Below, piece after piece: positions 1 to 64,000 of a DNA stretch of 64,000 nucleotides. The stretch spans positions 1 to 64,000 of the forward strand of contig CACMNV010000003.1 in NCBI GenBank assembly GCA_902615025.1, in the 5' to 3' direction. Numbering within the stretch: the stretch's first letter is position 1; every line of letters starts with the position of its first letter. The DNA comes from an uncultured SAR116 cluster alpha proteobacterium. GTDB taxonomy: Bacteria; Pseudomonadota; Alphaproteobacteria; Puniceispirillales; Marisalimonadaceae. The notes under the pieces were generated by a model. That model ran no database searches. It worked only from the letters and a program-made list of their open reading frames with translations, and was not told where the DNA came from. Position numbers and translations under genes: made by a program.

Positions 1-367
1 TCTTATTGAGATTTATACTTCTAATAATTTTCGAAAATTCTGAAAATTTTATTTTACTTGAAGTTGCATCATATAAAACGCAAATATGTTCATAACTATT
101 TAATTCAGAAATAGTATTTTTAACAATATGTTTTTCCAAAGCTTTTTTTGGCTCAAACAATCCTGGTGTGTCTACAAAAATAATTTGACAATCTGGTTTA
201 TTATTTTCAGAATTTTCAATGTTAAGTATACCTTTTGTAGTAAATCTTGTTGTTTGAACTTTTCTTGAAACAATCGAAATTTTTTGTCCAAGCAAATAAT
301 TTAGCAATGTTGACTTTCCAACATTAGGAGGCCCAACTAAATATATAAATCCAGATTTAGTGTTAAT
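1..367 (-). CDS. era: GTPase Era, N-terminal part (runs off the window)
   Basis: Reverse-strand reading gives KSGFIYLVGPPNVGKSTLLNYLLGQKISIVSRKVQTTRFTTKGI...FVDTPGLFEPKKALE (Era G1/G2/G3 motifs); adjacent to rnc. Confidence 0.9.
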   Translation of the reverse strand, partial: MNTKSGFIYLVGPPNVGKSTLLNYLLGQKISIVSRKVQTTRFTTKGILNIENSENNKPDCQIIFVDTPGLFEPKKALEKHIVKNTISELNSYEHICVLYDATSSKIKFSEFSKIIRSINLNK

Positions 368-1058
368 TTTTAGACTCCATTATTTTTAAAAGGTTTTTTG
401 CTGCTTCTTCTTGAGCTTTCTGGGTACTTGAACCTTCACCAAAAGCATAATTATGAGAATTAATTGATACATTTACTTTAAATTGAGGATGATGGTCTGG
501 ACCAATTTTTTCTTCAACAGTATAAACTGGAATCTTTTTAAAATACCTTAAAGAATATTCTTGAAGTAAACTTTTTGGGTGTTTATCAATAACATTTTTA
601 ATATTTGAGTTATTTAAGATTTTATTTTCAATGAAAAACTTTGCATTATCTAAATTTGAGTCAATATAAATTGCAGCAATTATAGACTCAATAAGGTCAG
701 ACATGATTGAGTCTTTTTTTTCTAGAGCATCTCCTTTTTGTACAACTACAAATTTGTTTAAATTTAAACTTATTGCCACATTTGATAAAAATTTTGTATT
801 AGTATATTTTTGAAACAATATACTTAACTCGCCCTCTTGAAAATTAGGAAATTTTTTAAATATCAAATCGGATATTACAAAACCTAAAATTCTATCTCCA
901 AGGAATTCTAATCTTTCATAATTAAAAACTTTTTTTTGTTTATTATTTTTTTTTATACTTGAATGAGTTAGAGCTTCATCTAATAAATTAATGTCTTTAA
1001 ATTTATAATCTAAAATTTTTTCAATTTCAGAATATAATTTATTCAATTTTTTTTCCAA
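363..1058 (-). CDS. rnc: Ribonuclease III
   Basis: YERLEFLGDRILGFVISDLIF signature plus C-terminal dsRBD; era-rnc-lepB order. Confidence 0.95.
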   Translation of the reverse strand: MEKKLNKLYSEIEKILDYKFKDINLLDEALTHSSIKKNNKQKKVFNYERLEFLGDRILGFVISDLIFKKFPNFQEGELSILFQKYTNTKFLSNVAISLNLNKFVVVQKGDALEKKDSIMSDLIESIIAAIYIDSNLDNAKFFIENKILNNSNIKNVIDKHPKSLLQEYSLRYFKKIPVYTVEEKIGPDHHPQFKVNVSINSHNYAFGEGSSTQKAQEEAAKNLLKIMESKN

Positions 1059-1782
1059 TTCTTGAAAATCTAATTAAATTATGCCATTTCCAAAATTCAT
1101 AAAATCTAGCAGATCCATTGTGTGAAAAAAATATAATCTGTGCTTTACCAATTAAATTAATTTTTGGCACAAAACCAACCTCAGAAGCTCTGCTATCTTT
1201 ACTGTTATCGCGGTTGTCTCCCATAAAGAAAAAATTATCCGTAGGTACTGTAAATTTGACTGTATTATCAAAAAAATCATTATCACTAGCTTCAATTATT
1301 TTGTATAATTTTGTATTAAAAATATTTTCTTCATATTCAATCAGATTTATCGTACTTCCATTATTTTTAGTGATTTGGCCAATATTAGTTTTTTTTCTAT
1401 TAACCAATTTGTCATTAACATATAACCGACCATCTATAAGCTGAACAGTATCACCAGGTAATCCAATTAATCTTTTTATATAATCAATTTGTTCATCGCC
1501 TGGTTTTCTAAAAACTATGATGTCCCCTCTTCGAGGAACATCGTATATTAATCTATCTTTAATTGGCAAAATACCAAATGGGAAACTATATCTTGAATAA
1601 CCATAAGAATATTTTGAAACAAACAAGTAATCGCCAACCAATAATGATGGTATCATTGATCCTGATGGTATGTTAAATGGCTCAAATAAAATCGATCTAA
1701 AAAGAACAGCTATAGTACCTGCGTAAAATAAGGTTTTAATTAATTCATAAAAACTATTATTTTTATCTTTGCTTTTTGTCAT
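1039..1782 (-). CDS. lepB: Signal peptidase I
   Basis: PSGSMIPSLLVGDYLFVSKYSYG, RGDIIVFRKPG, FFMGDNRDNSKDSR motifs. Confidence 0.95.
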   Translation of the reverse strand: MTKSKDKNNSFYELIKTLFYAGTIAVLFRSILFEPFNIPSGSMIPSLLVGDYLFVSKYSYGYSRYSFPFGILPIKDRLIYDVPRRGDIIVFRKPGDEQIDYIKRLIGLPGDTVQLIDGRLYVNDKLVNRKKTNIGQITKNNGSTINLIEYEENIFNTKLYKIIEASDNDFFDNTVKFTVPTDNFFFMGDNRDNSKDSRASEVGFVPKINLIGKAQIIFFSHNGSARFYEFWKWHNLIRFSRIGKKIE

Positions 1783-1814
1783 TTCAAGTCTCTATTAGTT
1801 TCTTTATGCAATAG

Positions 1815-2219
1815 CTAATTTAGATGAGCAAGAAAAATAATAACAAATGCTAGTGCATTAGGTTTTTCATCTGATATTGATATGTAAAAATTAAATTTAC
1901 AATTCAATGATTTTTCTAAATCAGATACACTATTTTTTGTCCTGCCAATTAAATTAACATATGGCTTTCCATTTTCGTTGGATAAAATTTCAATCTCATT
2001 TAAGTGTAACGTATTTTCTTTATTAGGTGATACAGCTTTCCAAAATGCCTCTTTACCAGCAAATCTTTTTGAAAAATAAAGAGCTTTGTTGTAAGAGTTT
2101 TTTGAATTATCTATTTCTTTATCACTAAAAACTTTAGATAAAAATTTTTCTCCAAACTTATTTAATAATTTTTCAACTCTTTCAGAGTTAATTAAATCAG
2201 TGCCAATGCCGTAAATCAT
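1815..2219 (-). CDS. acpS: Holo-[acyl-carrier-protein] synthase
   Basis: GIGTDLINSERVEKLL, FAGKEAFWKA. Confidence 0.92.
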   Translation of the reverse strand: MIYGIGTDLINSERVEKLLNKFGEKFLSKVFSDKEIDNSKNSYNKALYFSKRFAGKEAFWKAVSPNKENTLHLNEIEILSNENGKPYVNLIGRTKNSVSDLEKSLNCKFNFYISISDEKPNALAFVIIFLAHLN

Positions 2220-2941
2220 TTTCTAGCTGTTTTTATAATCTCTTTCATTTTTAAAATGCTATTTTTTAAACCACTAAAAATGGATTCTCCGATTATAAAA
2301 TGTCCTATATTCAATTCTTTAATCTCTTTTATCATAGCGATGTTGTGAACATTATTATAGTTTAAGCCGTGTCCTGCATGACAATTAAAGCCTAATTCGT
2401 CTGCATATTGAGCAGCTTCTTTTATCAACGATAATTTTTCATTCAAAATTTTTTCTGTTCTTGAATCTGCGTATGAACCCGTATGAAATTCTAATGTTTT
2501 AACACCTAAAGTTTTGAGGCTGTCAATTTGATTAAAATTAGGTTCGATAAAACAAGCTACTTCAATTTTGGAATTTGAAAAATAATTTAATAATCTTTCT
2601 ATATTCTGCATATTTGACTTAACATCTAAACCACCTTCAGTCGTAATTTCCATTCTTTTCTCTGGAACAAAACAAACTGATCGAGGATTTAATCTTACGG
2701 CTATTTTAGTCATCTCTTCTGTAGGAGCAATTTCTAAATTAATTGGTAAATCAACTTTATCCTTAATTAAGAAAATATCATTATCTTTAATATGTCTTCG
2801 ATCTTCTCTTAAATGCATAGTAACAGAATCAACCTTGCATTCTTTTAAAATCATAGCCGCCCTAAGAGGATCTGGATGAAACTGGCCACGGGCATTTCTT
2901 AGTGTTGCAACATGATCTATATTTATTCCTAATTTGCACAT
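2216..2941 (-). CDS. pdxJ: Pyridoxine 5'-phosphate synthase
   Basis: LGINIDHVATLRNARG...VTMHLREDRRHI...CHAGHGLNYNNV. Confidence 0.95.
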   Translation of the reverse strand: MCKLGINIDHVATLRNARGQFHPDPLRAAMILKECKVDSVTMHLREDRRHIKDNDIFLIKDKVDLPINLEIAPTEEMTKIAVRLNPRSVCFVPEKRMEITTEGGLDVKSNMQNIERLLNYFSNSKIEVACFIEPNFNQIDSLKTLGVKTLEFHTGSYADSRTEKILNEKLSLIKEAAQYADELGFNCHAGHGLNYNNVHNIAMIKEIKELNIGHFIIGESIFSGLKNSILKMKEIIKTARK

Positions 2942-2954
2942 TTTAGTTATATAT

Positions 2955-3440
2955 TCATGCTTTTCTTTTTTTAAATGATGACATTAAAAATTTTACTGTG
3001 AAATAAGAGATTAACCATACAGGAATTGATACAATTAATGAACCAATTAACATTGGAATTAAAATGTCATAACCTTGATCAAATAAACTTTGAAAAGTAA
3101 ATTCAAGAGAAAAATTTTTATCATTTTTAAAAAAAATATTTCCTACTTTGTAAATAAATATCCAAATGAATGGAAAAGTAAATGGGTTTCCAATAAATGT
3201 TCCAATTAGTGAAGCTACTATATTGCCTCTAAGCAAATATGCAAAAAAAATAGCAAGTAAAAAATGAAACCCTATAAATGGTGTGAACGATACCATTGAA
3301 CCACATGCAAATCCAACAGCTAGTTTATCTTTTGAATCTTTTACTCTAATTAATTTTAAAAAATAAAATAAGCTTACTCTTTTTAAATTGATCGAAAATA
3401 AATTTTTAAAACTTTTTGATTGATTTTTAAAAAAGCTCAT
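2955..3440 (-). CDS. DUF2062 domain membrane protein
   Basis: GFACGSMVSFTPFIGFHFLLA...GTFIGNPFTFPFIW pattern. Confidence 0.8.
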   Translation of the reverse strand: MSFFKNQSKSFKNLFSINLKRVSLFYFLKLIRVKDSKDKLAVGFACGSMVSFTPFIGFHFLLAIFFAYLLRGNIVASLIGTFIGNPFTFPFIWIFIYKVGNIFFKNDKNFSLEFTFQSLFDQGYDILIPMLIGSLIVSIPVWLISYFTVKFLMSSFKKRKA

Positions 3441-5563
3441 TAACTTTTTTCTCTTTCTACACTTTCTACAAAATCTGATAATCTTAAAGCCGCTATAATT
3501 TCATTTAAATGAGATAGGTTTTCAACCTCAAGATCAATTGTAAATTTGTAAAAATTTATGTCTCTATTTACTACTTGTAGGTTGGAAATGTTCCCATTGA
3601 TGGAACTTATTATTCTTGTTACATCAGCTAAGCTCCCAGGTTCATTCATTAGAACAGCAATTAATTTACCTCTATACAAAATGTCTTTTTCTCTTTCCCA
3701 GGATATGTCTAGCCATCTTTCAGGTGTATCATGAAATTTTTCTAAAGAAAAACAATCTAAAGAATGTACTGTAATTCCTTTTCCAGAAGTAACAATTCCT
3801 ACGATGCGATCTCCTGGAAGTGGACTACAACAATGAGCATAATGAATTGCCATTCCTGGTATAGCACCATTAATATTTAGATCATTTTTTTTATTATTAA
3901 AAATTTTTTTAATAAATGGTTTTTTTCTAAAAACATTAAAATACTTATTTTCAGGGTATATAGATTTTATAACTTCACTAGAAAAAATATTACCTTTACC
4001 TATCTCAATCAATAGTTCATCTACATCCACTAATTCATATTTTTCAATGATATTTTTTAATTCTTTAAAATTTAATTTTTTATTTTTTTGCTTATACTCA
4101 TTTCTTAAAAGAGATGTTCCAAGCTGTTTATATTCTTCTACTTCTTTATTTCTAATAAACCTTCTAATACTAGACTTTGCTTTGCCTGTAATACAATTAT
4201 CCAACCAATTAGGGTCTGGATAACCGTTAGATGAAGTTAGTATTTTTACTTGATCACCATTTTTTAATTCTGAAGTTAAAAGTCTTACCTTATTATTAAT
4301 TTTTGCACCAACAGCTGAGTTTCCTAATTCAGAATGCACAGCATAAGCAAAATCAATTGCAGTAGCATGAACAGGTAAATTAATTATATTTCCTTTTGGG
4401 GTAAAGCAAAAAACTTGATCATTATACATCTCTAATTTAGTATGCTCTAAAAATTCATTAGGATGGTTAGATTCTTCAATTATTTGAAGTAATTCTCTAA
4501 CCCATTTGAATTTTATACCTTCTTTAAATTTTGTACCATTTTTATACATCCAATGAGCAGCGACACCATTTTCTGCAAACTCATCCATTTCATAAGTTCT
4601 AATTTGAATTTCAATTTTAGTTTTTTTTGGTCCAATCAAACCAGTATGTAAAGATTGATAACCATTTCTCTTTGGAGCTGATATATAATCTTTAAACCTT
4701 CCCATTATAGCAGTATAATTTTGATGCAATAGACTTAGTAATTTGTAACAATCTTCTTTTTTTTTGACAATAATTCGAAAAGCCATAATGTCCGAGAGAT
4801 TATCCATTCCAACTTTTTTTATTTGCATTTTTTTCCAAATAGAATAGCAAGTCTTTTTTCTTCCAGAAATTTCAACAAAAATTTTCTTATCGAATGCAAT
4901 TTTCTTAATTTCTTTAATAATTAAAGGAATATTGATTTTGTCCTCTGAATAAATTGAGTCTAATCTCTTTTGAATGGAGTTTCTTGTTTCATTATTTATT
5001 ATAGAAAAACATTTTTCTTCTAACTCTGATTGAATCCCAATTATTCCAAGTCTTTCTGCTAGTGGGACATATATTTCAAGTGTTTCTGTACAAATTTTAA
5101 TTTGTCTTCTCTTATCCTTAATGCCCTCAATTGTTCTAATATTGTGAAGTCTATCAGCTAACTTTACAAGTAGTACCCTAATGTCATCAGACGAAGAGAT
5201 TAAAAGCTTTCTAAAATTTTCTGCCTGAGCTAATCCAAATTTTAGCTCAATCTTAGTTAATTTTGTAACACCATCAACTAACTTACTAATCTCTAAACCA
5301 AACAATTTTTTTATATCTTGAATAGTAACAGCGCTATCTTCAACAACGTCGTGAAGTAAAGCTGTAACAATTGAAGGGCTATCTAAACCCATATTAGACA
5401 GAATTTCTGCAACTTCTATTGGATGAGTAAAGTAATCTTTACCATCGTCTCTGTATTGCCCAGCATGCTTAGCTTTACTAAATTCATAAGCTTTTTTAAT
5501 TAAATCTAGAGATTTAATGTAATTTTTATTTTTTAAATTTAGAAAAAATTTAGTGTCAAGCAT
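3440..5563 (-). CDS. Bifunctional (p)ppGpp synthase/hydrolase, RelA/SpoT family
   Basis: HD domain (THPIEVAEIL..ALLHDVVED), synthetase (NGYQSLHTGLIGP), TGS and ACT domains. Confidence 0.95.
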   Translation of the reverse strand: MLDTKFFLNLKNKNYIKSLDLIKKAYEFSKAKHAGQYRDDGKDYFTHPIEVAEILSNMGLDSPSIVTALLHDVVEDSAVTIQDIKKLFGLEISKLVDGVTKLTKIELKFGLAQAENFRKLLISSSDDIRVLLVKLADRLHNIRTIEGIKDKRRQIKICTETLEIYVPLAERLGIIGIQSELEEKCFSIINNETRNSIQKRLDSIYSEDKINIPLIIKEIKKIAFDKKIFVEISGRKKTCYSIWKKMQIKKVGMDNLSDIMAFRIIVKKKEDCYKLLSLLHQNYTAIMGRFKDYISAPKRNGYQSLHTGLIGPKKTKIEIQIRTYEMDEFAENGVAAHWMYKNGTKFKEGIKFKWVRELLQIIEESNHPNEFLEHTKLEMYNDQVFCFTPKGNIINLPVHATAIDFAYAVHSELGNSAVGAKINNKVRLLTSELKNGDQVKILTSSNGYPDPNWLDNCITGKAKSSIRRFIRNKEVEEYKQLGTSLLRNEYKQKNKKLNFKELKNIIEKYELVDVDELLIEIGKGNIFSSEVIKSIYPENKYFNVFRKKPFIKKIFNNKKNDLNINGAIPGMAIHYAHCCSPLPGDRIVGIVTSGKGITVHSLDCFSLEKFHDTPERWLDISWEREKDILYRGKLIAVLMNEPGSLADVTRIISSINGNISNLQVVNRDINFYKFTIDLEVENLSHLNEIIAALRLSDFVESVEREKS

Positions 5564-5617
5564 GTCATTTCAGAAATAATTATCTTTCAGAAATTATAAC
5601 GATTATATTAAAATTTG

Positions 5618-6010
5618 CTATTCTTCTTTTCTAATTAATTCATCTGAAACATCTTCAAATGAATCTTCAGTGCTTTTAAAGAAACTATTTGGATTTAAGC
5701 TTTTATCATTATCTTCTTGGCTCAAGTAACTAGAAAATTCTTCTTCAATATCATTTTCTTCATCTTCATCATTATTTATTACAACCTTTTGAAGAGACTT
5801 GAGATATCTCTCTTTTAAATCATCATAAGTTATTGCACCATCACCAATTTCTCTTAATGATATTACTGTATTTTTGTCATTATCTTTATCAACTTCAATT
5901 TGAACTCCGTTAGAAATTTCTCTTGCTCTTTGCGATGCAGCGATAATTAGTTCAAATCTATTTTCAACTTTTTCTATACAATCTTCAACCGTTACTCTTG
6001 CCATAAACAC
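5618..6010 (-). CDS. rpoZ: RNA polymerase omega subunit
   Basis: [30 protein letters not shown]; acidic C-terminal extension. Confidence 0.95.
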
Positions 6011-6046
6011 CTCTGATAAATTGCATAATAGTTTTAATTAAAAAAA

Positions 6047-6550
6047 TCAATCAATTTTTAATTTTTTAATTTTTTGGGATTTCACTTTTTCTAAAAAAAA
6101 TTTAATGTTCTTTTTTAACAATGGATGTAGCCAATGTGCATCTATTTCAAAAAGTGGCAGTAAAACAAATTTCCTTAAATGCATTCTTGGATGAGGAATT
6201 TTTAATAACAATGAATTTTTTACATTTCCATTAAATGATATAATATCAAGATCAATACATCTTGGCATATTTTTATAGACTCTTACACGTCCAAATTTTT
6301 GTTCTACAATTTGAATAATTTTTAAAACTTTATAAACATTTTGATTTGAGTTGCATAAAAATACAGAATTATAATATTTTGGTTGATAACTTTTTGGGAT
6401 AGGTTCGCTTAAATACCAAGATGATTTTTGAATTATATTTATATTAAATTTAGAAAGTTCATTCATAGCTTTATTACAGTTTTCTATTGGGTCAAAACCT
6501 TCTGGACTATTTATATTTGACCCAACCGCTATGATAAATTTGTTTTTCAT
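6047..6550 (-). CDS. folK: 2-amino-4-hydroxy-6-hydroxymethyldihydropteridine pyrophosphokinase
   Basis: IAVGSNINSPEG...PRCIDLDIISFNG...PHPRMHLRKFVLLPL. Confidence 0.92.
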   Translation of the reverse strand: MKNKFIIAVGSNINSPEGFDPIENCNKAMNELSKFNINIIQKSSWYLSEPIPKSYQPKYYNSVFLCNSNQNVYKVLKIIQIVEQKFGRVRVYKNMPRCIDLDIISFNGNVKNSLLLKIPHPRMHLRKFVLLPLFEIDAHWLHPLLKKNIKFFLEKVKSQKIKKLKID

Positions 6551-6579
6551 TTTAGTTTTATAATTTAATATTTAAAGTT

Positions 6580-7239
6580 ATGGAACCAAAAAAAAATTAT
6601 AATATTTGTAATAGATTAGCCAATTATAGAACTCAAAATAAAATCTTATTTCCAGACTTTTACAATGATAGAGTTTTGGGGATAGGGTCACTTTCTAGTA
6701 AACTTTTAATTGTTGTTTGGCGCCTGGATTAAGAGAAGCAAATAGAACAGGTAAAATTTTTAATGAGGATTTTTCTGGGAATTTTCTTTTCAAGTTCTTA
6801 AACAAATATATTATTTCACAGAGTTATTCAGAATTTGAACAAATAAGCAATATAAATTGTAGAATTAAAAACGCAGTCAAATGTTTACCAGCTAATAATA
6901 AACCAAATTCATTAGAAATAAAAAAATGTAATATTTTTTAAGCTCAGAAATAAATAAAATGAAAAACCTAAGAATTATTTTAACATTAGGTCAAATTCTC
7001 ACAACAGTATGGTCATTTCATTAAATAAAAACCTATTTGATTATGAATTCACACATCTTAAAAAACATAAGATTAATGATCAAATCATTTTAATTAATTG
7101 CTATCACTGTTCAAAATATAATATTAAAACTAAGAGATTAAAAATTTCTGATTTGGATAATATTTTTAAATTAATAAAAAAAATTATTGTACTTTTAGGA
7201 GTCTTTGCTTTGACCTTTCCCAATCTCTCTTTTTTATAG
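6580..7239 (+). pseudogene. Uracil-DNA glycosylase family relic, three frames
   Basis: Translation in shifting frames gives RLANYRTQNKILFPDFYNDRVLGIGSLSSKLLIV / LAPGLREANRTGKIFNEDFSGNFLF...NCRIKNAVKCLPANNKPNSLEIKKC / LSSEINKMKNLRIILTLGQI / HNSMVISL...LINCYHCSKYNIKTKRL, colinear with UDG family 4/5 motifs. Confidence 0.85.
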
Positions 7240-7636
7240 TTTCTCTTTTATCAACTTGTTTTTTACCTCTAGCAAAACCTAAGTTAACTTTAACAATCCC
7301 TTTTTTATTAAAGTAGCAACTCAACGGAATTATCGTATAACCATCTCTTTTTATCATTCCAAAAATTTTATTTTTTTCTTTTTTATGTAATAGTAATTTT
7401 CTAAACCTTTTTGGCTCATGATTTTGCCCCTTGGCTGCTAAATCATACTCTGGAATATTAAAATTGATTAAAACAAGTTCTCCATCTTCTTGACTTGCAT
7501 AAGCTTCTCTAATACTGGCTTTTCCAAGACGTAAGCTTTTAACCTCACTACCAAGTAAAACAATCCCAGCTTCTAAAGTTTCAGTAATATTGTAATCAAA
7601 TCTTGCTTTTTTGTTTTCAGCAATTGGCTTATTCAT
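7184..7636 (-). CDS. smpB: SsrA-binding protein
   Basis: NKKARFDYNITETLEAGIVLLGSEVKSLRLGKASIREAYA. Confidence 0.95.
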   Translation of the reverse strand: MNKPIAENKKARFDYNITETLEAGIVLLGSEVKSLRLGKASIREAYASQEDGELVLINFNIPEYDLAAKGQNHEPKRFRKLLLHKKEKNKIFGMIKRDGYTIIPLSCYFNKKGIVKVNLGFARGKKQVDKRETIKKRDWERSKQRLLKVQ

Positions 7637-7641
7637 CGAAA

Positions 7642-8517
7642 CTATATTAGCTCAGCGGACTTAAGCCCTTCTTCAACTCTTTTTTTACTTTCAGATGCTA
7701 TCTCAACTATTGGTAATCTTGTATCGCTTTCACATATATTAAGCAATGATGCAGCATATTTTAATGGTCCCGGGCTTGTTTCACAGAACAAAGCATCATG
7801 AAGAGGCATAAGTTTTTGATTAATATCTTGTGCAGTTTGAATATCACCTTGTTGCCAAGCATTATGCATTCTTGATAGTAGGTTAGGTGCTACATTAGCA
7901 GTTACAGAAATACAGCCATGTCCTCCAGCAGCAAGATAAGGTAAGGCCGTACCGTCTTCACCAGACAATTGTATAAATTTATTATTAATAACATTTAAAA
8001 GACGCGTAGGACGACCTAAATCTGCAGTTGCATCTTTTAATCCAACTATTAAATCATGTTGGGACAACTGAGCCATTGTTTCATCTGTCATCCCAATTAC
8101 AGATCTACCAGGAATATCATAAATTATTATAGGTTTTGAACTTACATTTGCTAATTCAGTGTAGTGAGCCAATAGTCCCGCTTGAGTAGGCTTATTATAA
8201 TAAGGTGTGACAACAAGCAATCCATCTGCCCCTACATCACAAGCATGTTTTACAAATTCAATTGCTTCAGAAGTAGAATTTGAACCAGCTCCAGCTATTA
8301 TCGGTACTCTTCCATTAGCTTGATCTATACAAACTTCTATAACTTTTTTATGTTCATCATGAGATAAAGTTGGAGACTCTCCGGTTGTTCCAACAGGAAC
8401 TAAACCATGAGTTCCATTATCTATTTGAAAATCAATTAATTTTCTATATGCATCATAATCTACTTCACCATTTCTAAAGGGTGTTAAAAGTGCAGTATAT
8501 GAACCAGTGAACAACAT
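7642..8517 (-). CDS. dapA: 4-hydroxy-tetrahydrodipicolinate synthase
   Basis: GTTGESPTLSHDEH...VTPYYNKPTQ...YDIPGRS...GLKDATAD. Confidence 0.93.
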   Translation of the reverse strand: MLFTGSYTALLTPFRNGEVDYDAYRKLIDFQIDNGTHGLVPVGTTGESPTLSHDEHKKVIEVCIDQANGRVPIIAGAGSNSTSEAIEFVKHACDVGADGLLVVTPYYNKPTQAGLLAHYTELANVSSKPIIIYDIPGRSVIGMTDETMAQLSQHDLIVGLKDATADLGRPTRLLNVINNKFIQLSGEDGTALPYLAAGGHGCISVTANVAPNLLSRMHNAWQQGDIQTAQDINQKLMPLHDALFCETSPGPLKYAASLLNICESDTRLPIVEIASESKKRVEEGLKSAELI

Positions 8518-8591
8518 TTTTTACCTCAATTATTTAATATTTACAAAATTAAATCATTTATTTAATAATGGATTATTAAACATTTAGTTAT

Positions 8592-9569
8592 ATGAAAAGT
8601 CTAGTTAATTATCAAGAAATAGAAAAAGCATATAATAGAATATCTAACTATTCTATAAAGACACCGTTACTTTCATCTGACCTTTTAAATAAAGAATTTA
8701 GCTCAAACATTTTTATAAAAGCAGAAAATTTACAAAAAATTGGAGCTTTTAAATTTAGAGGAGCTATGAATTCAATTTTAAAGCTTGATGTTGCTAAAAA
8801 AAATATTCTTGCTTGGTCAAGTGGAAATCATGCCCAAGCTATTGCTTCTGCATGTTATTTGACTAATAAAAACGCTACTATAATTATGCCCGAGGACTCT
8901 CCAAATGCAAAATTAAATGGAACAAAATCTTGGGGCGCAAATATTATAACATTTAATAGATACTCAGAATCAAGAGAAGAAATTGGAACTAATTTAGCAA
9001 AAAAAATTAATGCAGAAATTATTCCTCCATTTGATCATCCAGATGTGATAAATGGTCAAGGAACAGTAGGCTATGAAATTGTAAGTAATTTAAAAAAAAA
9101 TAACATAAAACCTGATATAGTATTGTGTTGCTGTGGTGGTGGTGGCCTTATAGCAGGAGTTAGCACAGCTATAAAAGAACGATATCCAAATGTCCACATA
9201 TATGCTGTTGAACCTGAGGATTACAATGATACTTATTTATCATTAAGAAATAATAAAATTACTGAAGTTGATGTTTCAAAAAAATCAATTTGTGATTCAT
9301 TGTTAGCTAGCAAACCAGGCGAACTGACATTTTCAATTAACAAAGAAAATTTAAGTGGATCACTTTTGGTAAGTGATTTAGAAGCATTAAAAGCAATGAA
9401 ATATGCTTTTCAATATTTCAAAATGATTTTAGAACCTGGCGGAGCAGTTGCATTAGCTTCGGCATTGTTCAATAAAATTGACATTAAAAACAAAACTGTT
9501 GTGATCATTGCTTCTGGTGGAAATGTTGACCCAGAAATCTTTGAAAAATCATTAAAAACTTCAATTTAA
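8592..9569 (+). CDS. PLP-dependent threonine/serine dehydratase-like protein
   Basis: KAENLQKIGAFKFRGAMN PLP lysine motif; SSGNHAQAIA; CCGGGGLIAG. Confidence 0.88.
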   Translation: MKSLVNYQEIEKAYNRISNYSIKTPLLSSDLLNKEFSSNIFIKAENLQKIGAFKFRGAMNSILKLDVAKKNILAWSSGNHAQAIASACYLTNKNATIIMPEDSPNAKLNGTKSWGANIITFNRYSESREEIGTNLAKKINAEIIPPFDHPDVINGQGTVGYEIVSNLKKNNIKPDIVLCCCGGGGLIAGVSTAIKERYPNVHIYAVEPEDYNDTYLSLRNNKITEVDVSKKSICDSLLASKPGELTFSINKENLSGSLLVSDLEALKAMKYAFQYFKMILEPGGAVALASALFNKIDIKNKTVVIIASGGNVDPEIFEKSLKTSI

Positions 9570-10133
9570 AAATTTTATAATTTTATCAAACTTAGGTCTA
9601 ATTCTTTCAACTGGATCTTCTTTTTTTTCACCTATATATATAAAACCTGCTAACTTGTCTTTAGAAATATCTCCTCCTAAATATTTTAACATTTTATCAT
9701 TATAGGAATACCATTCTGTAACCCATTGTACTGCATAATTTAAAGATTGAGCTGCTATCGTTATATTCTGACAAACCGCTCCAGTAGAAAGCATCATTTC
9801 CCAACTTGGTATTTTAATACTCTCTACTGGAGAATAAATAACTGCAATAATTTTATCAGCTCGCAAAAACCTATTTTTTTCGAATAGTAATTTATCTTCA
9901 TCTAAGTCAGTATTATTTTTTTTGAATTCTGGGATTAATATTTCTTCTCCAAGAGTTTTTCTCATATCGTTTTGTATAACAACTAATTTCCATGGTGATA
10001 ACGCACCATGGTCAGGCACACGCAAAGCACATTCTAGAATATCATTAAGGTCACTTTCTGTAACCTTACCTGGCAACATTTTTTTTGCAGATACGGATCT
10101 TCTTTTTTTTAAAAATTTTATAATTTCATTCAT
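9561..10133 (-). CDS. Nitroreductase family protein
   Basis: KKRRSVSAKKM...ALRVPDHGALSPWKLVVI; FIYIGEKKEDP. Confidence 0.85.
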   Translation of the reverse strand: MNEIIKFLKKRRSVSAKKMLPGKVTESDLNDILECALRVPDHGALSPWKLVVIQNDMRKTLGEEILIPEFKKNNTDLDEDKLLFEKNRFLRADKIIAVIYSPVESIKIPSWEMMLSTGAVCQNITIAAQSLNYAVQWVTEWYSYNDKMLKYLGGDISKDKLAGFIYIGEKKEDPVERIRPKFDKIIKFLN

Positions 10134-10198
10134 GAGTAAAACCTTTCACTAAATTTAGCTTTACATATTTCTATTGTAATCTAAACAGTTAAAAGCGC

Positions 10199-10951
10199 AT
10201 GTATTATTTTGATCCAAACTTAATTTTAATTATTATTCTATCAATAATAGCAGGTGGTCTAATGAAAGGTATTCTAGGGCTTGGAATGCCCATGGTTGCT
10301 GTTCCAATTATTGCATATTTTCTGCCTCCAACAACTGCAATGATGCTTCTTTGCTTTCCAATATTGAGTACTAACTTTCTTCAAATGCAAATACAAAAAG
10401 GGGTAGGAAGTTTAAGATTTTTTCCATTATTAGTCTTTTTAGTTATTGGACTAATTGTTGGTGGAAGATTGATTGTAGAAATTGAATTAAATACTGTTTC
10501 AATCATTATTGCTATTTCAATAATTTTTGCTGCATTAGTAAATTTTTTTGGTTTTAGAATAAATAAAATAGAAATTAAATATGAAAGACCTATCACATCA
10601 ATTTTGGGATTTTTTTCAGGTATACTAGGTGGTTTGTCCACATTTTACGGACCACCAATACTGACATATTTAATATCAGTTAATTTATCTAAAGAGTTTT
10701 TTATAAGAACAATTGCTACAATGTATTTCATTGGATCAATTCCTTTATATGGATCACTATTATATCACGGTCTTGGAACATTAAATGATTTATTTGTAAG
10801 TCTTTTCTTAATTGTTCCAGCTTTAATAGGACAATATTTTGGAACAAAAATTAGACATAAACTGTCAAATGAAATTTTCAGAAAAAGTATACTTATTACT
10901 CTGATGATATTAGGTTTAATTTTATTATTTAAAAATTTTAATCATGCATAA
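10199..10951 (+). CDS. TauE/SafE family sulfite exporter-like membrane protein
   Basis: GGLMKGILGLGMPMVAVPII and second-half repeat GILGGLSTFYGPPILTYLIS. Confidence 0.82.
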   Translation: MYYFDPNLILIIILSIIAGGLMKGILGLGMPMVAVPIIAYFLPPTTAMMLLCFPILSTNFLQMQIQKGVGSLRFFPLLVFLVIGLIVGGRLIVEIELNTVSIIIAISIIFAALVNFFGFRINKIEIKYERPITSILGFFSGILGGLSTFYGPPILTYLISVNLSKEFFIRTIATMYFIGSIPLYGSLLYHGLGTLNDLFVSLFLIVPALIGQYFGTKIRHKLSNEIFRKSILITLMILGLILLFKNFNHA

Positions 10952-11084
10952 GAAACTTAATCTTCCAAAAAAAATTTGTAAAACTTGTAAATTGGAATTT
11001 ACTTGGCGGAAAAAATGGAAAAAAGATTGGGATAATGTTTTGTATTGCTCTGAAAAGTGCAAAAGAAATTCAAAGAAAAATTAA
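10944..11084 (+). CDS. DUF2256-like small zinc-ribbon protein (46 aa), not in the supplied ORF track
   Basis: Read by hand: MHKKLNLPKKICKTCKLEFTWRKKWKKDWDNVLYCSEKCKRNSKKN*; CxxC...CxxxC; 8-nt overlap with the upstream gene. Confidence 0.8.
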   Translation: MHKKLNLPKKICKTCKLEFTWRKKWKKDWDNVLYCSEKCKRNSKKN

Positions 11085-12163
11085 TGTTTATCTAATTTAA
11101 ATAATCCTCCATCCCTTTCATCATTAATTAATAAAATATGACCTTGAGGATGAACTAATACATCCCTAATCCTTCCGATTTTATTTTTTAAAAATTTAAT
11201 TTCCTTACTAGGCCTTTTATTATTTAAGTTAACTATATATAAAGATTTAAATTTCAATGATCCAACTAAAATTTTATTTTTAAGAAATTTAAAATAATCA
11301 TTATTATAAAATGCCATTCCAGAAGGTGCGATTGAGGGTATCCATGTCCAAATTGGTTCTTCATAGCCTTTAACAGGTTTGCTAACACCTATTTTTCCTC
11401 CCCAATATTCTTTTCCATAGGTTACAATTGGCCAACCATAATTTTTACCCATTTCTACTATATTTATTTCATCTCCACCCTTTGGCCCATGCTCATGAGA
11501 CCAAATTTCATCAAATTCTTTAATGTAAATTAAACCTTGTGGATTTCTATGTCCCATTGAAAAAATTCCAGACAACCATCCTTCTCTGATAATTTTATGA
11601 TTTCCTTCATAATCTATTTTAATGATACTACCTGGGTAATTTTTTGGGTTTTGAGAGTTGTTTCTGTCACCTCTGTCACCTATAGAAAATAAAATATTAT
11701 TTTTGTAATTTATAAATCTACACCCAAAATGAACACCACTTCTTGATTGATACTTAGAGGAAAACATAATCTTCTTGTTTAAGAATTTGAAATTCTTTAA
11801 TTCATGTCTTGCTACAATAAGATCAGAATTTAGATTTTGATAGCATGAAAAAACGTATTTTTTTTCTTTGTCCTTTACAAAAATAATATCAAGTAATCCC
11901 CCTTGTCTTTTTGAGAGAACATCATTGTAAGTTTCTTTTCCTACAATTTTTTCATTTGAAAAATTATAAATGTATAATAGTCCTCTCTTTTCAGAAACTA
12001 ATATATTTTCATTATCAATTAAATCCATTCCCCATGCGTATTCAAAATCATGTAATTTTTTGATTTTTAGATCATTAATCCCTAATGCATATGATTTTGA
12101 GATAAACAAAAGATTGAATAGAATCGTAATAGTCGAATAAAGTAAAGTTTTGAATTGATACAT
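11081..12163 (-). CDS. PQQ-dependent glucose/sorbosone (aldose sugar) dehydrogenase family protein
   Basis: SIGDRGDRNNSQN...WSHEHGPKGGDEINIVEMGKNYGWP; N-terminal signal peptide. Confidence 0.85.
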   Translation of the reverse strand: MYQFKTLLYSTITILFNLLFISKSYALGINDLKIKKLHDFEYAWGMDLIDNENILVSEKRGLLYIYNFSNEKIVGKETYNDVLSKRQGGLLDIIFVKDKEKKYVFSCYQNLNSDLIVARHELKNFKFLNKKIMFSSKYQSRSGVHFGCRFINYKNNILFSIGDRGDRNNSQNPKNYPGSIIKIDYEGNHKIIREGWLSGIFSMGHRNPQGLIYIKEFDEIWSHEHGPKGGDEINIVEMGKNYGWPIVTYGKEYWGGKIGVSKPVKGYEEPIWTWIPSIAPSGMAFYNNDYFKFLKNKILVGSLKFKSLYIVNLNNKRPSKEIKFLKNKIGRIRDVLVHPQGHILLINDERDGGLFKLDKH

Positions 12164-12217
12164 AGATATATTTCGAATTAATATATTAAATATAATAAAA
12201 ATTGAAATAAATTAAAG

Positions 12218-13114
12218 ATGTCTATTGATTTTGAAAATATTACTGATCACACCGGAGTTAGAATTTACAATTTTGATGCTTCCAAAAATGTAGATGAAGA
12301 TGACCTCAATGAAATAAAAGAACTAATGCAAAACAAGCATTTTATTTGTTTTAAAAATCAAAAGTTAGATGAAGATAGCTTGATAAATTTTTGTAAAAAT
12401 TTTGGAAATTTAGAGAGTTATCCAGAAAAAAACAAAACAAAGAAAAATATTCAAATTTTTAATGTAGCTAATATTTCTGCTGATGGAGAACATTTGAATG
12501 AAAATGACCCAAGGGTTGTTTTGCAAAAAAATAATTCTAGGTGGCATACAGATAGCTCATATAGATTTTATCCTGCACTTTATTCATTATTATTTGGTAA
12601 AGAAACACTTCCAAAAGAAGCAAGCGGCGGGCAAACTCAATTTTCAAATATGCTTTTAGCTTACAAAGCTTTACCAGAAGATATTAAAGAAAAACTAAAA
12701 CCTCTTCATCAAGTCCATTCATATAATGATATTAGGCGCCTTGAACCGTCACTACCTGAATTAACTATTGACGAAAAAAGAAATTTTCCACCTGTTACGC
12801 ATCCACTTATAAGAGTTCATCCAGATAGAGATATGGAGAAGTCACTTTTCTTCACGTCTAATACAAGTTTAGAAATAGGTGGAATGAGTTTCAAAGAAGG
12901 TAAAGAACTGCACAAATGGCTGGTAAATTTTATCAGTAATGAAAAATTTTATTTAACTCATGAATGGGAATTAAATGATCTAATAATGTGGGATAATAGG
13001 GTTTTGTTACATAGAGTTTTACCATACGATTACTCAAAGTACAGAAGGGCTATGATTAGAGGAACTATCGAAGGAACAAAACCTGTTTATGGTCCTTTCT
13101 CTCAAATTAACTAG
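12218..13114 (+). CDS. TauD/TfdA family Fe(II)/2-oxoglutarate dioxygenase
   Basis: WHTDSSYR (HxD), distal His WDNRVLLHRVLPYD and Arg RRAMIRGTIEG. Confidence 0.87.
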   Translation: MSIDFENITDHTGVRIYNFDASKNVDEDDLNEIKELMQNKHFICFKNQKLDEDSLINFCKNFGNLESYPEKNKTKKNIQIFNVANISADGEHLNENDPRVVLQKNNSRWHTDSSYRFYPALYSLLFGKETLPKEASGGQTQFSNMLLAYKALPEDIKEKLKPLHQVHSYNDIRRLEPSLPELTIDEKRNFPPVTHPLIRVHPDRDMEKSLFFTSNTSLEIGGMSFKEGKELHKWLVNFISNEKFYLTHEWELNDLIMWDNRVLLHRVLPYDYSKYRRAMIRGTIEGTKPVYGPFSQIN

Positions 13115-13889
13115 GAATTAAACCGCCATCTACATTAAATGATTGGCCTGTTATATTTCTTGCACCTGAAGATGATAAAAATATAACCATTGATGCAATA
13201 TCATCAGGATCATTAAAGCGCCCTAAAGGTACATCTCGCATATAATAATCCATAATCTCTTTTTCAGTTTTTTTTTGCTCTTTAGCTCGTTTTGCAACCA
13301 ATTTTTTAACAATATCTGTATAAGTTGGAGAAGGACAAATTGAATTCACATTAATATTATATTTACCAAGTTCTTGTGAAGCAGTTTTTGTCATGCTTAA
13401 TATTGAACCTTTAGTTGCAGCGTAAATAGTATTTGAAACATCAACAAATCCTTTTGCTCCAACAGATGACATATTAATGATTCTACCACCATTACCTTGA
13501 GCAATCATTTGTTTGGCAGCTTTTTGTAGACAAAAGAAAGTACCCTTAGCATTAACATCATTCATCCATTTCCAATGTGTTTCGTCTAATTCAAACAAGC
13601 CTAAACTTTGTGTAACTCCTGCATTGTTAACCATAATGTCAAGAGTTCCAAAATGTTTAACAGTCTTCTCGATCATTTTATCTATATCTTTTACTTTAGA
13701 GACATCCATTTTAATTTTTATCTTTTTTGGTTTTTCTTTAGGCATTAAATCCAATGTTTCATCTAAAGATTTTGAATCTTTATCTGCACAAGCAACATTG
13801 TAACCCTCATTATTTAATGCGATAGCAATTGATCTTCCAATTCCGTTTCCAGCACCTGTTACACAAACATTACTATATATATCTTTCAT
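13107..13889 (-). CDS. Short-chain dehydrogenase/reductase (SDR)
   Basis: TGAGNGIG, NNAGVTQ, YAATKGS, C-terminal ITGQSFNVDGG. Confidence 0.9.
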   Translation of the reverse strand: MKDIYSNVCVTGAGNGIGRSIAIALNNEGYNVACADKDSKSLDETLDLMPKEKPKKIKIKMDVSKVKDIDKMIEKTVKHFGTLDIMVNNAGVTQSLGLFELDETHWKWMNDVNAKGTFFCLQKAAKQMIAQGNGGRIINMSSVGAKGFVDVSNTIYAATKGSILSMTKTASQELGKYNINVNSICPSPTYTDIVKKLVAKRAKEQKKTEKEIMDYYMRDVPLGRFNDPDDIASMVIFLSSSGARNITGQSFNVDGGLIPS

Positions 13890-13895
13890 TTTTAC

Positions 13896-14747
13896 CTAAA
13901 CTTCTTGATTAATTTCTAACATGTTAGCATTTAGATCATATAAATAAATTTGATGAAATTTTGGCATTGCATAGATTTTAGCATTCGAGAATAAAATCTT
14001 TGATTGATCTAATATATCCATTACTTTTTTAACATCCTTTACCGTAAAAGCAGGATGACCTGCAATTGATGGATTATGTGCAAAATTATTTCTAAATCCA
14101 AAACCATCATCAGGTTTTATAATGTGAAGTCCTTTATTTAGTGAAGACATAGGAAATATTGATAACTCTCTAGGATCTATACTAAAGTCACCTTTATTTT
14201 TAGGAGCAGTCCATTTACCTTCTTTTAAGTTTAAAAATTCAGAAATAAAAGATACACTTTCTCTAACATCAAGTGATTCCAAATTCATATGATGGATATA
14301 CCAGTTAGATTTATCGATAAATTTTTTATAATTTTCATCAAGAACTTTATTAGATTTAATTAATTGTATTAGGTTCAAAGATGGTTCTTGAACCATGATT
14401 TTTTCAAAATCATTATTTTTTTTATGAATAAATTTAATATTTTTTTCGTTAAGTTTACGTAAAACTAAATCAAAATTTTCAATGATTAAAGTAATGAAAG
14501 TTCTTCTGCTTTGAATTGTGCCATTAAATTCTAAATCTTGTTTTGGAATATATAATCTAATACCAAAACCACCCTCACCTAAGAAAATATCATCATTATG
14601 ATTTTCAAAAAAATTTTTATAAAAAAGTTTATCCTCTAATTTATTATTCAATAATCTATTATAAAAATCTTTTGATACTTCTAAATTTTTAACTGGTATT
14701 GATACGTTTAATATTTTCCAATTCATAAATATATTTCGACTTTCCAA
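13896..14747 (-). CDS. VOC/glyoxalase superfamily dioxygenase-like protein
   Basis: Two VOC-like halves (WKILNVSIPVKNLEVSKDFYNRLL; NWYIHHMNLESLDVRESVSFISEFL). Confidence 0.75.
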   Translation of the reverse strand: MESRNIFMNWKILNVSIPVKNLEVSKDFYNRLLNNKLEDKLFYKNFFENHNDDIFLGEGGFGIRLYIPKQDLEFNGTIQSRRTFITLIIENFDLVLRKLNEKNIKFIHKKNNDFEKIMVQEPSLNLIQLIKSNKVLDENYKKFIDKSNWYIHHMNLESLDVRESVSFISEFLNLKEGKWTAPKNKGDFSIDPRELSIFPMSSLNKGLHIIKPDDGFGFRNNFAHNPSIAGHPAFTVKDVKKVMDILDQSKILFSNAKIYAMPKFHQIYLYDLNANMLEINQEV

Positions 14748-14803
14748 AAAAATAGACTACTCTAATTCATTAAATAATTAAATAATTTTAATTTAGGTCA
14801 AAA

Positions 14804-15988
14804 TTGGATTTAGCAAAAAAGAATGTCTTAGTTTTAGCAATTGCTCAAGGTTTGTCCGTTACAACAACTAACATAGGCATTATAAATACTGGTTTAGTTG
14901 GATTTGTTCTATCACCAAAACAAGAATATGCTACGCTACCTCTTTCACTACAATTCTTAACGCTAGCATTATTATTAATACCAGTTTCACTATTAATGGG
15001 TAAATTTGGAAGAAAAAAAATATTTATTTTAGGAGTTCTTTCATCTTTATTAGGGACATTAATTGTTGCTTTTTCAATATTTGATAAAAATTTTATGTAT
15101 TTTATTGTTGGTTCAATTTTTATTGGCGTCTCTCAAGCTACTCAACAATTTTATAGATATGCTGCAGCAGATAATGTTCCTGACAATTTTAAAAGTAAAG
15201 CACTTTCATACGTATTAGCAGGAGGATTAATAGCTGCCATATTAGGACCAGAATTATCCAAAATATCTTATACTTTTCTTACTGAACATATATATCTTGC
15301 AACTTATTTGATTGCTGGAACAGTTCAGATTTTAAATTTATTTGTATTAGCATTTTTAAATATTCCGAAACCTAAAAAAAATATAAATGTAAAAAGACCT
15401 TTATCTGAAATTTTATTTAAAAAAGAACTTATACTAGCAATATTATCTGCAGCTTTGGGATTTTCATTGATGAGTTTTATTATGACTGCCACCCCTATTC
15501 AAATAGTAAATATTTGTAAATTAGGTAATGATGTGAACGCAAATATAATTCAATGGCACGTCATTGCAATGTTTGCTCCATCTCTTTTTACGGGGCAATT
15601 AATAAATAAACTAGGAAATCTTAAACTGATGGCTCTTGGAGTAATATGTTATTTAGTATCAATTTATTTTGGAACAATAGGTCAAACTGAATATCATTTT
15701 TGGTTATCATTATTTTTATGTGGACTGGGGTGGAATTTTTTATTTGTTGGTGGAAGTGATATTATTGCAAAGAGTACAAATCCTAAAGAAAAGTCAATAG
15801 TTCAAGGTGTCACTGACTTTATAATTTTTGGTAGTGTTGCATTTGCATCTTTTATGGGAGGTAATCTTTTAGTTTCTATTGGATGGCATATGATGCTTTA
15901 TATGGCTTTAATACCAATTTTTGTTTTAGCCTTTTACATTATTTTTCTTTGGATAACTAAAGTTAATGATTCAACAATCAAAATTTAA
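14804..15988 (+). CDS. MFS transporter (TTG start)
   Basis: 12-TM pattern; LLMGKFGRKKIFILGVL MFS loop motif. Confidence 0.82.
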   Translation: MDLAKKNVLVLAIAQGLSVTTTNIGIINTGLVGFVLSPKQEYATLPLSLQFLTLALLLIPVSLLMGKFGRKKIFILGVLSSLLGTLIVAFSIFDKNFMYFIVGSIFIGVSQATQQFYRYAAADNVPDNFKSKALSYVLAGGLIAAILGPELSKISYTFLTEHIYLATYLIAGTVQILNLFVLAFLNIPKPKKNINVKRPLSEILFKKELILAILSAALGFSLMSFIMTATPIQIVNICKLGNDVNANIIQWHVIAMFAPSLFTGQLINKLGNLKLMALGVICYLVSIYFGTIGQTEYHFWLSLFLCGLGWNFLFVGGSDIIAKSTNPKEKSIVQGVTDFIIFGSVAFASFMGGNLLVSIGWHMMLYMALIPIFVLAFYIIFLWITKVNDSTIKI

Positions 15989-16188
15989 AATGACTCATGT
16001 TTTGCTAACCAATTAATTACTTTTATTGCTGGATATATCCAAGCTAAACCTATTACTATATAAAGAAACCAATCTAAGTATTGATTGTGACCAGTAAAAT
16101 AATCAATTAGATTTGTTGAGAGCCACAAGTATAAAAGAAAAAAGGGTATTAATAAGATTATAACAATAAAATGACGCCATCTTTTCAT
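15985..16188 (-). CDS. DUF2842-like small membrane protein
   Basis: 67 aa, two TM segments, IGLAWIYPAIKVINWL C-terminal pattern. Confidence 0.6.
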   Translation of the reverse strand: MKRWRHFIVIILLIPFFLLYLWLSTNLIDYFTGHNQYLDWFLYIVIGLAWIYPAIKVINWLAKHESF

Positions 16189-16198
16189 ATATAACTAT

Positions 16199-17437
16199 TT
16201 AATTATTGAATCTACTTTGTAAATAAGGATCTAAATTAATATTTGTTTTTTTATTTAAAATCAAATCTGAAACTAATTTTCCTAACTTTGGTCCAATTGT
16301 AAGACCTACGTGCTGACCACCAAATGCAAAATAAACATTTTTCATCGAATTAGATTTTCCTAAAACTGGTAGACTATCTGACGTTGAAGGTCTTTGACCC
16401 ATCCAAAGATCTTCTTCTTTCCAATATAAAGAGGGAATAATATTTTTAATTAAGCTACGAATATAGTCATATCTAGATTCATTTGCAGGTGCATCAACAC
16501 CAGAAAAATCTACAATGCCTGCAAATCTTAAAGTGTCATCCATTGGAGTTATTGCAATTTTTTTATTAACAATCATTAAGGGATTAGGAGGTAAAAAATT
16601 AACTTTTTTTAAAACTATATGAAAACCTCTTTCAGCTTCTATATTAACTTTGTGATTAATAGTTTTTAAAAGCCTTTTGGACCAAATTCCTGAACAAACT
16701 ATAATTTTATTTGCAGAGATTATTTTACCATCTTTAAAAGTAACAGCCTGATCAGAAATTGAAGCGACCTCATCTTTTTTAAAAATACCACCTAATTTTA
16801 CAAATTCTTTTTTTAACGCCCGAAGATATTTTTGAGGAGAAGAAATCCAACCATGATCATAAAATTCAATACCTGATTTATAATGATTTGATAAATAACT
16901 ATACTTTCTTTTGAACTCTTGGCTGTTTATTTTTTTAAAATTAAATTTATATTTTTTTCTAATTTCTAAATCAGATTTACTTTTAAAAATTTCATCTTGA
17001 TCCCTAAAAATCATTGAGATTTTACCTTTATTTATAAATTTTGATGCTTCAGTGCTTTTTGATAAAGCAAGATGTTGTTCAACTGTATCATAGGTAAGTT
17101 GATGAAGGTTTTTTATAATATTGTCAAAATTAGATTTACTGGAATTTCTCAAAAAGGGAATGGCCCACGGCAATAATTTGGGTAAATAAGAATATTTTAA
17201 AAATAAAGGAGACGATTTTGACAACAAGTAAAATGGTAAATTTCTTAATAATCCTGGTGATGATAGAGGTATAATTGATGATGCTGCTAACAAACCTGCG
17301 TTACCATAAGAGGTTTGGTTTTCGTTCCCTACATCAACTCTATCTATTAATGTTACATTTAAACCATTTCTAATTAAATTTAGTCCAGCAGATAACCCGG
17401 TAATTCCCGCTCCAACAATTAAAATATTTTTTTTCAA
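16199..17437 (-). CDS. FAD-dependent D-amino acid dehydrogenase-like oxidoreductase (DadA family)
   Basis: ILIVGAGITGLSAGLNLIRNGLNVTLIDR; WMGQRPSTSDSLPVLG; FAFGGQHVGLTIGP. Confidence 0.85.
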   Translation of the reverse strand: MKKNILIVGAGITGLSAGLNLIRNGLNVTLIDRVDVGNENQTSYGNAGLLAASSIIPLSSPGLLRNLPFYLLSKSSPLFLKYSYLPKLLPWAIPFLRNSSKSNFDNIIKNLHQLTYDTVEQHLALSKSTEASKFINKGKISMIFRDQDEIFKSKSDLEIRKKYKFNFKKINSQEFKRKYSYLSNHYKSGIEFYDHGWISSPQKYLRALKKEFVKLGGIFKKDEVASISDQAVTFKDGKIISANKIIVCSGIWSKRLLKTINHKVNIEAERGFHIVLKKVNFLPPNPLMIVNKKIAITPMDDTLRFAGIVDFSGVDAPANESRYDYIRSLIKNIIPSLYWKEEDLWMGQRPSTSDSLPVLGKSNSMKNVYFAFGGQHVGLTIGPKLGKLVSDLILNKKTNINLDPYLQSRFNN

Positions 17438-17445
17438 TATTTATT

Positions 17446-18153
17446 CTAATCTATGCCATAAAGACTTGTTTTATCAGCTTTAGGTCTTTCCTCACTTAAT
17501 GGCTTTCCATTAATTAAAAAATAATTCTGTTCTGCTATGTCAGTTACATAATCCCCTACTCTTTCAATACTTTTTGCTATAAAGAGAATATGTGTACCAC
17601 TTACAATATTTTTTTTATTTCTGCTCATAGATGCCAGTACTTCTTGGTAAAGTTTTGTATTCATCTTATCTATAACAACATCAGTATCTCTAACCTTTAT
17701 ACTTAAATCACTATCTTTATCTTTATAAGCAATAATAACATCTTCTAACATTTCCTGTGTAACTAATCCCATTTTACCAATATTTACACCAGGTATATCA
17801 TCAGAGCTTAATTCACATAATGCTTTTGTTCTATTTGAAATATTTCTAGAATAATCACCAATTCTTTCTAAAACTGTTGATATCTTTAAAGCAGATATAA
17901 CTCTTCTCAAATCTTCAGCTTGAGGAGATCTTAAGGCAATTATTTCAAAACCTAATTGTTGAATTTTTTCATCTAAATCGTCTAAATTTTTATCTCTTAA
18001 TATTAACTTATCAATTTCTTCAATATTTTGAGTTGAAAAATTGTCAATTGAACTAACAAACTGTTCCGTTGCGAGTTTAGCCAGCTTTAATAAATCTTTA
18101 TTTAATTTATTAAGATCATCGTCAAAAGATGATAAAATATGCTCATTACCCAT
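17446..18153 (-). CDS. phoU: Phosphate transport system regulator PhoU
   Basis: Two PhoU repeats; follows pstB. Confidence 0.93.
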   Translation of the reverse strand: MGNEHILSSFDDDLNKLNKDLLKLAKLATEQFVSSIDNFSTQNIEEIDKLILRDKNLDDLDEKIQQLGFEIIALRSPQAEDLRRVISALKISTVLERIGDYSRNISNRTKALCELSSDDIPGVNIGKMGLVTQEMLEDVIIAYKDKDSDLSIKVRDTDVVIDKMNTKLYQEVLASMSRNKKNIVSGTHILFIAKSIERVGDYVTDIAEQNYFLINGKPLSEERPKADKTSLYGID

Positions 18154-18170
18154 TTTTTTCTCTCCTTTGC

Positions 18171-18989
18171 TTACCCAATCCTACCCGATATATATGCTTC
18201 TGTCTGTTTATCTTTAGGCATTGTGAATATTTTTTTTGTTTCTCCAACTTCAATCAATTCACCAAGATGAAAATAGGCCGTCCTCTGAGATATTCTGGCA
18301 GCTTGTTGCATTGAATGTGTAACAATTACTATAGAATAATTTTTGCCTAGTTGATTTATTAGCTCTTCAATTTTTGCAGTTGCTATAGGGTCTAAAGCAG
18401 AACAAGGTTCATCCATTAGAATTATTTCTGGGCTAACAGCAATTGCTCTTGCAATACATAATCTTTGTTGTTGCCCTCCTGACAAACCTGTTCCAGGAGA
18501 CTGTAATCTATCTTTAACTTCCTCCCATAACCCAGAATCTTTTAAAGAATTTTCAACAATAAAATCTAATTCTTCTTTCGATGATGAAAGCCCATGTATT
18601 TTAGGACCATATGCTACATTTTCATATATTGATTTTGGAAAAGGATTGGGTTTTTGAAAAACCATCCCTATTTTTGCTCTTAAGGTTACAACATCAATTT
18701 TTTCATCATATATATCTTCTTTATCAAGTGAAATACTCCCTTTTACTTTACAAGTATCTATTGTGTCATTCATTCTATTTAGACACCTTAAGAAAGTTGA
18801 CTTGCCGCACCCTGATGGTCCAATGAATGAGATAATTTCTCTTGATGCTATATCTATTGAAACATCTTTAATAGCTTGTTTCTCACCATAAAAAACATCC
18901 ACATTTCTACAAATAATTTTTGGGTCTTTTGAAAAAATTTCTCCAATAGTTTTTGTTTTCACATTATTTATATTTGAATTACTAACCAT
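18171..18989 (-). CDS. pstB: Phosphate ABC transporter ATP-binding protein
   Basis: [51 protein letters not shown]. Confidence 0.96.
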
Positions 18990-18995
18990 TACTTC

Positions 18996-20300
18996 CTACC
19001 ACCTTCTTTCTAGTTTTTTTCTAAGAATTACAGCAGCTGCATTCATAAAAATTAGAAAAACTAATAAAACAATAATAGCTGAACTAGTTTTTTGAATAAA
19101 CATTCTCTCTGCAAAATCAGCCCACATAAAAATTTGTACAGGAAGAACTGTACCTGGATCTGTAACACCTCCTGGTATATCAACAATAAATGCAACCATT
19201 CCAATCATTAACAATGGAGCTGTTTCACCTAATGCTTGTGCCATACCAATTATCGTTCCTGTAAGCATTCCTGGCATAGCTAAGGGTAAAACATGATGAA
19301 AAATAGTTTGTAGCTTAGATGCTCCTATTCCATAAGCAGCATCTTTTATACTAGGAGGAACTGCCCTAATTGCAGCTCTGGATGATATGATTATAGTTGG
19401 TAATGTCATCAAAGCTAGAACCATACCACCTAACAACGGAATAGATCTAGGCATTCCAAATACACCTATAAATATAGCCAAACCTAAAATACCAAAGACA
19501 ACTGAAGGGACTGCAGCTAAATTGTTAATATTAACTTCAATAATTTCGGTTATCCTGTTTTTTGGAGCAAATTCCTCTAAATAAACAGCAGTTGCAACAC
19601 CTAAAGGAAATGCGATGATAAAGCAAACTGCTAGAGTTAACATTGAACCAATAAAAGCACCTTTAATTCCAGCTATTTCTGGAGATCTTGATGCGCTTCC
19701 TGTCAAAATATAATCACTAAACTTATAGGAAATCCTGTTTTCAGCAGATAACTTATCGACAAATTTTATTACTGTGTCATTAATCCTTCTCTCTGAAGAT
19801 GGTGTTTCTCTTTTAATATATCCTCTTAAAAAACTATCTATATCATCATCAACAGCAAAAGTGATTGAAATGGTTTTACCTAGAATTTTTGAATTATCTA
19901 AGACCATTTTAGATATTCTTACATCAGCGTTAGAGGATATGATTTTTTTTGCAGCTTTTTTTTCTTTTCTTCCTTTAGGGTTTATAACCTTATATAGCGA
20001 TTCAAGAACTATTGACCGAGCATCACCATTATAAAGGGATTCTGGTGAAAGATCTCCTTTTGGATCAAGTCTATCTCTATCTAAGTACACATCCAAAGTA
20101 ACATAGTATTGAAAGAAACCAGGTATACCTTTAGAAAATATTGAAACAAATAAAAAAATTAAAAAACTTACTGCTAATCCTATCGCAATTCTACCATATG
20201 TTTTCAATCTAGCATCTTTTTTTCTTCGTCTTATAACTGATGATGCGACGATCTTGCTAGCTTCATCTGCTGTTAGCATTTTTGAGTTATTTTTATTCAT
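18996..20300 (-). CDS. pstA: Phosphate ABC transporter permease PstA
   Basis: YLEEFAPKNRITEIIEVNINNLAAVPSVVFGILG; operon context. Confidence 0.94.
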   Translation of the reverse strand: MNKNNSKMLTADEASKIVASSVIRRRKKDARLKTYGRIAIGLAVSFLIFLFVSIFSKGIPGFFQYYVTLDVYLDRDRLDPKGDLSPESLYNGDARSIVLESLYKVINPKGRKEKKAAKKIISSNADVRISKMVLDNSKILGKTISITFAVDDDIDSFLRGYIKRETPSSERRINDTVIKFVDKLSAENRISYKFSDYILTGSASRSPEIAGIKGAFIGSMLTLAVCFIIAFPLGVATAVYLEEFAPKNRITEIIEVNINNLAAVPSVVFGILGLAIFIGVFGMPRSIPLLGGMVLALMTLPTIIISSRAAIRAVPPSIKDAAYGIGASKLQTIFHHVLPLAMPGMLTGTIIGMAQALGETAPLLMIGMVAFIVDIPGGVTDPGTVLPVQIFMWADFAERMFIQKTSSAIIVLLVFLIFMNAAAVILRKKLERRW

Positions 20301-21678
20301 ACTGTTCTCGATATTTTTTAACTACGTGTAACGCATAAAAATTTAAAATCAGTGTTATTACAATCAAAGTTAATGCTAGTGCAAATGCTGATAAAGTCTT
20401 TGCAGATTCAAACTCTTGGTCACCAACTAAAATTGTAACAATTTGAGCTGTAACTGTAGTCACTGCATCAAGAGGGTTAAATGATAAATTAGCTGCAAGG
20501 CCAGCTGCCATTACAACAATCATGGTTTCTCCAATTGCTCTTGAGACTGCTAAGATAATACTTGCAATAATTCCCGGAAGTGCTGCAGGAATAATAACAT
20601 TTGTAATAACTTCATTCTTTGTAGAACCTAAACCATATCCAGCATCCCTAAGAGACTGGGGCACAGCGTTAATTACATCATCAGACAACGAGGATATAAA
20701 GGGAATAATCATTATTCCCATAACAAATCCTGCAGCTAAAGCTGATTCTGAAGCTACATCTAAACCTATAAGAGAGCCACCATTTCTCATCAATGGAGCA
20801 ACAGTTAATGCAGCAAAAAAACCGTAAACTACAGTCGGTATACCAGCTAAAATTTCAAGTAAAGGTTTGAAAATTGATCGCTCTTTTTTATTTGCATATT
20901 CAGACAAATAAACAGCGCTAAATAATCCAATTGGAACTGAAACACATAGAGCTATTAGAGATATTAAAAAAGTCCCTACAAACAGTGGAACTGAACCATA
21001 TGAAGCCAAGCCTTCTTGTCCAGAACCTGCTCGTTCAGCTCCTTCAAATTGTGGATTCCATGTTAATCCAAATAGAAATTCTGACGCAGGTATAATTGCA
21101 AAAAAACGTAAAGACTCAAAAATTACAGAAAATACAATTCCTATTGTTGTTAAAATTGCTATGATTGAACTAAGTCCTAAAAGAGAAATAATAATTTTTT
21201 CAACAGAATTTCTTGACCTAAATTCTTGGTGTATGTTTTTAAAACCCAAATATCCAATTCCTAAAGCTAAAGAAATTGAACAGAAAAAATTTAAAATTAA
21301 AGATTGATTATTCCATTCAATCATTTGATTTGAAGCTATAGTAACCCAATCAGGTTGTTCTCCAAAGTAAATACCTCTAACTGCATTATCAATCTGCGCA
21401 AGTACAATTATTTTATTAAAATCAGGAGAATTCAAAATTTCTTTTGGAACGAATTCCATAATTAAATTAGAAAATAAGATCCCATCAAATACCAATATTA
21501 GTAGATATGAAAAAAGTGATGGTATAATTGAATATAGAGCTACATATATACCATAATAATGAGGTAAAGAATTTAGTTTTAATTGTTTGTTTTTTAGAGA
21601 CAAAGCGGTTTTATTTCCAAAATAAAACCATAGTAATGATATAAGAAGAAGTAGTATAAGCAATGTATATTCGTTCAC
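20293..21678 (-). CDS. pstC: Phosphate ABC transporter permease PstC
   Basis: YLSEYANKKERSIFKPLLEILAGIPTVVYGFFA; SRAIGETMIVVMAAG. Confidence 0.94.
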   Translation of the reverse strand: MNEYTLLILLLLISLLWFYFGNKTALSLKNKQLKLNSLPHYYGIYVALYSIIPSLFSYLLILVFDGILFSNLIMEFVPKEILNSPDFNKIIVLAQIDNAVRGIYFGEQPDWVTIASNQMIEWNNQSLILNFFCSISLALGIGYLGFKNIHQEFRSRNSVEKIIISLLGLSSIIAILTTIGIVFSVIFESLRFFAIIPASEFLFGLTWNPQFEGAERAGSGQEGLASYGSVPLFVGTFLISLIALCVSVPIGLFSAVYLSEYANKKERSIFKPLLEILAGIPTVVYGFFAALTVAPLMRNGGSLIGLDVASESALAAGFVMGIMIIPFISSLSDDVINAVPQSLRDAGYGLGSTKNEVITNVIIPAALPGIIASIILAVSRAIGETMIVVMAAGLAANLSFNPLDAVTTVTAQIVTILVGDQEFESAKTLSAFALALTLIVITLILNFYALHVVKKYREQYE

Positions 21679-21691
21679 TTATTTACCCCTT

Positions 21692-21719
21692 TTAAATGAG
21701 ATGAGACTACCATAGACAT
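21692..21719 (-). other. Intra-operon stem-loop between pstS and pstC
   Basis: Perfect 9-bp inverted repeat TGAGACTAC-N10-GTAGTCTCA. Confidence 0.75.
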
Positions 21720-21742
21720 AGTAGTCTCACAAGTTTATAAGC

Positions 21743-22777
21743 TTATTTTTTTAACATATCTGCAGTTAAAACAGGAAGTTCTTTCATTGCCTTTGCATAC
21801 TTTGCTCTTTCTGCAGCAGGCATTGGTATCATGCCAGCATCAGCCAACATGCCATCATTACCCCAATTAGCTACCCATTTATCCATATATTTATCAATAC
21901 CCTTAATAACTCCTATGTGTTGATGTTTAACATAAAAGTAAAGAGCTCTTGATACAGAGTAGTTATTACCTGCGATATTTTCGAAAGTTGGAGCTGTCTT
22001 ACTAATTATTGCACCTTGGAGTGTGTCAGAATTTTGATCTAGATATGAAAAACCAAAGATACCATAAGCGTTTGGATCTTCTTGAAGTTTTTGTACAATT
22101 AAATTATCTTGCTCACCAGCTTCAATAAAAGCACCGTCAGTTCTCATAGCCCTACACTTTTTTCCTTTTTTATCGCCTCTGGCTTTTGATGCAGCTTTTG
22201 CTTCTTTGTCTTTTGCACAATAACCTTTTTGGTTTACCATTTCTGCATAAGAAGCTCTTGTACCAGAAGTTGTTGGTGGACCATAAACTCTTATTTCAAT
22301 GTCTGGTAATGAAGGATTAATATCACTCCATTTTTTATATGGATTATCAACCCATTTACCGTTCATTGGAATTTTAGCTGTTAACGCTTTTCCAAGGTCA
22401 GCTTTAGATATTTCTAACAACTTCCCTTTTTTAGAATTAGCAACAACAATTCCATCATATCCAACTTTAATTTCAGTTAGCTTAACTTTATTTTTATCGC
22501 AAAAAGCTAATTCTTTTGCCTTCATTCTGGATGATGCATTTCCAATATCGATAAATTTAGTACCAATTCCTTCACAAACACCTTTCTTACCAACTGAAGA
22601 ACCACCTGATTCTACAACTGGTGTTTTGATTGTTGGATCTTTTCCAAAAGTTTCAGCAATAATGGTCGCAAAAGGCAGCACTGTAGATGAACCAGCAATG
22701 CTAATATGCTCTCTTGCATTCGAAGCTGTCGCACTCAAAGCAAATGCAAAAACAGCAATGATTAATTTTTTTAACAT
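21743..22777 (-). CDS. pstS: Phosphate ABC transporter substrate-binding protein
   Basis: ISIAGSSTVLPFATIIAETFG; PPTTSGTRASY; signal peptide. Confidence 0.94.
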   Translation of the reverse strand: MLKKLIIAVFAFALSATASNAREHISIAGSSTVLPFATIIAETFGKDPTIKTPVVESGGSSVGKKGVCEGIGTKFIDIGNASSRMKAKELAFCDKNKVKLTEIKVGYDGIVVANSKKGKLLEISKADLGKALTAKIPMNGKWVDNPYKKWSDINPSLPDIEIRVYGPPTTSGTRASYAEMVNQKGYCAKDKEAKAASKARGDKKGKKCRAMRTDGAFIEAGEQDNLIVQKLQEDPNAYGIFGFSYLDQNSDTLQGAIISKTAPTFENIAGNNYSVSRALYFYVKHQHIGVIKGIDKYMDKWVANWGNDGMLADAGMIPMPAAERAKYAKAMKELPVLTADMLKK

Positions 22778-22839
22778 AAATACTCCATAAAAATTTTATT
22801 CTTGATGACTGATTCGCATTGCAAATATATTAAAATAAT

Positions 22840-22857
22840 ATTACATTTTTGTTACAA
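22840..22857 (-). promoter_or_regulatory. Putative Pho box upstream of pstS
   Basis: Minus strand TTGTAAC-AAAA-ATGTAAT: two 7-mers spaced by 4 nt, loosely like CTGTCATnnnnCTGTCAT. Confidence 0.4.
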
Positions 22858-22918
22858 AATTGTATAAAACCCTTTTTTTAAATTATAGTAAATAGTTAAA
22901 AATAATCTGGATATTAAA

Positions 22919-23695
22919 TTGCAAGAATTTAAATTTTTAAACTATCAAATTAACTCTCAAATTGCAGAAATAATTATAAATCGACCACCATTAAATGCAT
23001 TTAATATTCAACTTCTCGATGAAATATTAAGCTCTTTAGAATTAGCAAAAAATGATAGGACTGTAAGAGCAGTCTTAATTAAAAGTAATCTTGAGAAAAT
23101 ATTCTGCGCTGGTTTAGATCTTGATATTCTAATTGATAAACCAATTTTAAAAGTAAGAGAATTTCTTGAAAGACTCTACGTCAAACTTTGGGATATACAA
23201 TATAATATGGGAAAGCCGACAATAGCTGTCGTAAACGGTTCTGCTAGAGGAGGTAGAATGACATTAGCGATTTCTTGTGATGTTATTTTAGCCTCAGAGG
23301 ATGCATCTTTTGGCTACCCAGAGATAAATTTAGGGCTTCCACCTGCTATACATTTTATTCATTTGCCTAAAATTATAGGTAGGTATAAAGCTTTTGAATT
23401 ACTTTTTAGTGGCCAAACATTCGGAACTAAAGAAGCATTTTCAATGGGGCTAATTAATAATATTTTTGTTAAATCAAAATTAAATGAAGAAGCAGAAAAA
23501 TTGGCATTAACATTTTCTCAAAAATCAGCTAATTCTATGAGATTAAGTAGAGCTGCTTTTATGAGAGCAAATGATTTTGATTATAGAAGAAGTGTTGCTA
23601 ATGCTGTTGAAGACTTTTGTAATGCAACTGTTACTCCAGATGCTCAAGAAGGGTTAAAAGCATTTTTAGAAAAAAGAACTCCTAATTGGGATTAA
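22919..23695 (+). CDS. Enoyl-CoA hydratase/isomerase family protein (TTG start)
   Basis: IFCAGLDLDIL; AVVNGSARGGRMTLAISCDVILASEDASFGYPEINLGLPP. Confidence 0.85.
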   Translation: MQEFKFLNYQINSQIAEIIINRPPLNAFNIQLLDEILSSLELAKNDRTVRAVLIKSNLEKIFCAGLDLDILIDKPILKVREFLERLYVKLWDIQYNMGKPTIAVVNGSARGGRMTLAISCDVILASEDASFGYPEINLGLPPAIHFIHLPKIIGRYKAFELLFSGQTFGTKEAFSMGLINNIFVKSKLNEEAEKLALTFSQKSANSMRLSRAAFMRANDFDYRRSVANAVEDFCNATVTPDAQEGLKAFLEKRTPNWD

Positions 23696-23742
23696 ATTTA
23701 AGAAATTAATAAATATGTAATATTTGTCTGATAGTAAAACTT

Positions 23743-24750
23743 ATGAAAAATGTTAACTTTGCAATAAATGGCTTAGGTAGAATAGGTAAATTACTTTTTC
23801 GTGCTTTATTTGATAAAGGCCTATCTATTAAATTGGTTAATGAGATAAATGGTAATTTAGAGATTAATTCTGAATTATTAATTCATGATTCTATTCATGG
23901 TAAATGGGATAAAGATATATTCCTCAATAAAAATGATTTAAAGATAAATAATAGTATTATTAAATTTTCAAACTATGAAAATTTAAATGATATTCAACTA
24001 TCGGATATTGATATTTTAATTGATTGTACCGGAAAAAATAAAAATTTCGAATACTTAAGTAATTACATAAAAAATGGCGTTAAAAAGGTGATTGTTTCTG
24101 CTCCAATAGATGATCCAAAAATATTAAATTTAGTGTATGGCATTAATCACTATTTATATAATGAAAATGAACATAACATCATTACAGGAGCAAGTTGCAC
24201 AACAAATTGCATAGCTCCTATTGTAAAAGTTATTCATGATAATCTCAAAATTAATCATGGATCAATAACAACAATTCATAACATCACAAATAGTCAAACT
24301 ATCATTGATAAGCCTTCTTCAAATCTTAGAAGATCAAGAGCATCAATGACAAATCTTATTCCAACAACTACAGGTTCTGCTAAGGCCATTAATCTGATCT
24401 ACCCTGACTTAAAAGGTAAATTAAATGGGCATGCTATCAGAGTACCTGTAATTAATGCCTCTTTAACAGACTGTGTTTTTGAAGTTAAACAAAACACTTC
24501 TAAAGAAGAAGTTAATAAACTTTTAAAAGAAGCATCAAAAAATAAATTAAAAAACATACTTGGGTATGAAGAAAAATTATTAGTTTCATCTGATTATTTA
24601 AATGATCCAAGAAGTACAATAATTGATGCAGATTCAACAATGGTAGTTAATGAAACTCATGTTAAAGTTTATGCTTGGTATGATAATGAATGGGGCTACG
24701 TAAATAGATTAGCTGATATCGCAAGTATGGTTGGGAAATCAATTTGTTAA
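23743..24750 (+). CDS. Glyceraldehyde-3-phosphate dehydrogenase, probably ArsJ-associated
   Basis: FAINGLGRIGKLLFRAL, TGASCTTNCIAPIVKV active site, YDNEWGYVNRLAD; 7-nt overlap with the ArsJ-like gene. Confidence 0.9.
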   Translation: MKNVNFAINGLGRIGKLLFRALFDKGLSIKLVNEINGNLEINSELLIHDSIHGKWDKDIFLNKNDLKINNSIIKFSNYENLNDIQLSDIDILIDCTGKNKNFEYLSNYIKNGVKKVIVSAPIDDPKILNLVYGINHYLYNENEHNIITGASCTTNCIAPIVKVIHDNLKINHGSITTIHNITNSQTIIDKPSSNLRRSRASMTNLIPTTTGSAKAINLIYPDLKGKLNGHAIRVPVINASLTDCVFEVKQNTSKEEVNKLLKEASKNKLKNILGYEEKLLVSSDYLNDPRSTIIDADSTMVVNETHVKVYAWYDNEWGYVNRLADIASMVGKSIC

Positions 24751-26000
24751 GCTCAATTAACTTCAAAGACAAAAATATTTTTTCATATTTACTAGTAACT
24801 ATATCCTATTGGTCTTTTATGTTGACTGATGGGGCATTAAGAATGCTGGTATTATTACATTTTCATGTTTTAGGTTTTAACCCAATACAACTAGCTTATC
24901 TTTTCTTATTATATGAATTCGCTGGTATTGTAACCAATCTTTCAGCAGGATGGCTTGCATCAAAATTTGGTTTAAATATTACACTTTTTTCAGGATTAAT
25001 TTTACAAATAATTTCTTTATTATTGTTAACTCAGGTAAATGAAAATTGGACTATTTTAGCTTCCGTTGTTTTTGTTATGTTTGTCCAGGGTTTATCTGGT
25101 GTCTCAAAAGACTTAACAAAAATGAGTTCTAAAAGTGCTGTGAAATTACTAGCACCAGAAAAAAATACCAAACTATTTAAATGGGTTAGCTTTTTAACTG
25201 GTTCAAAAAATACAGTTAAAGGGTTAGGTTTTTTTATTGGTGGACTTTTACTATACCTATTTGATTTTCAAACTTCCCTTGTAATCATGAGTATTATTTT
25301 ATTTGTAGTACTTATTATATCTTATATTACAATACCAAAAAATTTGGGGACCATAGATAAAAAAGTAAAGTTTTCAGAGGTATTTTCTAAAAATAAAAAT
25401 ATCAATTTCTTAAGTTTGAGTAGAGTGTTTTTATTTGGTGCTCGTGATGTATGGTTTGTAGTGGGACTGCCATTATTTTTTTATTCAATTTTATCTGATG
25501 GCTCGGTAAATAATAATAAAAATGCTTTTTTTATAATCGGATCATTTTTAGCGTTTTGGATAATAATCTATGGTATTATTCAAACTCTAACACCTAAATT
25601 GACAAAAAATCAAATTTCAAAAACTTCTTCAGTACAAGTCGCTAAAAACTGGAGTTTATATTTGTTTCCAATTCCAATAATTTTATTCTTTTTACTTAAA
25701 TTGCATCCATCTAATGAAAATTTTAATTTAGTTATTACAATTATAATTTTATTGGTTTTTTGTATTTTCTTTGCAATAAATTCATCTCTTCATTCCTTTT
25801 TAATTTTAAAATTTACTGATAAAAAAAGAGTTGCTTTAGATGTAGGCTTTTATTATATGTCCAATGCTGCAGGAAGATTAGTTGGAACTTTATTTTCTGG
25901 ATTATCATATACATTTGGTGGTATGGAATTTTGTTTATTCATAAGTTCAGTTTTTCTTTTAATTAACAGACTTAGTATGAGTAATATTAAAGAACAATAA
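24744..26000 (+). CDS. arsJ: ArsJ-like MFS transporter (organoarsenical efflux permease)
   Basis: YWSFMLTDGALRMLVLLHFHVLGFNPIQLAYLFLLYEFAGIVTNLSAGWLASKFG; VQGLSGVSKDLTKMSSKSAVK; partner GAPDH gene directly upstream. Confidence 0.85.
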   Translation: MLSSINFKDKNIFSYLLVTISYWSFMLTDGALRMLVLLHFHVLGFNPIQLAYLFLLYEFAGIVTNLSAGWLASKFGLNITLFSGLILQIISLLLLTQVNENWTILASVVFVMFVQGLSGVSKDLTKMSSKSAVKLLAPEKNTKLFKWVSFLTGSKNTVKGLGFFIGGLLLYLFDFQTSLVIMSIILFVVLIISYITIPKNLGTIDKKVKFSEVFSKNKNINFLSLSRVFLFGARDVWFVVGLPLFFYSILSDGSVNNNKNAFFIIGSFLAFWIIIYGIIQTLTPKLTKNQISKTSSVQVAKNWSLYLFPIPIILFFLLKLHPSNENFNLVITIIILLVFCIFFAINSSLHSFLILKFTDKKRVALDVGFYYMSNAAGRLVGTLFSGLSYTFGGMEFCLFISSVFLLINRLSMSNIKEQ

Positions 26001-26089
26001 AACCACATTTCTTTTATTCATAATTTAAGTATTAAAAAACATAGTATATAATTATTATAATTTATTAAAACTATTCTGAGGAACTGAGC

Positions 26090-26920
26090 ATGAACGAAAT
26101 AGTAAAAGTTTACTGGCAACCAGGTTGTTCAAGTTGTTTAAAAACAAAAGAGTTTCTTGAAATAAATAATATTAAATTTGAATCAATAAATATATTAGAA
26201 GATCCAAGAGGATTTAAAGATTTAGAAAAGTTTGGCTTAAGGATGGTTCCTATTGTTATTAAAGGAGAAAACTGGGCAAATGGTGCTGTTTTTAGAGATG
26301 TAGCAAAAGTTGCAAAATTCACTTATAACGAGCATAGAATGCTTGAGCCTAACATCATTTTTTCAAAAATTATTCAAATCAACGAAATTACATGTTCTTT
26401 TTTAAAACAAATACCAGTATCAAAATTAGATGTTATATTACCAGGACGACCAAGGTCATATAGACAGTTAATTTATCATATTTTTAATATTCCAGAGGTC
26501 TTTTTAAATTACTTTCAAAATGATACCCCTTACACTTATGAAGCTTTACTATCAATACTACCTGATCAAATTAAAGATGAAAACGATCTCTATAATTATG
26601 CTGAAGATATTAAGTCAAGATTTGAAAGTTGGTGGTTTAATGAAGGAAAGAATTTTGGTTTTTCGAAACCAGCTAATGTGTATTATGGAGAGGTTTCATT
26701 TCATGAAGTACTTGAAAGAACAGCCTGGCATTCAGGTCAACATTGCCGGCAAGTTGAATTACTTCTTAAGGAGAAGCTTAATATAATTCCAAAAATTGCA
26801 TTAAATGAAACTTTGTTTGCAGGACTTCCTATGCCATCTAATATTTGGGATAACGAAAGATCTTTCTCTGAAAGTTCTTATGATGGTCAAGTTAAAGAAG
26901 ATTTAAGTATAAAAGAATAA
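26090..26920 (+). CDS. Glutaredoxin-like domain fused to DinB/YfiT-like four-helix domain
   Basis: N-terminal WQPGCSSCLKTKEFL (CxxC) with MVPIVIKG; C-terminal ERTAWHSGQHCRQVELLL (HxxxH-type metal site). Confidence 0.78.
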   Translation: MNEIVKVYWQPGCSSCLKTKEFLEINNIKFESINILEDPRGFKDLEKFGLRMVPIVIKGENWANGAVFRDVAKVAKFTYNEHRMLEPNIIFSKIIQINEITCSFLKQIPVSKLDVILPGRPRSYRQLIYHIFNIPEVFLNYFQNDTPYTYEALLSILPDQIKDENDLYNYAEDIKSRFESWWFNEGKNFGFSKPANVYYGEVSFHEVLERTAWHSGQHCRQVELLLKEKLNIIPKIALNETLFAGLPMPSNIWDNERSFSESSYDGQVKEDLSIKE

Positions 26921-26938
26921 TTTGTTATTCTTATTTAA

Positions 26939-28264
26939 TTAAAGTTTAAGACCTGAGAAGTATTCTGACTTATTATAAATATCCAAACAAAAATTTGATA
27001 AAAACCTATCTTTGAAAGGATGACCACACAAAAGAATTCCAACTGGCATTTTATTATCATCTAAACCAGTCGAACAACTAACAATAGGTCCTGACAAAGC
27101 TGTCCATGGGGCAATATATTTTGGTTCTCCTGTACTTTCTAGACCAACAGGAGCTGAATTTGGAATAGCAGGAAAAATAAAAATCGTATTTTTATTAAAA
27201 GAAGAAAAGAATTTATTTATAGATTTATTAAGTTTTGATTTGGTTTCTGTATATTTTTCAATGTCTATCTGTAATCCATCTTTTATAATTTGAAGAAGTC
27301 TAGGCCCAATTAATTCTTCAGGATGATTAAGTAAAAATTGTAAATTTTTTCCTGTTTCATAAATTAACATTTCCCAATGCAAATCTAATAAATCGTTAAA
27401 CTTCACTGGAGACACTTTTTCTTCAACATTAAAACCTAGTCCTTGTAACATAGACTTAGTCTCTTCAATTTGTTTTGATACATTAGGATTAATATCTGAC
27501 GTTAATTCATCTGTTATGCTAATTATATTCACATCATTCTTATCCAAAGATTTCAAAGGTAACTTGTCATTTAATGACACAGAGTTATAGCCATAACATG
27601 CGTCTGCTATTGACCATCCATAAAATCCAGGTGTGTCAAAAGACGGAGCTAATGGAGATATACCATAAGTAGTTATTGTACCGTTTGTGGGCTTAAAGGC
27701 TGAGATGCCACAATAAATTGCAGGTCTATTTACAGATGCCATGGTTTGGGTTCCAACTGACATTGGGACTGTTCCACTTGCAACAGATGAACCAGATCCA
27801 CTACTCGATCCACCTGGTGTATGATTTGGGTTATGTGGATTTCTTGCTGGAGATGGATCATAAAATGCAAATTCAGTTGTATGGGTTTTACCCAAAATAA
27901 TTGCTCCAGCAGACCTTAAAGCTAAAACAACACCAGAATCTAATTTTGAAACTTCTGTATCTCTAAAAGCCTTACAATTAAATTCAGTTTTAAATCCTTC
28001 AACATAAATGATATCCTTAATCCCTACAGGAATGCCGTGAAGAGGGCCTAAAATATTATTATCTATTACTTGTTGCTCTCTTAATTTTGCTGTTTCAATA
28101 GCTTTTTCAAAATCATAGCTCTTCCATTGTTCAATATCTTTTTGTGTATCGTTAATTCTATTTATGTAGCTATTGATTAGATCAACAGGAGAGAGTTTTT
28201 TATCTTTGATGTCATTAAATAAATCTTGAAGATTGCCAGGATTTTTTACAAAATTTGAAGACAT
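26939..28264 (-). CDS. Amidase signature family protein
   Basis: GIPVGIKDIIYVEG; TPGGSSSGSGSSVASGTVPMSVGTQTMASVNRPA. Confidence 0.9.
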   Translation of the reverse strand: MSSNFVKNPGNLQDLFNDIKDKKLSPVDLINSYINRINDTQKDIEQWKSYDFEKAIETAKLREQQVIDNNILGPLHGIPVGIKDIIYVEGFKTEFNCKAFRDTEVSKLDSGVVLALRSAGAIILGKTHTTEFAFYDPSPARNPHNPNHTPGGSSSGSGSSVASGTVPMSVGTQTMASVNRPAIYCGISAFKPTNGTITTYGISPLAPSFDTPGFYGWSIADACYGYNSVSLNDKLPLKSLDKNDVNIISITDELTSDINPNVSKQIEETKSMLQGLGFNVEEKVSPVKFNDLLDLHWEMLIYETGKNLQFLLNHPEELIGPRLLQIIKDGLQIDIEKYTETKSKLNKSINKFFSSFNKNTIFIFPAIPNSAPVGLESTGEPKYIAPWTALSGPIVSCSTGLDDNKMPVGILLCGHPFKDRFLSNFCLDIYNKSEYFSGLKL

Positions 28265-28278
28265 TTTTTTTCCTATAA

Positions 28279-28977
28279 TTAAGTGGATACACCAAGAAAT
28301 TTTAAAGTGAGTTTTTTATTTTTAGATAGTTCTTCAGACTTTCCTTCAAATACTATTTCTCCTTGATCTAAAATATAAACTCTATCAGCTACATCCAAAG
28401 CAGTTTGAAGATTTTGTTCAACAAGAATAATACTCATACCCTCTTTTTTTAATTTAATAAGCATTTCTTTTACGTCTTCAACAATCATTGGAGCCAGTCC
28501 TTGAGAAGGTTCATCTAACATTATAACAGATGGATTAATTACCAAAGATCTTCCAATCGCGAGCATTTGTTGTTCACCACCAGATAGTGAATTACCATTT
28601 CTAAATTTCAATTTTTCAAGTTTTGGAAAAAGTTGAAAAACATCATCAATATTCCATTTAGAATGTTTTAAATGAAATATTTTTAAATTCTCATATGCTG
28701 TTAATGTTGAAAATATACCTCTGCTTGCTGGGACAAAAGAAATTCCTTTTTTAGCAACTTCATGAGGCTCGAAATTTGTGATTTCTTCACCTTTTAAAAC
28801 TACACTTCCATCACTTGAATGAGCAAGACCCATAATACTTTTAATTGTCGTTGTTTTTCCAGCACCGTTTCTTCCTAAAATACTAATGATCTCACCTTCA
28901 TTCACATTTAAGCTAACACCTTTTAACATGTGTACGAGACCGTAGTATGTATGTAAATTTTTTATTTCTAAATGCAT
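28279..28977 (-). CDS. Branched-chain amino acid-type ABC transporter ATPase (LivF-like)
   Basis: ILGRNGAGKTTTIKSIMGL; LSGGEQQMLAIGRSLV; Liv operon order. Confidence 0.92.
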   Translation of the reverse strand: MHLEIKNLHTYYGLVHMLKGVSLNVNEGEIISILGRNGAGKTTTIKSIMGLAHSSDGSVVLKGEEITNFEPHEVAKKGISFVPASRGIFSTLTAYENLKIFHLKHSKWNIDDVFQLFPKLEKLKFRNGNSLSGGEQQMLAIGRSLVINPSVIMLDEPSQGLAPMIVEDVKEMLIKLKKEGMSIILVEQNLQTALDVADRVYILDQGEIVFEGKSEELSKNKKLTLKFLGVST

Positions 28978-29780
28978 TATTTTCTTCCTAAGTAAGCATC
29001 TTGAACTTTTTTACTATTTTTAATTTTATTAGGAGAACCTTCTTCTATTTTTTCCCCAAAATTTAAAACAGTAATTATTTTAGAAATTTCCATAACAATA
29101 TGCATTTTATGTTCTATTAATAATATTGTATATTTTTTGGAAAGTTGCCTGATAAGCTCAGTCATTTCAACAGTAGCTTCTGGCGCAAGACCTTGTGTTG
29201 GTTCGTCTAATAATAATAAATCAGGTTTAGCTCCAAGTGTAATAGCCATCTCTAACATACGTTGTTGTCCATGTGATAGTTCTTCGGCTTTATCGTCAAT
29301 TTTATGGGATAGTCCAACGTCACTTACAATTTTTTTTGTTTCTTTATCAATAGCTTCAAAGTCATTCATTGATTTGAAAAGATCGATTTTACTTTTATGA
29401 CTACATGAAAAGATCGATGCCCATACATTTTCTTTTACCGTTAATTTTGGAAAAACATTTGTTATTTGGAAACATTTGGCAATACCCATATGAGGTAATT
29501 TATAACTTTCAAAGCCAGTAATATCTTTATCTTTATAATATACGTAACCATCAGATGGAGGAATTACACCAGAAATCATATTAAAAAATGTTGATTTACC
29601 TGCTCCATTAGGGCCAATGATAGAATGTATTGTTCCTTCTTCTACTTCAATACTTATATTAGAAACAGCAGAGACATTTCCAAAATTTTTAGTTAAGTTT
29701 TGTATTTTTAATATCTTGTTCATGTTCCGTTTTTCTTGAAATTGCTTTATACTTTTTGAAAAGGTTTTCAAGTAATTCAC
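28977..29780 (-). CDS. Branched-chain amino acid-type ABC transporter ATPase (LivG-like)
   Basis: IIGPNGAGKSTFFNMISG; LSHGQQRMLEMAITL; LLLDEPTQGLAP. Confidence 0.92.
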   Translation of the reverse strand: MNYLKTFSKSIKQFQEKRNMNKILKIQNLTKNFGNVSAVSNISIEVEEGTIHSIIGPNGAGKSTFFNMISGVIPPSDGYVYYKDKDITGFESYKLPHMGIAKCFQITNVFPKLTVKENVWASIFSCSHKSKIDLFKSMNDFEAIDKETKKIVSDVGLSHKIDDKAEELSHGQQRMLEMAITLGAKPDLLLLDEPTQGLAPEATVEMTELIRQLSKKYTILLIEHKMHIVMEISKIITVLNFGEKIEEGSPNKIKNSKKVQDAYLGRK

Positions 29781-30648
29781 TCATACCCCCTCTAAAGTAT
29801 AAAACTACAATTGCAAATATCACTCCCATAATTAACGGCCATCTCGCCCAAATAATTGAGAAAGTATCAGACAACCAAATATATCCAACCACACCAATAA
29901 GAGGTCCAAGGAAACTACCAACTCCTCCAAAAAGTGTCATAAAAATTATATCTCCAGATTTAAGCCAATGAATTTGATCAATGGGTACCATACTATGAAT
30001 TAATACATAGAGAGATCCTGCTAATCCTGTAAATGTGCTCGCTATAGAAAATGATATTAACTTATAATATCTTACGTTATAACCTATCGCTTCTGCTCTA
30101 CTTGCATTTTCTCTAATAAGTTTAAAAATCAAACCCAATGGTGATGTAACGATTTTGTACAATGCTAAGACAGCTAGTAAAAACATTATCGCGGTAAAAA
30201 TATAAAATGTTAGTTGAGAGTCTATATAAGTAGGTCTTTCAACACCCACAAGGCCATCTTCACCTCCGGTAACTTCAGTCCAAACATATGCTATAAAATA
30301 AAACATTTGATTAAAAGCAAATGTTAGACAAATAAAATATAGGCCCTCTCGTTTAACACAAAAATAACCAACAAATAAAGAAATTATAAAAGAACCTAAA
30401 GTTGCTACAGGTATGGCTAAAAATAGAGGGAACCCACCCAGTAGCATTAATCCAGATATGTAAGCTGATGTCCCAAAAAACAATGCTTGTCCAAAAGATA
30501 GCATACCAGTGTAACCCAACATAATATTTGTAGAAATTGCTACAATGCCAAAAATTAACATCTCTGTAATAGTTGCATTAGGAAATAGAAAAGGACCTAC
30601 AAACAAAAATATTATTAATGCTATAAAACTATATTTATTTTGTATCAT
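29689..30648 (-). CDS. Branched-chain amino acid-type ABC transporter permease (LivM-like)
   Basis: MLGYTGMLSFGQALFFGTSAYISGL; FGGVGSFLGPLIG. Confidence 0.9.
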   Translation of the reverse strand: MIQNKYSFIALIIFLFVGPFLFPNATITEMLIFGIVAISTNIMLGYTGMLSFGQALFFGTSAYISGLMLLGGFPLFLAIPVATLGSFIISLFVGYFCVKREGLYFICLTFAFNQMFYFIAYVWTEVTGGEDGLVGVERPTYIDSQLTFYIFTAIMFLLAVLALYKIVTSPLGLIFKLIRENASRAEAIGYNVRYYKLISFSIASTFTGLAGSLYVLIHSMVPIDQIHWLKSGDIIFMTLFGGVGSFLGPLIGVVGYIWLSDTFSIIWARWPLIMGVIFAIVVLYFRGGMSELLENLFKKYKAISRKTEHEQDIKNTKLN

Positions 30649-31505
30649 CTCACACCAAAAAGACCTTGAGGTCTAAAAATTATTGTTAAGCCCATCATCA
30701 CATATATCACAACATTTGTTGCTTCTGGAAACCATATGGTAGCCGCTCCTTGTGATAGTCCAATTAAAATTCCTGCAATTATAGCTCCCGGTATACTTCC
30801 CAAGCCTGCAACTACAACAACCACAAAACATATTGGTAAGATATCTAAACCCATCGATGGAGTAAGTCCCATAATTGGAGCAGAGAGGGCGCCAGCTAAG
30901 CCAGCTAGATAAGCACCTAAACCAAATGTATATAAGAAAACCATATTTACGTTAATTCCTAGAACTTTGACCATATCTCTATTCTCAATTCCTGCTCTCA
31001 GAATTGCTCCTAAATTAGTTTTGGTTAAAAATAAATAAAGACAAATTATCATAAAAAACGCAAAACATATCAAAACTAACCTATATTTTGGATATATTAA
31101 AAATCCAAGATCTATAGCACCACTTAAACTTGGAGGTGCTAAAAGAGAAAAACCAATTGGACCCCAAAATATTATAATAATTTCTTGTATTATAAGAGCA
31201 CATGCGAATAAGAATAAGAGCTGGTAATCGTGATGCGCATGATACAACCTTCGGACTCCTTGACTTTCTAAAATAAACCCAACCAAAACAACTAAAAGAG
31301 GCGATAAAAACATTGCAAAATAAAAAGAACCTGTAATTTTGGCAATAGTATAGGCAAAATATGCACCTAAAGCATACAGAACACCATGAGCAAAATTAGG
31401 TATGTTTAGTACTCCTAATATTAATGTCAAGCCGACACCAACCAGAGCGTATAACATGCCAAGTCCTAAGCCGTTTAAAATTTGAGATATAATCAAAAAG
31501 GTCAT
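30645..31505 (-). CDS. Branched-chain amino acid-type ABC transporter permease (LivH-like)
   Basis: GLGLGMLYALVGVGLTLILGVLNIPNFAHG; GLGSIPGAIIAGILIGL. Confidence 0.9.
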   Translation of the reverse strand: MTFLIISQILNGLGLGMLYALVGVGLTLILGVLNIPNFAHGVLYALGAYFAYTIAKITGSFYFAMFLSPLLVVLVGFILESQGVRRLYHAHHDYQLLFLFACALIIQEIIIIFWGPIGFSLLAPPSLSGAIDLGFLIYPKYRLVLICFAFFMIICLYLFLTKTNLGAILRAGIENRDMVKVLGINVNMVFLYTFGLGAYLAGLAGALSAPIMGLTPSMGLDILPICFVVVVVAGLGSIPGAIIAGILIGLSQGAATIWFPEATNVVIYVMMGLTIIFRPQGLFGVR

Positions 31506-31525
31506 AATATTCTTTTAAAAGTTTA

Positions 31526-31547
31526 AGACGGCATGAAAATGCCGTCT
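31526..31547 (-). other. Intra-operon stem-loop between substrate-binding protein and livH-like genes
   Basis: Perfect 9-bp stem AGACGGCAT-GAAA-ATGCCGTCT. Confidence 0.8.
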
Positions 31548-31566
31548 CTTTTTATAGTATTAATGC

Positions 31567-32790
31567 TTAAAATGATCCAATATCTTCGCACATATTAATA
31601 TTCTTTGGCTGTTCAGTAGAACTTACATCTACAACTTCAGCCATGTCATATTCATTTTTCATATCATTTTTCTTCTTAGTCTGAAGTACAAAAAATGGAC
31701 GAACAGTCTGATGATTTCTACCTCTAATTTCAAAATCACCCACAAAGTTCTTTCCTTTATGTTCTTCTAGAGCAGTTATGACCTTTTGAGGTTCTGTACT
31801 ACCAGATTTTTGCATACCTAATAAAGTCATTTTCATAAGACCATATCCTGCTGCACCTGCATATCCAGGAGGAACACCTTTGAATTTCTTTTTGTAAGCC
31901 TCAACAAACTTTTTATTATCAGGATTATCTATAGTGTAATAATAGTTAGAGCCAACAATAAGATTTTCCCTAGCTGCAGGGTCAAGTTGGATCAGCTCTT
32001 CAAAGCCAGAAGACCAAGACATTATGACCGGTTTCTTTGGCGTAAAACCAAAGTTATTTAATTGTCTAACTGCTGAAATGGCATCTAAACCAAAGTTAAT
32101 CATATAGACCGCATCTGGATTTTTTGACATAGCCTTAGTGATAAATGTTGAATATTCTCTGTGACCTAATGGATGTCTATCTACACCTACAACTTCTAAG
32201 CCATATTTTGGTGCTAAACTTTCAACATATTTTTGTAATGTCCATCCAAAAGCATAGTCAACTACAAATAAATATATTTTTTTTGCATTAGGATTAGCTT
32301 TTTTAAAGATTTTTAGATCTGCATCCATAGCGGTCCATGCATTTGCCGCCCACATAAAAGCATATTTGTGACATTTTTTTCCTGAAATGTCCTCTGTACC
32401 ACCAGAAAAATAATACATAACTTTATTTTTCTTTGCTACTTCAGTTACTGCTAATGCTACGCCTGAAGACCATGGTCCAATAATAAATTTTACACCTTCC
32501 GTATCTATAGCTTCTTGCGCTCTTCTGGCAGCAGGACCAGCTTTGGTTTCACTATCTCTAGTAACATATTTTATTTTTTTTCCGTTGATTGTATAATTTA
32601 CTTCTTCAAGAGCTATTCTTGCTCCTTGATCTGTTAATTTCCCAGAATCTGCATAAGGACCACTAAATGGAAATAATCCTAAAATATTAACAGTATCTGA
32701 CAATGATAGACTTGACGAAATTGAAAATAAAATACTAAAAAATATAGTCGTCATTTTCAATCTTAAGCCATAAAGGAATGATACCTTCAT
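31567..32790 (-). CDS. Liv-type ABC transporter substrate-binding protein
   Basis: Signal peptide; VNILGLFPFSGPYADSGKLTDQGARIALEEVN periplasmic binding fold. Confidence 0.9.
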   Translation of the reverse strand: MKVSFLYGLRLKMTTIFFSILFSISSSLSLSDTVNILGLFPFSGPYADSGKLTDQGARIALEEVNYTINGKKIKYVTRDSETKAGPAARRAQEAIDTEGVKFIIGPWSSGVALAVTEVAKKNKVMYYFSGGTEDISGKKCHKYAFMWAANAWTAMDADLKIFKKANPNAKKIYLFVVDYAFGWTLQKYVESLAPKYGLEVVGVDRHPLGHREYSTFITKAMSKNPDAVYMINFGLDAISAVRQLNNFGFTPKKPVIMSWSSGFEELIQLDPAARENLIVGSNYYYTIDNPDNKKFVEAYKKKFKGVPPGYAGAAGYGLMKMTLLGMQKSGSTEPQKVITALEEHKGKNFVGDFEIRGRNHQTVRPFFVLQTKKKNDMKNEYDMAEVVDVSSTEQPKNINMCEDIGSF

Positions 32791-32818
32791 AAATTTCTCC
32801 TTCTTAATTAATTAACTT

Positions 32819-32841
32819 ATTACTTAAAGAGTTTAAGTAAT
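32819..32841. promoter_or_regulatory. 10-bp perfect dyad upstream of the substrate-binding protein gene; possible operator
   Basis: ATTACTTAAA-GAG-TTTAAGTAAT, about 30 bp upstream of the start codon. Confidence 0.4.
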
Positions 32842-33084
32842 TTACGTTAGTAGTAATAGTCTGACGTGATATCACATACTCTGCAAATAAGAATCTTAAA
32901 ATTTTAATTTTTGGCTAAATAATAGACAATTTCAGGATTTTATTCTAATAAATCTTTTTTTAAAGATTACAAAGAACAGAATATATATCTATTTACTGTA
33001 CTTAACACGTTTAGAGTAATTAATATTTTAACCATTTACCTTTAGCTTATGAACATGTAAAAATTCGTCATATCTACTATACCA

Positions 33085-33409
33085 GTACCATCTTTATTCT
33101 TTTTGACTTAAATTACATCCATACAATGTAAATTTTAATTTAATTATTACGATTATAATTTTATTAGTTTTTTGTTTATTCTTTGCAATAAATTCGTCTC
33201 TTCATTCCTTTTTAATTTTAAAATTCACAAATAAAAAAAGAATCACTTTAGATGTTGGCTTCTATTAAATGGCGAATGCTGCAGGAAGATTAATTGGTAC
33301 TTTATTTTCTGGATAATCATATACATTCGGTGGAATAGAGTTTTGTTTGTTTGTTAGTTCTGTTTTTCTATTAATTAATAGATTAAGCATAAATAAATTA
33401 GAAAATTAA
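33085..33409 (+). pseudogene. Decayed arsJ 3'-end copy
   Basis: Colinear with 25680-26000; translation LILKFTNKKRITLDVGFY*MANAAGRLIGTLFSG*SYTFGGIEFCLFVSSVFLLINRLSINKLEN* versus intact LILKFTDKKRVALDVGFYYMSNAAGRLVGTLFSGLSYTFGGMEFCLFISSVFLLINRLSMSNIKEQ. Confidence 0.93.
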
Positions 33410-33445
33410 ATAATATCATAATGATTTTGCTTAAGTAGGATTTAT

Positions 33446-34009
33446 TTGATAAATTTTATTATGTCTAAATATTGTCCAACATGGATCATTGATTGCATTA
33501 TTGCAGAAGCCTCAATCGACTTTATTGAACTTGAAGTTGGGTTAGAATTTATATCTAAAAAATATACTGAGGGCATTAGAAATATTTATGATGATGTAGA
33601 AAATGTAAATATTTATGAAGGCGTAAAAAGGATGGTAGAATTTTGCGTCAGCGAAGAACTAAATGAAAATTCTAATATAATATTATCTCAATTTTCATAT
33701 TATAAGTTTTATTTTGTTAATAAAAATACTCAAAGAAATTTTTCGACTCTATTTAGCAATCCCTTTTTTTCTAAAGTACCTCGTTTCATTACTGAAGAGG
33801 ATACACTTAAAAATTTTTATTCATTTTTAAAAATTTACAAAAAATTTAAGTTTGTTCATTATAAAGAAGGTTGGTGTCTAAAAACACAAGATGAAAATGA
33901 AGATTTAAAAAATCTAGCATCTCAGCCTCTATCAGAAGATATTTTACAAACGTTAGTTGATGTAAAGAAAGATCAAGAATTTCAATCTGATTGGTTTAAA
34001 AAAAAATAG
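33446..34009 (+). CDS. Hypothetical protein (187 aa)
   Basis: Open reading frame only; no family recognised. Confidence 0.55.
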   Translation: MINFIMSKYCPTWIIDCIIAEASIDFIELEVGLEFISKKYTEGIRNIYDDVENVNIYEGVKRMVEFCVSEELNENSNIILSQFSYYKFYFVNKNTQRNFSTLFSNPFFSKVPRFITEEDTLKNFYSFLKIYKKFKFVHYKEGWCLKTQDENEDLKNLASQPLSEDILQTLVDVKKDQEFQSDWFKKK

Positions 34010-34059
34010 ATATATAAAAGATTAATTAATATAATTATGACTTAATTTACCCACATTAA

Positions 34060-34578
34060 TTACATCTTGTTATTTTCATAGTTAGTTTTATAGATATCCG
34101 TCAAACCCTTAATTAATTCAGAGTATTTTTTTTTAAAATTTTGTAAACTTGATAGTTCACATTTGTGAACAAATTGGGTTTTACCTTTATAATTTGAAAT
34201 TAAATCTAATGAAACTCTATTTAATTCCTTTTTATTACTTCTTTCTCTAAACTTTAAATCATCAATAAGCAAAATCTTTTTTTCTTCAAACAAATATTTT
34301 CCATTGTTAGTTACATCTATAAATATTTTGAAATCAGCTTCATCGAAGGTAATTTTGACTGCAGTTTCAATAAACTTTCCATTGTTTAAGAAATAAAATG
34401 AAAAATTTTTATGTAAATTTTCTTTTAGTTTTTTATTGTCAAAATTTTGTAAATTTTGCTTTTGATTTTCATTTTCCTTTTTGCATATCAAATATGTCTC
34501 ATTTTTAAAAGCAAAACTTTGATTAGAAAAAATTATAAAAATCAAACTTAATAAAAAGGGTTTAATAATTTTTTTCAT
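34060..34578 (-). CDS. Hypothetical secreted protein
   Basis: N-terminal signal peptide MKKIIKPFLLSLIFIIFSNQSFAF; no family recognised. Confidence 0.55.
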   Translation of the reverse strand: MKKIIKPFLLSLIFIIFSNQSFAFKNETYLICKKENENQKQNLQNFDNKKLKENLHKNFSFYFLNNGKFIETAVKITFDEADFKIFIDVTNNGKYLFEEKKILLIDDLKFRERSNKKELNRVSLDLISNYKGKTQFVHKCELSSLQNFKKKYSELIKGLTDIYKTNYENNKM

Positions 34579-34686
34579 GTAATATTAACGATTAATCAAA
34601 ACTAAAGTTTAATAATTATATCAAAGATTATCAATATTTTTAGGTAAAATAGTATTTGCTCATTTATCTAATAGAAATTAAAAATT

Positions 34687-34760
34687 TGGTCGGAGCTAAG
34701 ACTTGAACTCCCAAATTTCTTACTCCAAGTCAGGTACACTATCATTGCACGCTATGGAAC
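34687..34760 (-). pseudogene. Decayed tRNA-Pro(UGG)-like relic
   Basis: Reverse complement TTCCATAGCGTGCAATGATAGTGTACCTGACTTGGAGTAAGAAATTTGGGAGTTCAAGTCTTAGCTCCGACCA is colinear with the intact tRNA-Pro at 38456-38532; stems broken, CCA end retained. Confidence 0.75.
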
Positions 34761-34963
34761 TTAAAGCAAAATATTAGTATAATCCCCTACTCTAATCCAT
34801 TATAAATAATTGATATATAATGATAACATTGAAAATTTCTTTGATAACAATTTTTAAGTTTAATAATTTACGTTTATACATATCAAAATAAAATTTATTG
34901 ATTTCATTAATGAATACAGTTATTTATTAGTATTGATTTTATAATTTGTTGTAAGGATCAATT

Positions 34964-36754
34964 ATGTCTCGACGCAAAACCATTCGATTTGGTGACTATA
35001 TCCAAGCAATGTCAATCGACAGTCAAAAAATTCCTTACCAAGAATTAATGCCAGAGCCATTATTTGATCGTCATGGCAATGAACATCCACAACCAGTTCC
35101 AAAAATGAAATTGGGTGGTGGTGATATTATTAAAATTTTACAACCCTATCTGTCTACACGATTTATAGATCAAGCACGTGCAGTTGTTCCACTGGCAATT
35201 TATCTAGCTCTTTTCCAATATTTGGTTCTACAAACACCTGTTATGGATGCAAGTATAATTGCGGGCGGATTATTTGCAGTTATGATTGGCTTAATGATGT
35301 TTATGGAAGGCTTAAAGCTCGGTCTGATGCCTTTTGGTGAGATAATCGGAAATACTTTGCCACGTAAACTACCATTGGCTGGCGTACTGTTTATCGCATT
35401 CTTATTAGGAATTGGAGTGACATTTGCCGAGCCAGCAATTGGCGCATTACAGGTAGCTGGATCAATTGTTGATCCAAAACAGGCACCTTATTTATTTACA
35501 CTACTAAATGATCGTTCTGGCGCAACTGTTTTACTTGTTGGACTTGGAGTTGGTTTGGCGGCAGTTCTTGGTACAGTGAGATTTTTAAGAGGTTGGAGTT
35601 TAAAACCGATGATTTTTTTAAGTGTTGTACCTACTTTGATTTTAAGTGTTATCGCTTTTATGGACCCTGAACTAACAAAAATTGTCGGTTTGGCATGGGA
35701 TTGTGGAGCAGTTACAACTGGACCAGTGACAGTGCCATTAGTCCTTGCACTAGGTATCGGTGTTGCAGCAGCAGCCGGTAAAGGTGCTGATTCTTCATTG
35801 TCTGGCTTTGGAATTGTAACATTGGCATCAGTGTTCCCAATTCTTGGCGTTTTAATACTAAGTTTTTACACAGCCTACACCGTGCCGCCAGAACTGATTA
35901 TTGAAAAAGCGGCTGAAATTAAATTGGCAGTTCAGACTGCAACCACACAGCCACAATGGTATGAAGTAACTCCTTGGACAGAAGTAATCTTAGGCGTAAG
36001 AGCCATTGTACCATTGGTGATTTTCTTGGCAGTGGTGCTATTAGTCATTTTACGTGAAAAGTTAAAAAATGCCTTCATTACTTACTATGGTATTATACTA
36101 GCTGTTGTTGGAATGTGTATCTTTAACGTTGGTTTAACCTACGGTTTAGCAAAACTGGGAGATCAATCTGGTGGATTGATTGCAGGTGCTTTTACATCAA
36201 TTGATGCAATCACGGCAAGTCCGCTATATAGCGTGGCTGTTGGTGTTGGGATTGCAGCTTTATTTGCTTGGGTTCTTGGTCTTTCAGCTACTCTTGCAGA
36301 ACCTGCTTTAAACGCTCTTGGAATGACTGTACAGAATTTAACTAATGGTGCATTCAAAAAATCTATGTTAATGATAGCAGTTGCATTTGGTGTGGGTACT
36401 GGAATAATGCTAGGTGTTTTGAAGCTTATCTATGGATTTCATATAATGTACATTTTAATACCTGGTTATACTCTTGGATTGATACTAACTTTTTTATCGA
36501 CTGAAGAATTTGTCAATGTTGGTTGGGACTCAGCTGGTGTAACTACAGGGCCTGTAACTGTTCCTTTAGTCCTGGCGATGGGTCTAGGATTTGGAAATGC
36601 GCTCGGTTCAACAGATGGATTTGGTATTTTGGCTGCAGCTTCAATTTGTCCTATTGTCGCCGTTTTAACGCTTGGTATTTATGTTCAATTTAAAATAAAA
36701 CGTGAGGAGCGCCGCGTTGCCCGTGAGCTTGCCCTAGAAGGAGAGACAAAATGA
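34964..36754 (+). CDS. DUF1538-like membrane protein with internal duplication (putative transporter)
   Basis: Two repeat halves sharing WDCGAVTTGPVTVPLVLALGIG / WDSAGVTTGPVTVPLVLAMGLG and FAEPAIGALQ / LAEPALNALG. Confidence 0.8.
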   Translation: MSRRKTIRFGDYIQAMSIDSQKIPYQELMPEPLFDRHGNEHPQPVPKMKLGGGDIIKILQPYLSTRFIDQARAVVPLAIYLALFQYLVLQTPVMDASIIAGGLFAVMIGLMMFMEGLKLGLMPFGEIIGNTLPRKLPLAGVLFIAFLLGIGVTFAEPAIGALQVAGSIVDPKQAPYLFTLLNDRSGATVLLVGLGVGLAAVLGTVRFLRGWSLKPMIFLSVVPTLILSVIAFMDPELTKIVGLAWDCGAVTTGPVTVPLVLALGIGVAAAAGKGADSSLSGFGIVTLASVFPILGVLILSFYTAYTVPPELIIEKAAEIKLAVQTATTQPQWYEVTPWTEVILGVRAIVPLVIFLAVVLLVILREKLKNAFITYYGIILAVVGMCIFNVGLTYGLAKLGDQSGGLIAGAFTSIDAITASPLYSVAVGVGIAALFAWVLGLSATLAEPALNALGMTVQNLTNGAFKKSMLMIAVAFGVGTGIMLGVLKLIYGFHIMYILIPGYTLGLILTFLSTEEFVNVGWDSAGVTTGPVTVPLVLAMGLGFGNALGSTDGFGILAAASICPIVAVLTLGIYVQFKIKREERRVARELALEGETK

Positions 36755-37110
36755 AACGTTCATTTACAACATTGACAGACGCAACATTAATCACAGCAGT
36801 TGTACAACAAGGTTATGGTGAGATCATTACTGATGCTTTACTAGAAGTAGGAATTCAAGGATCGACTGTGCATGGGGCAATGGGCGTAGGAATTCGTGAA
36901 AGATTAGGTGCTTTGGGTGTAGCTGTAGATGCCGAACGAGATGTCGTCAATGTGATGGTTTCAAGTGACGAAGTAGATAGAGTTTTTGAGCGAATGTTTT
37001 TAGCTGGAAAGTTAGATACGCCTGGTATGGGTTTTATGTACGCCACCCCACTAATGCAGGCTGCCACCTACGTTCCACCTTCCATTTTAACTAAATATGT
37101 AGGTTCATGA
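36751..37110 (+). CDS. PII-like (GlnB-fold) protein 1
   Basis: 119 aa; ITDALLEVGIQGSTVHGAMGVGIRERLG...VVNVMVSSDEVDRVFERMFLAGKLDTPGMGFMYATPL, PII-like layout; ATGA overlap with the upstream gene. Confidence 0.68.
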   Translation: MKRSFTTLTDATLITAVVQQGYGEIITDALLEVGIQGSTVHGAMGVGIRERLGALGVAVDAERDVVNVMVSSDEVDRVFERMFLAGKLDTPGMGFMYATPLMQAATYVPPSILTKYVGS

Positions 37111-37111
37111 G

Positions 37112-37498
37112 ATGGTTTTTCCTGAAGTAAAAAGTGATCCTCGGGTGCGCTATCTTGATTACACTTGGTTAATTTCGGGTATATTGTATGAAGGTGGTAC
37201 CGACAAGTTAATTCCTGAACTTATGAAACGTGGTATCAATGAGGTTTACTTTTACAACGTGGCTGGCACGATAATTGGGCAGAAAGCCATTGCAGGTGTT
37301 TCGGGTTCATTTGATGTGGAACAATTTCATGTTGTAGTGACTGCCGATCAAGCAGAGAATATATTTGATTTTATTTATCGCTTCTGTGACTTATCCGAGC
37401 CCAACAAAGGAATAATTTATATGAATAAACTAAATAGATCCACCAAACATTCACTCCAGGGTGACGAAAACACACAATTAGAAGAAATTACAGAATAA
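37112..37498 (+). CDS. PII-like (GlnB-fold) protein 2
   Basis: 128 aa; KLIPELMKRGINEVYFYNVAGTIIGQ...FHVVVTADQAENIFDFIYRFCDLSEPNKGIIYMNKL; tandem with PII-like protein 1. Confidence 0.6.
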   Translation: MVFPEVKSDPRVRYLDYTWLISGILYEGGTDKLIPELMKRGINEVYFYNVAGTIIGQKAIAGVSGSFDVEQFHVVVTADQAENIFDFIYRFCDLSEPNKGIIYMNKLNRSTKHSLQGDENTQLEEITE

Positions 37499-37509
37499 TA
37501 GGTGAAACC

Positions 37510-38262
37510 ATGGTAAAAAAGACTGATATAATATCTGAAAATAAAACTAATATTCGTAAGAACAGACGTAAGATTTTTGAGCTGGATGCAGAAGTATCTA
37601 CGACATACGCTGAACTCATGCTTTTACTAGCTGACATTGAAGAAAATCGTTCGTTGCTACAAAGAAATTTTACCTCTGCATTTATGGGCAACCGATCAAT
37701 AGCAATTGACAATGTAAATGATCTGTATGGTTGTCGAATGGCAATGCTTGAAGCGCTAGAACCATCATCTGACGTACAAACTAATTTCAAGGTACGGATG
37801 TTAAATCAAGTAAGGATTGAGCAACTTGAAAACCGCACTGATCTTAATGATACTTTACGGGATATTGCCACTAAAATGATCGAAGTAAATGAGATGTTGC
37901 AGTCAGTTAACAGTTCGATTACTGAAGCTAACGAAGCAGTAGTTGAACAAGGAGATGACATGATTTCTGAGAATGCTAAGTGGGCTGATGGATCGATCCG
38001 CAAGCAAATGACAAAAGCAACTCCAAATACAAATGCACAATCAGTCAAGTCTAATACCGAGCGATTACAAAAACTTTTAGATAGAGCTCATGTTGCAGAG
38101 AAAGAAGCTACTAATTTAGTGTATCGTGTTGAGGATGATACAAAGGGTATCTTGGAACTTGGTGATCAAATTGCTAAACGACGTGAACGCATACAAGCAG
38201 ACCGCGAACGTGTTGTGGCAAACCAGAGAAGAACTGCAGATCACATCATTAAACTAAAATAA
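37510..38262 (+). CDS. Coiled-coil protein of unknown function, cassette member
   Basis: 250 aa, charged heptad-rich, no TM segment or signal peptide; same operon as the DUF1538/PII-like genes. Confidence 0.7.
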   Translation: MVKKTDIISENKTNIRKNRRKIFELDAEVSTTYAELMLLLADIEENRSLLQRNFTSAFMGNRSIAIDNVNDLYGCRMAMLEALEPSSDVQTNFKVRMLNQVRIEQLENRTDLNDTLRDIATKMIEVNEMLQSVNSSITEANEAVVEQGDDMISENAKWADGSIRKQMTKATPNTNAQSVKSNTERLQKLLDRAHVAEKEATNLVYRVEDDTKGILELGDQIAKRRERIQADRERVVANQRRTADHIIKLK

Positions 38263-38455
38263 GATCCAACATCTTATAAAGTGATAAATGTGTCATGATG
38301 AAATGGCAATTCATTTTTTAAGACCTAAAACAGTCATTTCTAATTTCTTGGTCTAAACAAATCTTTAAAAAATCTATATCAACATTGGATTATAAATCTT
38401 ATAAAAAACAGACCAATAAGAATATTTATTATCAATTACTATTAATAAATAAATT

Positions 38456-38532
<77 letters not shown>

Positions 38533-38577
38533 ATATGGTTCTTTTAATTTAAATTTAAGTTTTTTAAAACAATTTTT

Positions 38578-39063
38578 TCATTTTTTTTTAAATATAATTC
38601 TATCGCCTACGTCAAAACCGAGCTCTTTAAATACACCAACATTTAATTCTAGAACAAATTTAGCTTTTTTTTTACTTCTAATTAATTTTTCACTAAATGG
38701 TTTTGCATCAAAATAAACCTCTATAACTTCTAAGCTTGAGTTAATGAAAATTAAATCTAAAGGTATTACTGTATTCTTCATCCAAAAACTTCTGTAATCC
38801 TCATCAGACCATATGAATAACATACCTTCATGTTTCTTAAGTTTTTTTTTACACTGTAATCCTTTTTGTCTTTCATCGTTGTTTTTTGCTAATTCAACTA
38901 AAAATAATTCTTTATTTTTTGACAATTTATTTTCTACTAGTAATTTTTCTTTTTTTAGATGCTGGGCTTCACATGATATTGATTTTTGAGATATTATAGA
39001 GAAACTAAATAATAAAAATAAGAAATATTTATAGCTTTTTAATTTTCTGAATATAAAGAACAA
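38578..39063 (-). CDS. DUF192 family protein
   Basis: ERQKGLQCKKKLKKHEGMLFIWSDEDYRSFWMKNTVIPLDLIFINSSLEV. Confidence 0.88.
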   Translation of the reverse strand: MFFIFRKLKSYKYFLFLLFSFSIISQKSISCEAQHLKKEKLLVENKLSKNKELFLVELAKNNDERQKGLQCKKKLKKHEGMLFIWSDEDYRSFWMKNTVIPLDLIFINSSLEVIEVYFDAKPFSEKLIRSKKKAKFVLELNVGVFKELGFDVGDRIIFKKK

Positions 39064-40153
39064 TTCCTTTCACCTCATCTCTTATAGGCATATCTTCCAC
39101 ATCATCAATCCATTTATCTAACCACTTATTTGGTATTCCATTTTTAACTCTTGAATTTTTCCATTTTAATGATCTAAGTATTTCTTTGCATTCATCATTC
39201 AATTTAGATTGAAGAAGTTTTTCTTTCGAATTTAATACTAGCCAATTCCCAGCCCAAGCTTTTGCAGTTATATAAGGATTATAACCACCTCCACCTAAAA
39301 TAAGAGTTTTTGTGGATATATCTTTTAAAATAGAAATTGCATGCCAATATGTAGAGTTTGAAATTATCATTTTTGATTGTGGATCATCTTTTAAACTATC
39401 TGTTCCTGCTTGAATAATTGTTATGTCTGGGTTTAGTGCTTTACAATAAGGCATTATTAATTCATCAAGAATAAAAAGCATTTCATTATCATTAAAATTT
39501 TCTGGAACTGGAATATTCATTAAATTATTAATTTTTGATTCTTCTATTTTCCCAGTTCTTGGCCATTTGTTTTTTTCATGTATTGATATTAATTTTACGT
39601 TATCATTATTTAAGAAGTAGTCCTGAACTGCATCACAATGGTGAGCATCTAAATCAATATATAAAATTTTGTTAAAGCCAAATTCTTTAGCTTTTAAAAT
39701 TGCTAGTATGCAATCATTTAAAAAACAAAAGCCTGAAGCAAAATTCTTTCTTCCATGATGTGTGCCACCAGAAAAATTTAAAATTTTTTCTGCTTTATTA
39801 CTTGCTAAAAATTCTATTGCTCTCATAGAAGATTTTGCTGCTGAAGCTGGCCTTGAGTAAACTTCTTTAAATATTGGATTTACACCAACACCTAAATTAT
39901 ATTTTTTCTTCTCGTTTAATTCTAAATCTTGAAACTTTTCAGCTTTTTGCAAAATTTTTAAATAGTCAATATCGTGAAATATTGTTAACTCATCAATCCT
40001 AGCAGGTTCATTGAAAATTAATTCCTCATTAGAAACCCAATTCATAATTTTTAATAGATCTAAACTTGGCCAAACTCTATCAATATTTAAAGGGTGTCCT
40101 TCACCATATCGTGATCCTTTAAAAATTTTGCTAGAAAAAAGAAAATTTTTCAT
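39029..40153 (-). CDS. Histone deacetylase/AcuC-family deacetylase-like protein
   Basis: GGTHHGRKNFASGFCFLNDCILAIL; YIDLDAHHCDAVQ; LILGGGGYN. Confidence 0.9.
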   Translation of the reverse strand: MKNFLFSSKIFKGSRYGEGHPLNIDRVWPSLDLLKIMNWVSNEELIFNEPARIDELTIFHDIDYLKILQKAEKFQDLELNEKKKYNLGVGVNPIFKEVYSRPASAAKSSMRAIEFLASNKAEKILNFSGGTHHGRKNFASGFCFLNDCILAILKAKEFGFNKILYIDLDAHHCDAVQDYFLNNDNVKLISIHEKNKWPRTGKIEESKINNLMNIPVPENFNDNEMLFILDELIMPYCKALNPDITIIQAGTDSLKDDPQSKMIISNSTYWHAISILKDISTKTLILGGGGYNPYITAKAWAGNWLVLNSKEKLLQSKLNDECKEILRSLKWKNSRVKNGIPNKWLDKWIDDVEDMPIRDEVKGIVLYIQKIKKL

Positions 40154-40159
40154 CTTAGT

Positions 40160-40900
40160 ATGCTATTTATAAGTATGTTAAGAATATTAGTTACATTTTT
40201 AGTCATTATAATTTTTTGGTATATTATTTGTTTATTATTTGAACTACCATCTTTCATTTTACCTTCACCTGATTTAGTAGCAATTGCTTTATTTAATAAT
40301 TTTTTTGAAATTTTAAATCATTCATCAATTACTTTATTAGAAATTTTATTATCTTTATTTTTTGGAATAGTTTTAGGAAGCTTTTTTGCAGTTTTAATTT
40401 CATTATCTGAAAGACTTAAAAGATGGATTATGCCTTTATTGCTAGCAAGTCAATCAATACCAGTATTTGCCTTAGCTCCAATTTTGGTTTTATGGTTTGG
40501 TTATGGAATATCAAGTAAGGTAATAATAGGAACTATAATTGTTTTCTTTCCTATCGCGTCAAACTTTTCAGATGCACTAAATAAAATCCCCAAAGAATAT
40601 ATTCATGCTGGACAAACATTAGGGTTTTCAAAGTTACAAATTTTTAACCTAATTAAACTCCCAAATGCATTACCTGGACTTTTTTCTGGCATAAGAGTTG
40701 GGGCTTGTTTTGCACCTATTGGGGCAGTTGTTGGCGAATGGATTGGGGGAAGTCAAGGATTAGGATCCTATATGATCTATAGTAACGCAAGATTACAAAT
40801 TGATAATATGTTCGCTGCATTAATAATTTTAATTCTTATCACTATCTCACTTTATCATCTGATTGACTTGATACTCAAAAAGTTGATTTGGTGGAAATAA
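40160..40900 (+). CDS. ABC transporter permease, ThiX/SsuC type
   Basis: SQSIPVFALAPILVLWFGYGISSKVIIGTIIVFFPI; GVRVGACFAPIGAVVGEWIGGSQGLG-type motif. Confidence 0.82.
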   Translation: MLFISMLRILVTFLVIIIFWYIICLLFELPSFILPSPDLVAIALFNNFFEILNHSSITLLEILLSLFFGIVLGSFFAVLISLSERLKRWIMPLLLASQSIPVFALAPILVLWFGYGISSKVIIGTIIVFFPIASNFSDALNKIPKEYIHAGQTLGFSKLQIFNLIKLPNALPGLFSGIRVGACFAPIGAVVGEWIGGSQGLGSYMIYSNARLQIDNMFAALIILILITISLYHLIDLILKKLIWWK

Positions 40901-40934
40901 TTAGTTTACATCAATTAAAGTTAATGCGATATTA

Positions 40935-41012
40935 ACACCAACAGGGGTGCTTTTTAAAGCTGAGATATACCCTAAAAACCTGATCTAGATAATGCTAGCG
41001 GAGGGAGTTCAT
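40935..41012 (+). ncRNA. TPP riboswitch (THI element)
   Basis: Conserved blocks GGGGTGC...GCTGAGATATACCCT...AACCTGATCTAGATAATGCTAGCGGAGGGA just upstream of the ThiY-like gene. Confidence 0.95.
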
Positions 41013-41013
41013 T

Positions 41014-41949
41014 ATGCGATTATTATCATTAATTTTATTTCTTAATTTCATTTTTTACTCTTCATTTTCTTTATCAAATGAAAATAATATAAAGCTTGGA
41101 TTGGATTGGTTTATTAATCCAGATCACGCACCAATTATTATAGCTGAACAATATGGTTATTTTAAAGAAAATGGATTAAAGGTTGAAATCATTGAGCCTG
41201 CTGACCCAAATGATCCACCTAAACAAGTCGCTGCTGGAAAAATTGATATAGCGATATCTTATCAACCACAATTTCATTTACAAATTGATCAATCTCTTCC
41301 AATTGTGAGACTAGGATCTTTAGTTAGCACACCACTAAATAGTCTTGTAGTTTTAAAAGATGGACCAATAAAATCTATTAAAGATCTTAAAAATAAAAAA
41401 ATAGGTTTTTCTGTTGGTGGTTTTGAAGACGCACTTTTGTCAGGAATGTTTGAAAAATATGGATTAAAATTATCAGATGTTGAATTAATAAACATTAATT
41501 TTTCACTATCACCTTCATTAATTTCTAAAAAAGTAGACGCCGTAATTGGAGCATTTAGAAACTTTGAACTTAACCAAATGGATATTGTAAACCGACCTGG
41601 AAAAGCTTTCTATCCAGAGGAACATGGAGTTCCTCATTATGAAGAATTAATCTATATTGTTAATAAAAATGATAGAAAAAAACAAAAGTTTACAAGTTTT
41701 CTTAAAGCAATTCAAAAAGCTACAATTAAGATTGTTAATAGCCCTGAAGAAACATGGAAAGATTTTTCGAGTTATAAAAAAGGCCTTAATGACGAATTAA
41801 ATAAAAGAGCTTATCGAGATACTATTAGAAGATTTACCTTACGTCCTAGCGCATATGATTTAAAGGCTTATAAAGTTTTTCAAAACTTTCTATACAATAA
41901 AAAAATAATCAAAAATATACATAATATTGAATTATTTATTAAACCGTGA
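41014..41949 (+). CDS. ThiY-like ABC substrate-binding protein (thiamine precursor uptake)
   Basis: LGLDWFINPDHAPIIIAEQYGYFKENGLKVEIIEPADPNDPPKQVAAGKIDIAISYQPQ; downstream of a TPP riboswitch. Confidence 0.87.
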   Translation: MRLLSLILFLNFIFYSSFSLSNENNIKLGLDWFINPDHAPIIIAEQYGYFKENGLKVEIIEPADPNDPPKQVAAGKIDIAISYQPQFHLQIDQSLPIVRLGSLVSTPLNSLVVLKDGPIKSIKDLKNKKIGFSVGGFEDALLSGMFEKYGLKLSDVELININFSLSPSLISKKVDAVIGAFRNFELNQMDIVNRPGKAFYPEEHGVPHYEELIYIVNKNDRKKQKFTSFLKAIQKATIKIVNSPEETWKDFSSYKKGLNDELNKRAYRDTIRRFTLRPSAYDLKAYKVFQNFLYNKKIIKNIHNIELFIKP

Positions 41950-41964
41950 TTATATTCATTAATC

Positions 41965-42441
41965 ATGATTAATAGTAAAAGTATTTCATTATTCTTTTCG
42001 TTATTTGGTTTTTGGCTATTAATGTCTGGCCATTATACAGTTTTAATTACATCACTTGGTGTAGTTTCTTGTTTGTTATGTGTTTACTTGACAATTAAAG
42101 GAAATTTTTTGGATAACGAAACTATACCTATTTATTTTTTTCCTCGATTAATTCAATATACAATTTGGTTAATCAAAGAAATCTTCATGTCAAATATAAC
42201 AACAGCTAAAGTTATTTTATCTAAATCAGAAGAACCAGAATTATTCTCTGTTAAAGCTACCCAAAAAACAAACGAAGGAAAAGTAACTTATGCAAATTCT
42301 ATCACGCTTACACCTGGTACTGTAACCACACAAATAAAGGATAATGTATTTGAAGTTCATGCATTAACTAAAGAGTTTGGTGATGACGTTAGAAGTTCTG
42401 AGATGGATAGAATGGTAACTTGGTTAGAAAAAGGAAAATAA
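41965..42441 (+). CDS. Mrp/Mnh-type Na+/H+ antiporter subunit E
   Basis: YANSITLTPGTVTTQIKDNVFEVHAL. Confidence 0.88.
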   Translation: MINSKSISLFFSLFGFWLLMSGHYTVLITSLGVVSCLLCVYLTIKGNFLDNETIPIYFFPRLIQYTIWLIKEIFMSNITTAKVILSKSEEPELFSVKATQKTNEGKVTYANSITLTPGTVTTQIKDNVFEVHALTKEFGDDVRSSEMDRMVTWLEKGK

Positions 42442-42701
42442 TGTTTTTAGCTGTTTTGATTGCCCTTGCGATATCTTTTTTGTTAATTTTAGTTCGTTTA
42501 GTTATGGGGAGAACTACATTTGACAGAATTTTAGCTGCAAATAGTATTGGCACTTTAATAGTTTTAGGAATTTCTGTTCATGGTTTTTATATGGGTAGAC
42601 CTGAATTTATAGATATTTCTATTGTCTACGCACTCATAAATTTTATTGGAACAGTAGCGGTTCTGAAACTTTTTGATAAAGGAACACTTGGGGATAAATA
42701 A
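42420..42701 (+). CDS. Mrp/Mnh-type antiporter subunit F
   Basis: MGRTTFDRILAANSIGTLIVLGI; YALINFIGTVAVLKLF. Confidence 0.87.
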   Translation: MVRKRKIMFLAVLIALAISFLLILVRLVMGRTTFDRILAANSIGTLIVLGISVHGFYMGRPEFIDISIVYALINFIGTVAVLKLFDKGTLGDK

Positions 42702-43025
42702 ATGTTAGATATCTCTATTGAAATAATATCTATAATATCTTTTGTAGTTGGAGTTTTTTTTATATTAACTGGATCTATAGGGCTAATAAGATTACCAGAT
42801 GTTTTTTCTCGAATACATGCAGCTGGCATGATTGATACAGCTGGAGCGTCATTTGTAATATTAGGAATGATTTTACAAAGTGGCTTTTCATTAATTACTG
42901 CAAAACTAGTATTTATTGGAATATTTATATTTTTCACAAGTCCTATTACAGGTCATGTAACTGCAAACCTTGCTAGAAAAAAAGGTGTTAATCCTGTAGG
43001 AAAGACAAAAGGTAAAACTCTATGA
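42702..43025 (+). CDS. Mrp/Mnh-type antiporter subunit G
   Basis: GSIGLIRLPDVFSRIHAAGMIDTAGASFVILG. Confidence 0.9.
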   Translation: MLDISIEIISIISFVVGVFFILTGSIGLIRLPDVFSRIHAAGMIDTAGASFVILGMILQSGFSLITAKLVFIGIFIFFTSPITGHVTANLARKKGVNPVGKTKGKTL

Positions 43026-43591
43026 TAGGCGAAATAATTATAAATGCATTTCTCGTAACTCTAATGTTAACAATAGCAATATTTATTATTAATACACGGA
43101 AGGTGATATCAACTATATTATTAACTGGGACATATTCTTTAGTTGCAGCTCTTATGTTTGTAAGTCTAGATGCAGTAGATGTTGCATTTACAGAAGCATC
43201 TGTTGGCGCGGGAATTTCAACAATATTATTCTTAGCAGCTTTAAGCTATCTTCCAAAAGAAGAAAAAAAAGAGAAATTTAACGTTAAACATATTTATGCA
43301 ATCTGCACATGTACAATAGTTGCAGGATTATTAATTTGGGCAAGCTATGATTTGCCGCTTGTTGGTCAATTAGAAAACCCTGTTCATCAAAACCTCGCAC
43401 AGGATTTCATTGAGGGGTCACGAAACCATATAGGGATACCAAATGTAGTTACTTCTATTCTTGCAAGCTATAGGGGATATGACACTTTTGGGGAGACAGT
43501 TGTAATATATACTGCTGGTATTGCTGTATTAGTTTTATTATATGATGGAGTTTCAAAAACATCAAAAAATAATAAAGGTAAAAATAAGTAA
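43022..43591 (+). CDS. Free-standing DUF4040/MbhD-MbhE-like subunit (equivalent to the MrpA C-terminus)
   Basis: LDAVDVAFTEASVGAGISTILFLAAL; YDTFGETVVIYTAGIAVLVLL. Confidence 0.78.
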   Translation: MIGEIIINAFLVTLMLTIAIFIINTRKVISTILLTGTYSLVAALMFVSLDAVDVAFTEASVGAGISTILFLAALSYLPKEEKKEKFNVKHIYAICTCTIVAGLLIWASYDLPLVGQLENPVHQNLAQDFIEGSRNHIGIPNVVTSILASYRGYDTFGETVVIYTAGIAVLVLLYDGVSKTSKNNKGKNK

Positions 43592-44023
43592 ATGGATAAT
43601 ATAATTTTAAAGGTATGTACAAAAGTTTTATTTACTCCAATAATTTTGTTTGGTTTATACGTTCAATTTCATGGTGATTTTGGTCCAGGAGGAGGATTTC
43701 AAGCTGGGGTTATTGTTGCTGCAGCTTTTATATTGTATGCAATTGTTTTTAGTGTTGAAGATTGTAAATTGATTATGCCACCAAAATTAAATTTCTTTTT
43801 ACTTGCATTGGGGGCATTTCTTTACGGATTTGTTGGAATAGTTGGATTAATACTAGGTGATCCATATCTTAGTTATGATGTTTTAGGTTCCACCAAAGAA
43901 TCTGGTCAACATATAGGTATTTTACTTGTTGAATTTGGAGTTGGTCTAACAGTATGTAATGTAATGATTTCGTTATTTTACTCATTCGCAAATTTTAATT
44001 TTAGGAGGAAAAATAATGATTGA
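43592..44023 (+). CDS. Mrp/Mnh-type antiporter subunit B
   Basis: LYVQFHGDFGPGGGFQAGVIVAAAFILY. Confidence 0.9.
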   Translation: MDNIILKVCTKVLFTPIILFGLYVQFHGDFGPGGGFQAGVIVAAAFILYAIVFSVEDCKLIMPPKLNFFLLALGAFLYGFVGIVGLILGDPYLSYDVLGSTKESGQHIGILLVEFGVGLTVCNVMISLFYSFANFNFRRKNND

Positions 44024-44408
44024 TCAGATTTTTGGTGTTTGGAATTACTGGATAGTATTCATTTTAATGATGATAGGACTTTACATTGTTATATCCAAAA
44101 AAAGCCTTTTAAAAAAAATAGTTGGTCTAGCTATCTTCCAAACCTCCGTTTTTCTTTTGTATATAACATTCGGAAAAATTGCTGGAGGCACTGCTCCAAT
44201 CTTAACTGATAATGTAAACGAAATATATTCGAATCCTCTGCCACATGTACTAATTCTTACAGCAATTGTTGTTGGTGTTGCAACAACTGCTCTGGGTCTT
44301 GCATTGACGATTAGAATTAACAAAGCATATGGAACTATTAATGAAGACGAAATTTCTGCATCAGATTTAGTCGAATATCATAAAAAATATCTCGAAGATA
44401 AAAAATAA
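44016..44408 (+). CDS. Mrp/Mnh-type antiporter subunit C (NuoK-like)
   Basis: DNVNEIYSNPLPHVLILTAIVVGVATTALGLALTIRI. Confidence 0.9.
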   Translation: MIDQIFGVWNYWIVFILMMIGLYIVISKKSLLKKIVGLAIFQTSVFLLYITFGKIAGGTAPILTDNVNEIYSNPLPHVLILTAIVVGVATTALGLALTIRINKAYGTINEDEISASDLVEYHKKYLEDKK

Positions 44409-44410
44409 AA

Positions 44411-45910
44411 ATGATGCCATTTATAGTTAAAAATTTACCTATACTTATCGTCATCACACCTTTGATGTTCTCACTGATAGTTGCAGTTCTAAATAACTAT
44501 AGATTAGCCTGGACACTTTCTACTTTTGCATCCTTTCTAACAATGATATTCACAATTCTTCTTTGCTTTGAAGTTTCTTATAAAAGTAATATCTCATACT
44601 ATCTAGGTAATTGGCCACCACCACTCGGCATAGAATATGTAATTGATCGAATAAGCATAATTCCAATTATGATAGTTTCAGTAATTGGCTTGATAGCAAC
44701 ATTATTTGCACATAATTTTTTTACTTTAGAAATTGATGAAAAACTTGTTTCTAAAACTTATAGTTTATGGTTGCTAACAATTGCAGGTTTGATTGGCTTA
44801 ATCACAACAGCTGATGCTTTTAACCTTTTTGTTTTTCTAGAAATTTCGTCTTTATCTGCAGTGGCACTTGTTGCGTTAGGATCAAAAGTAGATAGGAAAG
44901 CTCTAGTTGCAGGCTATAATTATTTAATTTTAGGTGCAGTTGGTGCAACCTTTTATGTAATTGGAGTTGGACTATTATATGGTGTGACTGGGACATTAAA
45001 TATGGGTGATCTAGCTCAAAAAATTCCAGCTCTCGGACTAAATAAATCAGTTATAGTTGCATTCACATTTATGATGTTAGGTATAATGGTTAAAGCAGCG
45101 GTTTTTCCTTTACATATTTGGTTGCCAAATGCTTATGCTTATGCTCCATCACCAGTTTCTGTTTTGTTAGCTGCAACAGCGACAAAAGTTTCTATATATA
45201 TAATAGTTAGAATTTCATACACCATTTTTGGATCTTCATATGAAATTTATTCATTTGAAAGTCTTAGATATATATTGTTATATCTTGCAATTTTAGCGAT
45301 GTTTGCAGGAACCATTATGGCAATATTCGAAAAAGATGTAAAAAAATTATTGGCGCATTCTTCAGTTGCACAAATTGGATATATCGTTCTTGGCATTTCT
45401 TTGGCAACAAGTCCAGGAATTGCTTCAAGTTTTATTCATCTAATAAATCACGCTCTTATTAAAGCTGGCTTATTTATGTCAATAGCAGCTATGGGATACT
45501 ATACTTCAAAAAGAATAGATGTGAAAACGATAGCTGGGCTGGGAAGGCAATTGCCAATTACTTTTTTTTCTTTTATAATTTGTGCTCTTAGTTTAGCAGG
45601 ACTACCATTAACGGTAGGATTTATTTCAAAACTTTATCTAATTAAAGCAGCTTACATAAGCGAAGGAATATGGCTTCCTTTTTTAATCTTAGTTAGTTCA
45701 GCTTTGTCATTAATCTATATCTGGAAGTTAATAGAAGGTCTCTGGTATAATGAAAAGAGTTTAAAAATTGAAAAAATTAAAGAATTGCCTGAAATTTATT
45801 TACCACTTTTAGTTATTACTTTTTTAAATGTTTATTTTGGTATAGACGCAGGTTTAATAATTGATAATAGCTTTATTGCCTCTGATGCATTAATGAGTGG
45901 AATAAAATAA
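44411..45910 (+). CDS. Mrp-type NuoM/N-like antiporter subunit D (first copy)
   Basis: FNLFVFLEISSLSAVALVALG; VFPLHIWLPNAYAYAPSPVSVLLAATATKVSIYI; KKLLAHSSVAQIGYIVLG. Confidence 0.9.
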   Translation: MMPFIVKNLPILIVITPLMFSLIVAVLNNYRLAWTLSTFASFLTMIFTILLCFEVSYKSNISYYLGNWPPPLGIEYVIDRISIIPIMIVSVIGLIATLFAHNFFTLEIDEKLVSKTYSLWLLTIAGLIGLITTADAFNLFVFLEISSLSAVALVALGSKVDRKALVAGYNYLILGAVGATFYVIGVGLLYGVTGTLNMGDLAQKIPALGLNKSVIVAFTFMMLGIMVKAAVFPLHIWLPNAYAYAPSPVSVLLAATATKVSIYIIVRISYTIFGSSYEIYSFESLRYILLYLAILAMFAGTIMAIFEKDVKKLLAHSSVAQIGYIVLGISLATSPGIASSFIHLINHALIKAGLFMSIAAMGYYTSKRIDVKTIAGLGRQLPITFFSFIICALSLAGLPLTVGFISKLYLIKAAYISEGIWLPFLILVSSALSLIYIWKLIEGLWYNEKSLKIEKIKELPEIYLPLLVITFLNVYFGIDAGLIIDNSFIASDALMSGIK

Positions 45911-47361
45911 TGACCAATGAATTTTATATATATTTATCAATTTTAACGCCCCTTATTTCCTTTTTTATAACTCCTTTATTATCGTCAAATCCGAATTTAA
46001 GAGATAGTTTGGGACCAATTGGTGGAATTATTACGTTTTACAGTTCTCTCAATGTCGCATCACTTTTCTTAGATGGAGAAATTCTTAGTTTCACATTTTT
46101 TCAAATAAGCGAAACATTATCTATTTCATTCAAGATAACAGGTTTAGGTGTAATATTTGGGCTAGTAGCATCAGGCTTATGGATATTAGCTTCAATTTAC
46201 ACAATTGGTTATATGAGAGGTAATAAAGAAAAAAATCAAACAAGATTTTTTACATTTTATTCAATAGCTATCTTTGCAGCAATTTGTATTGCCTATTCAG
46301 GTAATCTTTTAACATTATTTATCTTTTATGAAGTTTTAACATTTTCCACTTATCCTCTAGTAGCTCATAAACAAAATGAAGAGGCTAAAAAAGCTGGAAG
46401 ACTTTACATGGGTATATTGGTAGGAACCTCAATAGTTTTTTTACTTCCAGCAATAATTATTGTTTGGGTGTTGACAGGTAGTTTAGATTTTTCAACAAAT
46501 GGTATCTTAAAAGGTAATATCTCAAATGAATACGTCCCATTTTTATTGGCATTATTTGCGTTTGGAATTGGTAAAGCCGCATTAATGCCATTTCATAAAT
46601 GGCTTCCAGCCGCTATGGTAGCACCAACTCCTGTGTCAGCACTATTACACGCTGTTGCTGTTGTTAAAGCTGGTGTGTTTTCCATGTTAGTTGTAATTAC
46701 ATATGTCTTTGGAATAGATTTTTTAAGTGAAACCAATGGTGCAGTTTGGTTAATATGGATTTCAAGTATTACCTTATTGCTGTCAAGTTGTATTGCAATT
46801 ACTAAAGATGATTTAAAGGCTCGATTAGCTTATTCTACTATAAGTCAGCTGTCATATATAGTACTTGGAGGTGCCATTGCAACAAATATAGCAGTACAAG
46901 GTGCAGCAATTCATATTGTTATGCATGCTGTGGGTAAAATTACATTATTTTTTGCAGCAGGTGCAATATATGTTGCAACACATTTGTCAAAAATCTCAGA
47001 TTTAAATGGAATGGGTAAATCAATGCCTTTAACATTTATAGCTTTTTTCATCGGCTCTTTGTCAATTATTGGCGTACCACCAATGGGTGGATCGTGGAGC
47101 AAATTTTACTTAATGTTAGGTTCTGTTGAAAAAGACTATTTATTAGTTATTTACATTCTCGCAATTTCAACTCTACTGAATGTTTATTATTTATTAGAAA
47201 TACCTGCTAAGGCCTTTTTTCAACAAAAAAGAACCAACATACAAGTAACGAAGCATCCTTTGACAGTTTATCCAACTTTTTTTGCTGCTTTACTTACGAT
47301 TATCTTATTTATTTACATAGAACCGCTAAAGGATATAACTAACTTAATATTTGGAAATTGA
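45910..47361 (+). CDS. Mrp-type NuoM/N-like antiporter subunit (second copy)
   Basis: LMPFHKWLPAAMVAPTPVSALLHAVAVVKAGVFSML; KARLAYSTISQLSYIVLG. Confidence 0.9.
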   Translation: MTNEFYIYLSILTPLISFFITPLLSSNPNLRDSLGPIGGIITFYSSLNVASLFLDGEILSFTFFQISETLSISFKITGLGVIFGLVASGLWILASIYTIGYMRGNKEKNQTRFFTFYSIAIFAAICIAYSGNLLTLFIFYEVLTFSTYPLVAHKQNEEAKKAGRLYMGILVGTSIVFLLPAIIIVWVLTGSLDFSTNGILKGNISNEYVPFLLALFAFGIGKAALMPFHKWLPAAMVAPTPVSALLHAVAVVKAGVFSMLVVITYVFGIDFLSETNGAVWLIWISSITLLLSSCIAITKDDLKARLAYSTISQLSYIVLGGAIATNIAVQGAAIHIVMHAVGKITLFFAAGAIYVATHLSKISDLNGMGKSMPLTFIAFFIGSLSIIGVPPMGGSWSKFYLMLGSVEKDYLLVIYILAISTLLNVYYLLEIPAKAFFQQKRTNIQVTKHPLTVYPTFFAALLTIILFIYIEPLKDITNLIFGN

Positions 47362-47594
47362 TAATGATATTATTAAAATTAATAAAAAAATTTGGGAAAA
47401 TAAATTCGATAGTTTTATTTATTTGCATATTATTATTACTTCTTGAATTTGCAGGTCACAGACATGGTGAATTTCAAATTGAGGAGTTTTTATTTTTCCC
47501 TGCACTTTTTGGCTACATTTCATGCATTGTAATTTTCAAAGTGGGTGTAGCTTTAAGATCAATATTTATGAGAGATGAGGATTATTATGATTAA
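47358..47594 (+). CDS. Small membrane protein in the Mrp-type operon
   Basis: 78 aa, two hydrophobic segments, coupled to both neighbours by overlaps. Confidence 0.7.
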   Translation: MIMILLKLIKKFGKINSIVLFICILLLLLEFAGHRHGEFQIEEFLFFPALFGYISCIVIFKVGVALRSIFMRDEDYYD

Positions 47595-49281
47595 TTCCTT
47601 ACCTCCAGGATTTATCATGTTTATTGGGGCATTTTTAATCCCCTTCCTTCCTAAGCTTGGTAGACAAGTTTACATGGTTTTTTTAGTCCTTTTATCTTCA
47701 TTTTCATTATTTAATGGGTTTGGAACTCATTTAACAATTAATGTTCTAGACTATAATTTTATAATAAACCACTCTGACAATCTTTCACTTCCTTTTGCAA
47801 TTGTATTCCATATAGCTGCATTTATCACAATAATCTATGGAAGTCACAAAGATGATTGGAAAGAAAATATAGCTGTTATAAGTTATGCAGGAGCAGCTAT
47901 TGCTGCATTGCATGCTGGAGATTTGTTTACATTATTCTTTTGGTGGGAAGCTACTGCATTTACCTCAGTATTTTTAATTTTGGGTGGTAATACTACGAGG
48001 GCATATAGAGCTGCTTTTAGGTATATAGTAATTCAAGTCGGTTCAGGAATGTTTTTACTAGCTGGAGCTGTTTTATTTTTATACTCAAATGGAAATGCTC
48101 TATTAGGTCAAATGTCAATAGATGATACATCAGGACTTTTAATTTTCTTAGCATTTGGCATCAAAGCTGCGTTTCCATTTCTTAACGGTTGGCTTCAAGA
48201 TACATACCCTGAAGCGAGTGAAGTTGGAACTGTGGCATTGTCATCATTTACTACGAAACTAGCAATTTATGCTTTAGCAAGGTCATTTTCAGGCACAGAC
48301 ATACTTATATACATTGGCGCTTTAATGACATTTTTTCCTATATTTTTTGCTGTAATTGAAAATGATCTGAGGAGAGTATTAGCATATAGCTTAAACAACC
48401 AACTTGGTTTTATGGTTGTTGCAGTTGGGATTGGTACAGAGTTAGCTATTAACGGGGCTGTAGCACATGCATTTGCACATATAATTTATAAAGGCCTTCT
48501 ATTTATGAGTATGGGTGCTGTTTTGTATAGGGTTGGAACTTGTAAGGCCTCTGAATTAGGAGGATTATTTAAGTATATGCCTATAACTGCTGTGTGTTCA
48601 ATAATTGGAGCAATTTCAATTTCTGCATTCCCACTTTTTAGTGGTTTTGTTGCAAAATCACTAATTATGTCATCATTAGGTTACGAAGGTTTATCATTAA
48701 TTTATTTTATGCTTTTATTTGCATCAGCAGGTGTATTACACCATTCTGGAATAAAAATACCATTCTTTGCTTTCTTTGCACATGAATCTGGTCATAAACC
48801 AAAAGAAGCACCTTTAAATATGATCATTGCAATGGTAATTGGGTCAGTATTATGTATATTGATCGGCATTTTCCCATCTGTTTTTTATCAAATACTTCCT
48901 TATTCAGTTGAATATCAACCTTATGACTTCAGTCATGTGTTATCTCAATTACAACTTTTAACATTCGCGGCATTTGCTTTTATATGTCTATGGCATTTTA
49001 AGATCTATCCACCTGAACTTAATTCAACAGTATTAAATAGTGATTGGTTTTATAGAAGAATGTTCCCGGCAGTAATATCAAATATTGTTGATGGGTTAAA
49101 AATACTTAATGAAAAATTTTCATTAAATTGTTTTAGGAATTATAACATTATTAAAAACTTTTTTCATGATATTATGTTTGAGAACAAAGTGATTGATAGA
49201 GAAGCTGGTTTTGATACACAGATTGTATTACAAATATTTGGAATAATTGTTTTTATACTGATTTTTATACATCTAAAATAA
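47575..49281 (+). CDS. Mrp-type NuoL/M-like antiporter subunit (third copy)
   Basis: LFTLFFWWEATAFTSVFLILGG; AFPFLNGWLQDTYPEASEVGTVALSSFTTKLAIYAL; RRVLAYSLNNQLGFMVVAVG. Confidence 0.88.
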   Translation: MRIIMINSLPPGFIMFIGAFLIPFLPKLGRQVYMVFLVLLSSFSLFNGFGTHLTINVLDYNFIINHSDNLSLPFAIVFHIAAFITIIYGSHKDDWKENIAVISYAGAAIAALHAGDLFTLFFWWEATAFTSVFLILGGNTTRAYRAAFRYIVIQVGSGMFLLAGAVLFLYSNGNALLGQMSIDDTSGLLIFLAFGIKAAFPFLNGWLQDTYPEASEVGTVALSSFTTKLAIYALARSFSGTDILIYIGALMTFFPIFFAVIENDLRRVLAYSLNNQLGFMVVAVGIGTELAINGAVAHAFAHIIYKGLLFMSMGAVLYRVGTCKASELGGLFKYMPITAVCSIIGAISISAFPLFSGFVAKSLIMSSLGYEGLSLIYFMLLFASAGVLHHSGIKIPFFAFFAHESGHKPKEAPLNMIIAMVIGSVLCILIGIFPSVFYQILPYSVEYQPYDFSHVLSQLQLLTFAAFAFICLWHFKIYPPELNSTVLNSDWFYRRMFPAVISNIVDGLKILNEKFSLNCFRNYNIIKNFFHDIMFENKVIDREAGFDTQIVLQIFGIIVFILIFIHLK

Positions 49282-49300
49282 TTCTTAATGGGGATAGAAA

Positions 49301-49768
49301 ATGAAGATGGATGGTGAATATACACTACCAACAAATGTTGAGAATGTGTGGAATAATCTAAATGACCCTTTAGTTCTTAAAAACTCTATTCCAGGTTGTA
49401 CAGAATTAATAAAACAAAATGATAATGAATTTAAAGCTACAGTCACACTTAAAATTGGTCCTGTTTCAGCAAAATTTAATGGAGAGGTGAAACTATCAAA
49501 TATAAAAATTCATGAAGGTTATACAATTTCAGGAAATGGAAAAGGTGGGGCTGCAGGATTTGCTAAAGGAAGTGCAAATATTCAATTAGAAGAAAAAGAT
49601 GATTCAACTATTTTAAAATATTCCGTTGAAGCTCAGATTGGCGGAAAATTAGCACAATTAGGCTCAAGATTAATTGATTCAACCTCAAAAAAATTAGCTG
49701 GAAAATTTTTTGATAATTTTGTAAAAATTGTAGATGGAACAACTAAAGTTAAAGAGGAGAGTAAATGA
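49301..49768 (+). CDS. CoxG/SRPBCC family protein
   Basis: MDGEYTLPTNVENVWNNLNDPLVLKNSIPGCTEL; LAQLGSRLIDSTSKKLAGKFFDNF. Confidence 0.9.
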   Translation: MKMDGEYTLPTNVENVWNNLNDPLVLKNSIPGCTELIKQNDNEFKATVTLKIGPVSAKFNGEVKLSNIKIHEGYTISGNGKGGAAGFAKGSANIQLEEKDDSTILKYSVEAQIGGKLAQLGSRLIDSTSKKLAGKFFDNFVKIVDGTTKVKEESK

Positions 49769-49893
49769 ATAAGAAAAAAATACCAAAAGGTGTTCCTGAA
49801 GAAAATATTTATAATAAAGCCCACTTACTAATATATCTTTTTTATGCTATTTCTATAGGATCAGTAGTATGGCTACTGCTTAATCAAAATTGA
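49765..49893 (+). CDS. 42-aa single-TM protein, not in the supplied ORF track
   Basis: MNKKKIPKGVPEENIYNKAHLLIYLFYAISIGSVVWLLLNQN*; overlaps both neighbours by 4 nt. Confidence 0.55.
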   Translation: MNKKKIPKGVPEENIYNKAHLLIYLFYAISIGSVVWLLLNQN

Positions 49894-50309
49894 ACGATTT
49901 AACTATTTATCATAACAAAATTCTAGAATTAGCCTCTGCTAATAGAAAAAGTCTAGAAATAAAAGATTTTAATTTTTCTAAAGAAGTAAAAAATCCACTT
50001 TGTGGTGATCTAGTTGAAGTTAGAGTTAATATTATAAATAATAGTGTAAAAAACCTATCTGCTAAAGTAAAAGGTTGTGCTTTGTGTGAAGCTTCTGCCG
50101 GAGTTGTTGTAAATTATTTTTTAAATAAAAATTTACCAACAAATAATTTTATGGAACATTTTAATAAGTGGCTTACTAAAAACTATGATAAATATCCAAG
50201 TGAACTTCCTGAAGAATTAAAAATATTCTTACCAATCCAAGATATTAAAAATAGGCATACGTGTATAAAAATGCCATTTGAAGCATTTTTTAAATCAATA
50301 AAAAATTAA
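49890..50309 (+). CDS. SufU/IscU-like Fe-S scaffold protein (TTG start)
   Basis: NPLCGDLVEVRV; VKGCALCEASAGVVVNYF; RHTCIKMPFEAF: three-cysteine SufU pattern. Confidence 0.78.
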   Translation: MNDLTIYHNKILELASANRKSLEIKDFNFSKEVKNPLCGDLVEVRVNIINNSVKNLSAKVKGCALCEASAGVVVNYFLNKNLPTNNFMEHFNKWLTKNYDKYPSELPEELKIFLPIQDIKNRHTCIKMPFEAFFKSIKN

Positions 50310-50313
50310 TATC

Positions 50314-50412
50314 CTACTCTGGATCTTTTGAATATTTTCCAAATAAGATTAAAGCGCCTACCAAAACAATAGGATATACGGCTAGTATTATAACACCTGT
50401 CAATGGATCCAT
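50314..50412 (-). CDS. Possible 32-aa single-TM microprotein
   Basis: Reads MDPLTGVIILAVYPIVLVGALILFGKYSKDPE*; no independent support. Confidence 0.3.
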   Translation of the reverse strand: MDPLTGVIILAVYPIVLVGALILFGKYSKDPE

Positions 50413-50511
50413 AAAACTCTCTACAATTTTTAATAACTATCATTGAATTTTAGATAATATATATTATTAATAATTAATAATATATAAATTTCAACAACTT
50501 TAGGAAAACTG

Positions 50512-52137
50512 ATGAGTAATCGAGAAAAAATGGAGTATGACGTTGTAATAGTTGGTGGAGGACCATCAGGATTAGCAACTGCTATAAAGTTAAAACAACT
50601 TAGCAAAGAAAAAAATAAAGATATTTCTGTTTGTATTCTTGAAAAAGGCTCAGAGATAGGGTCACATATTTTATCAGGAGCAGTAATAGAAACCAAAAGT
50701 TTGTCTGAATTGATACCTAGTTGGGAAGAGACAGATATTCCCCTCAAAACAAAAGCGAAAAAGGATAGCTTTCTATATTTGACTAAAGAAAAATCCTATA
50801 AATTACCTACCCCACCTCAAATGAATAATCATGGAAACTATATTATAAGTCTCGGCAAGCTATGTTCTTGGTTAGGTCAGTATGCAGAAAATTTAGGAGT
50901 TGAAATTTATCCAGGTTTTGCTGCGAGTGAAATACTTTTTAATTCTGATGGAAGCGTTTCAGGTGTTGCAACAAATGATATGGGTATATTGAAGGATGGA
51001 AATAAAGGACCAAACTATGAACCAGGCATAGAATTATTAGCAAAACAAACAATTTTTTCAGAAGGTTGTAGAGGTCATTTAGGAAAAATTTTAATGAATA
51101 AATTTGATTTAAACAAAAACAACCAAAATCAAACATATGCAATTGGAATTAAAGAACTTTGGGAAATTGACCCTAAAAATCATAATGCTGGTGAAATAGT
51201 TCATACAACTGGCTGGCCTCTAAGTAGTGATACCTATGGCGGTTCATTTTTGTATCATTTTGATAAAAACTTAGTTTCAATAGGTTTTGTTATTGGATTA
51301 GATTATAAAAACCCTTACTTATCGCCCTACGAGGAATTTCAACAATTTAAACATCATCCTGAAATCATTAAACATTTAAAAGGTGGTAGAAGAATTAGTT
51401 ATGGTGCAAGAGCTTTAAATGAAGGAGGAACACAATCATTACCAAAATTAACTTTCCCAGGAGGATTACTTATTGGTTGTGAAGCTGGCTTTTTAAATGT
51501 GCCAAAAATTAAGGGTACTCACTTAGCAATTAAGTCTGGGATAATTGCTGCTGAAACTATTTTTGAAGACATTGATAACGAAAATGAACTTATAAAGTTT
51601 TCTAAAAATATTAAAAATAGCTGGCTTTATAAAGAATTATATTCTGTAAGAAATATTAGACCATCTTTTAAGTGGGGTTTTTGGAAAGCATTAGCTTATA
51701 GTGCTGTTGATACTTACTTTTTTAGAGGTCGGGCTCCATGGACTTTGAAACATAAACATAGTGATCATGAGGCATTAGAAAATAAAGAGAAATATGACCC
51801 CATAAAATATCCTAAACCAGATGGAATTATTAGTTTTGACAGATTAACTAACGTCTCTTTTTCAGGAACAAACCATGAAGAAAATCAACCTTGTCATCTT
51901 CAACTTAAAGATGTTTCTGTTCCTATTAAAATAAATTTTAATAGATATGATAATCCTGAAACAAGATATTGTCCTGCAGGTGTTTATGAGATTGTTGAGA
52001 AAGATAATGAAAAGCAATTACAAATTAATGCACAGAATTGTGTACATTGTAAAACATGCGATATTAAAGATCCTACTCAAAATATAAATTGGGTTTCACC
52101 TCAAGGTGGTGGTGGCCCAAATTATCAAGGTATGTAG
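50512..52137 (+). CDS. Electron transfer flavoprotein-ubiquinone oxidoreductase
   Basis: [55 protein letters not shown]-terminal CPAGVYE...[22 protein letters not shown]. Confidence 0.95.
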
Positions 52138-52173
52138 AATAAGATATAGTAATTAATATTAAGTTAATTTAAC

Positions 52174-53046
52174 ATGTTAATAATGTTAAATAAGCTTAGA
52201 GAAAAATCCTCTATAATTGGTATTTTTTGGATGATTGTTACAACAATTTTTTTTGTTGGTGTAACAATATTTGTAAAAATTCTTGGAGAAAAAATTCCAT
52301 CATCTCAGACTGCATTTTTAAGATATTTATTTGGAACATTTTTTTTATTACCGATAATAGTAAATAGCTTTAGAGATATTCAAATTAAACTAATGAACAA
52401 ATTTGTTCTAAGAAGTTTTTTTCATGCTATTGGAGTAAGTCTTTGGTTTTATTCAATGACAGTTATAACTATAGCTGAAGTAACAGCAATAGGATATTTA
52501 ACTCCCATATTTGTATGTATTGGTGCAATTATAATCTTTAAGGAAAGTATAAAAGGCTTTCGTGCTTTTGCCATCACGTTATCTTTTATTGGAGCAATGA
52601 TAATTTTAAGGCCTGGTTTTCATGAAATTAAATTAGGACAATATTCAATGCTCCTAGCAGCATTTGTTTTTTCTTTTTCTTATTTAATGGTGAAGTATTT
52701 AGCAAAAACAAAAAGTTCATTAGAGATAGTTGGGTTTTTGTCATTATTTACAACAATCTTTCTTACACCTTTAGCTCTAATTAATTGGGTTGAATTAAAT
52801 TCAGATCAAATTTCAATTATTATCTTGATTTCTATAATCGCTACACTTGGTCACATAACTATGACGATGGCCATTAAGGCCACAACTATGACTATAATTC
52901 AACCGTTTACTTTCCTTCAACTAGTATGGTCTGTAATAGCTGGCATAATGTTATTTGACGAAAAATTAGATATCTTTGTAATTATTGGAGGAGTAATTAT
53001 CTTAATTTCAACAACCTATTTATCAATAAAAGATGCTAAAGAATAG
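52174..53046 (+). CDS. EamA-family DMT transporter
   Basis: Ten-TM, two-half EamA pattern; SSQTAFLRYLFGTFFLLP. Confidence 0.85.
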   Translation: MLIMLNKLREKSSIIGIFWMIVTTIFFVGVTIFVKILGEKIPSSQTAFLRYLFGTFFLLPIIVNSFRDIQIKLMNKFVLRSFFHAIGVSLWFYSMTVITIAEVTAIGYLTPIFVCIGAIIIFKESIKGFRAFAITLSFIGAMIILRPGFHEIKLGQYSMLLAAFVFSFSYLMVKYLAKTKSSLEIVGFLSLFTTIFLTPLALINWVELNSDQISIIILISIIATLGHITMTMAIKATTMTIIQPFTFLQLVWSVIAGIMLFDEKLDIFVIIGGVIILISTTYLSIKDAKE

Positions 53047-53557
53047 GATCTTTAATTTTTATTGATAGACCTACATTTTCTGGAAACTGAATGTCTTTAT
53101 GATCATTTTTTAATTGTTTTAATCTTTTTAAAACCCATTTCGAATAATTTTCTGTTTTCCTTTTTTGTAAATTAACATTTAACAATAATTGTTCAGAATA
53201 CGCCATAATTTGGTTATCATTTTTTGAGATTAATTCTAAAAACAAATGCATTTTTTTTATATCAAAATTAATAAGTGAGCATTGAACAAAGAATTTTTGT
53301 TTATGTACCATTTCGTTCAAATAACTAAAATTTGCCTGAACAACAAATGGTCCTTGTTTATTGGTTTTAGCATGTGTTTCACCAATACCTAATATTTCTT
53401 CTAAGAAATAATCAATTGAATTATCAATTGCCATTGTGTAGTAAGCAACGTTCATATGACCATTGTAATCAATCCAAGATTTTAAAACTTTTCTTGAAGG
53501 AAGTTTCAAAGGAGCTTCGTATGGACCATCAAGACCTTTAACTTTATTTAAAACCAT
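53036..53557 (-). CDS. Hotdog-fold thioesterase family protein
   Basis: SWIDYNGHMNVAYYTMAIDNSIDYFLEEILGI. Confidence 0.82.
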   Translation of the reverse strand: MVLNKVKGLDGPYEAPLKLPSRKVLKSWIDYNGHMNVAYYTMAIDNSIDYFLEEILGIGETHAKTNKQGPFVVQANFSYLNEMVHKQKFFVQCSLINFDIKKMHLFLELISKNDNQIMAYSEQLLLNVNLQKRKTENYSKWVLKRLKQLKNDHKDIQFPENVGLSIKIKDPIL

Positions 53558-53560
53558 ATA

Positions 53561-54751
53561 TTAAAATTTTCTAGATAAAATTTTTGTTCCTTCAACAAGT
53601 CCTTCTATTGTAAGTGGAACCATTTTATTATCAAAAATCTGCTTTATAATTTGTGTTGTATGAGAATAACCCCAATATTTTTTAGGTGTTGGGTTAATCC
53701 ACAAATGAGAACTCCATTTATTTGTAACTCTTTCTAGCCAAACATGACCAGCTTCTTCATTAAAATGTTCATTTCCACCTCCAGGTATCATAATTTCATA
53801 AGGGCTCATAGATGCGTCACCAACAAATATACATTTATAATCCTCACCATATGTCCTTAAAATTTCAAAAGTTTCAAATTTTTCAGACCATCTTCTGGCG
53901 TTATTTTTCCAAACGCCCTCATATATACAATTGTGAAAATAAAAATGTTTTAAATGCTTAAATGAACTTTTTGCAGCTGAAAACAAACTTTCAACTTTGT
54001 AAACATGCTCATCCATAGAGCCACCAACATCTAAAAACAAAAGGATTTTAATTGAGTTTTCTTTTTCAGGTCTAGTTTTTACATCTAAAAATCCATTTTT
54101 TGCAGTGTATGATATTGTATCATTTATGTCTAATTCTTCACTAAAACCAGTCCTAGACCATTGCCTAAGTTTTTTTAAAGCTACTTGCATTCCTCTTGTG
54201 TCAATTTCTTTTTTGTCATCAAAGTCTCTAAACTCTCTTTTATCCCAAACTTTTACAGCTTTACCTTGACCTCTTTCATTTTGACCAATTCTAAATCCTT
54301 CTGGATTATATCCATATGCACCGAATGGAGATGTTCCAGAAGTTCCAATCCATTTACTTCCACCTTGGTGTCTTTTCTTTTGCTCTTCAATTCTTTTTTT
54401 AAGTTCTTCCATTAACTTATCTAGACCACCTAATGATTTAATTTTATTGATTTCATCTTTGGTAAAATTTCTCTCAATTAATTTATCAATCCATTGTTTA
54501 GGTACTTTTAAATGTTTTAAAATATCATCAAGTTGAATATCATCCAGACCGTTAAAATACTTTGAAAAAACTAAATCAAAACTATCAATTAATTTTTCAT
54601 CTTTTATAAGACTAGAACGAGCTAAATAGTAAAAAGAATTTATATCAAAAAGAGATAAGCCTTTTTTTAATGCTTCCAAAAAATTAAAATATTCATTTAA
54701 AGAAACTGGTATTTTGACCTTTTTTAAATCTAAAAAAAAATCTAAAAACAT
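53561..54751 (-). CDS. VWA-domain protein, CoxE-like
   Basis: ILLFLDVGGSMDEHVYKVESLFSAAKSSFKHLKHFYFHNCIYE; paired with a MoxR ATPase. Confidence 0.88.
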   Translation of the reverse strand: MFLDFFLDLKKVKIPVSLNEYFNFLEALKKGLSLFDINSFYYLARSSLIKDEKLIDSFDLVFSKYFNGLDDIQLDDILKHLKVPKQWIDKLIERNFTKDEINKIKSLGGLDKLMEELKKRIEEQKKRHQGGSKWIGTSGTSPFGAYGYNPEGFRIGQNERGQGKAVKVWDKREFRDFDDKKEIDTRGMQVALKKLRQWSRTGFSEELDINDTISYTAKNGFLDVKTRPEKENSIKILLFLDVGGSMDEHVYKVESLFSAAKSSFKHLKHFYFHNCIYEGVWKNNARRWSEKFETFEILRTYGEDYKCIFVGDASMSPYEIMIPGGGNEHFNEEAGHVWLERVTNKWSSHLWINPTPKKYWGYSHTTQIIKQIFDNKMVPLTIEGLVEGTKILSRKF

Positions 54752-54752
54752 T

Positions 54753-55592
54753 CTAATTCTGTCCTCGTGACATAAAAACTAGTTTTTCAAAAAGATGAAT
54801 ATCTTGTTCGTTTTTTATAAGTGCACCATGTAATTTTGGCAATAAATCTTTAGAATCTTTCTTTAATTCTAACGGATTTATATCTTCAATTAACAATAAT
54901 TTTATCCAATCAAGTGCTTCTGAAGTTGAAGGTTTTTTTTTCAATCCTTTTACTTCTCTTATTTCAAAAAATATTTTCAAAGCATTATCTAACAAATTTT
55001 TTTTAATGTCAGGGTAATGAACATGAACTATTTTTTTTAAAGTTTGAATAGTGGGAAAGTTTATGTAGTGAAAAAAACATCTTCTTAAAAAAGCCTCTGG
55101 TAAATCTTTTTCATTATTAGAAGTGATTATAACTATTGGTCTTTTATTTGCTTTTATAGTTTCTCCTGTTTCATAAACGTGAAATTCCATTTTATCTAAT
55201 TCTTGAAGAAGATCATTTGGAAATTCAATATCTGCCTTATCTATTTCATCAATTAACAAAACAGCTCGTTCTTTACTTTCAAATGATTGCCAAATTTTTC
55301 CTTTTTTGATGTATCTCGAAATATCATCAATTTTATCTTTATACAATTGACTGTCTCTTAACCTGGTTACAGCGTCATATTCATATAATCCTTGTTGAGC
55401 TTTTGTAGTTGATTTAATATTCCACTCAATTATTTCTAAATTTAAACTTTTAGATATTTGTCTTGCCAACTCAGTTTTTCCAGTCCCTGGTTCTCCTTTA
55501 ACTAATAATGGTTTTTCAAGATTTATTGCAGCATTAACTGCTATAGATAAATCATCAGTTGAGACATACTCGTTTGATCCTTTAAATTCCAT
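54753..55592 (-). CDS. MoxR-family AAA+ ATPase, CoxD-like
   Basis: PLLVKGEPGTGKTELARQIS; AVLLIDEIDKADIEFPNDLLQELD; VIITSNNEKDLPEAFLRRCFFHYI. Confidence 0.92.
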   Translation of the reverse strand: MEFKGSNEYVSTDDLSIAVNAAINLEKPLLVKGEPGTGKTELARQISKSLNLEIIEWNIKSTTKAQQGLYEYDAVTRLRDSQLYKDKIDDISRYIKKGKIWQSFESKERAVLLIDEIDKADIEFPNDLLQELDKMEFHVYETGETIKANKRPIVIITSNNEKDLPEAFLRRCFFHYINFPTIQTLKKIVHVHYPDIKKNLLDNALKIFFEIREVKGLKKKPSTSEALDWIKLLLIEDINPLELKKDSKDLLPKLHGALIKNEQDIHLFEKLVFMSRGQN

Positions 55593-55600
55593 GTGATTCC

Positions 55601-56512
55601 CTAATTAAAAAAATTTACTTTATTATATTTATTTTTCATTAAAAATTGATTAAGTCCATTTATGTAGTCTGGTGTAATTTCACAACATCCACCTAAAATT
55701 GTACATCCTTTTTTTAACCAGATATTTGAGTAATTTACAAAGTCTTCAATTAAAATATCATTTCTTTTTTTTATATTGTCAACAGACATTCCAAGTTTAA
55801 GAGGTTTTACTGATTGAAAATTGTTTGGTAAAGCTCCATAAGGTAAATCATATTTTTTTAAAATATCTAAACCTTTTGAAATGTCTTCAAATTGAGAGCA
55901 ATTTAGACAAAGTCCGCTTATTTTATCAATTTGAATTATTTCGCAAGCTTTACTCAAGTCCTCACCAGAAAATAATTTTGTACCATCACCCTCTAATAAA
56001 CAGAAAGATAATAAAATTTTCTTATTAAAATTAGATAGTGCTTCTACTGCATTTACAGCTTCATCAATTGAAGACATTGTTTCAATGATAAAAAAATCAA
56101 CATCATCTTTTTGAAGTTCTGCTATTGATAAATATGTTTCAATCATTTCTTTTTTACTAATTGATTTATCTTTAAAATAACTTCCTGGAAGCGGGGAAAA
56201 ACATCCAGCTATTTTGACATTATTATTTAATCCAGTTTCTATTATAGCTTCTTTTGCAGCTCTTAAGGCTAATTTTTGTAAATTCTTAAATTCATTTTCA
56301 AGATTAAACCTTTTTAATCTTTGAGGTGTACAGGAATATGAATTAGTTGTGATTATTGTACTACCTGAATTAAGAAACTCGATATGTAAATTTTTAACTA
56401 ATTCAAAATTATCTAGAAGAACTCTAGCCGACCATAAAGGATCTTTGGTTGATAAATTTCGCTTGACTAGTTCTTGACCAATTCCACCATCAAAAAGCAT
56501 TATGTCTTTCAT
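55601..56512 (-). CDS. Homocysteine S-methyltransferase family protein
   Basis: MLFDGGIGQELVKRN; GLCLNCSQ; GCTILGGCCEITPDYI zinc-site cysteines. Confidence 0.88.
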   Translation of the reverse strand: MKDIMLFDGGIGQELVKRNLSTKDPLWSARVLLDNFELVKNLHIEFLNSGSTIITTNSYSCTPQRLKRFNLENEFKNLQKLALRAAKEAIIETGLNNNVKIAGCFSPLPGSYFKDKSISKKEMIETYLSIAELQKDDVDFFIIETMSSIDEAVNAVEALSNFNKKILLSFCLLEGDGTKLFSGEDLSKACEIIQIDKISGLCLNCSQFEDISKGLDILKKYDLPYGALPNNFQSVKPLKLGMSVDNIKKRNDILIEDFVNYSNIWLKKGCTILGGCCEITPDYINGLNQFLMKNKYNKVNFFN

Positions 56513-58005
56513 TATTTTTTTTCCTTAATTAAAAATAAAAAAGGTATAGTTAAAAAACTTACAATTGAAAATAACATAAATGAATTGATATACCCAATCA
56601 TTAAACTTTGTCTATTAACTTCTGCAGTCAAATTCTTAATTGTAACTTTATCAAAGTTTTCTATAAATTGATCTATAAAATTTAAAGCTAAACCCATATT
56701 CCAATCTGTAACTAAAGAACTTAAATTACCAAAACTTATTTGACCAGTATGTAAAACAACTGCAACTGTAATCGAAATAAAAAAACTAGAAGCTACATTT
56801 CTAATCAAATGATACATTGCCGTACCTTCACCGAAATAACGTTTATCTAGAGTAGAGAATGTTAAAACACTTATTGGAACCCACGCCATGCCTACCCCTA
56901 TTCCCTGAATTATTCCTGCCCATGCAACTTGTGAAAAAGTCATGTCTATATTGAACGAGGCCATATACAAACCTGAAAGTCCTTGCAAAGAAAATGCTAT
57001 TGTTAGAGAAACTCTAGGATCAAGTCTTGATGCAAGCGCCATTAGACCAAATCCAAAAAAAGCCCCTATTCCTCTAACACCAATCAAAAGTCCTATGATT
57101 GATTGTGGATAACCTCTTAATTCTTGTAAGAGTGGTGGAAAAATTATCATTGGAACAAAATTTAACATTCCAAAGAAAAAAATTAAAATTAATCCAAGAG
57201 AATAATTCCAATCTTTGAAAATTTTTAAATTTATGAAAGGACCTTTTGAAGTAATACTATGAACAATAAAAATATAAAATGTAATAAGAGCTAAAGCTAA
57301 TTGAAATAAAGTTTCATTACTTTCAAACCATCCATTTCTCTCCCCCCTATCAAACATTATTTGAAGAGATCCCACACATATTGAAATAGATAAAAAACCT
57401 AACCAATCTAGAGAAGTTGAGTATTTATTTTGATGAAAAGGGACTATAAAATATACCAATATAAACGCAATAATTCCAAAAGGAATTAGAGAATAAAAAA
57501 TCCATCTCCATTCGAGAATTTCTCCTAAAAACCCACCTATCATTGGAGCAATGACTAATCCTAATATATTTGCCATTCCCCAAACTGCCATAGCTAGACT
57601 TCTTTGATTAATTGGAAATACACCTAATATTAATGTTTGTGACAAAGGCGGAAGTGGAGCAGCAAAGGCACCTTGTAAAAATCTAGCAATAACAATTTCT
57701 TCAAGGGAAGACGAATATCCACAATAAACAGATGAAAGAGTAAAGCCAATTACACTTATAATTAATATATACCTAATCTCAAATCTATTTGATAACCAAC
57801 CAGCAAATGGTGTAAATATTGCTGTTGCAACTATATTTCCTGTCACTGACCATGTAATTTGATCTTGGGTGGCAGATAGAGCACCCATCATATCGGGGAG
57901 TGCTATAGTTGCTATAAAAACAGCCATACCATAGAGCATTGTAACAAATGAACCTGTCAAAAGTATCAACCATTTAAAATAATTTTCAGATGCAGAAAAA
58001 TACAT
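56512..58005 (-). CDS. DHA2-family MFS drug efflux transporter (EmrB-like)
   Basis: 14-TM; SVTGNIVATAIFTPFAGWLSNRF; ARFLQGAFAAPLPPLSQTLIL. Confidence 0.9.
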   Translation of the reverse strand: MYFSASENYFKWLILLTGSFVTMLYGMAVFIATIALPDMMGALSATQDQITWSVTGNIVATAIFTPFAGWLSNRFEIRYILIISVIGFTLSSVYCGYSSSLEEIVIARFLQGAFAAPLPPLSQTLILGVFPINQRSLAMAVWGMANILGLVIAPMIGGFLGEILEWRWIFYSLIPFGIIAFILVYFIVPFHQNKYSTSLDWLGFLSISICVGSLQIMFDRGERNGWFESNETLFQLALALITFYIFIVHSITSKGPFINLKIFKDWNYSLGLILIFFFGMLNFVPMIIFPPLLQELRGYPQSIIGLLIGVRGIGAFFGFGLMALASRLDPRVSLTIAFSLQGLSGLYMASFNIDMTFSQVAWAGIIQGIGVGMAWVPISVLTFSTLDKRYFGEGTAMYHLIRNVASSFFISITVAVVLHTGQISFGNLSSLVTDWNMGLALNFIDQFIENFDKVTIKNLTAEVNRQSLMIGYINSFMLFSIVSFLTIPFLFLIKEKK

Positions 58006-59235
58006 TTATTCTAGTGTATGAAATTTATAAAATAAATTTGCAATGGGACTTATAATAAATGGAATATCTTTTTTAAATTCAGTATTTACAACAACAGACA
58101 CTGTCATGCCAACTTTTAACATTGAATAAGGATTATTTAAACTTGAAGATTTTTTAATTTTTAAAATTATAGGGACTCTTTGAACAACTTTTACCCAGTT
58201 CCCAGAAGCATTTTGAGCAGGCAAAATTGCAAATTCTGAACCTGTTGCAGGACTTAAACTTTCTATCTCGGTTTTAAATTTTAAGTTTGGAAAAGAGTCT
58301 GGAATGAATTCCCCTTTTTGTCCAATTTTTAAATTAGTTATTTGAGTTTCTTTAAAGTTTGCCTCTACATAAATTTTGTCTTGTTGAACAACTACAAAAA
58401 GTTTTTGACCTAGCCTAACGACTTCTCCTTTTTCAAGATTCATATTAGCAACAAATCCGTCTTTTTCAGCTCTAATAATCGATTTTCTAATATTTAACTT
58501 GATTCCATTTATTACAGCTTTTTGTTTCAAGTATAGAGGATGATTTTTTACGACAACATTTCTTTTTCCACCCAATGTTGTTAATATTGTTTCTTTTTTC
58601 TTATCAAGTAAACTCAATTGCTTTATAGCAATTTTTTTGTAAAATTTTGCTTCATCAACTTCTTTATTTAAATTTAATGAAATAAGATTTGTTTTTGCTT
58701 TGTCAAATTTAAATTTTGCATCCTCAAGGTTTTTTTTGATACCAAAACCTTTTTTAGTTAACATTAATTGCCGATTAAATTCTAATTTAAAAAAATTAAC
58801 TTCACTTTCAGCAATTTTAATTTTGTTATTAATTAAATTTTTTATTCTATTTTCTTCATTATTCCTATATTTAATATCTTCACGAGCTATTAAAATTTCT
58901 TGCTCAATTTCATTTAACTTTGATTTTTTGGATTTAATTTCTTCTTCAATTGATTTAAGGGTTTGTTCATTTTCAATTAATTTGATAGATAAATCTTCAT
59001 TATCTATAGTTAATAAAATTTGATCTTTTTTAACAAATTGATTATTTTTGATAAAGACTTCTTTTATTTTACCAGAAACTTCACTTTGTATCGAAATTAT
59101 AGGTGCCTTTACATAAGCATTATCAGTTTTAATTAATTTGCCAAGCGAATAATAATAACCTAACATTATCCATATCAAAAAAATTGGGATAATAACTAAT
59201 AAGAATATTCTCGATTTTATCATTTGTGAGATCAT
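58006..59235 (-). CDS. HlyD-family membrane fusion protein (EmrA-like)
   Basis: TDNAYVKAPIISIQSEVSGKIKEVFIKNNQFVKKDQILLTID; coiled-coil hairpin; operon with emrB-like gene. Confidence 0.92.
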   Translation of the reverse strand: MISQMIKSRIFLLVIIPIFLIWIMLGYYYSLGKLIKTDNAYVKAPIISIQSEVSGKIKEVFIKNNQFVKKDQILLTIDNEDLSIKLIENEQTLKSIEEEIKSKKSKLNEIEQEILIAREDIKYRNNEENRIKNLINNKIKIAESEVNFFKLEFNRQLMLTKKGFGIKKNLEDAKFKFDKAKTNLISLNLNKEVDEAKFYKKIAIKQLSLLDKKKETILTTLGGKRNVVVKNHPLYLKQKAVINGIKLNIRKSIIRAEKDGFVANMNLEKGEVVRLGQKLFVVVQQDKIYVEANFKETQITNLKIGQKGEFIPDSFPNLKFKTEIESLSPATGSEFAILPAQNASGNWVKVVQRVPIILKIKKSSSLNNPYSMLKVGMTVSVVVNTEFKKDIPFIISPIANLFYKFHTLE

Positions 59236-59239
59236 TTGA

Positions 59240-59674
59240 TTAACTTTTATTTACTAAGGTCTCTTTTATTCTTTTGAGATAATGTCTTAGATTTTGATCT
59301 TCAATATAACTTAAATTTGAGAGAGCCTCTTGTCTAGTTTGTTGAGCTTTATCTCTCATTTTAATAATAATAGGTTTAATTTTTTTCGATAAAAAAACAG
59401 TTTTAATTCTTTTATCAACTTTATCACTTTTTCTTATTATCCATCCTTTTTTTTCCATTCTATCTAATAACCTACTTAATGGCGCTTTTTCTAAATCTAG
59501 TAATTTTGCAAATTCAGATTGATTGATCCCTTCATTAAAATACAGATAATTAAGTATCCACCATTGTGACCTAGTTAGACCAAGCTCCGACATTCTTTTA
59601 TCAAAAAGGTTTCTCATTAGACGAGCAACATCATGAATTAAAAAACCAATATTATTTTTATAATCTTCTTCCAT
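59240..59674 (-). CDS. MarR-family transcriptional regulator (start revised to MEEDYKNN)
   Basis: RSQWWILNYLYFNEGINQSEFAKLLDLEKAPLSRLLDRMEKKGWI; the longer ORF start at 59707 lies inside a palindromic operator. Confidence 0.9.
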   Translation of the reverse strand: MEEDYKNNIGFLIHDVARLMRNLFDKRMSELGLTRSQWWILNYLYFNEGINQSEFAKLLDLEKAPLSRLLDRMEKKGWIIRKSDKVDKRIKTVFLSKKIKPIIIKMRDKAQQTRQEALSNLSYIEDQNLRHYLKRIKETLVNKS

Positions 59675-59677
59675 TAA

Positions 59678-59710
59678 TAGTTTCCTAGGTAATAGTATAC
59701 TAGGCAACTA
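59678..59710. promoter_or_regulatory. Palindromic operator, probably MarR-bound
   Basis: TAGTTTCCTAG-GTAATAGTATA-CTAGGCAACTA (10/11 arm match) containing the perfect palindrome TAGTATACTA. Confidence 0.65.
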
Positions 59711-59751
59711 TTAACATCAAAAAAAAAACAATGCAAGAAATTTAATTTTTT

Positions 59752-60090
59752 TTATTCATAAAAAGTAGCATTATTTTTTAATACATTAACGAAATTTTGT
59801 TTCACAGCTGTTGACCCTACAATTGGACCATCTTCTAATTGAATTTTTAACTCTTGTTTTTTTAAAGACTCTATAATTGGTCCTGCTAAATTATCATGGT
59901 CTTTTTTAAATGTATGAAAGTCAGGAAACAATAAAACTAATGTTGCTGATGTATCGGAATTTTCAAATATAAACTTTAGTAATGTGCCGTTTTTTATGCC
60001 TTGTGCGTCAGCTTTATTATCTGTAAAATTTACAAACATGTCTTTTGACATTTTATCTTTAAAATTTATTTTGATTGTTCTTGCGTACAT
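59752..60090 (-). CDS. Conserved-looking protein of unknown function (112 aa)
   Basis: Downstream of the KDPGal aldolase-like gene; no family recognised. Confidence 0.6.
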   Translation of the reverse strand: MYARTIKINFKDKMSKDMFVNFTDNKADAQGIKNGTLLKFIFENSDTSATLVLLFPDFHTFKKDHDNLAGPIIESLKKQELKIQLEDGPIVGSTAVKQNFVNVLKNNATFYE

Positions 60091-60098
60091 TATTTAAT

Positions 60099-60731
60099 TT
60101 AAAAAGAAATTTTAATTAATTTTTTATTGCTTATAGCTTGATACATTTTCGTAAAATCTTCAACTCTATTTTTAATTTCGAATAAACTCATTTTAGGATT
60201 GTAAATGTTAGTTCCAATTCCAAAGCCTGAAATATTAAAATCAATCCAATCTTTCATATTAGTAGAATTAATTCCTCCTACAGCAAAGCATTTAGTATTT
60301 TTGGGAAGTATTTGACTAATAGCATTGAATGTTTTTGGGCCTATACTTGAAGCAGGAAAAAACTTCAAAGCATCAGCTCCTAAATTAAGTGCCAACAATG
60401 CCTCTGAAGCTGTAAAACAACCAGGAATACTTACCATTTTGAATTTCTTTGTTTCTTTAATAACATCATCATTAGTGTTTGGAGAAACTATTAACTTTGC
60501 TCCGATGTCAAATACATCTTTTACCTCTTTAGCATTTAAAACAGTACCTGCTCCTATGAGTGCTTTATCAGAGTATTTGTTAACCAATAATTGAATGCTT
60601 TTCAGGGGGTTTGGCGAATTTAAAGGTACTTCAATTATATTAAAACCGTTGTCAATCAATATATCAGCTATGTCTAAAACTTTATCAGTTGTTATACCTC
60701 TTAATATTGCAATTAATGGTAAATACTTCAT
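60099..60731 (-). CDS. 2-dehydro-3-deoxy-6-phosphogalactonate (KDPG/KDPGal) aldolase
   Basis: LIAILRGITTDKVLDIADILIDNGFNIIEVPLNSP; LIGAGTVLN; FFPASSIGP; ATGA overlap with the kinase gene. Confidence 0.9.
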   Translation of the reverse strand: MKYLPLIAILRGITTDKVLDIADILIDNGFNIIEVPLNSPNPLKSIQLLVNKYSDKALIGAGTVLNAKEVKDVFDIGAKLIVSPNTNDDVIKETKKFKMVSIPGCFTASEALLALNLGADALKFFPASSIGPKTFNAISQILPKNTKCFAVGGINSTNMKDWIDFNISGFGIGTNIYNPKMSLFEIKNRVEDFTKMYQAISNKKLIKISF

Positions 60732-61615
60732 AGGTTTAAACTTTTCTTAAAAAAGGATAGACCATTCAAAACCATATCATTTGAATTGAATAATTGAATA
60801 GATTTTGATCTTCCATTTAATATTAATTCATAGTACTTATTCAAATTTGAAGATCCTATTATTACTAAGTCTTTATCTTCCCAATAGGTCCTACTTCCAG
60901 ACAATTCTATACCTAATAAATAACCTACTAATTTTGAATTGTTGGATATTTTATTTGAGTTTTTTAATAAATTTTCAGCACGTATTTCAAATAACTTATT
61001 AGAAATAAAAGATGGATTTTCTATAATTAAATTAGCAGCCGATTTAACAATTTCATTTTCAAGTCTAGTAGTATTTAAACTATGTTTTAAAATAGAATAT
61101 TTTTTTACTATTTCATATAACTCACCAGTTAAATATGTTGTAAATTCACAAATATTATAACTTTTCAAATTGACCCATTTACTATGTGTTCCTGGTAAAC
61201 ATATAGAACCATTAAAACCAATATTATTTAAAAGAAAACCAGCTATTTGAGTTTCTTCACCTCTCATTACATCCGATGGATTAAATTGAGATACACCTGA
61301 TAGTATATGGACATTGATATCATCAAGAATATTTAAAGTTTTAAAATTAAGGTTTCTGACATTACAGGGAGATTTTATATAAGGCACCTCAATCCAACCT
61401 TGTTTTGCCCCTACCATTCCACTAGCGATAACAATATTGATATTAAATTTTTTTTTCCAAGGAGTTATATTTTTTACAAATGTATTTTCAAATTCTTTTT
61501 TATCAACAAATTTCATGCCTTCTTGGGTAGAAACCTGATCGATAACATTATTATTCTCCATTAGGTAAGCTCTAAAATTAGATGTCCCCCAATCTAGAGC
61601 TACCCAGTGATTCAT
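60728..61615 (-). CDS. dgoK: 2-dehydro-3-deoxygalactonokinase
   Basis: WVALDWGTSNFRAYLMENN; VIASGMVGAKQGWIEVPY; CLPGTHSKWV. Confidence 0.9.
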   Translation of the reverse strand: MNHWVALDWGTSNFRAYLMENNNVIDQVSTQEGMKFVDKKEFENTFVKNITPWKKKFNINIVIASGMVGAKQGWIEVPYIKSPCNVRNLNFKTLNILDDINVHILSGVSQFNPSDVMRGEETQIAGFLLNNIGFNGSICLPGTHSKWVNLKSYNICEFTTYLTGELYEIVKKYSILKHSLNTTRLENEIVKSAANLIIENPSFISNKLFEIRAENLLKNSNKISNNSKLVGYLLGIELSGSRTYWEDKDLVIIGSSNLNKYYELILNGRSKSIQLFNSNDMVLNGLSFFKKSLNL

Positions 61616-61633
61616 AAAGCTAATAACAAAAAA

Positions 61634-63076
61634 TTATAAACCTGTTTGAGAAACTAATTTAGTAGTCATATAAGCTTCCAAACCTTCAGGACCACCTTCG
61701 GAACCATAACCTGAATCTTTAACACCACCAAATGGAGTGTCTACTAAGCCTAATCCGTGATGGTTGATTGAAACTTGCCCACTTTCAATACCAGCTCCTA
61801 ATTCTTGAGCTTTTTTATTTGAATTAGTGTAAGCATATGCAGCTAACCCATAATCAAGTCTATTAGCTTCTTGTATGACTTCTTCCATTTTTGAAAATGA
61901 TGAAATTGGCGCCAATGGTCCAAATGGTTCTTCATTCATAATTCTTGCGTCCTGGCTAACATTGGTCATTACAGTTGGTTCAAAAAAGTAACCTTTATTG
62001 CCTTTTCTTTTTCCACCAGTAAGAATTTTTGCACCTTTTTCAACTGCATCTGAAACGAAGCCCTCAATAGCTGTCAGTCTTCTATCATGAGCTAAAGGAC
62101 CCATTTTGACGCCATCTTCAAGACCATTACCAACATTAAGTTCCTCTGCTTTTTTTACAAAACCGTCAACAAATTTATTGTAAACTGAGTCATGGACTAA
62201 AAAACGTGTTGGTGAGATACAAACTTGACCTGCATTTCTAAATTTATTAGCACTTAATATTTTTACCGCTACATCTACATCAGCATCTTCACACACTATA
62301 GCAGGAGAATGTCCTCCTAATTCCATAGTAACTCTTTTCATATGTGCACCAGCTAGAGCAGCAAGCTGTTTACCTACGGCTGTAGAACCAGTAAATGTTA
62401 CTTTTCGAATAATTGGATGCGGTATTAAATATTCAGATATTTCAGCAGGTATTCCAAAAACAAGATTAAGAGACCCTTTTGGCATTCCAGCTTCATCAAA
62501 AGCTTTTACCAATTCAGCAACACTTGCTGGAGTTTCTTCAGGGCCTTTCACAATAGCTGTGCAACCTGCAGCAAAAGCAGCAGCTATTTTTTTAACAACT
62601 TGATTTATTGGGAAATTCCATGGAGTAAATGCTGCTATTACACCAACTGGTTCTTTAAAAACAAATTGATAAATACCTTTTGCCCTTGGAGGTATTATTC
62701 TACCATAAGCGCGTCTACCTTCTTCAGCGTACCATTCAATTGAATCGGCTGCACCTAGAGTTTCTATCATTGCTTCCGCTAAAGGCTTGCCTTGTTCCAT
62801 AGTCAAAAGTTTTGCAATATAATCTGCTCTTGATCTAAAAATATCAGCAGCTTTTCTCATAATTTTTGATCTTTCATAGGCAGAAACATCCTTCCAATCT
62901 TTAAAAGCTTTATCTGCGGCAGATAGAGCAATATCTAGATCTTCTTTTCTAGCATGTGATAATTTTCCAATAACTTCTTCCGTGGCTGGATTAATAATTT
63001 CTAGGGTTTCTTTAGAAACGGAATCTCTCCATTCTCCATCTAAAAATAATTGTGTATTTGGATAGTTTTGTAACAT
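61634..63076 (-). CDS. NAD(P)-dependent aldehyde dehydrogenase (SSADH-like)
   Basis: [53 protein letters not shown]. Confidence 0.92.
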
Positions 63077-63087
63077 TTTATTCTCCG

Positions 63088-64000
63088 TTATTTTAAATTT
63101 AATTTTTTCTTCGCATAAGATAGCGCTAATGGAAATTTTTCTTCAAATAATTTTAAATCTTTATCAGTTCCTGCTGATACTCTTATACAACGATTTTCTG
63201 GACTAGTAAAAGGCATTCTTACAAAAATGCCATTTGATATTAAAAAATCTAAAACATTTTTTGCAAAAATACCATCATAGCCACAATCAATAGCAAGAAA
63301 ATTGGTATAACTTTTTATAAATTTGCAATTATTTGAAATTACAATTTGTTCTAATTTTTTTAAAGATTTTTTTACTTTTAAAATTACATCTTCTAAGTGC
63401 CTATTATCTTTTAATGATGCTATGGCAGCAAATTGAGAGACCCTATTTATGCCGAAATGATTTCTAATTTTATCAAAATTATTTATTAATTTTTTATGAC
63501 CTATGCCATAACCTATACGTGCACCTGCCAACCCATAAGCTTTTGAAAAAGTTCTCATTCTAATTAAATTTTCCTGATTGATATCTATGTCAATCAATTC
63601 GTCTACAGAAACAAAATCGGCGTATGCTTCATCTAGACAAATTAGTGTTTCTCTAGGTACTTCGGTGGTAAATTTTTTCATTTCAGCTTTTTTATTAAAT
63701 GTTCCCATCGGATTATTTGGATTTGAAACATACACAATTTTTGGAAACTCAATTTTGCAAATTTTCAATAAACTATCAAGATTTTCAAAGTCATTTTTAA
63801 AAGGAATTTTTTTTAATTTTCCACCATATCCATTTACATGATAATTAAATGTTGGATAAGATCCGTCAGTTGTTACAACATTATCCCTGGGCTCTACAAA
63901 CATCCTAACAAGATAACCTAAAAGTCCATCAATACCCTCACCAATAATAATATTTTCTGGTTTTACATTATGCTTTTTGGCTATTTCAATTTTAAGGTCA
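63088..64000 (-). CDS. Histidinol-phosphate aminotransferase-like class I/II aminotransferase (partial, runs off the window)
   Basis: Open beyond the in-frame ATG at 63903: [39 protein letters not shown]...; [26 protein letters not shown]. Confidence 0.85.

Follow-up and report, generated by a model that had tools for sequence, protein, structure and literature searches.

A fused DUF1538 transporter gene followed by two PII-like genes in a tRNA-Pro islet of a SAR116-cluster bacterium: a candidate PII-gated cation/proton antiporter

The window analyzed here, a stretch of 64,000 nucleotides, lies on contig C3 of a genome of 1.5 Mb (74% complete) whose nearest named relatives are SAR116-cluster alphaproteobacteria. 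Four genes, designated A to D, are the only genes located between two tRNA borders (Table 1). The original prediction, made from the sequence alone, had proposed that they form a candidate undescribed system comprising a duplicated membrane protein, two PII-like proteins, and a coiled-coil protein. The tight packing that it reported is exact, with an ATGA overlap between A and B (positions 36751-36754), a 1-nt gap between B and C (position 37111), and an 11-nt gap upstream from D. Scanning the operon for promoters and terminators returned signals at or below the shuffled expectation.

Table 1. Features of the islet, in window coordinates.
Feature	Position	Strand	Length	Evidence
Degenerate tRNA-Pro copy, upstream border of islet	34687..34754	-		Local alignment to intact tRNA-Pro
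A, membrane transporter, two fused DUF1538 halves, UmpA-like then UmpB-like	34964..36754	+	596 aa	Pfam, NCBIfam
B, PII-like protein, T-loop and ligand site non-canonical	36751..37110	+	119 aa	PF00543, PDB profile
C, second PII-like protein, more divergent than B	37112..37498	+	128 aa	AF2, Foldseek, PDB profile
D, helical, probably coiled-coil accessory protein, no known family	37510..38262	+	250 aa	45/75 intact loci
Intact tRNA-Pro(TGG), downstream border of islet	38456..38532	-		ARAGORN, Rfam RF00005, 67.6 bits

In the product of gene A, Pfam detected DUF1538 (PF07556) in two stretches (E = 5e-100). The halves of the protein align with each other over 262 columns (31% identity, E = 3e-28), and both copies of the repeated motif reported previously, WDCGAVTTGPVTVPLVLALG and WDSAGVTTGPVTVPLVLAMG, were found. 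The prediction of an internal duplication, and of a transporter made of two fused halves, therefore holds, with DUF1538 in each half. Comparison with NCBIfam matched the N-terminal half to UmpA (218 bits) and the C-terminal half to UmpB (164 bits), in the order of UmpA-UmpB, both scores lying under the equivalog cut-offs (490 and 500 bits, respectively). Judged by its sequence, A is a homologue of UmpA/UmpB and not UmpAB itself. In the AlphaFold (AF2) model of A (pLDDT 78, pTM 0.77), the AEP and TTGP motifs of each half sit at helix breaks. Both motifs are invariant among fused DUF1538 proteins, and AEP is common to most of the other DUF1538 proteins inspected. Ion-coupled carriers typically have broken helices with acidic residues buried in them. 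A Foldseek search of the PDB with the model returned nothing under E = 0.001. MATE, pyrophosphatase, and ClC were rejected as the fold of A; these best matches were generic membrane bundles (TM about 0.15), and no fold was assigned for this reason.

The original prediction had described the substrate as unknown. This was too strong, since DUF1538 relatives have a published activity: UmpA and UmpB of Halomonas zhaodongensis, described in 2017, pair as a heterodimer that works as a Na+(Li+,K+)/H+ antiporter and depends on pH (PMC5484666). No other characterized DUF1538 proteins were found beside this pair. UmpAB was cloned without a PII gene and was nevertheless active in E. coli KNabc (PMC5484666), so that a PII protein is plausibly a regulator rather than a transport subunit. 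By analogy, exchange of a monovalent cation for a proton is the best guess for A, rather than a fact, since A falls below both equivalog cut-offs.

B and C encode two non-identical proteins of the PII superfamily, as predicted. For B, the PII fold was assigned from a Pfam match to PF00543 (P-II; 27.7 bits for a gathering cut-off of 25) and from the match of its family profile to PII proteins in the PDB (1e-7). C alone matched no Pfam family. The families of B and C merged under profile iteration, seven of the 39 members of the C family matched PF00543 at E<=1 (best, 8.6e-6), and the C family profile matched a P-II protein in the PDB (chain 9p1x_H, E = 0.0017). The AF2 model of C (pLDDT 74) displays the order beta-alpha-beta-beta-alpha-beta, and the Foldseek comparison that had been suggested for this protein returned PII/GlnK structures for all of the top 50 matches, with a probability of 1.00. 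C is accordingly modeled with a PII fold, outside which it is poorly conserved.

B and C were aligned with two canonical PII proteins that the genome encodes elsewhere. GFGRQKG, Tyr51 of the T-loop, the Lys90 B-loop signature, Arg101, and Arg103 were missing from B, from C, and from the single-PII group, all of which are shorter than canonical PII by approximately 5 residues after the T-loop. The absence of the canonical GFGRQKG and uridylylated-tyrosine region, noted in the original prediction, was thus borne out by alignment. B has a strict signature of its own (G45, G47, R49, G53, D89-x-P-G-x-G94, A105-T106, and P109), and its conserved loop residues fall where PII proteins bind ligands. 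These residues point to a ligand site in B that is likely to be conserved yet different. On the same alignment, uridylylation and classical 2-oxoglutarate sensing by B or C are not likely. B and C were rejected as the nitrogen sensors of the cell because the canonical residues are absent and two canonical PII genes are present elsewhere in the genome; the earlier opinion that classical nitrogen control is improbable stands on both counts. A nucleotide ligand is a guess, since the canonical nucleotide-binding residues are absent. No relatives of B were found among viral contigs.

DUF1538 is patchily distributed among relatives (12 of 61 genomes). Scanning species genomes with the profile of A retained 80 loci, to which the locus of one relative (L024) was added, giving 81. 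The loci belong to alpha-, beta-, and gammaproteobacteria, Bdellovibrionota, Nitrospinota, Nitrospirota, Verrucomicrobiota, and SAR324. Seventy-five loci, from Pseudomonadota, Bdellovibrionota, and Nitrospinota, were considered intact, i.e. followed by at least 1 kb of downstream sequence. Two PII genes were located directly behind A, on the same strand, at each of these loci (75/75), with median gaps of -4 nt (A-B) and 1 nt (B-C). This conservation across three phyla rules out chance neighbors. The six remaining loci end at contig ends, and those of Verrucomicrobiota, Nitrospirota, and SAR324 keep the first PII gene. The neighborhood survey that had been proposed for the four genes therefore upheld the association of A with two PII genes at every intact locus but that of D at 45 loci only. 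One locus, L082, is from a metagenome bin labeled Bordetella parapertussis; its A protein nests among other Burkholderiales bins, and the species label is doubtful.

Searches with D against Pfam, NCBIfam, the PDB, and phages returned nothing convincing. The predicted coiled coil received partial support: the D family is poor in proline (0.6%; asparagine, 8.6%) and displays a family-averaged helical periodicity of 3.62 (2/1000 shuffles), but coiled-coil periodicity was not significant in the single D sequence. D is next in line at 45 of the 75 intact loci and missing from 30. It was gained once on the A tree (clade support 100/99) and is present at all 45 intact loci of its clade, the three D-less rows in this clade being contig-truncated. 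Relatives of D elsewhere are rare, and none adjoins DUF1538. Those detected (L171-L173 and L175:5986-6699) stand alone in three small alphaproteobacterial genomes or, in one case, are flanked by a pair of IS6 transposases on a plasmid of Octadecabacter. The single gain of D and the rarity of its relatives, which occur away from DUF1538, place it outside the core: a single lineage added D to an A-B-C set that already worked.

The pairing of DUF1538 with PII extends beyond this subtype. DUF1538 was present in 127 of 399 sampled genomes of the phylum Pseudomonadota. A PII-like gene was found beside the DUF1538 genes at 19 of 20 inspected loci (the exception being L159), usually as one PII gene after a split umpA-umpB pair and sometimes after a fused gene. 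According to the coordinates of Pfam hits, P-II was adjacent to DUF1538 in 35 of 37 genomes (exceptions, G305 and a contig fragment in G216); both adjacency counts are samples rather than a phylogenetically balanced survey. The pairing was also present in annotated plasmid records of Methylocystis, Chelativorans, Paraclostridium, and Peptoclostridium. The clostridial 'P-II' proteins (L177:3860-4525 and L179:3599-4264) comprise 222 aa with two P-II stretches, i.e. a PII-PII fusion, encoded behind a fused DUF1538 gene. This fusion hints that a pair of PII domains may function as a single unit. At another locus, L150 (G198:C11:1021000-1029000), two DUF1538 systems lie back to back, a fused gene and its PII gene being followed by a PII gene and a split pair. 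Since the transporter-PII pairing is general, the operon studied here represents a sub-variant of it. The candidate system of the original prediction is therefore confirmed as a set of real, co-conserved genes, but not as a unique one.

The islet itself, its atypical GC content, and its lateral transfer were not part of the original prediction. The degenerate tRNA-Pro copy was recognized by neither ARAGORN nor Rfam; its alignment to the intact gene scored 38 for a shuffled maximum of 22 (0/300). A degenerate upstream copy was likewise present in L025, L032, and L037 and was undetected in the neighboring genus. In relatives, the same tRNA-Pro gene adjoins the operon or an empty site. The site is empty in a genome of the same genus (G008), in which the flanking proteins are 79-99% identical and tRNA-Pro follows the upstream ABC-transporter gene at a distance of about 158 nt. 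The GC content is 39.6% in the operon versus 29.0% in the rest of the window. In two loci of the neighboring genus (L211 and L217), at the same tRNA-Pro, the proteins of the operon are 87-97% identical and the flanking proteins 44-75%. In the A tree, SAR116 operons of the type found in the window group with Kordiimonadaceae and gammaproteobacteria, the other SAR116 operons being of a distant, D-less type. This grouping across taxa indicates that the cassette has been laterally transferred between marine bacteria.

Three neighboring regions were also compared. Two very AT-rich ORFs upstream from the islet (33446-34578) are present in L215 and absent at the same place in G007 and G008; they represent a further small insertion at this site. 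A histone-deacetylase-like gene adjoining tRNA-Pro (39029-40153) is conserved at the site and serves as a synteny marker. Genes resembling Mrp-type Na+/H+ antiporter subunits, located 5 kb downstream (43022-47000), belong to the chromosomal background, as their synteny is kept in relatives whether or not the islet is present.

For the operon as a whole, we favor, at about even odds, the proposal, drawn by analogy, that it encodes a monovalent-cation/proton antiporter gated by a PII hetero-oligomer of B and C that responds to a non-classical ligand. A would be a single-chain version of the UmpA/UmpB heterodimer, acting in the inner membrane to exchange H+ against Na+ or K+, a substrate that we infer from its homologues. 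B and C would form a PII-type hetero-oligomer bound to the cytosolic side of A. This arrangement is modeled on AmtB and SbtA, which are gated at the membrane by PII-family proteins (PMC10710835), and on NifI1 and NifI2, a tandem PII pair of which both members are required (PMC9765008). Whether the B:C assembly opens or locks A may depend on a small molecule, probably an adenine nucleotide or some other signal of energy or ion status, rather than on classical 2-oxoglutarate sensing or uridylylation. D would act as a helical accessory, added once in one lineage, and is probably a cytosolic linker or an additional partner for B and C. The cassette moves between marine bacteria and resides here as an islet at tRNA-Pro. 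Several observations count against this model: PII-controlled transporters of the GlnK-AmtB and SbtB-SbtA kind function as trimers (PMC10710835), whereas UmpAB is reported to be a heterodimer; A lies below the equivalog cut-offs; the canonical nucleotide-binding residues are missing; and C is poorly conserved outside its fold.

It is less likely that A is gated by PII but moves another substrate, such as an organic ion, bicarbonate, or a solute related to ammonium. In that case, the antiport of UmpAB would be a secondary activity or one confined to its own branch. The distance between A and UmpA/UmpB is consistent with such a divergence, as is the lack of resemblance between A and any solved structure, and the known targets of PII carry ammonium, bicarbonate, nitrate, or urea (PMC10710835). 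Against it stand the sole functional data for DUF1538, which are those on cation/proton antiport (PMC5484666), and the sharing of the AEP motif by most of the other DUF1538 proteins inspected, AEP and TTGP both being invariant in fused ones. The relationship between B/C and A could also differ from gating. PII proteins commonly have several targets (PMC10710835), and D is a candidate second target of B and C, which might read the activity of A as a transceptor or leave the membrane for other partners. This we regard as improbable, since the transporter is the only gene constant at all loci and D is absent from many of them.

The loss of canonical ATP and 2-oxoglutarate residues from B and C would fit constitutive structural or assembly subunits of A that sense no ligand. 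The activity of UmpAB in E. coli without PII (PMC5484666) and the strict conservation of the loop residues of B, where PII proteins bind ligands, make this role very improbable. Mobility could in turn explain adjacency without any functional link, the genes merely sharing their travel on the islet, and the tRNA-Pro relic, the empty site, the lateral transfer, the 40% GC in a 29% GC region, and the higher identity of the operon than of its flanks would all be expected in that case. Such an explanation is hardly credible in view of the A-B-C order maintained in three phyla with near-zero gaps and of the presence of PII genes next to unfused umpA-umpB pairs.

Beyond the operon, we tentatively propose, with somewhat less than even confidence, that DUF1538 and PII genes specify a widespread, undescribed class of PII-gated cation/proton antiporters, under direct allosteric ion or pH control by a non-classical PII ligand, and that the subtype of the window has a two-PII hetero-oligomeric gate and a helical adaptor, D. 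The families of A and B are already known, being annotated publicly as 'DUF1538 domain-containing protein' and 'P-II family nitrogen regulator'. Provisionally, the PII link to this transporter class, the twin-PII subtype, and the accessory protein D are new: no description of the DUF1538-PII link was found in the open-access papers searched. Textbooks present PII proteins as sensors of nitrogen and carbon. If the proposal is correct, their conserved tie to a cation/proton antiporter family across many bacteria would widen their role to the homeostasis of ions, pH, or energy. It would also make sense of many genes that carry no annotation other than 'DUF1538' and 'P-II family nitrogen regulator', the latter label being probably misleading here. 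The two-PII subtype with D would also provide a natural hetero-PII for study.

Among known systems, the islet resembles the tRNA-bordered islands of marine bacteria, tycheposons among them, in which the cargo adjoins a tRNA gene (PMC10872708); here, a tRNA copy is also present at the other border. Assignment as a tycheposon was rejected since the tRNA borders were found but no tyrosine recombinase was present among the ORFs of the islet (3.8 kb). The transporter is closest to UmpA/UmpB of Halomonas zhaodongensis, which is also a DUF1538 pair in the same order, encoded by overlapping or fused genes (PMC5484666). In contrast, A is one fused chain scoring below the equivalog cut-offs, and it is accompanied by two PII genes and D; the main text of the UmpAB paper does not mention P-II. 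The conserved linkage of a PII-family gene to a membrane transporter gene, as in GlnK-AmtB and SbtB-SbtA, is present here. The transporter family is unrelated to that of GlnK-AmtB, and the PII-like proteins lack the canonical GlnK T-loop and uridylylation site. SbtB-SbtA likewise combines a non-canonical PII-like protein with a secondary transporter, but the transporter differs, SbtB is encoded by one PII gene rather than two, and B and C match SbtB structures weakly (E about 0.5 with the B profile). NifI1 and NifI2 are, like B and C, a non-identical tandem PII pair in one operon. The target of the NifI proteins is nitrogenase, whereas the PII pair described here is linked to DUF1538 at all intact loci.
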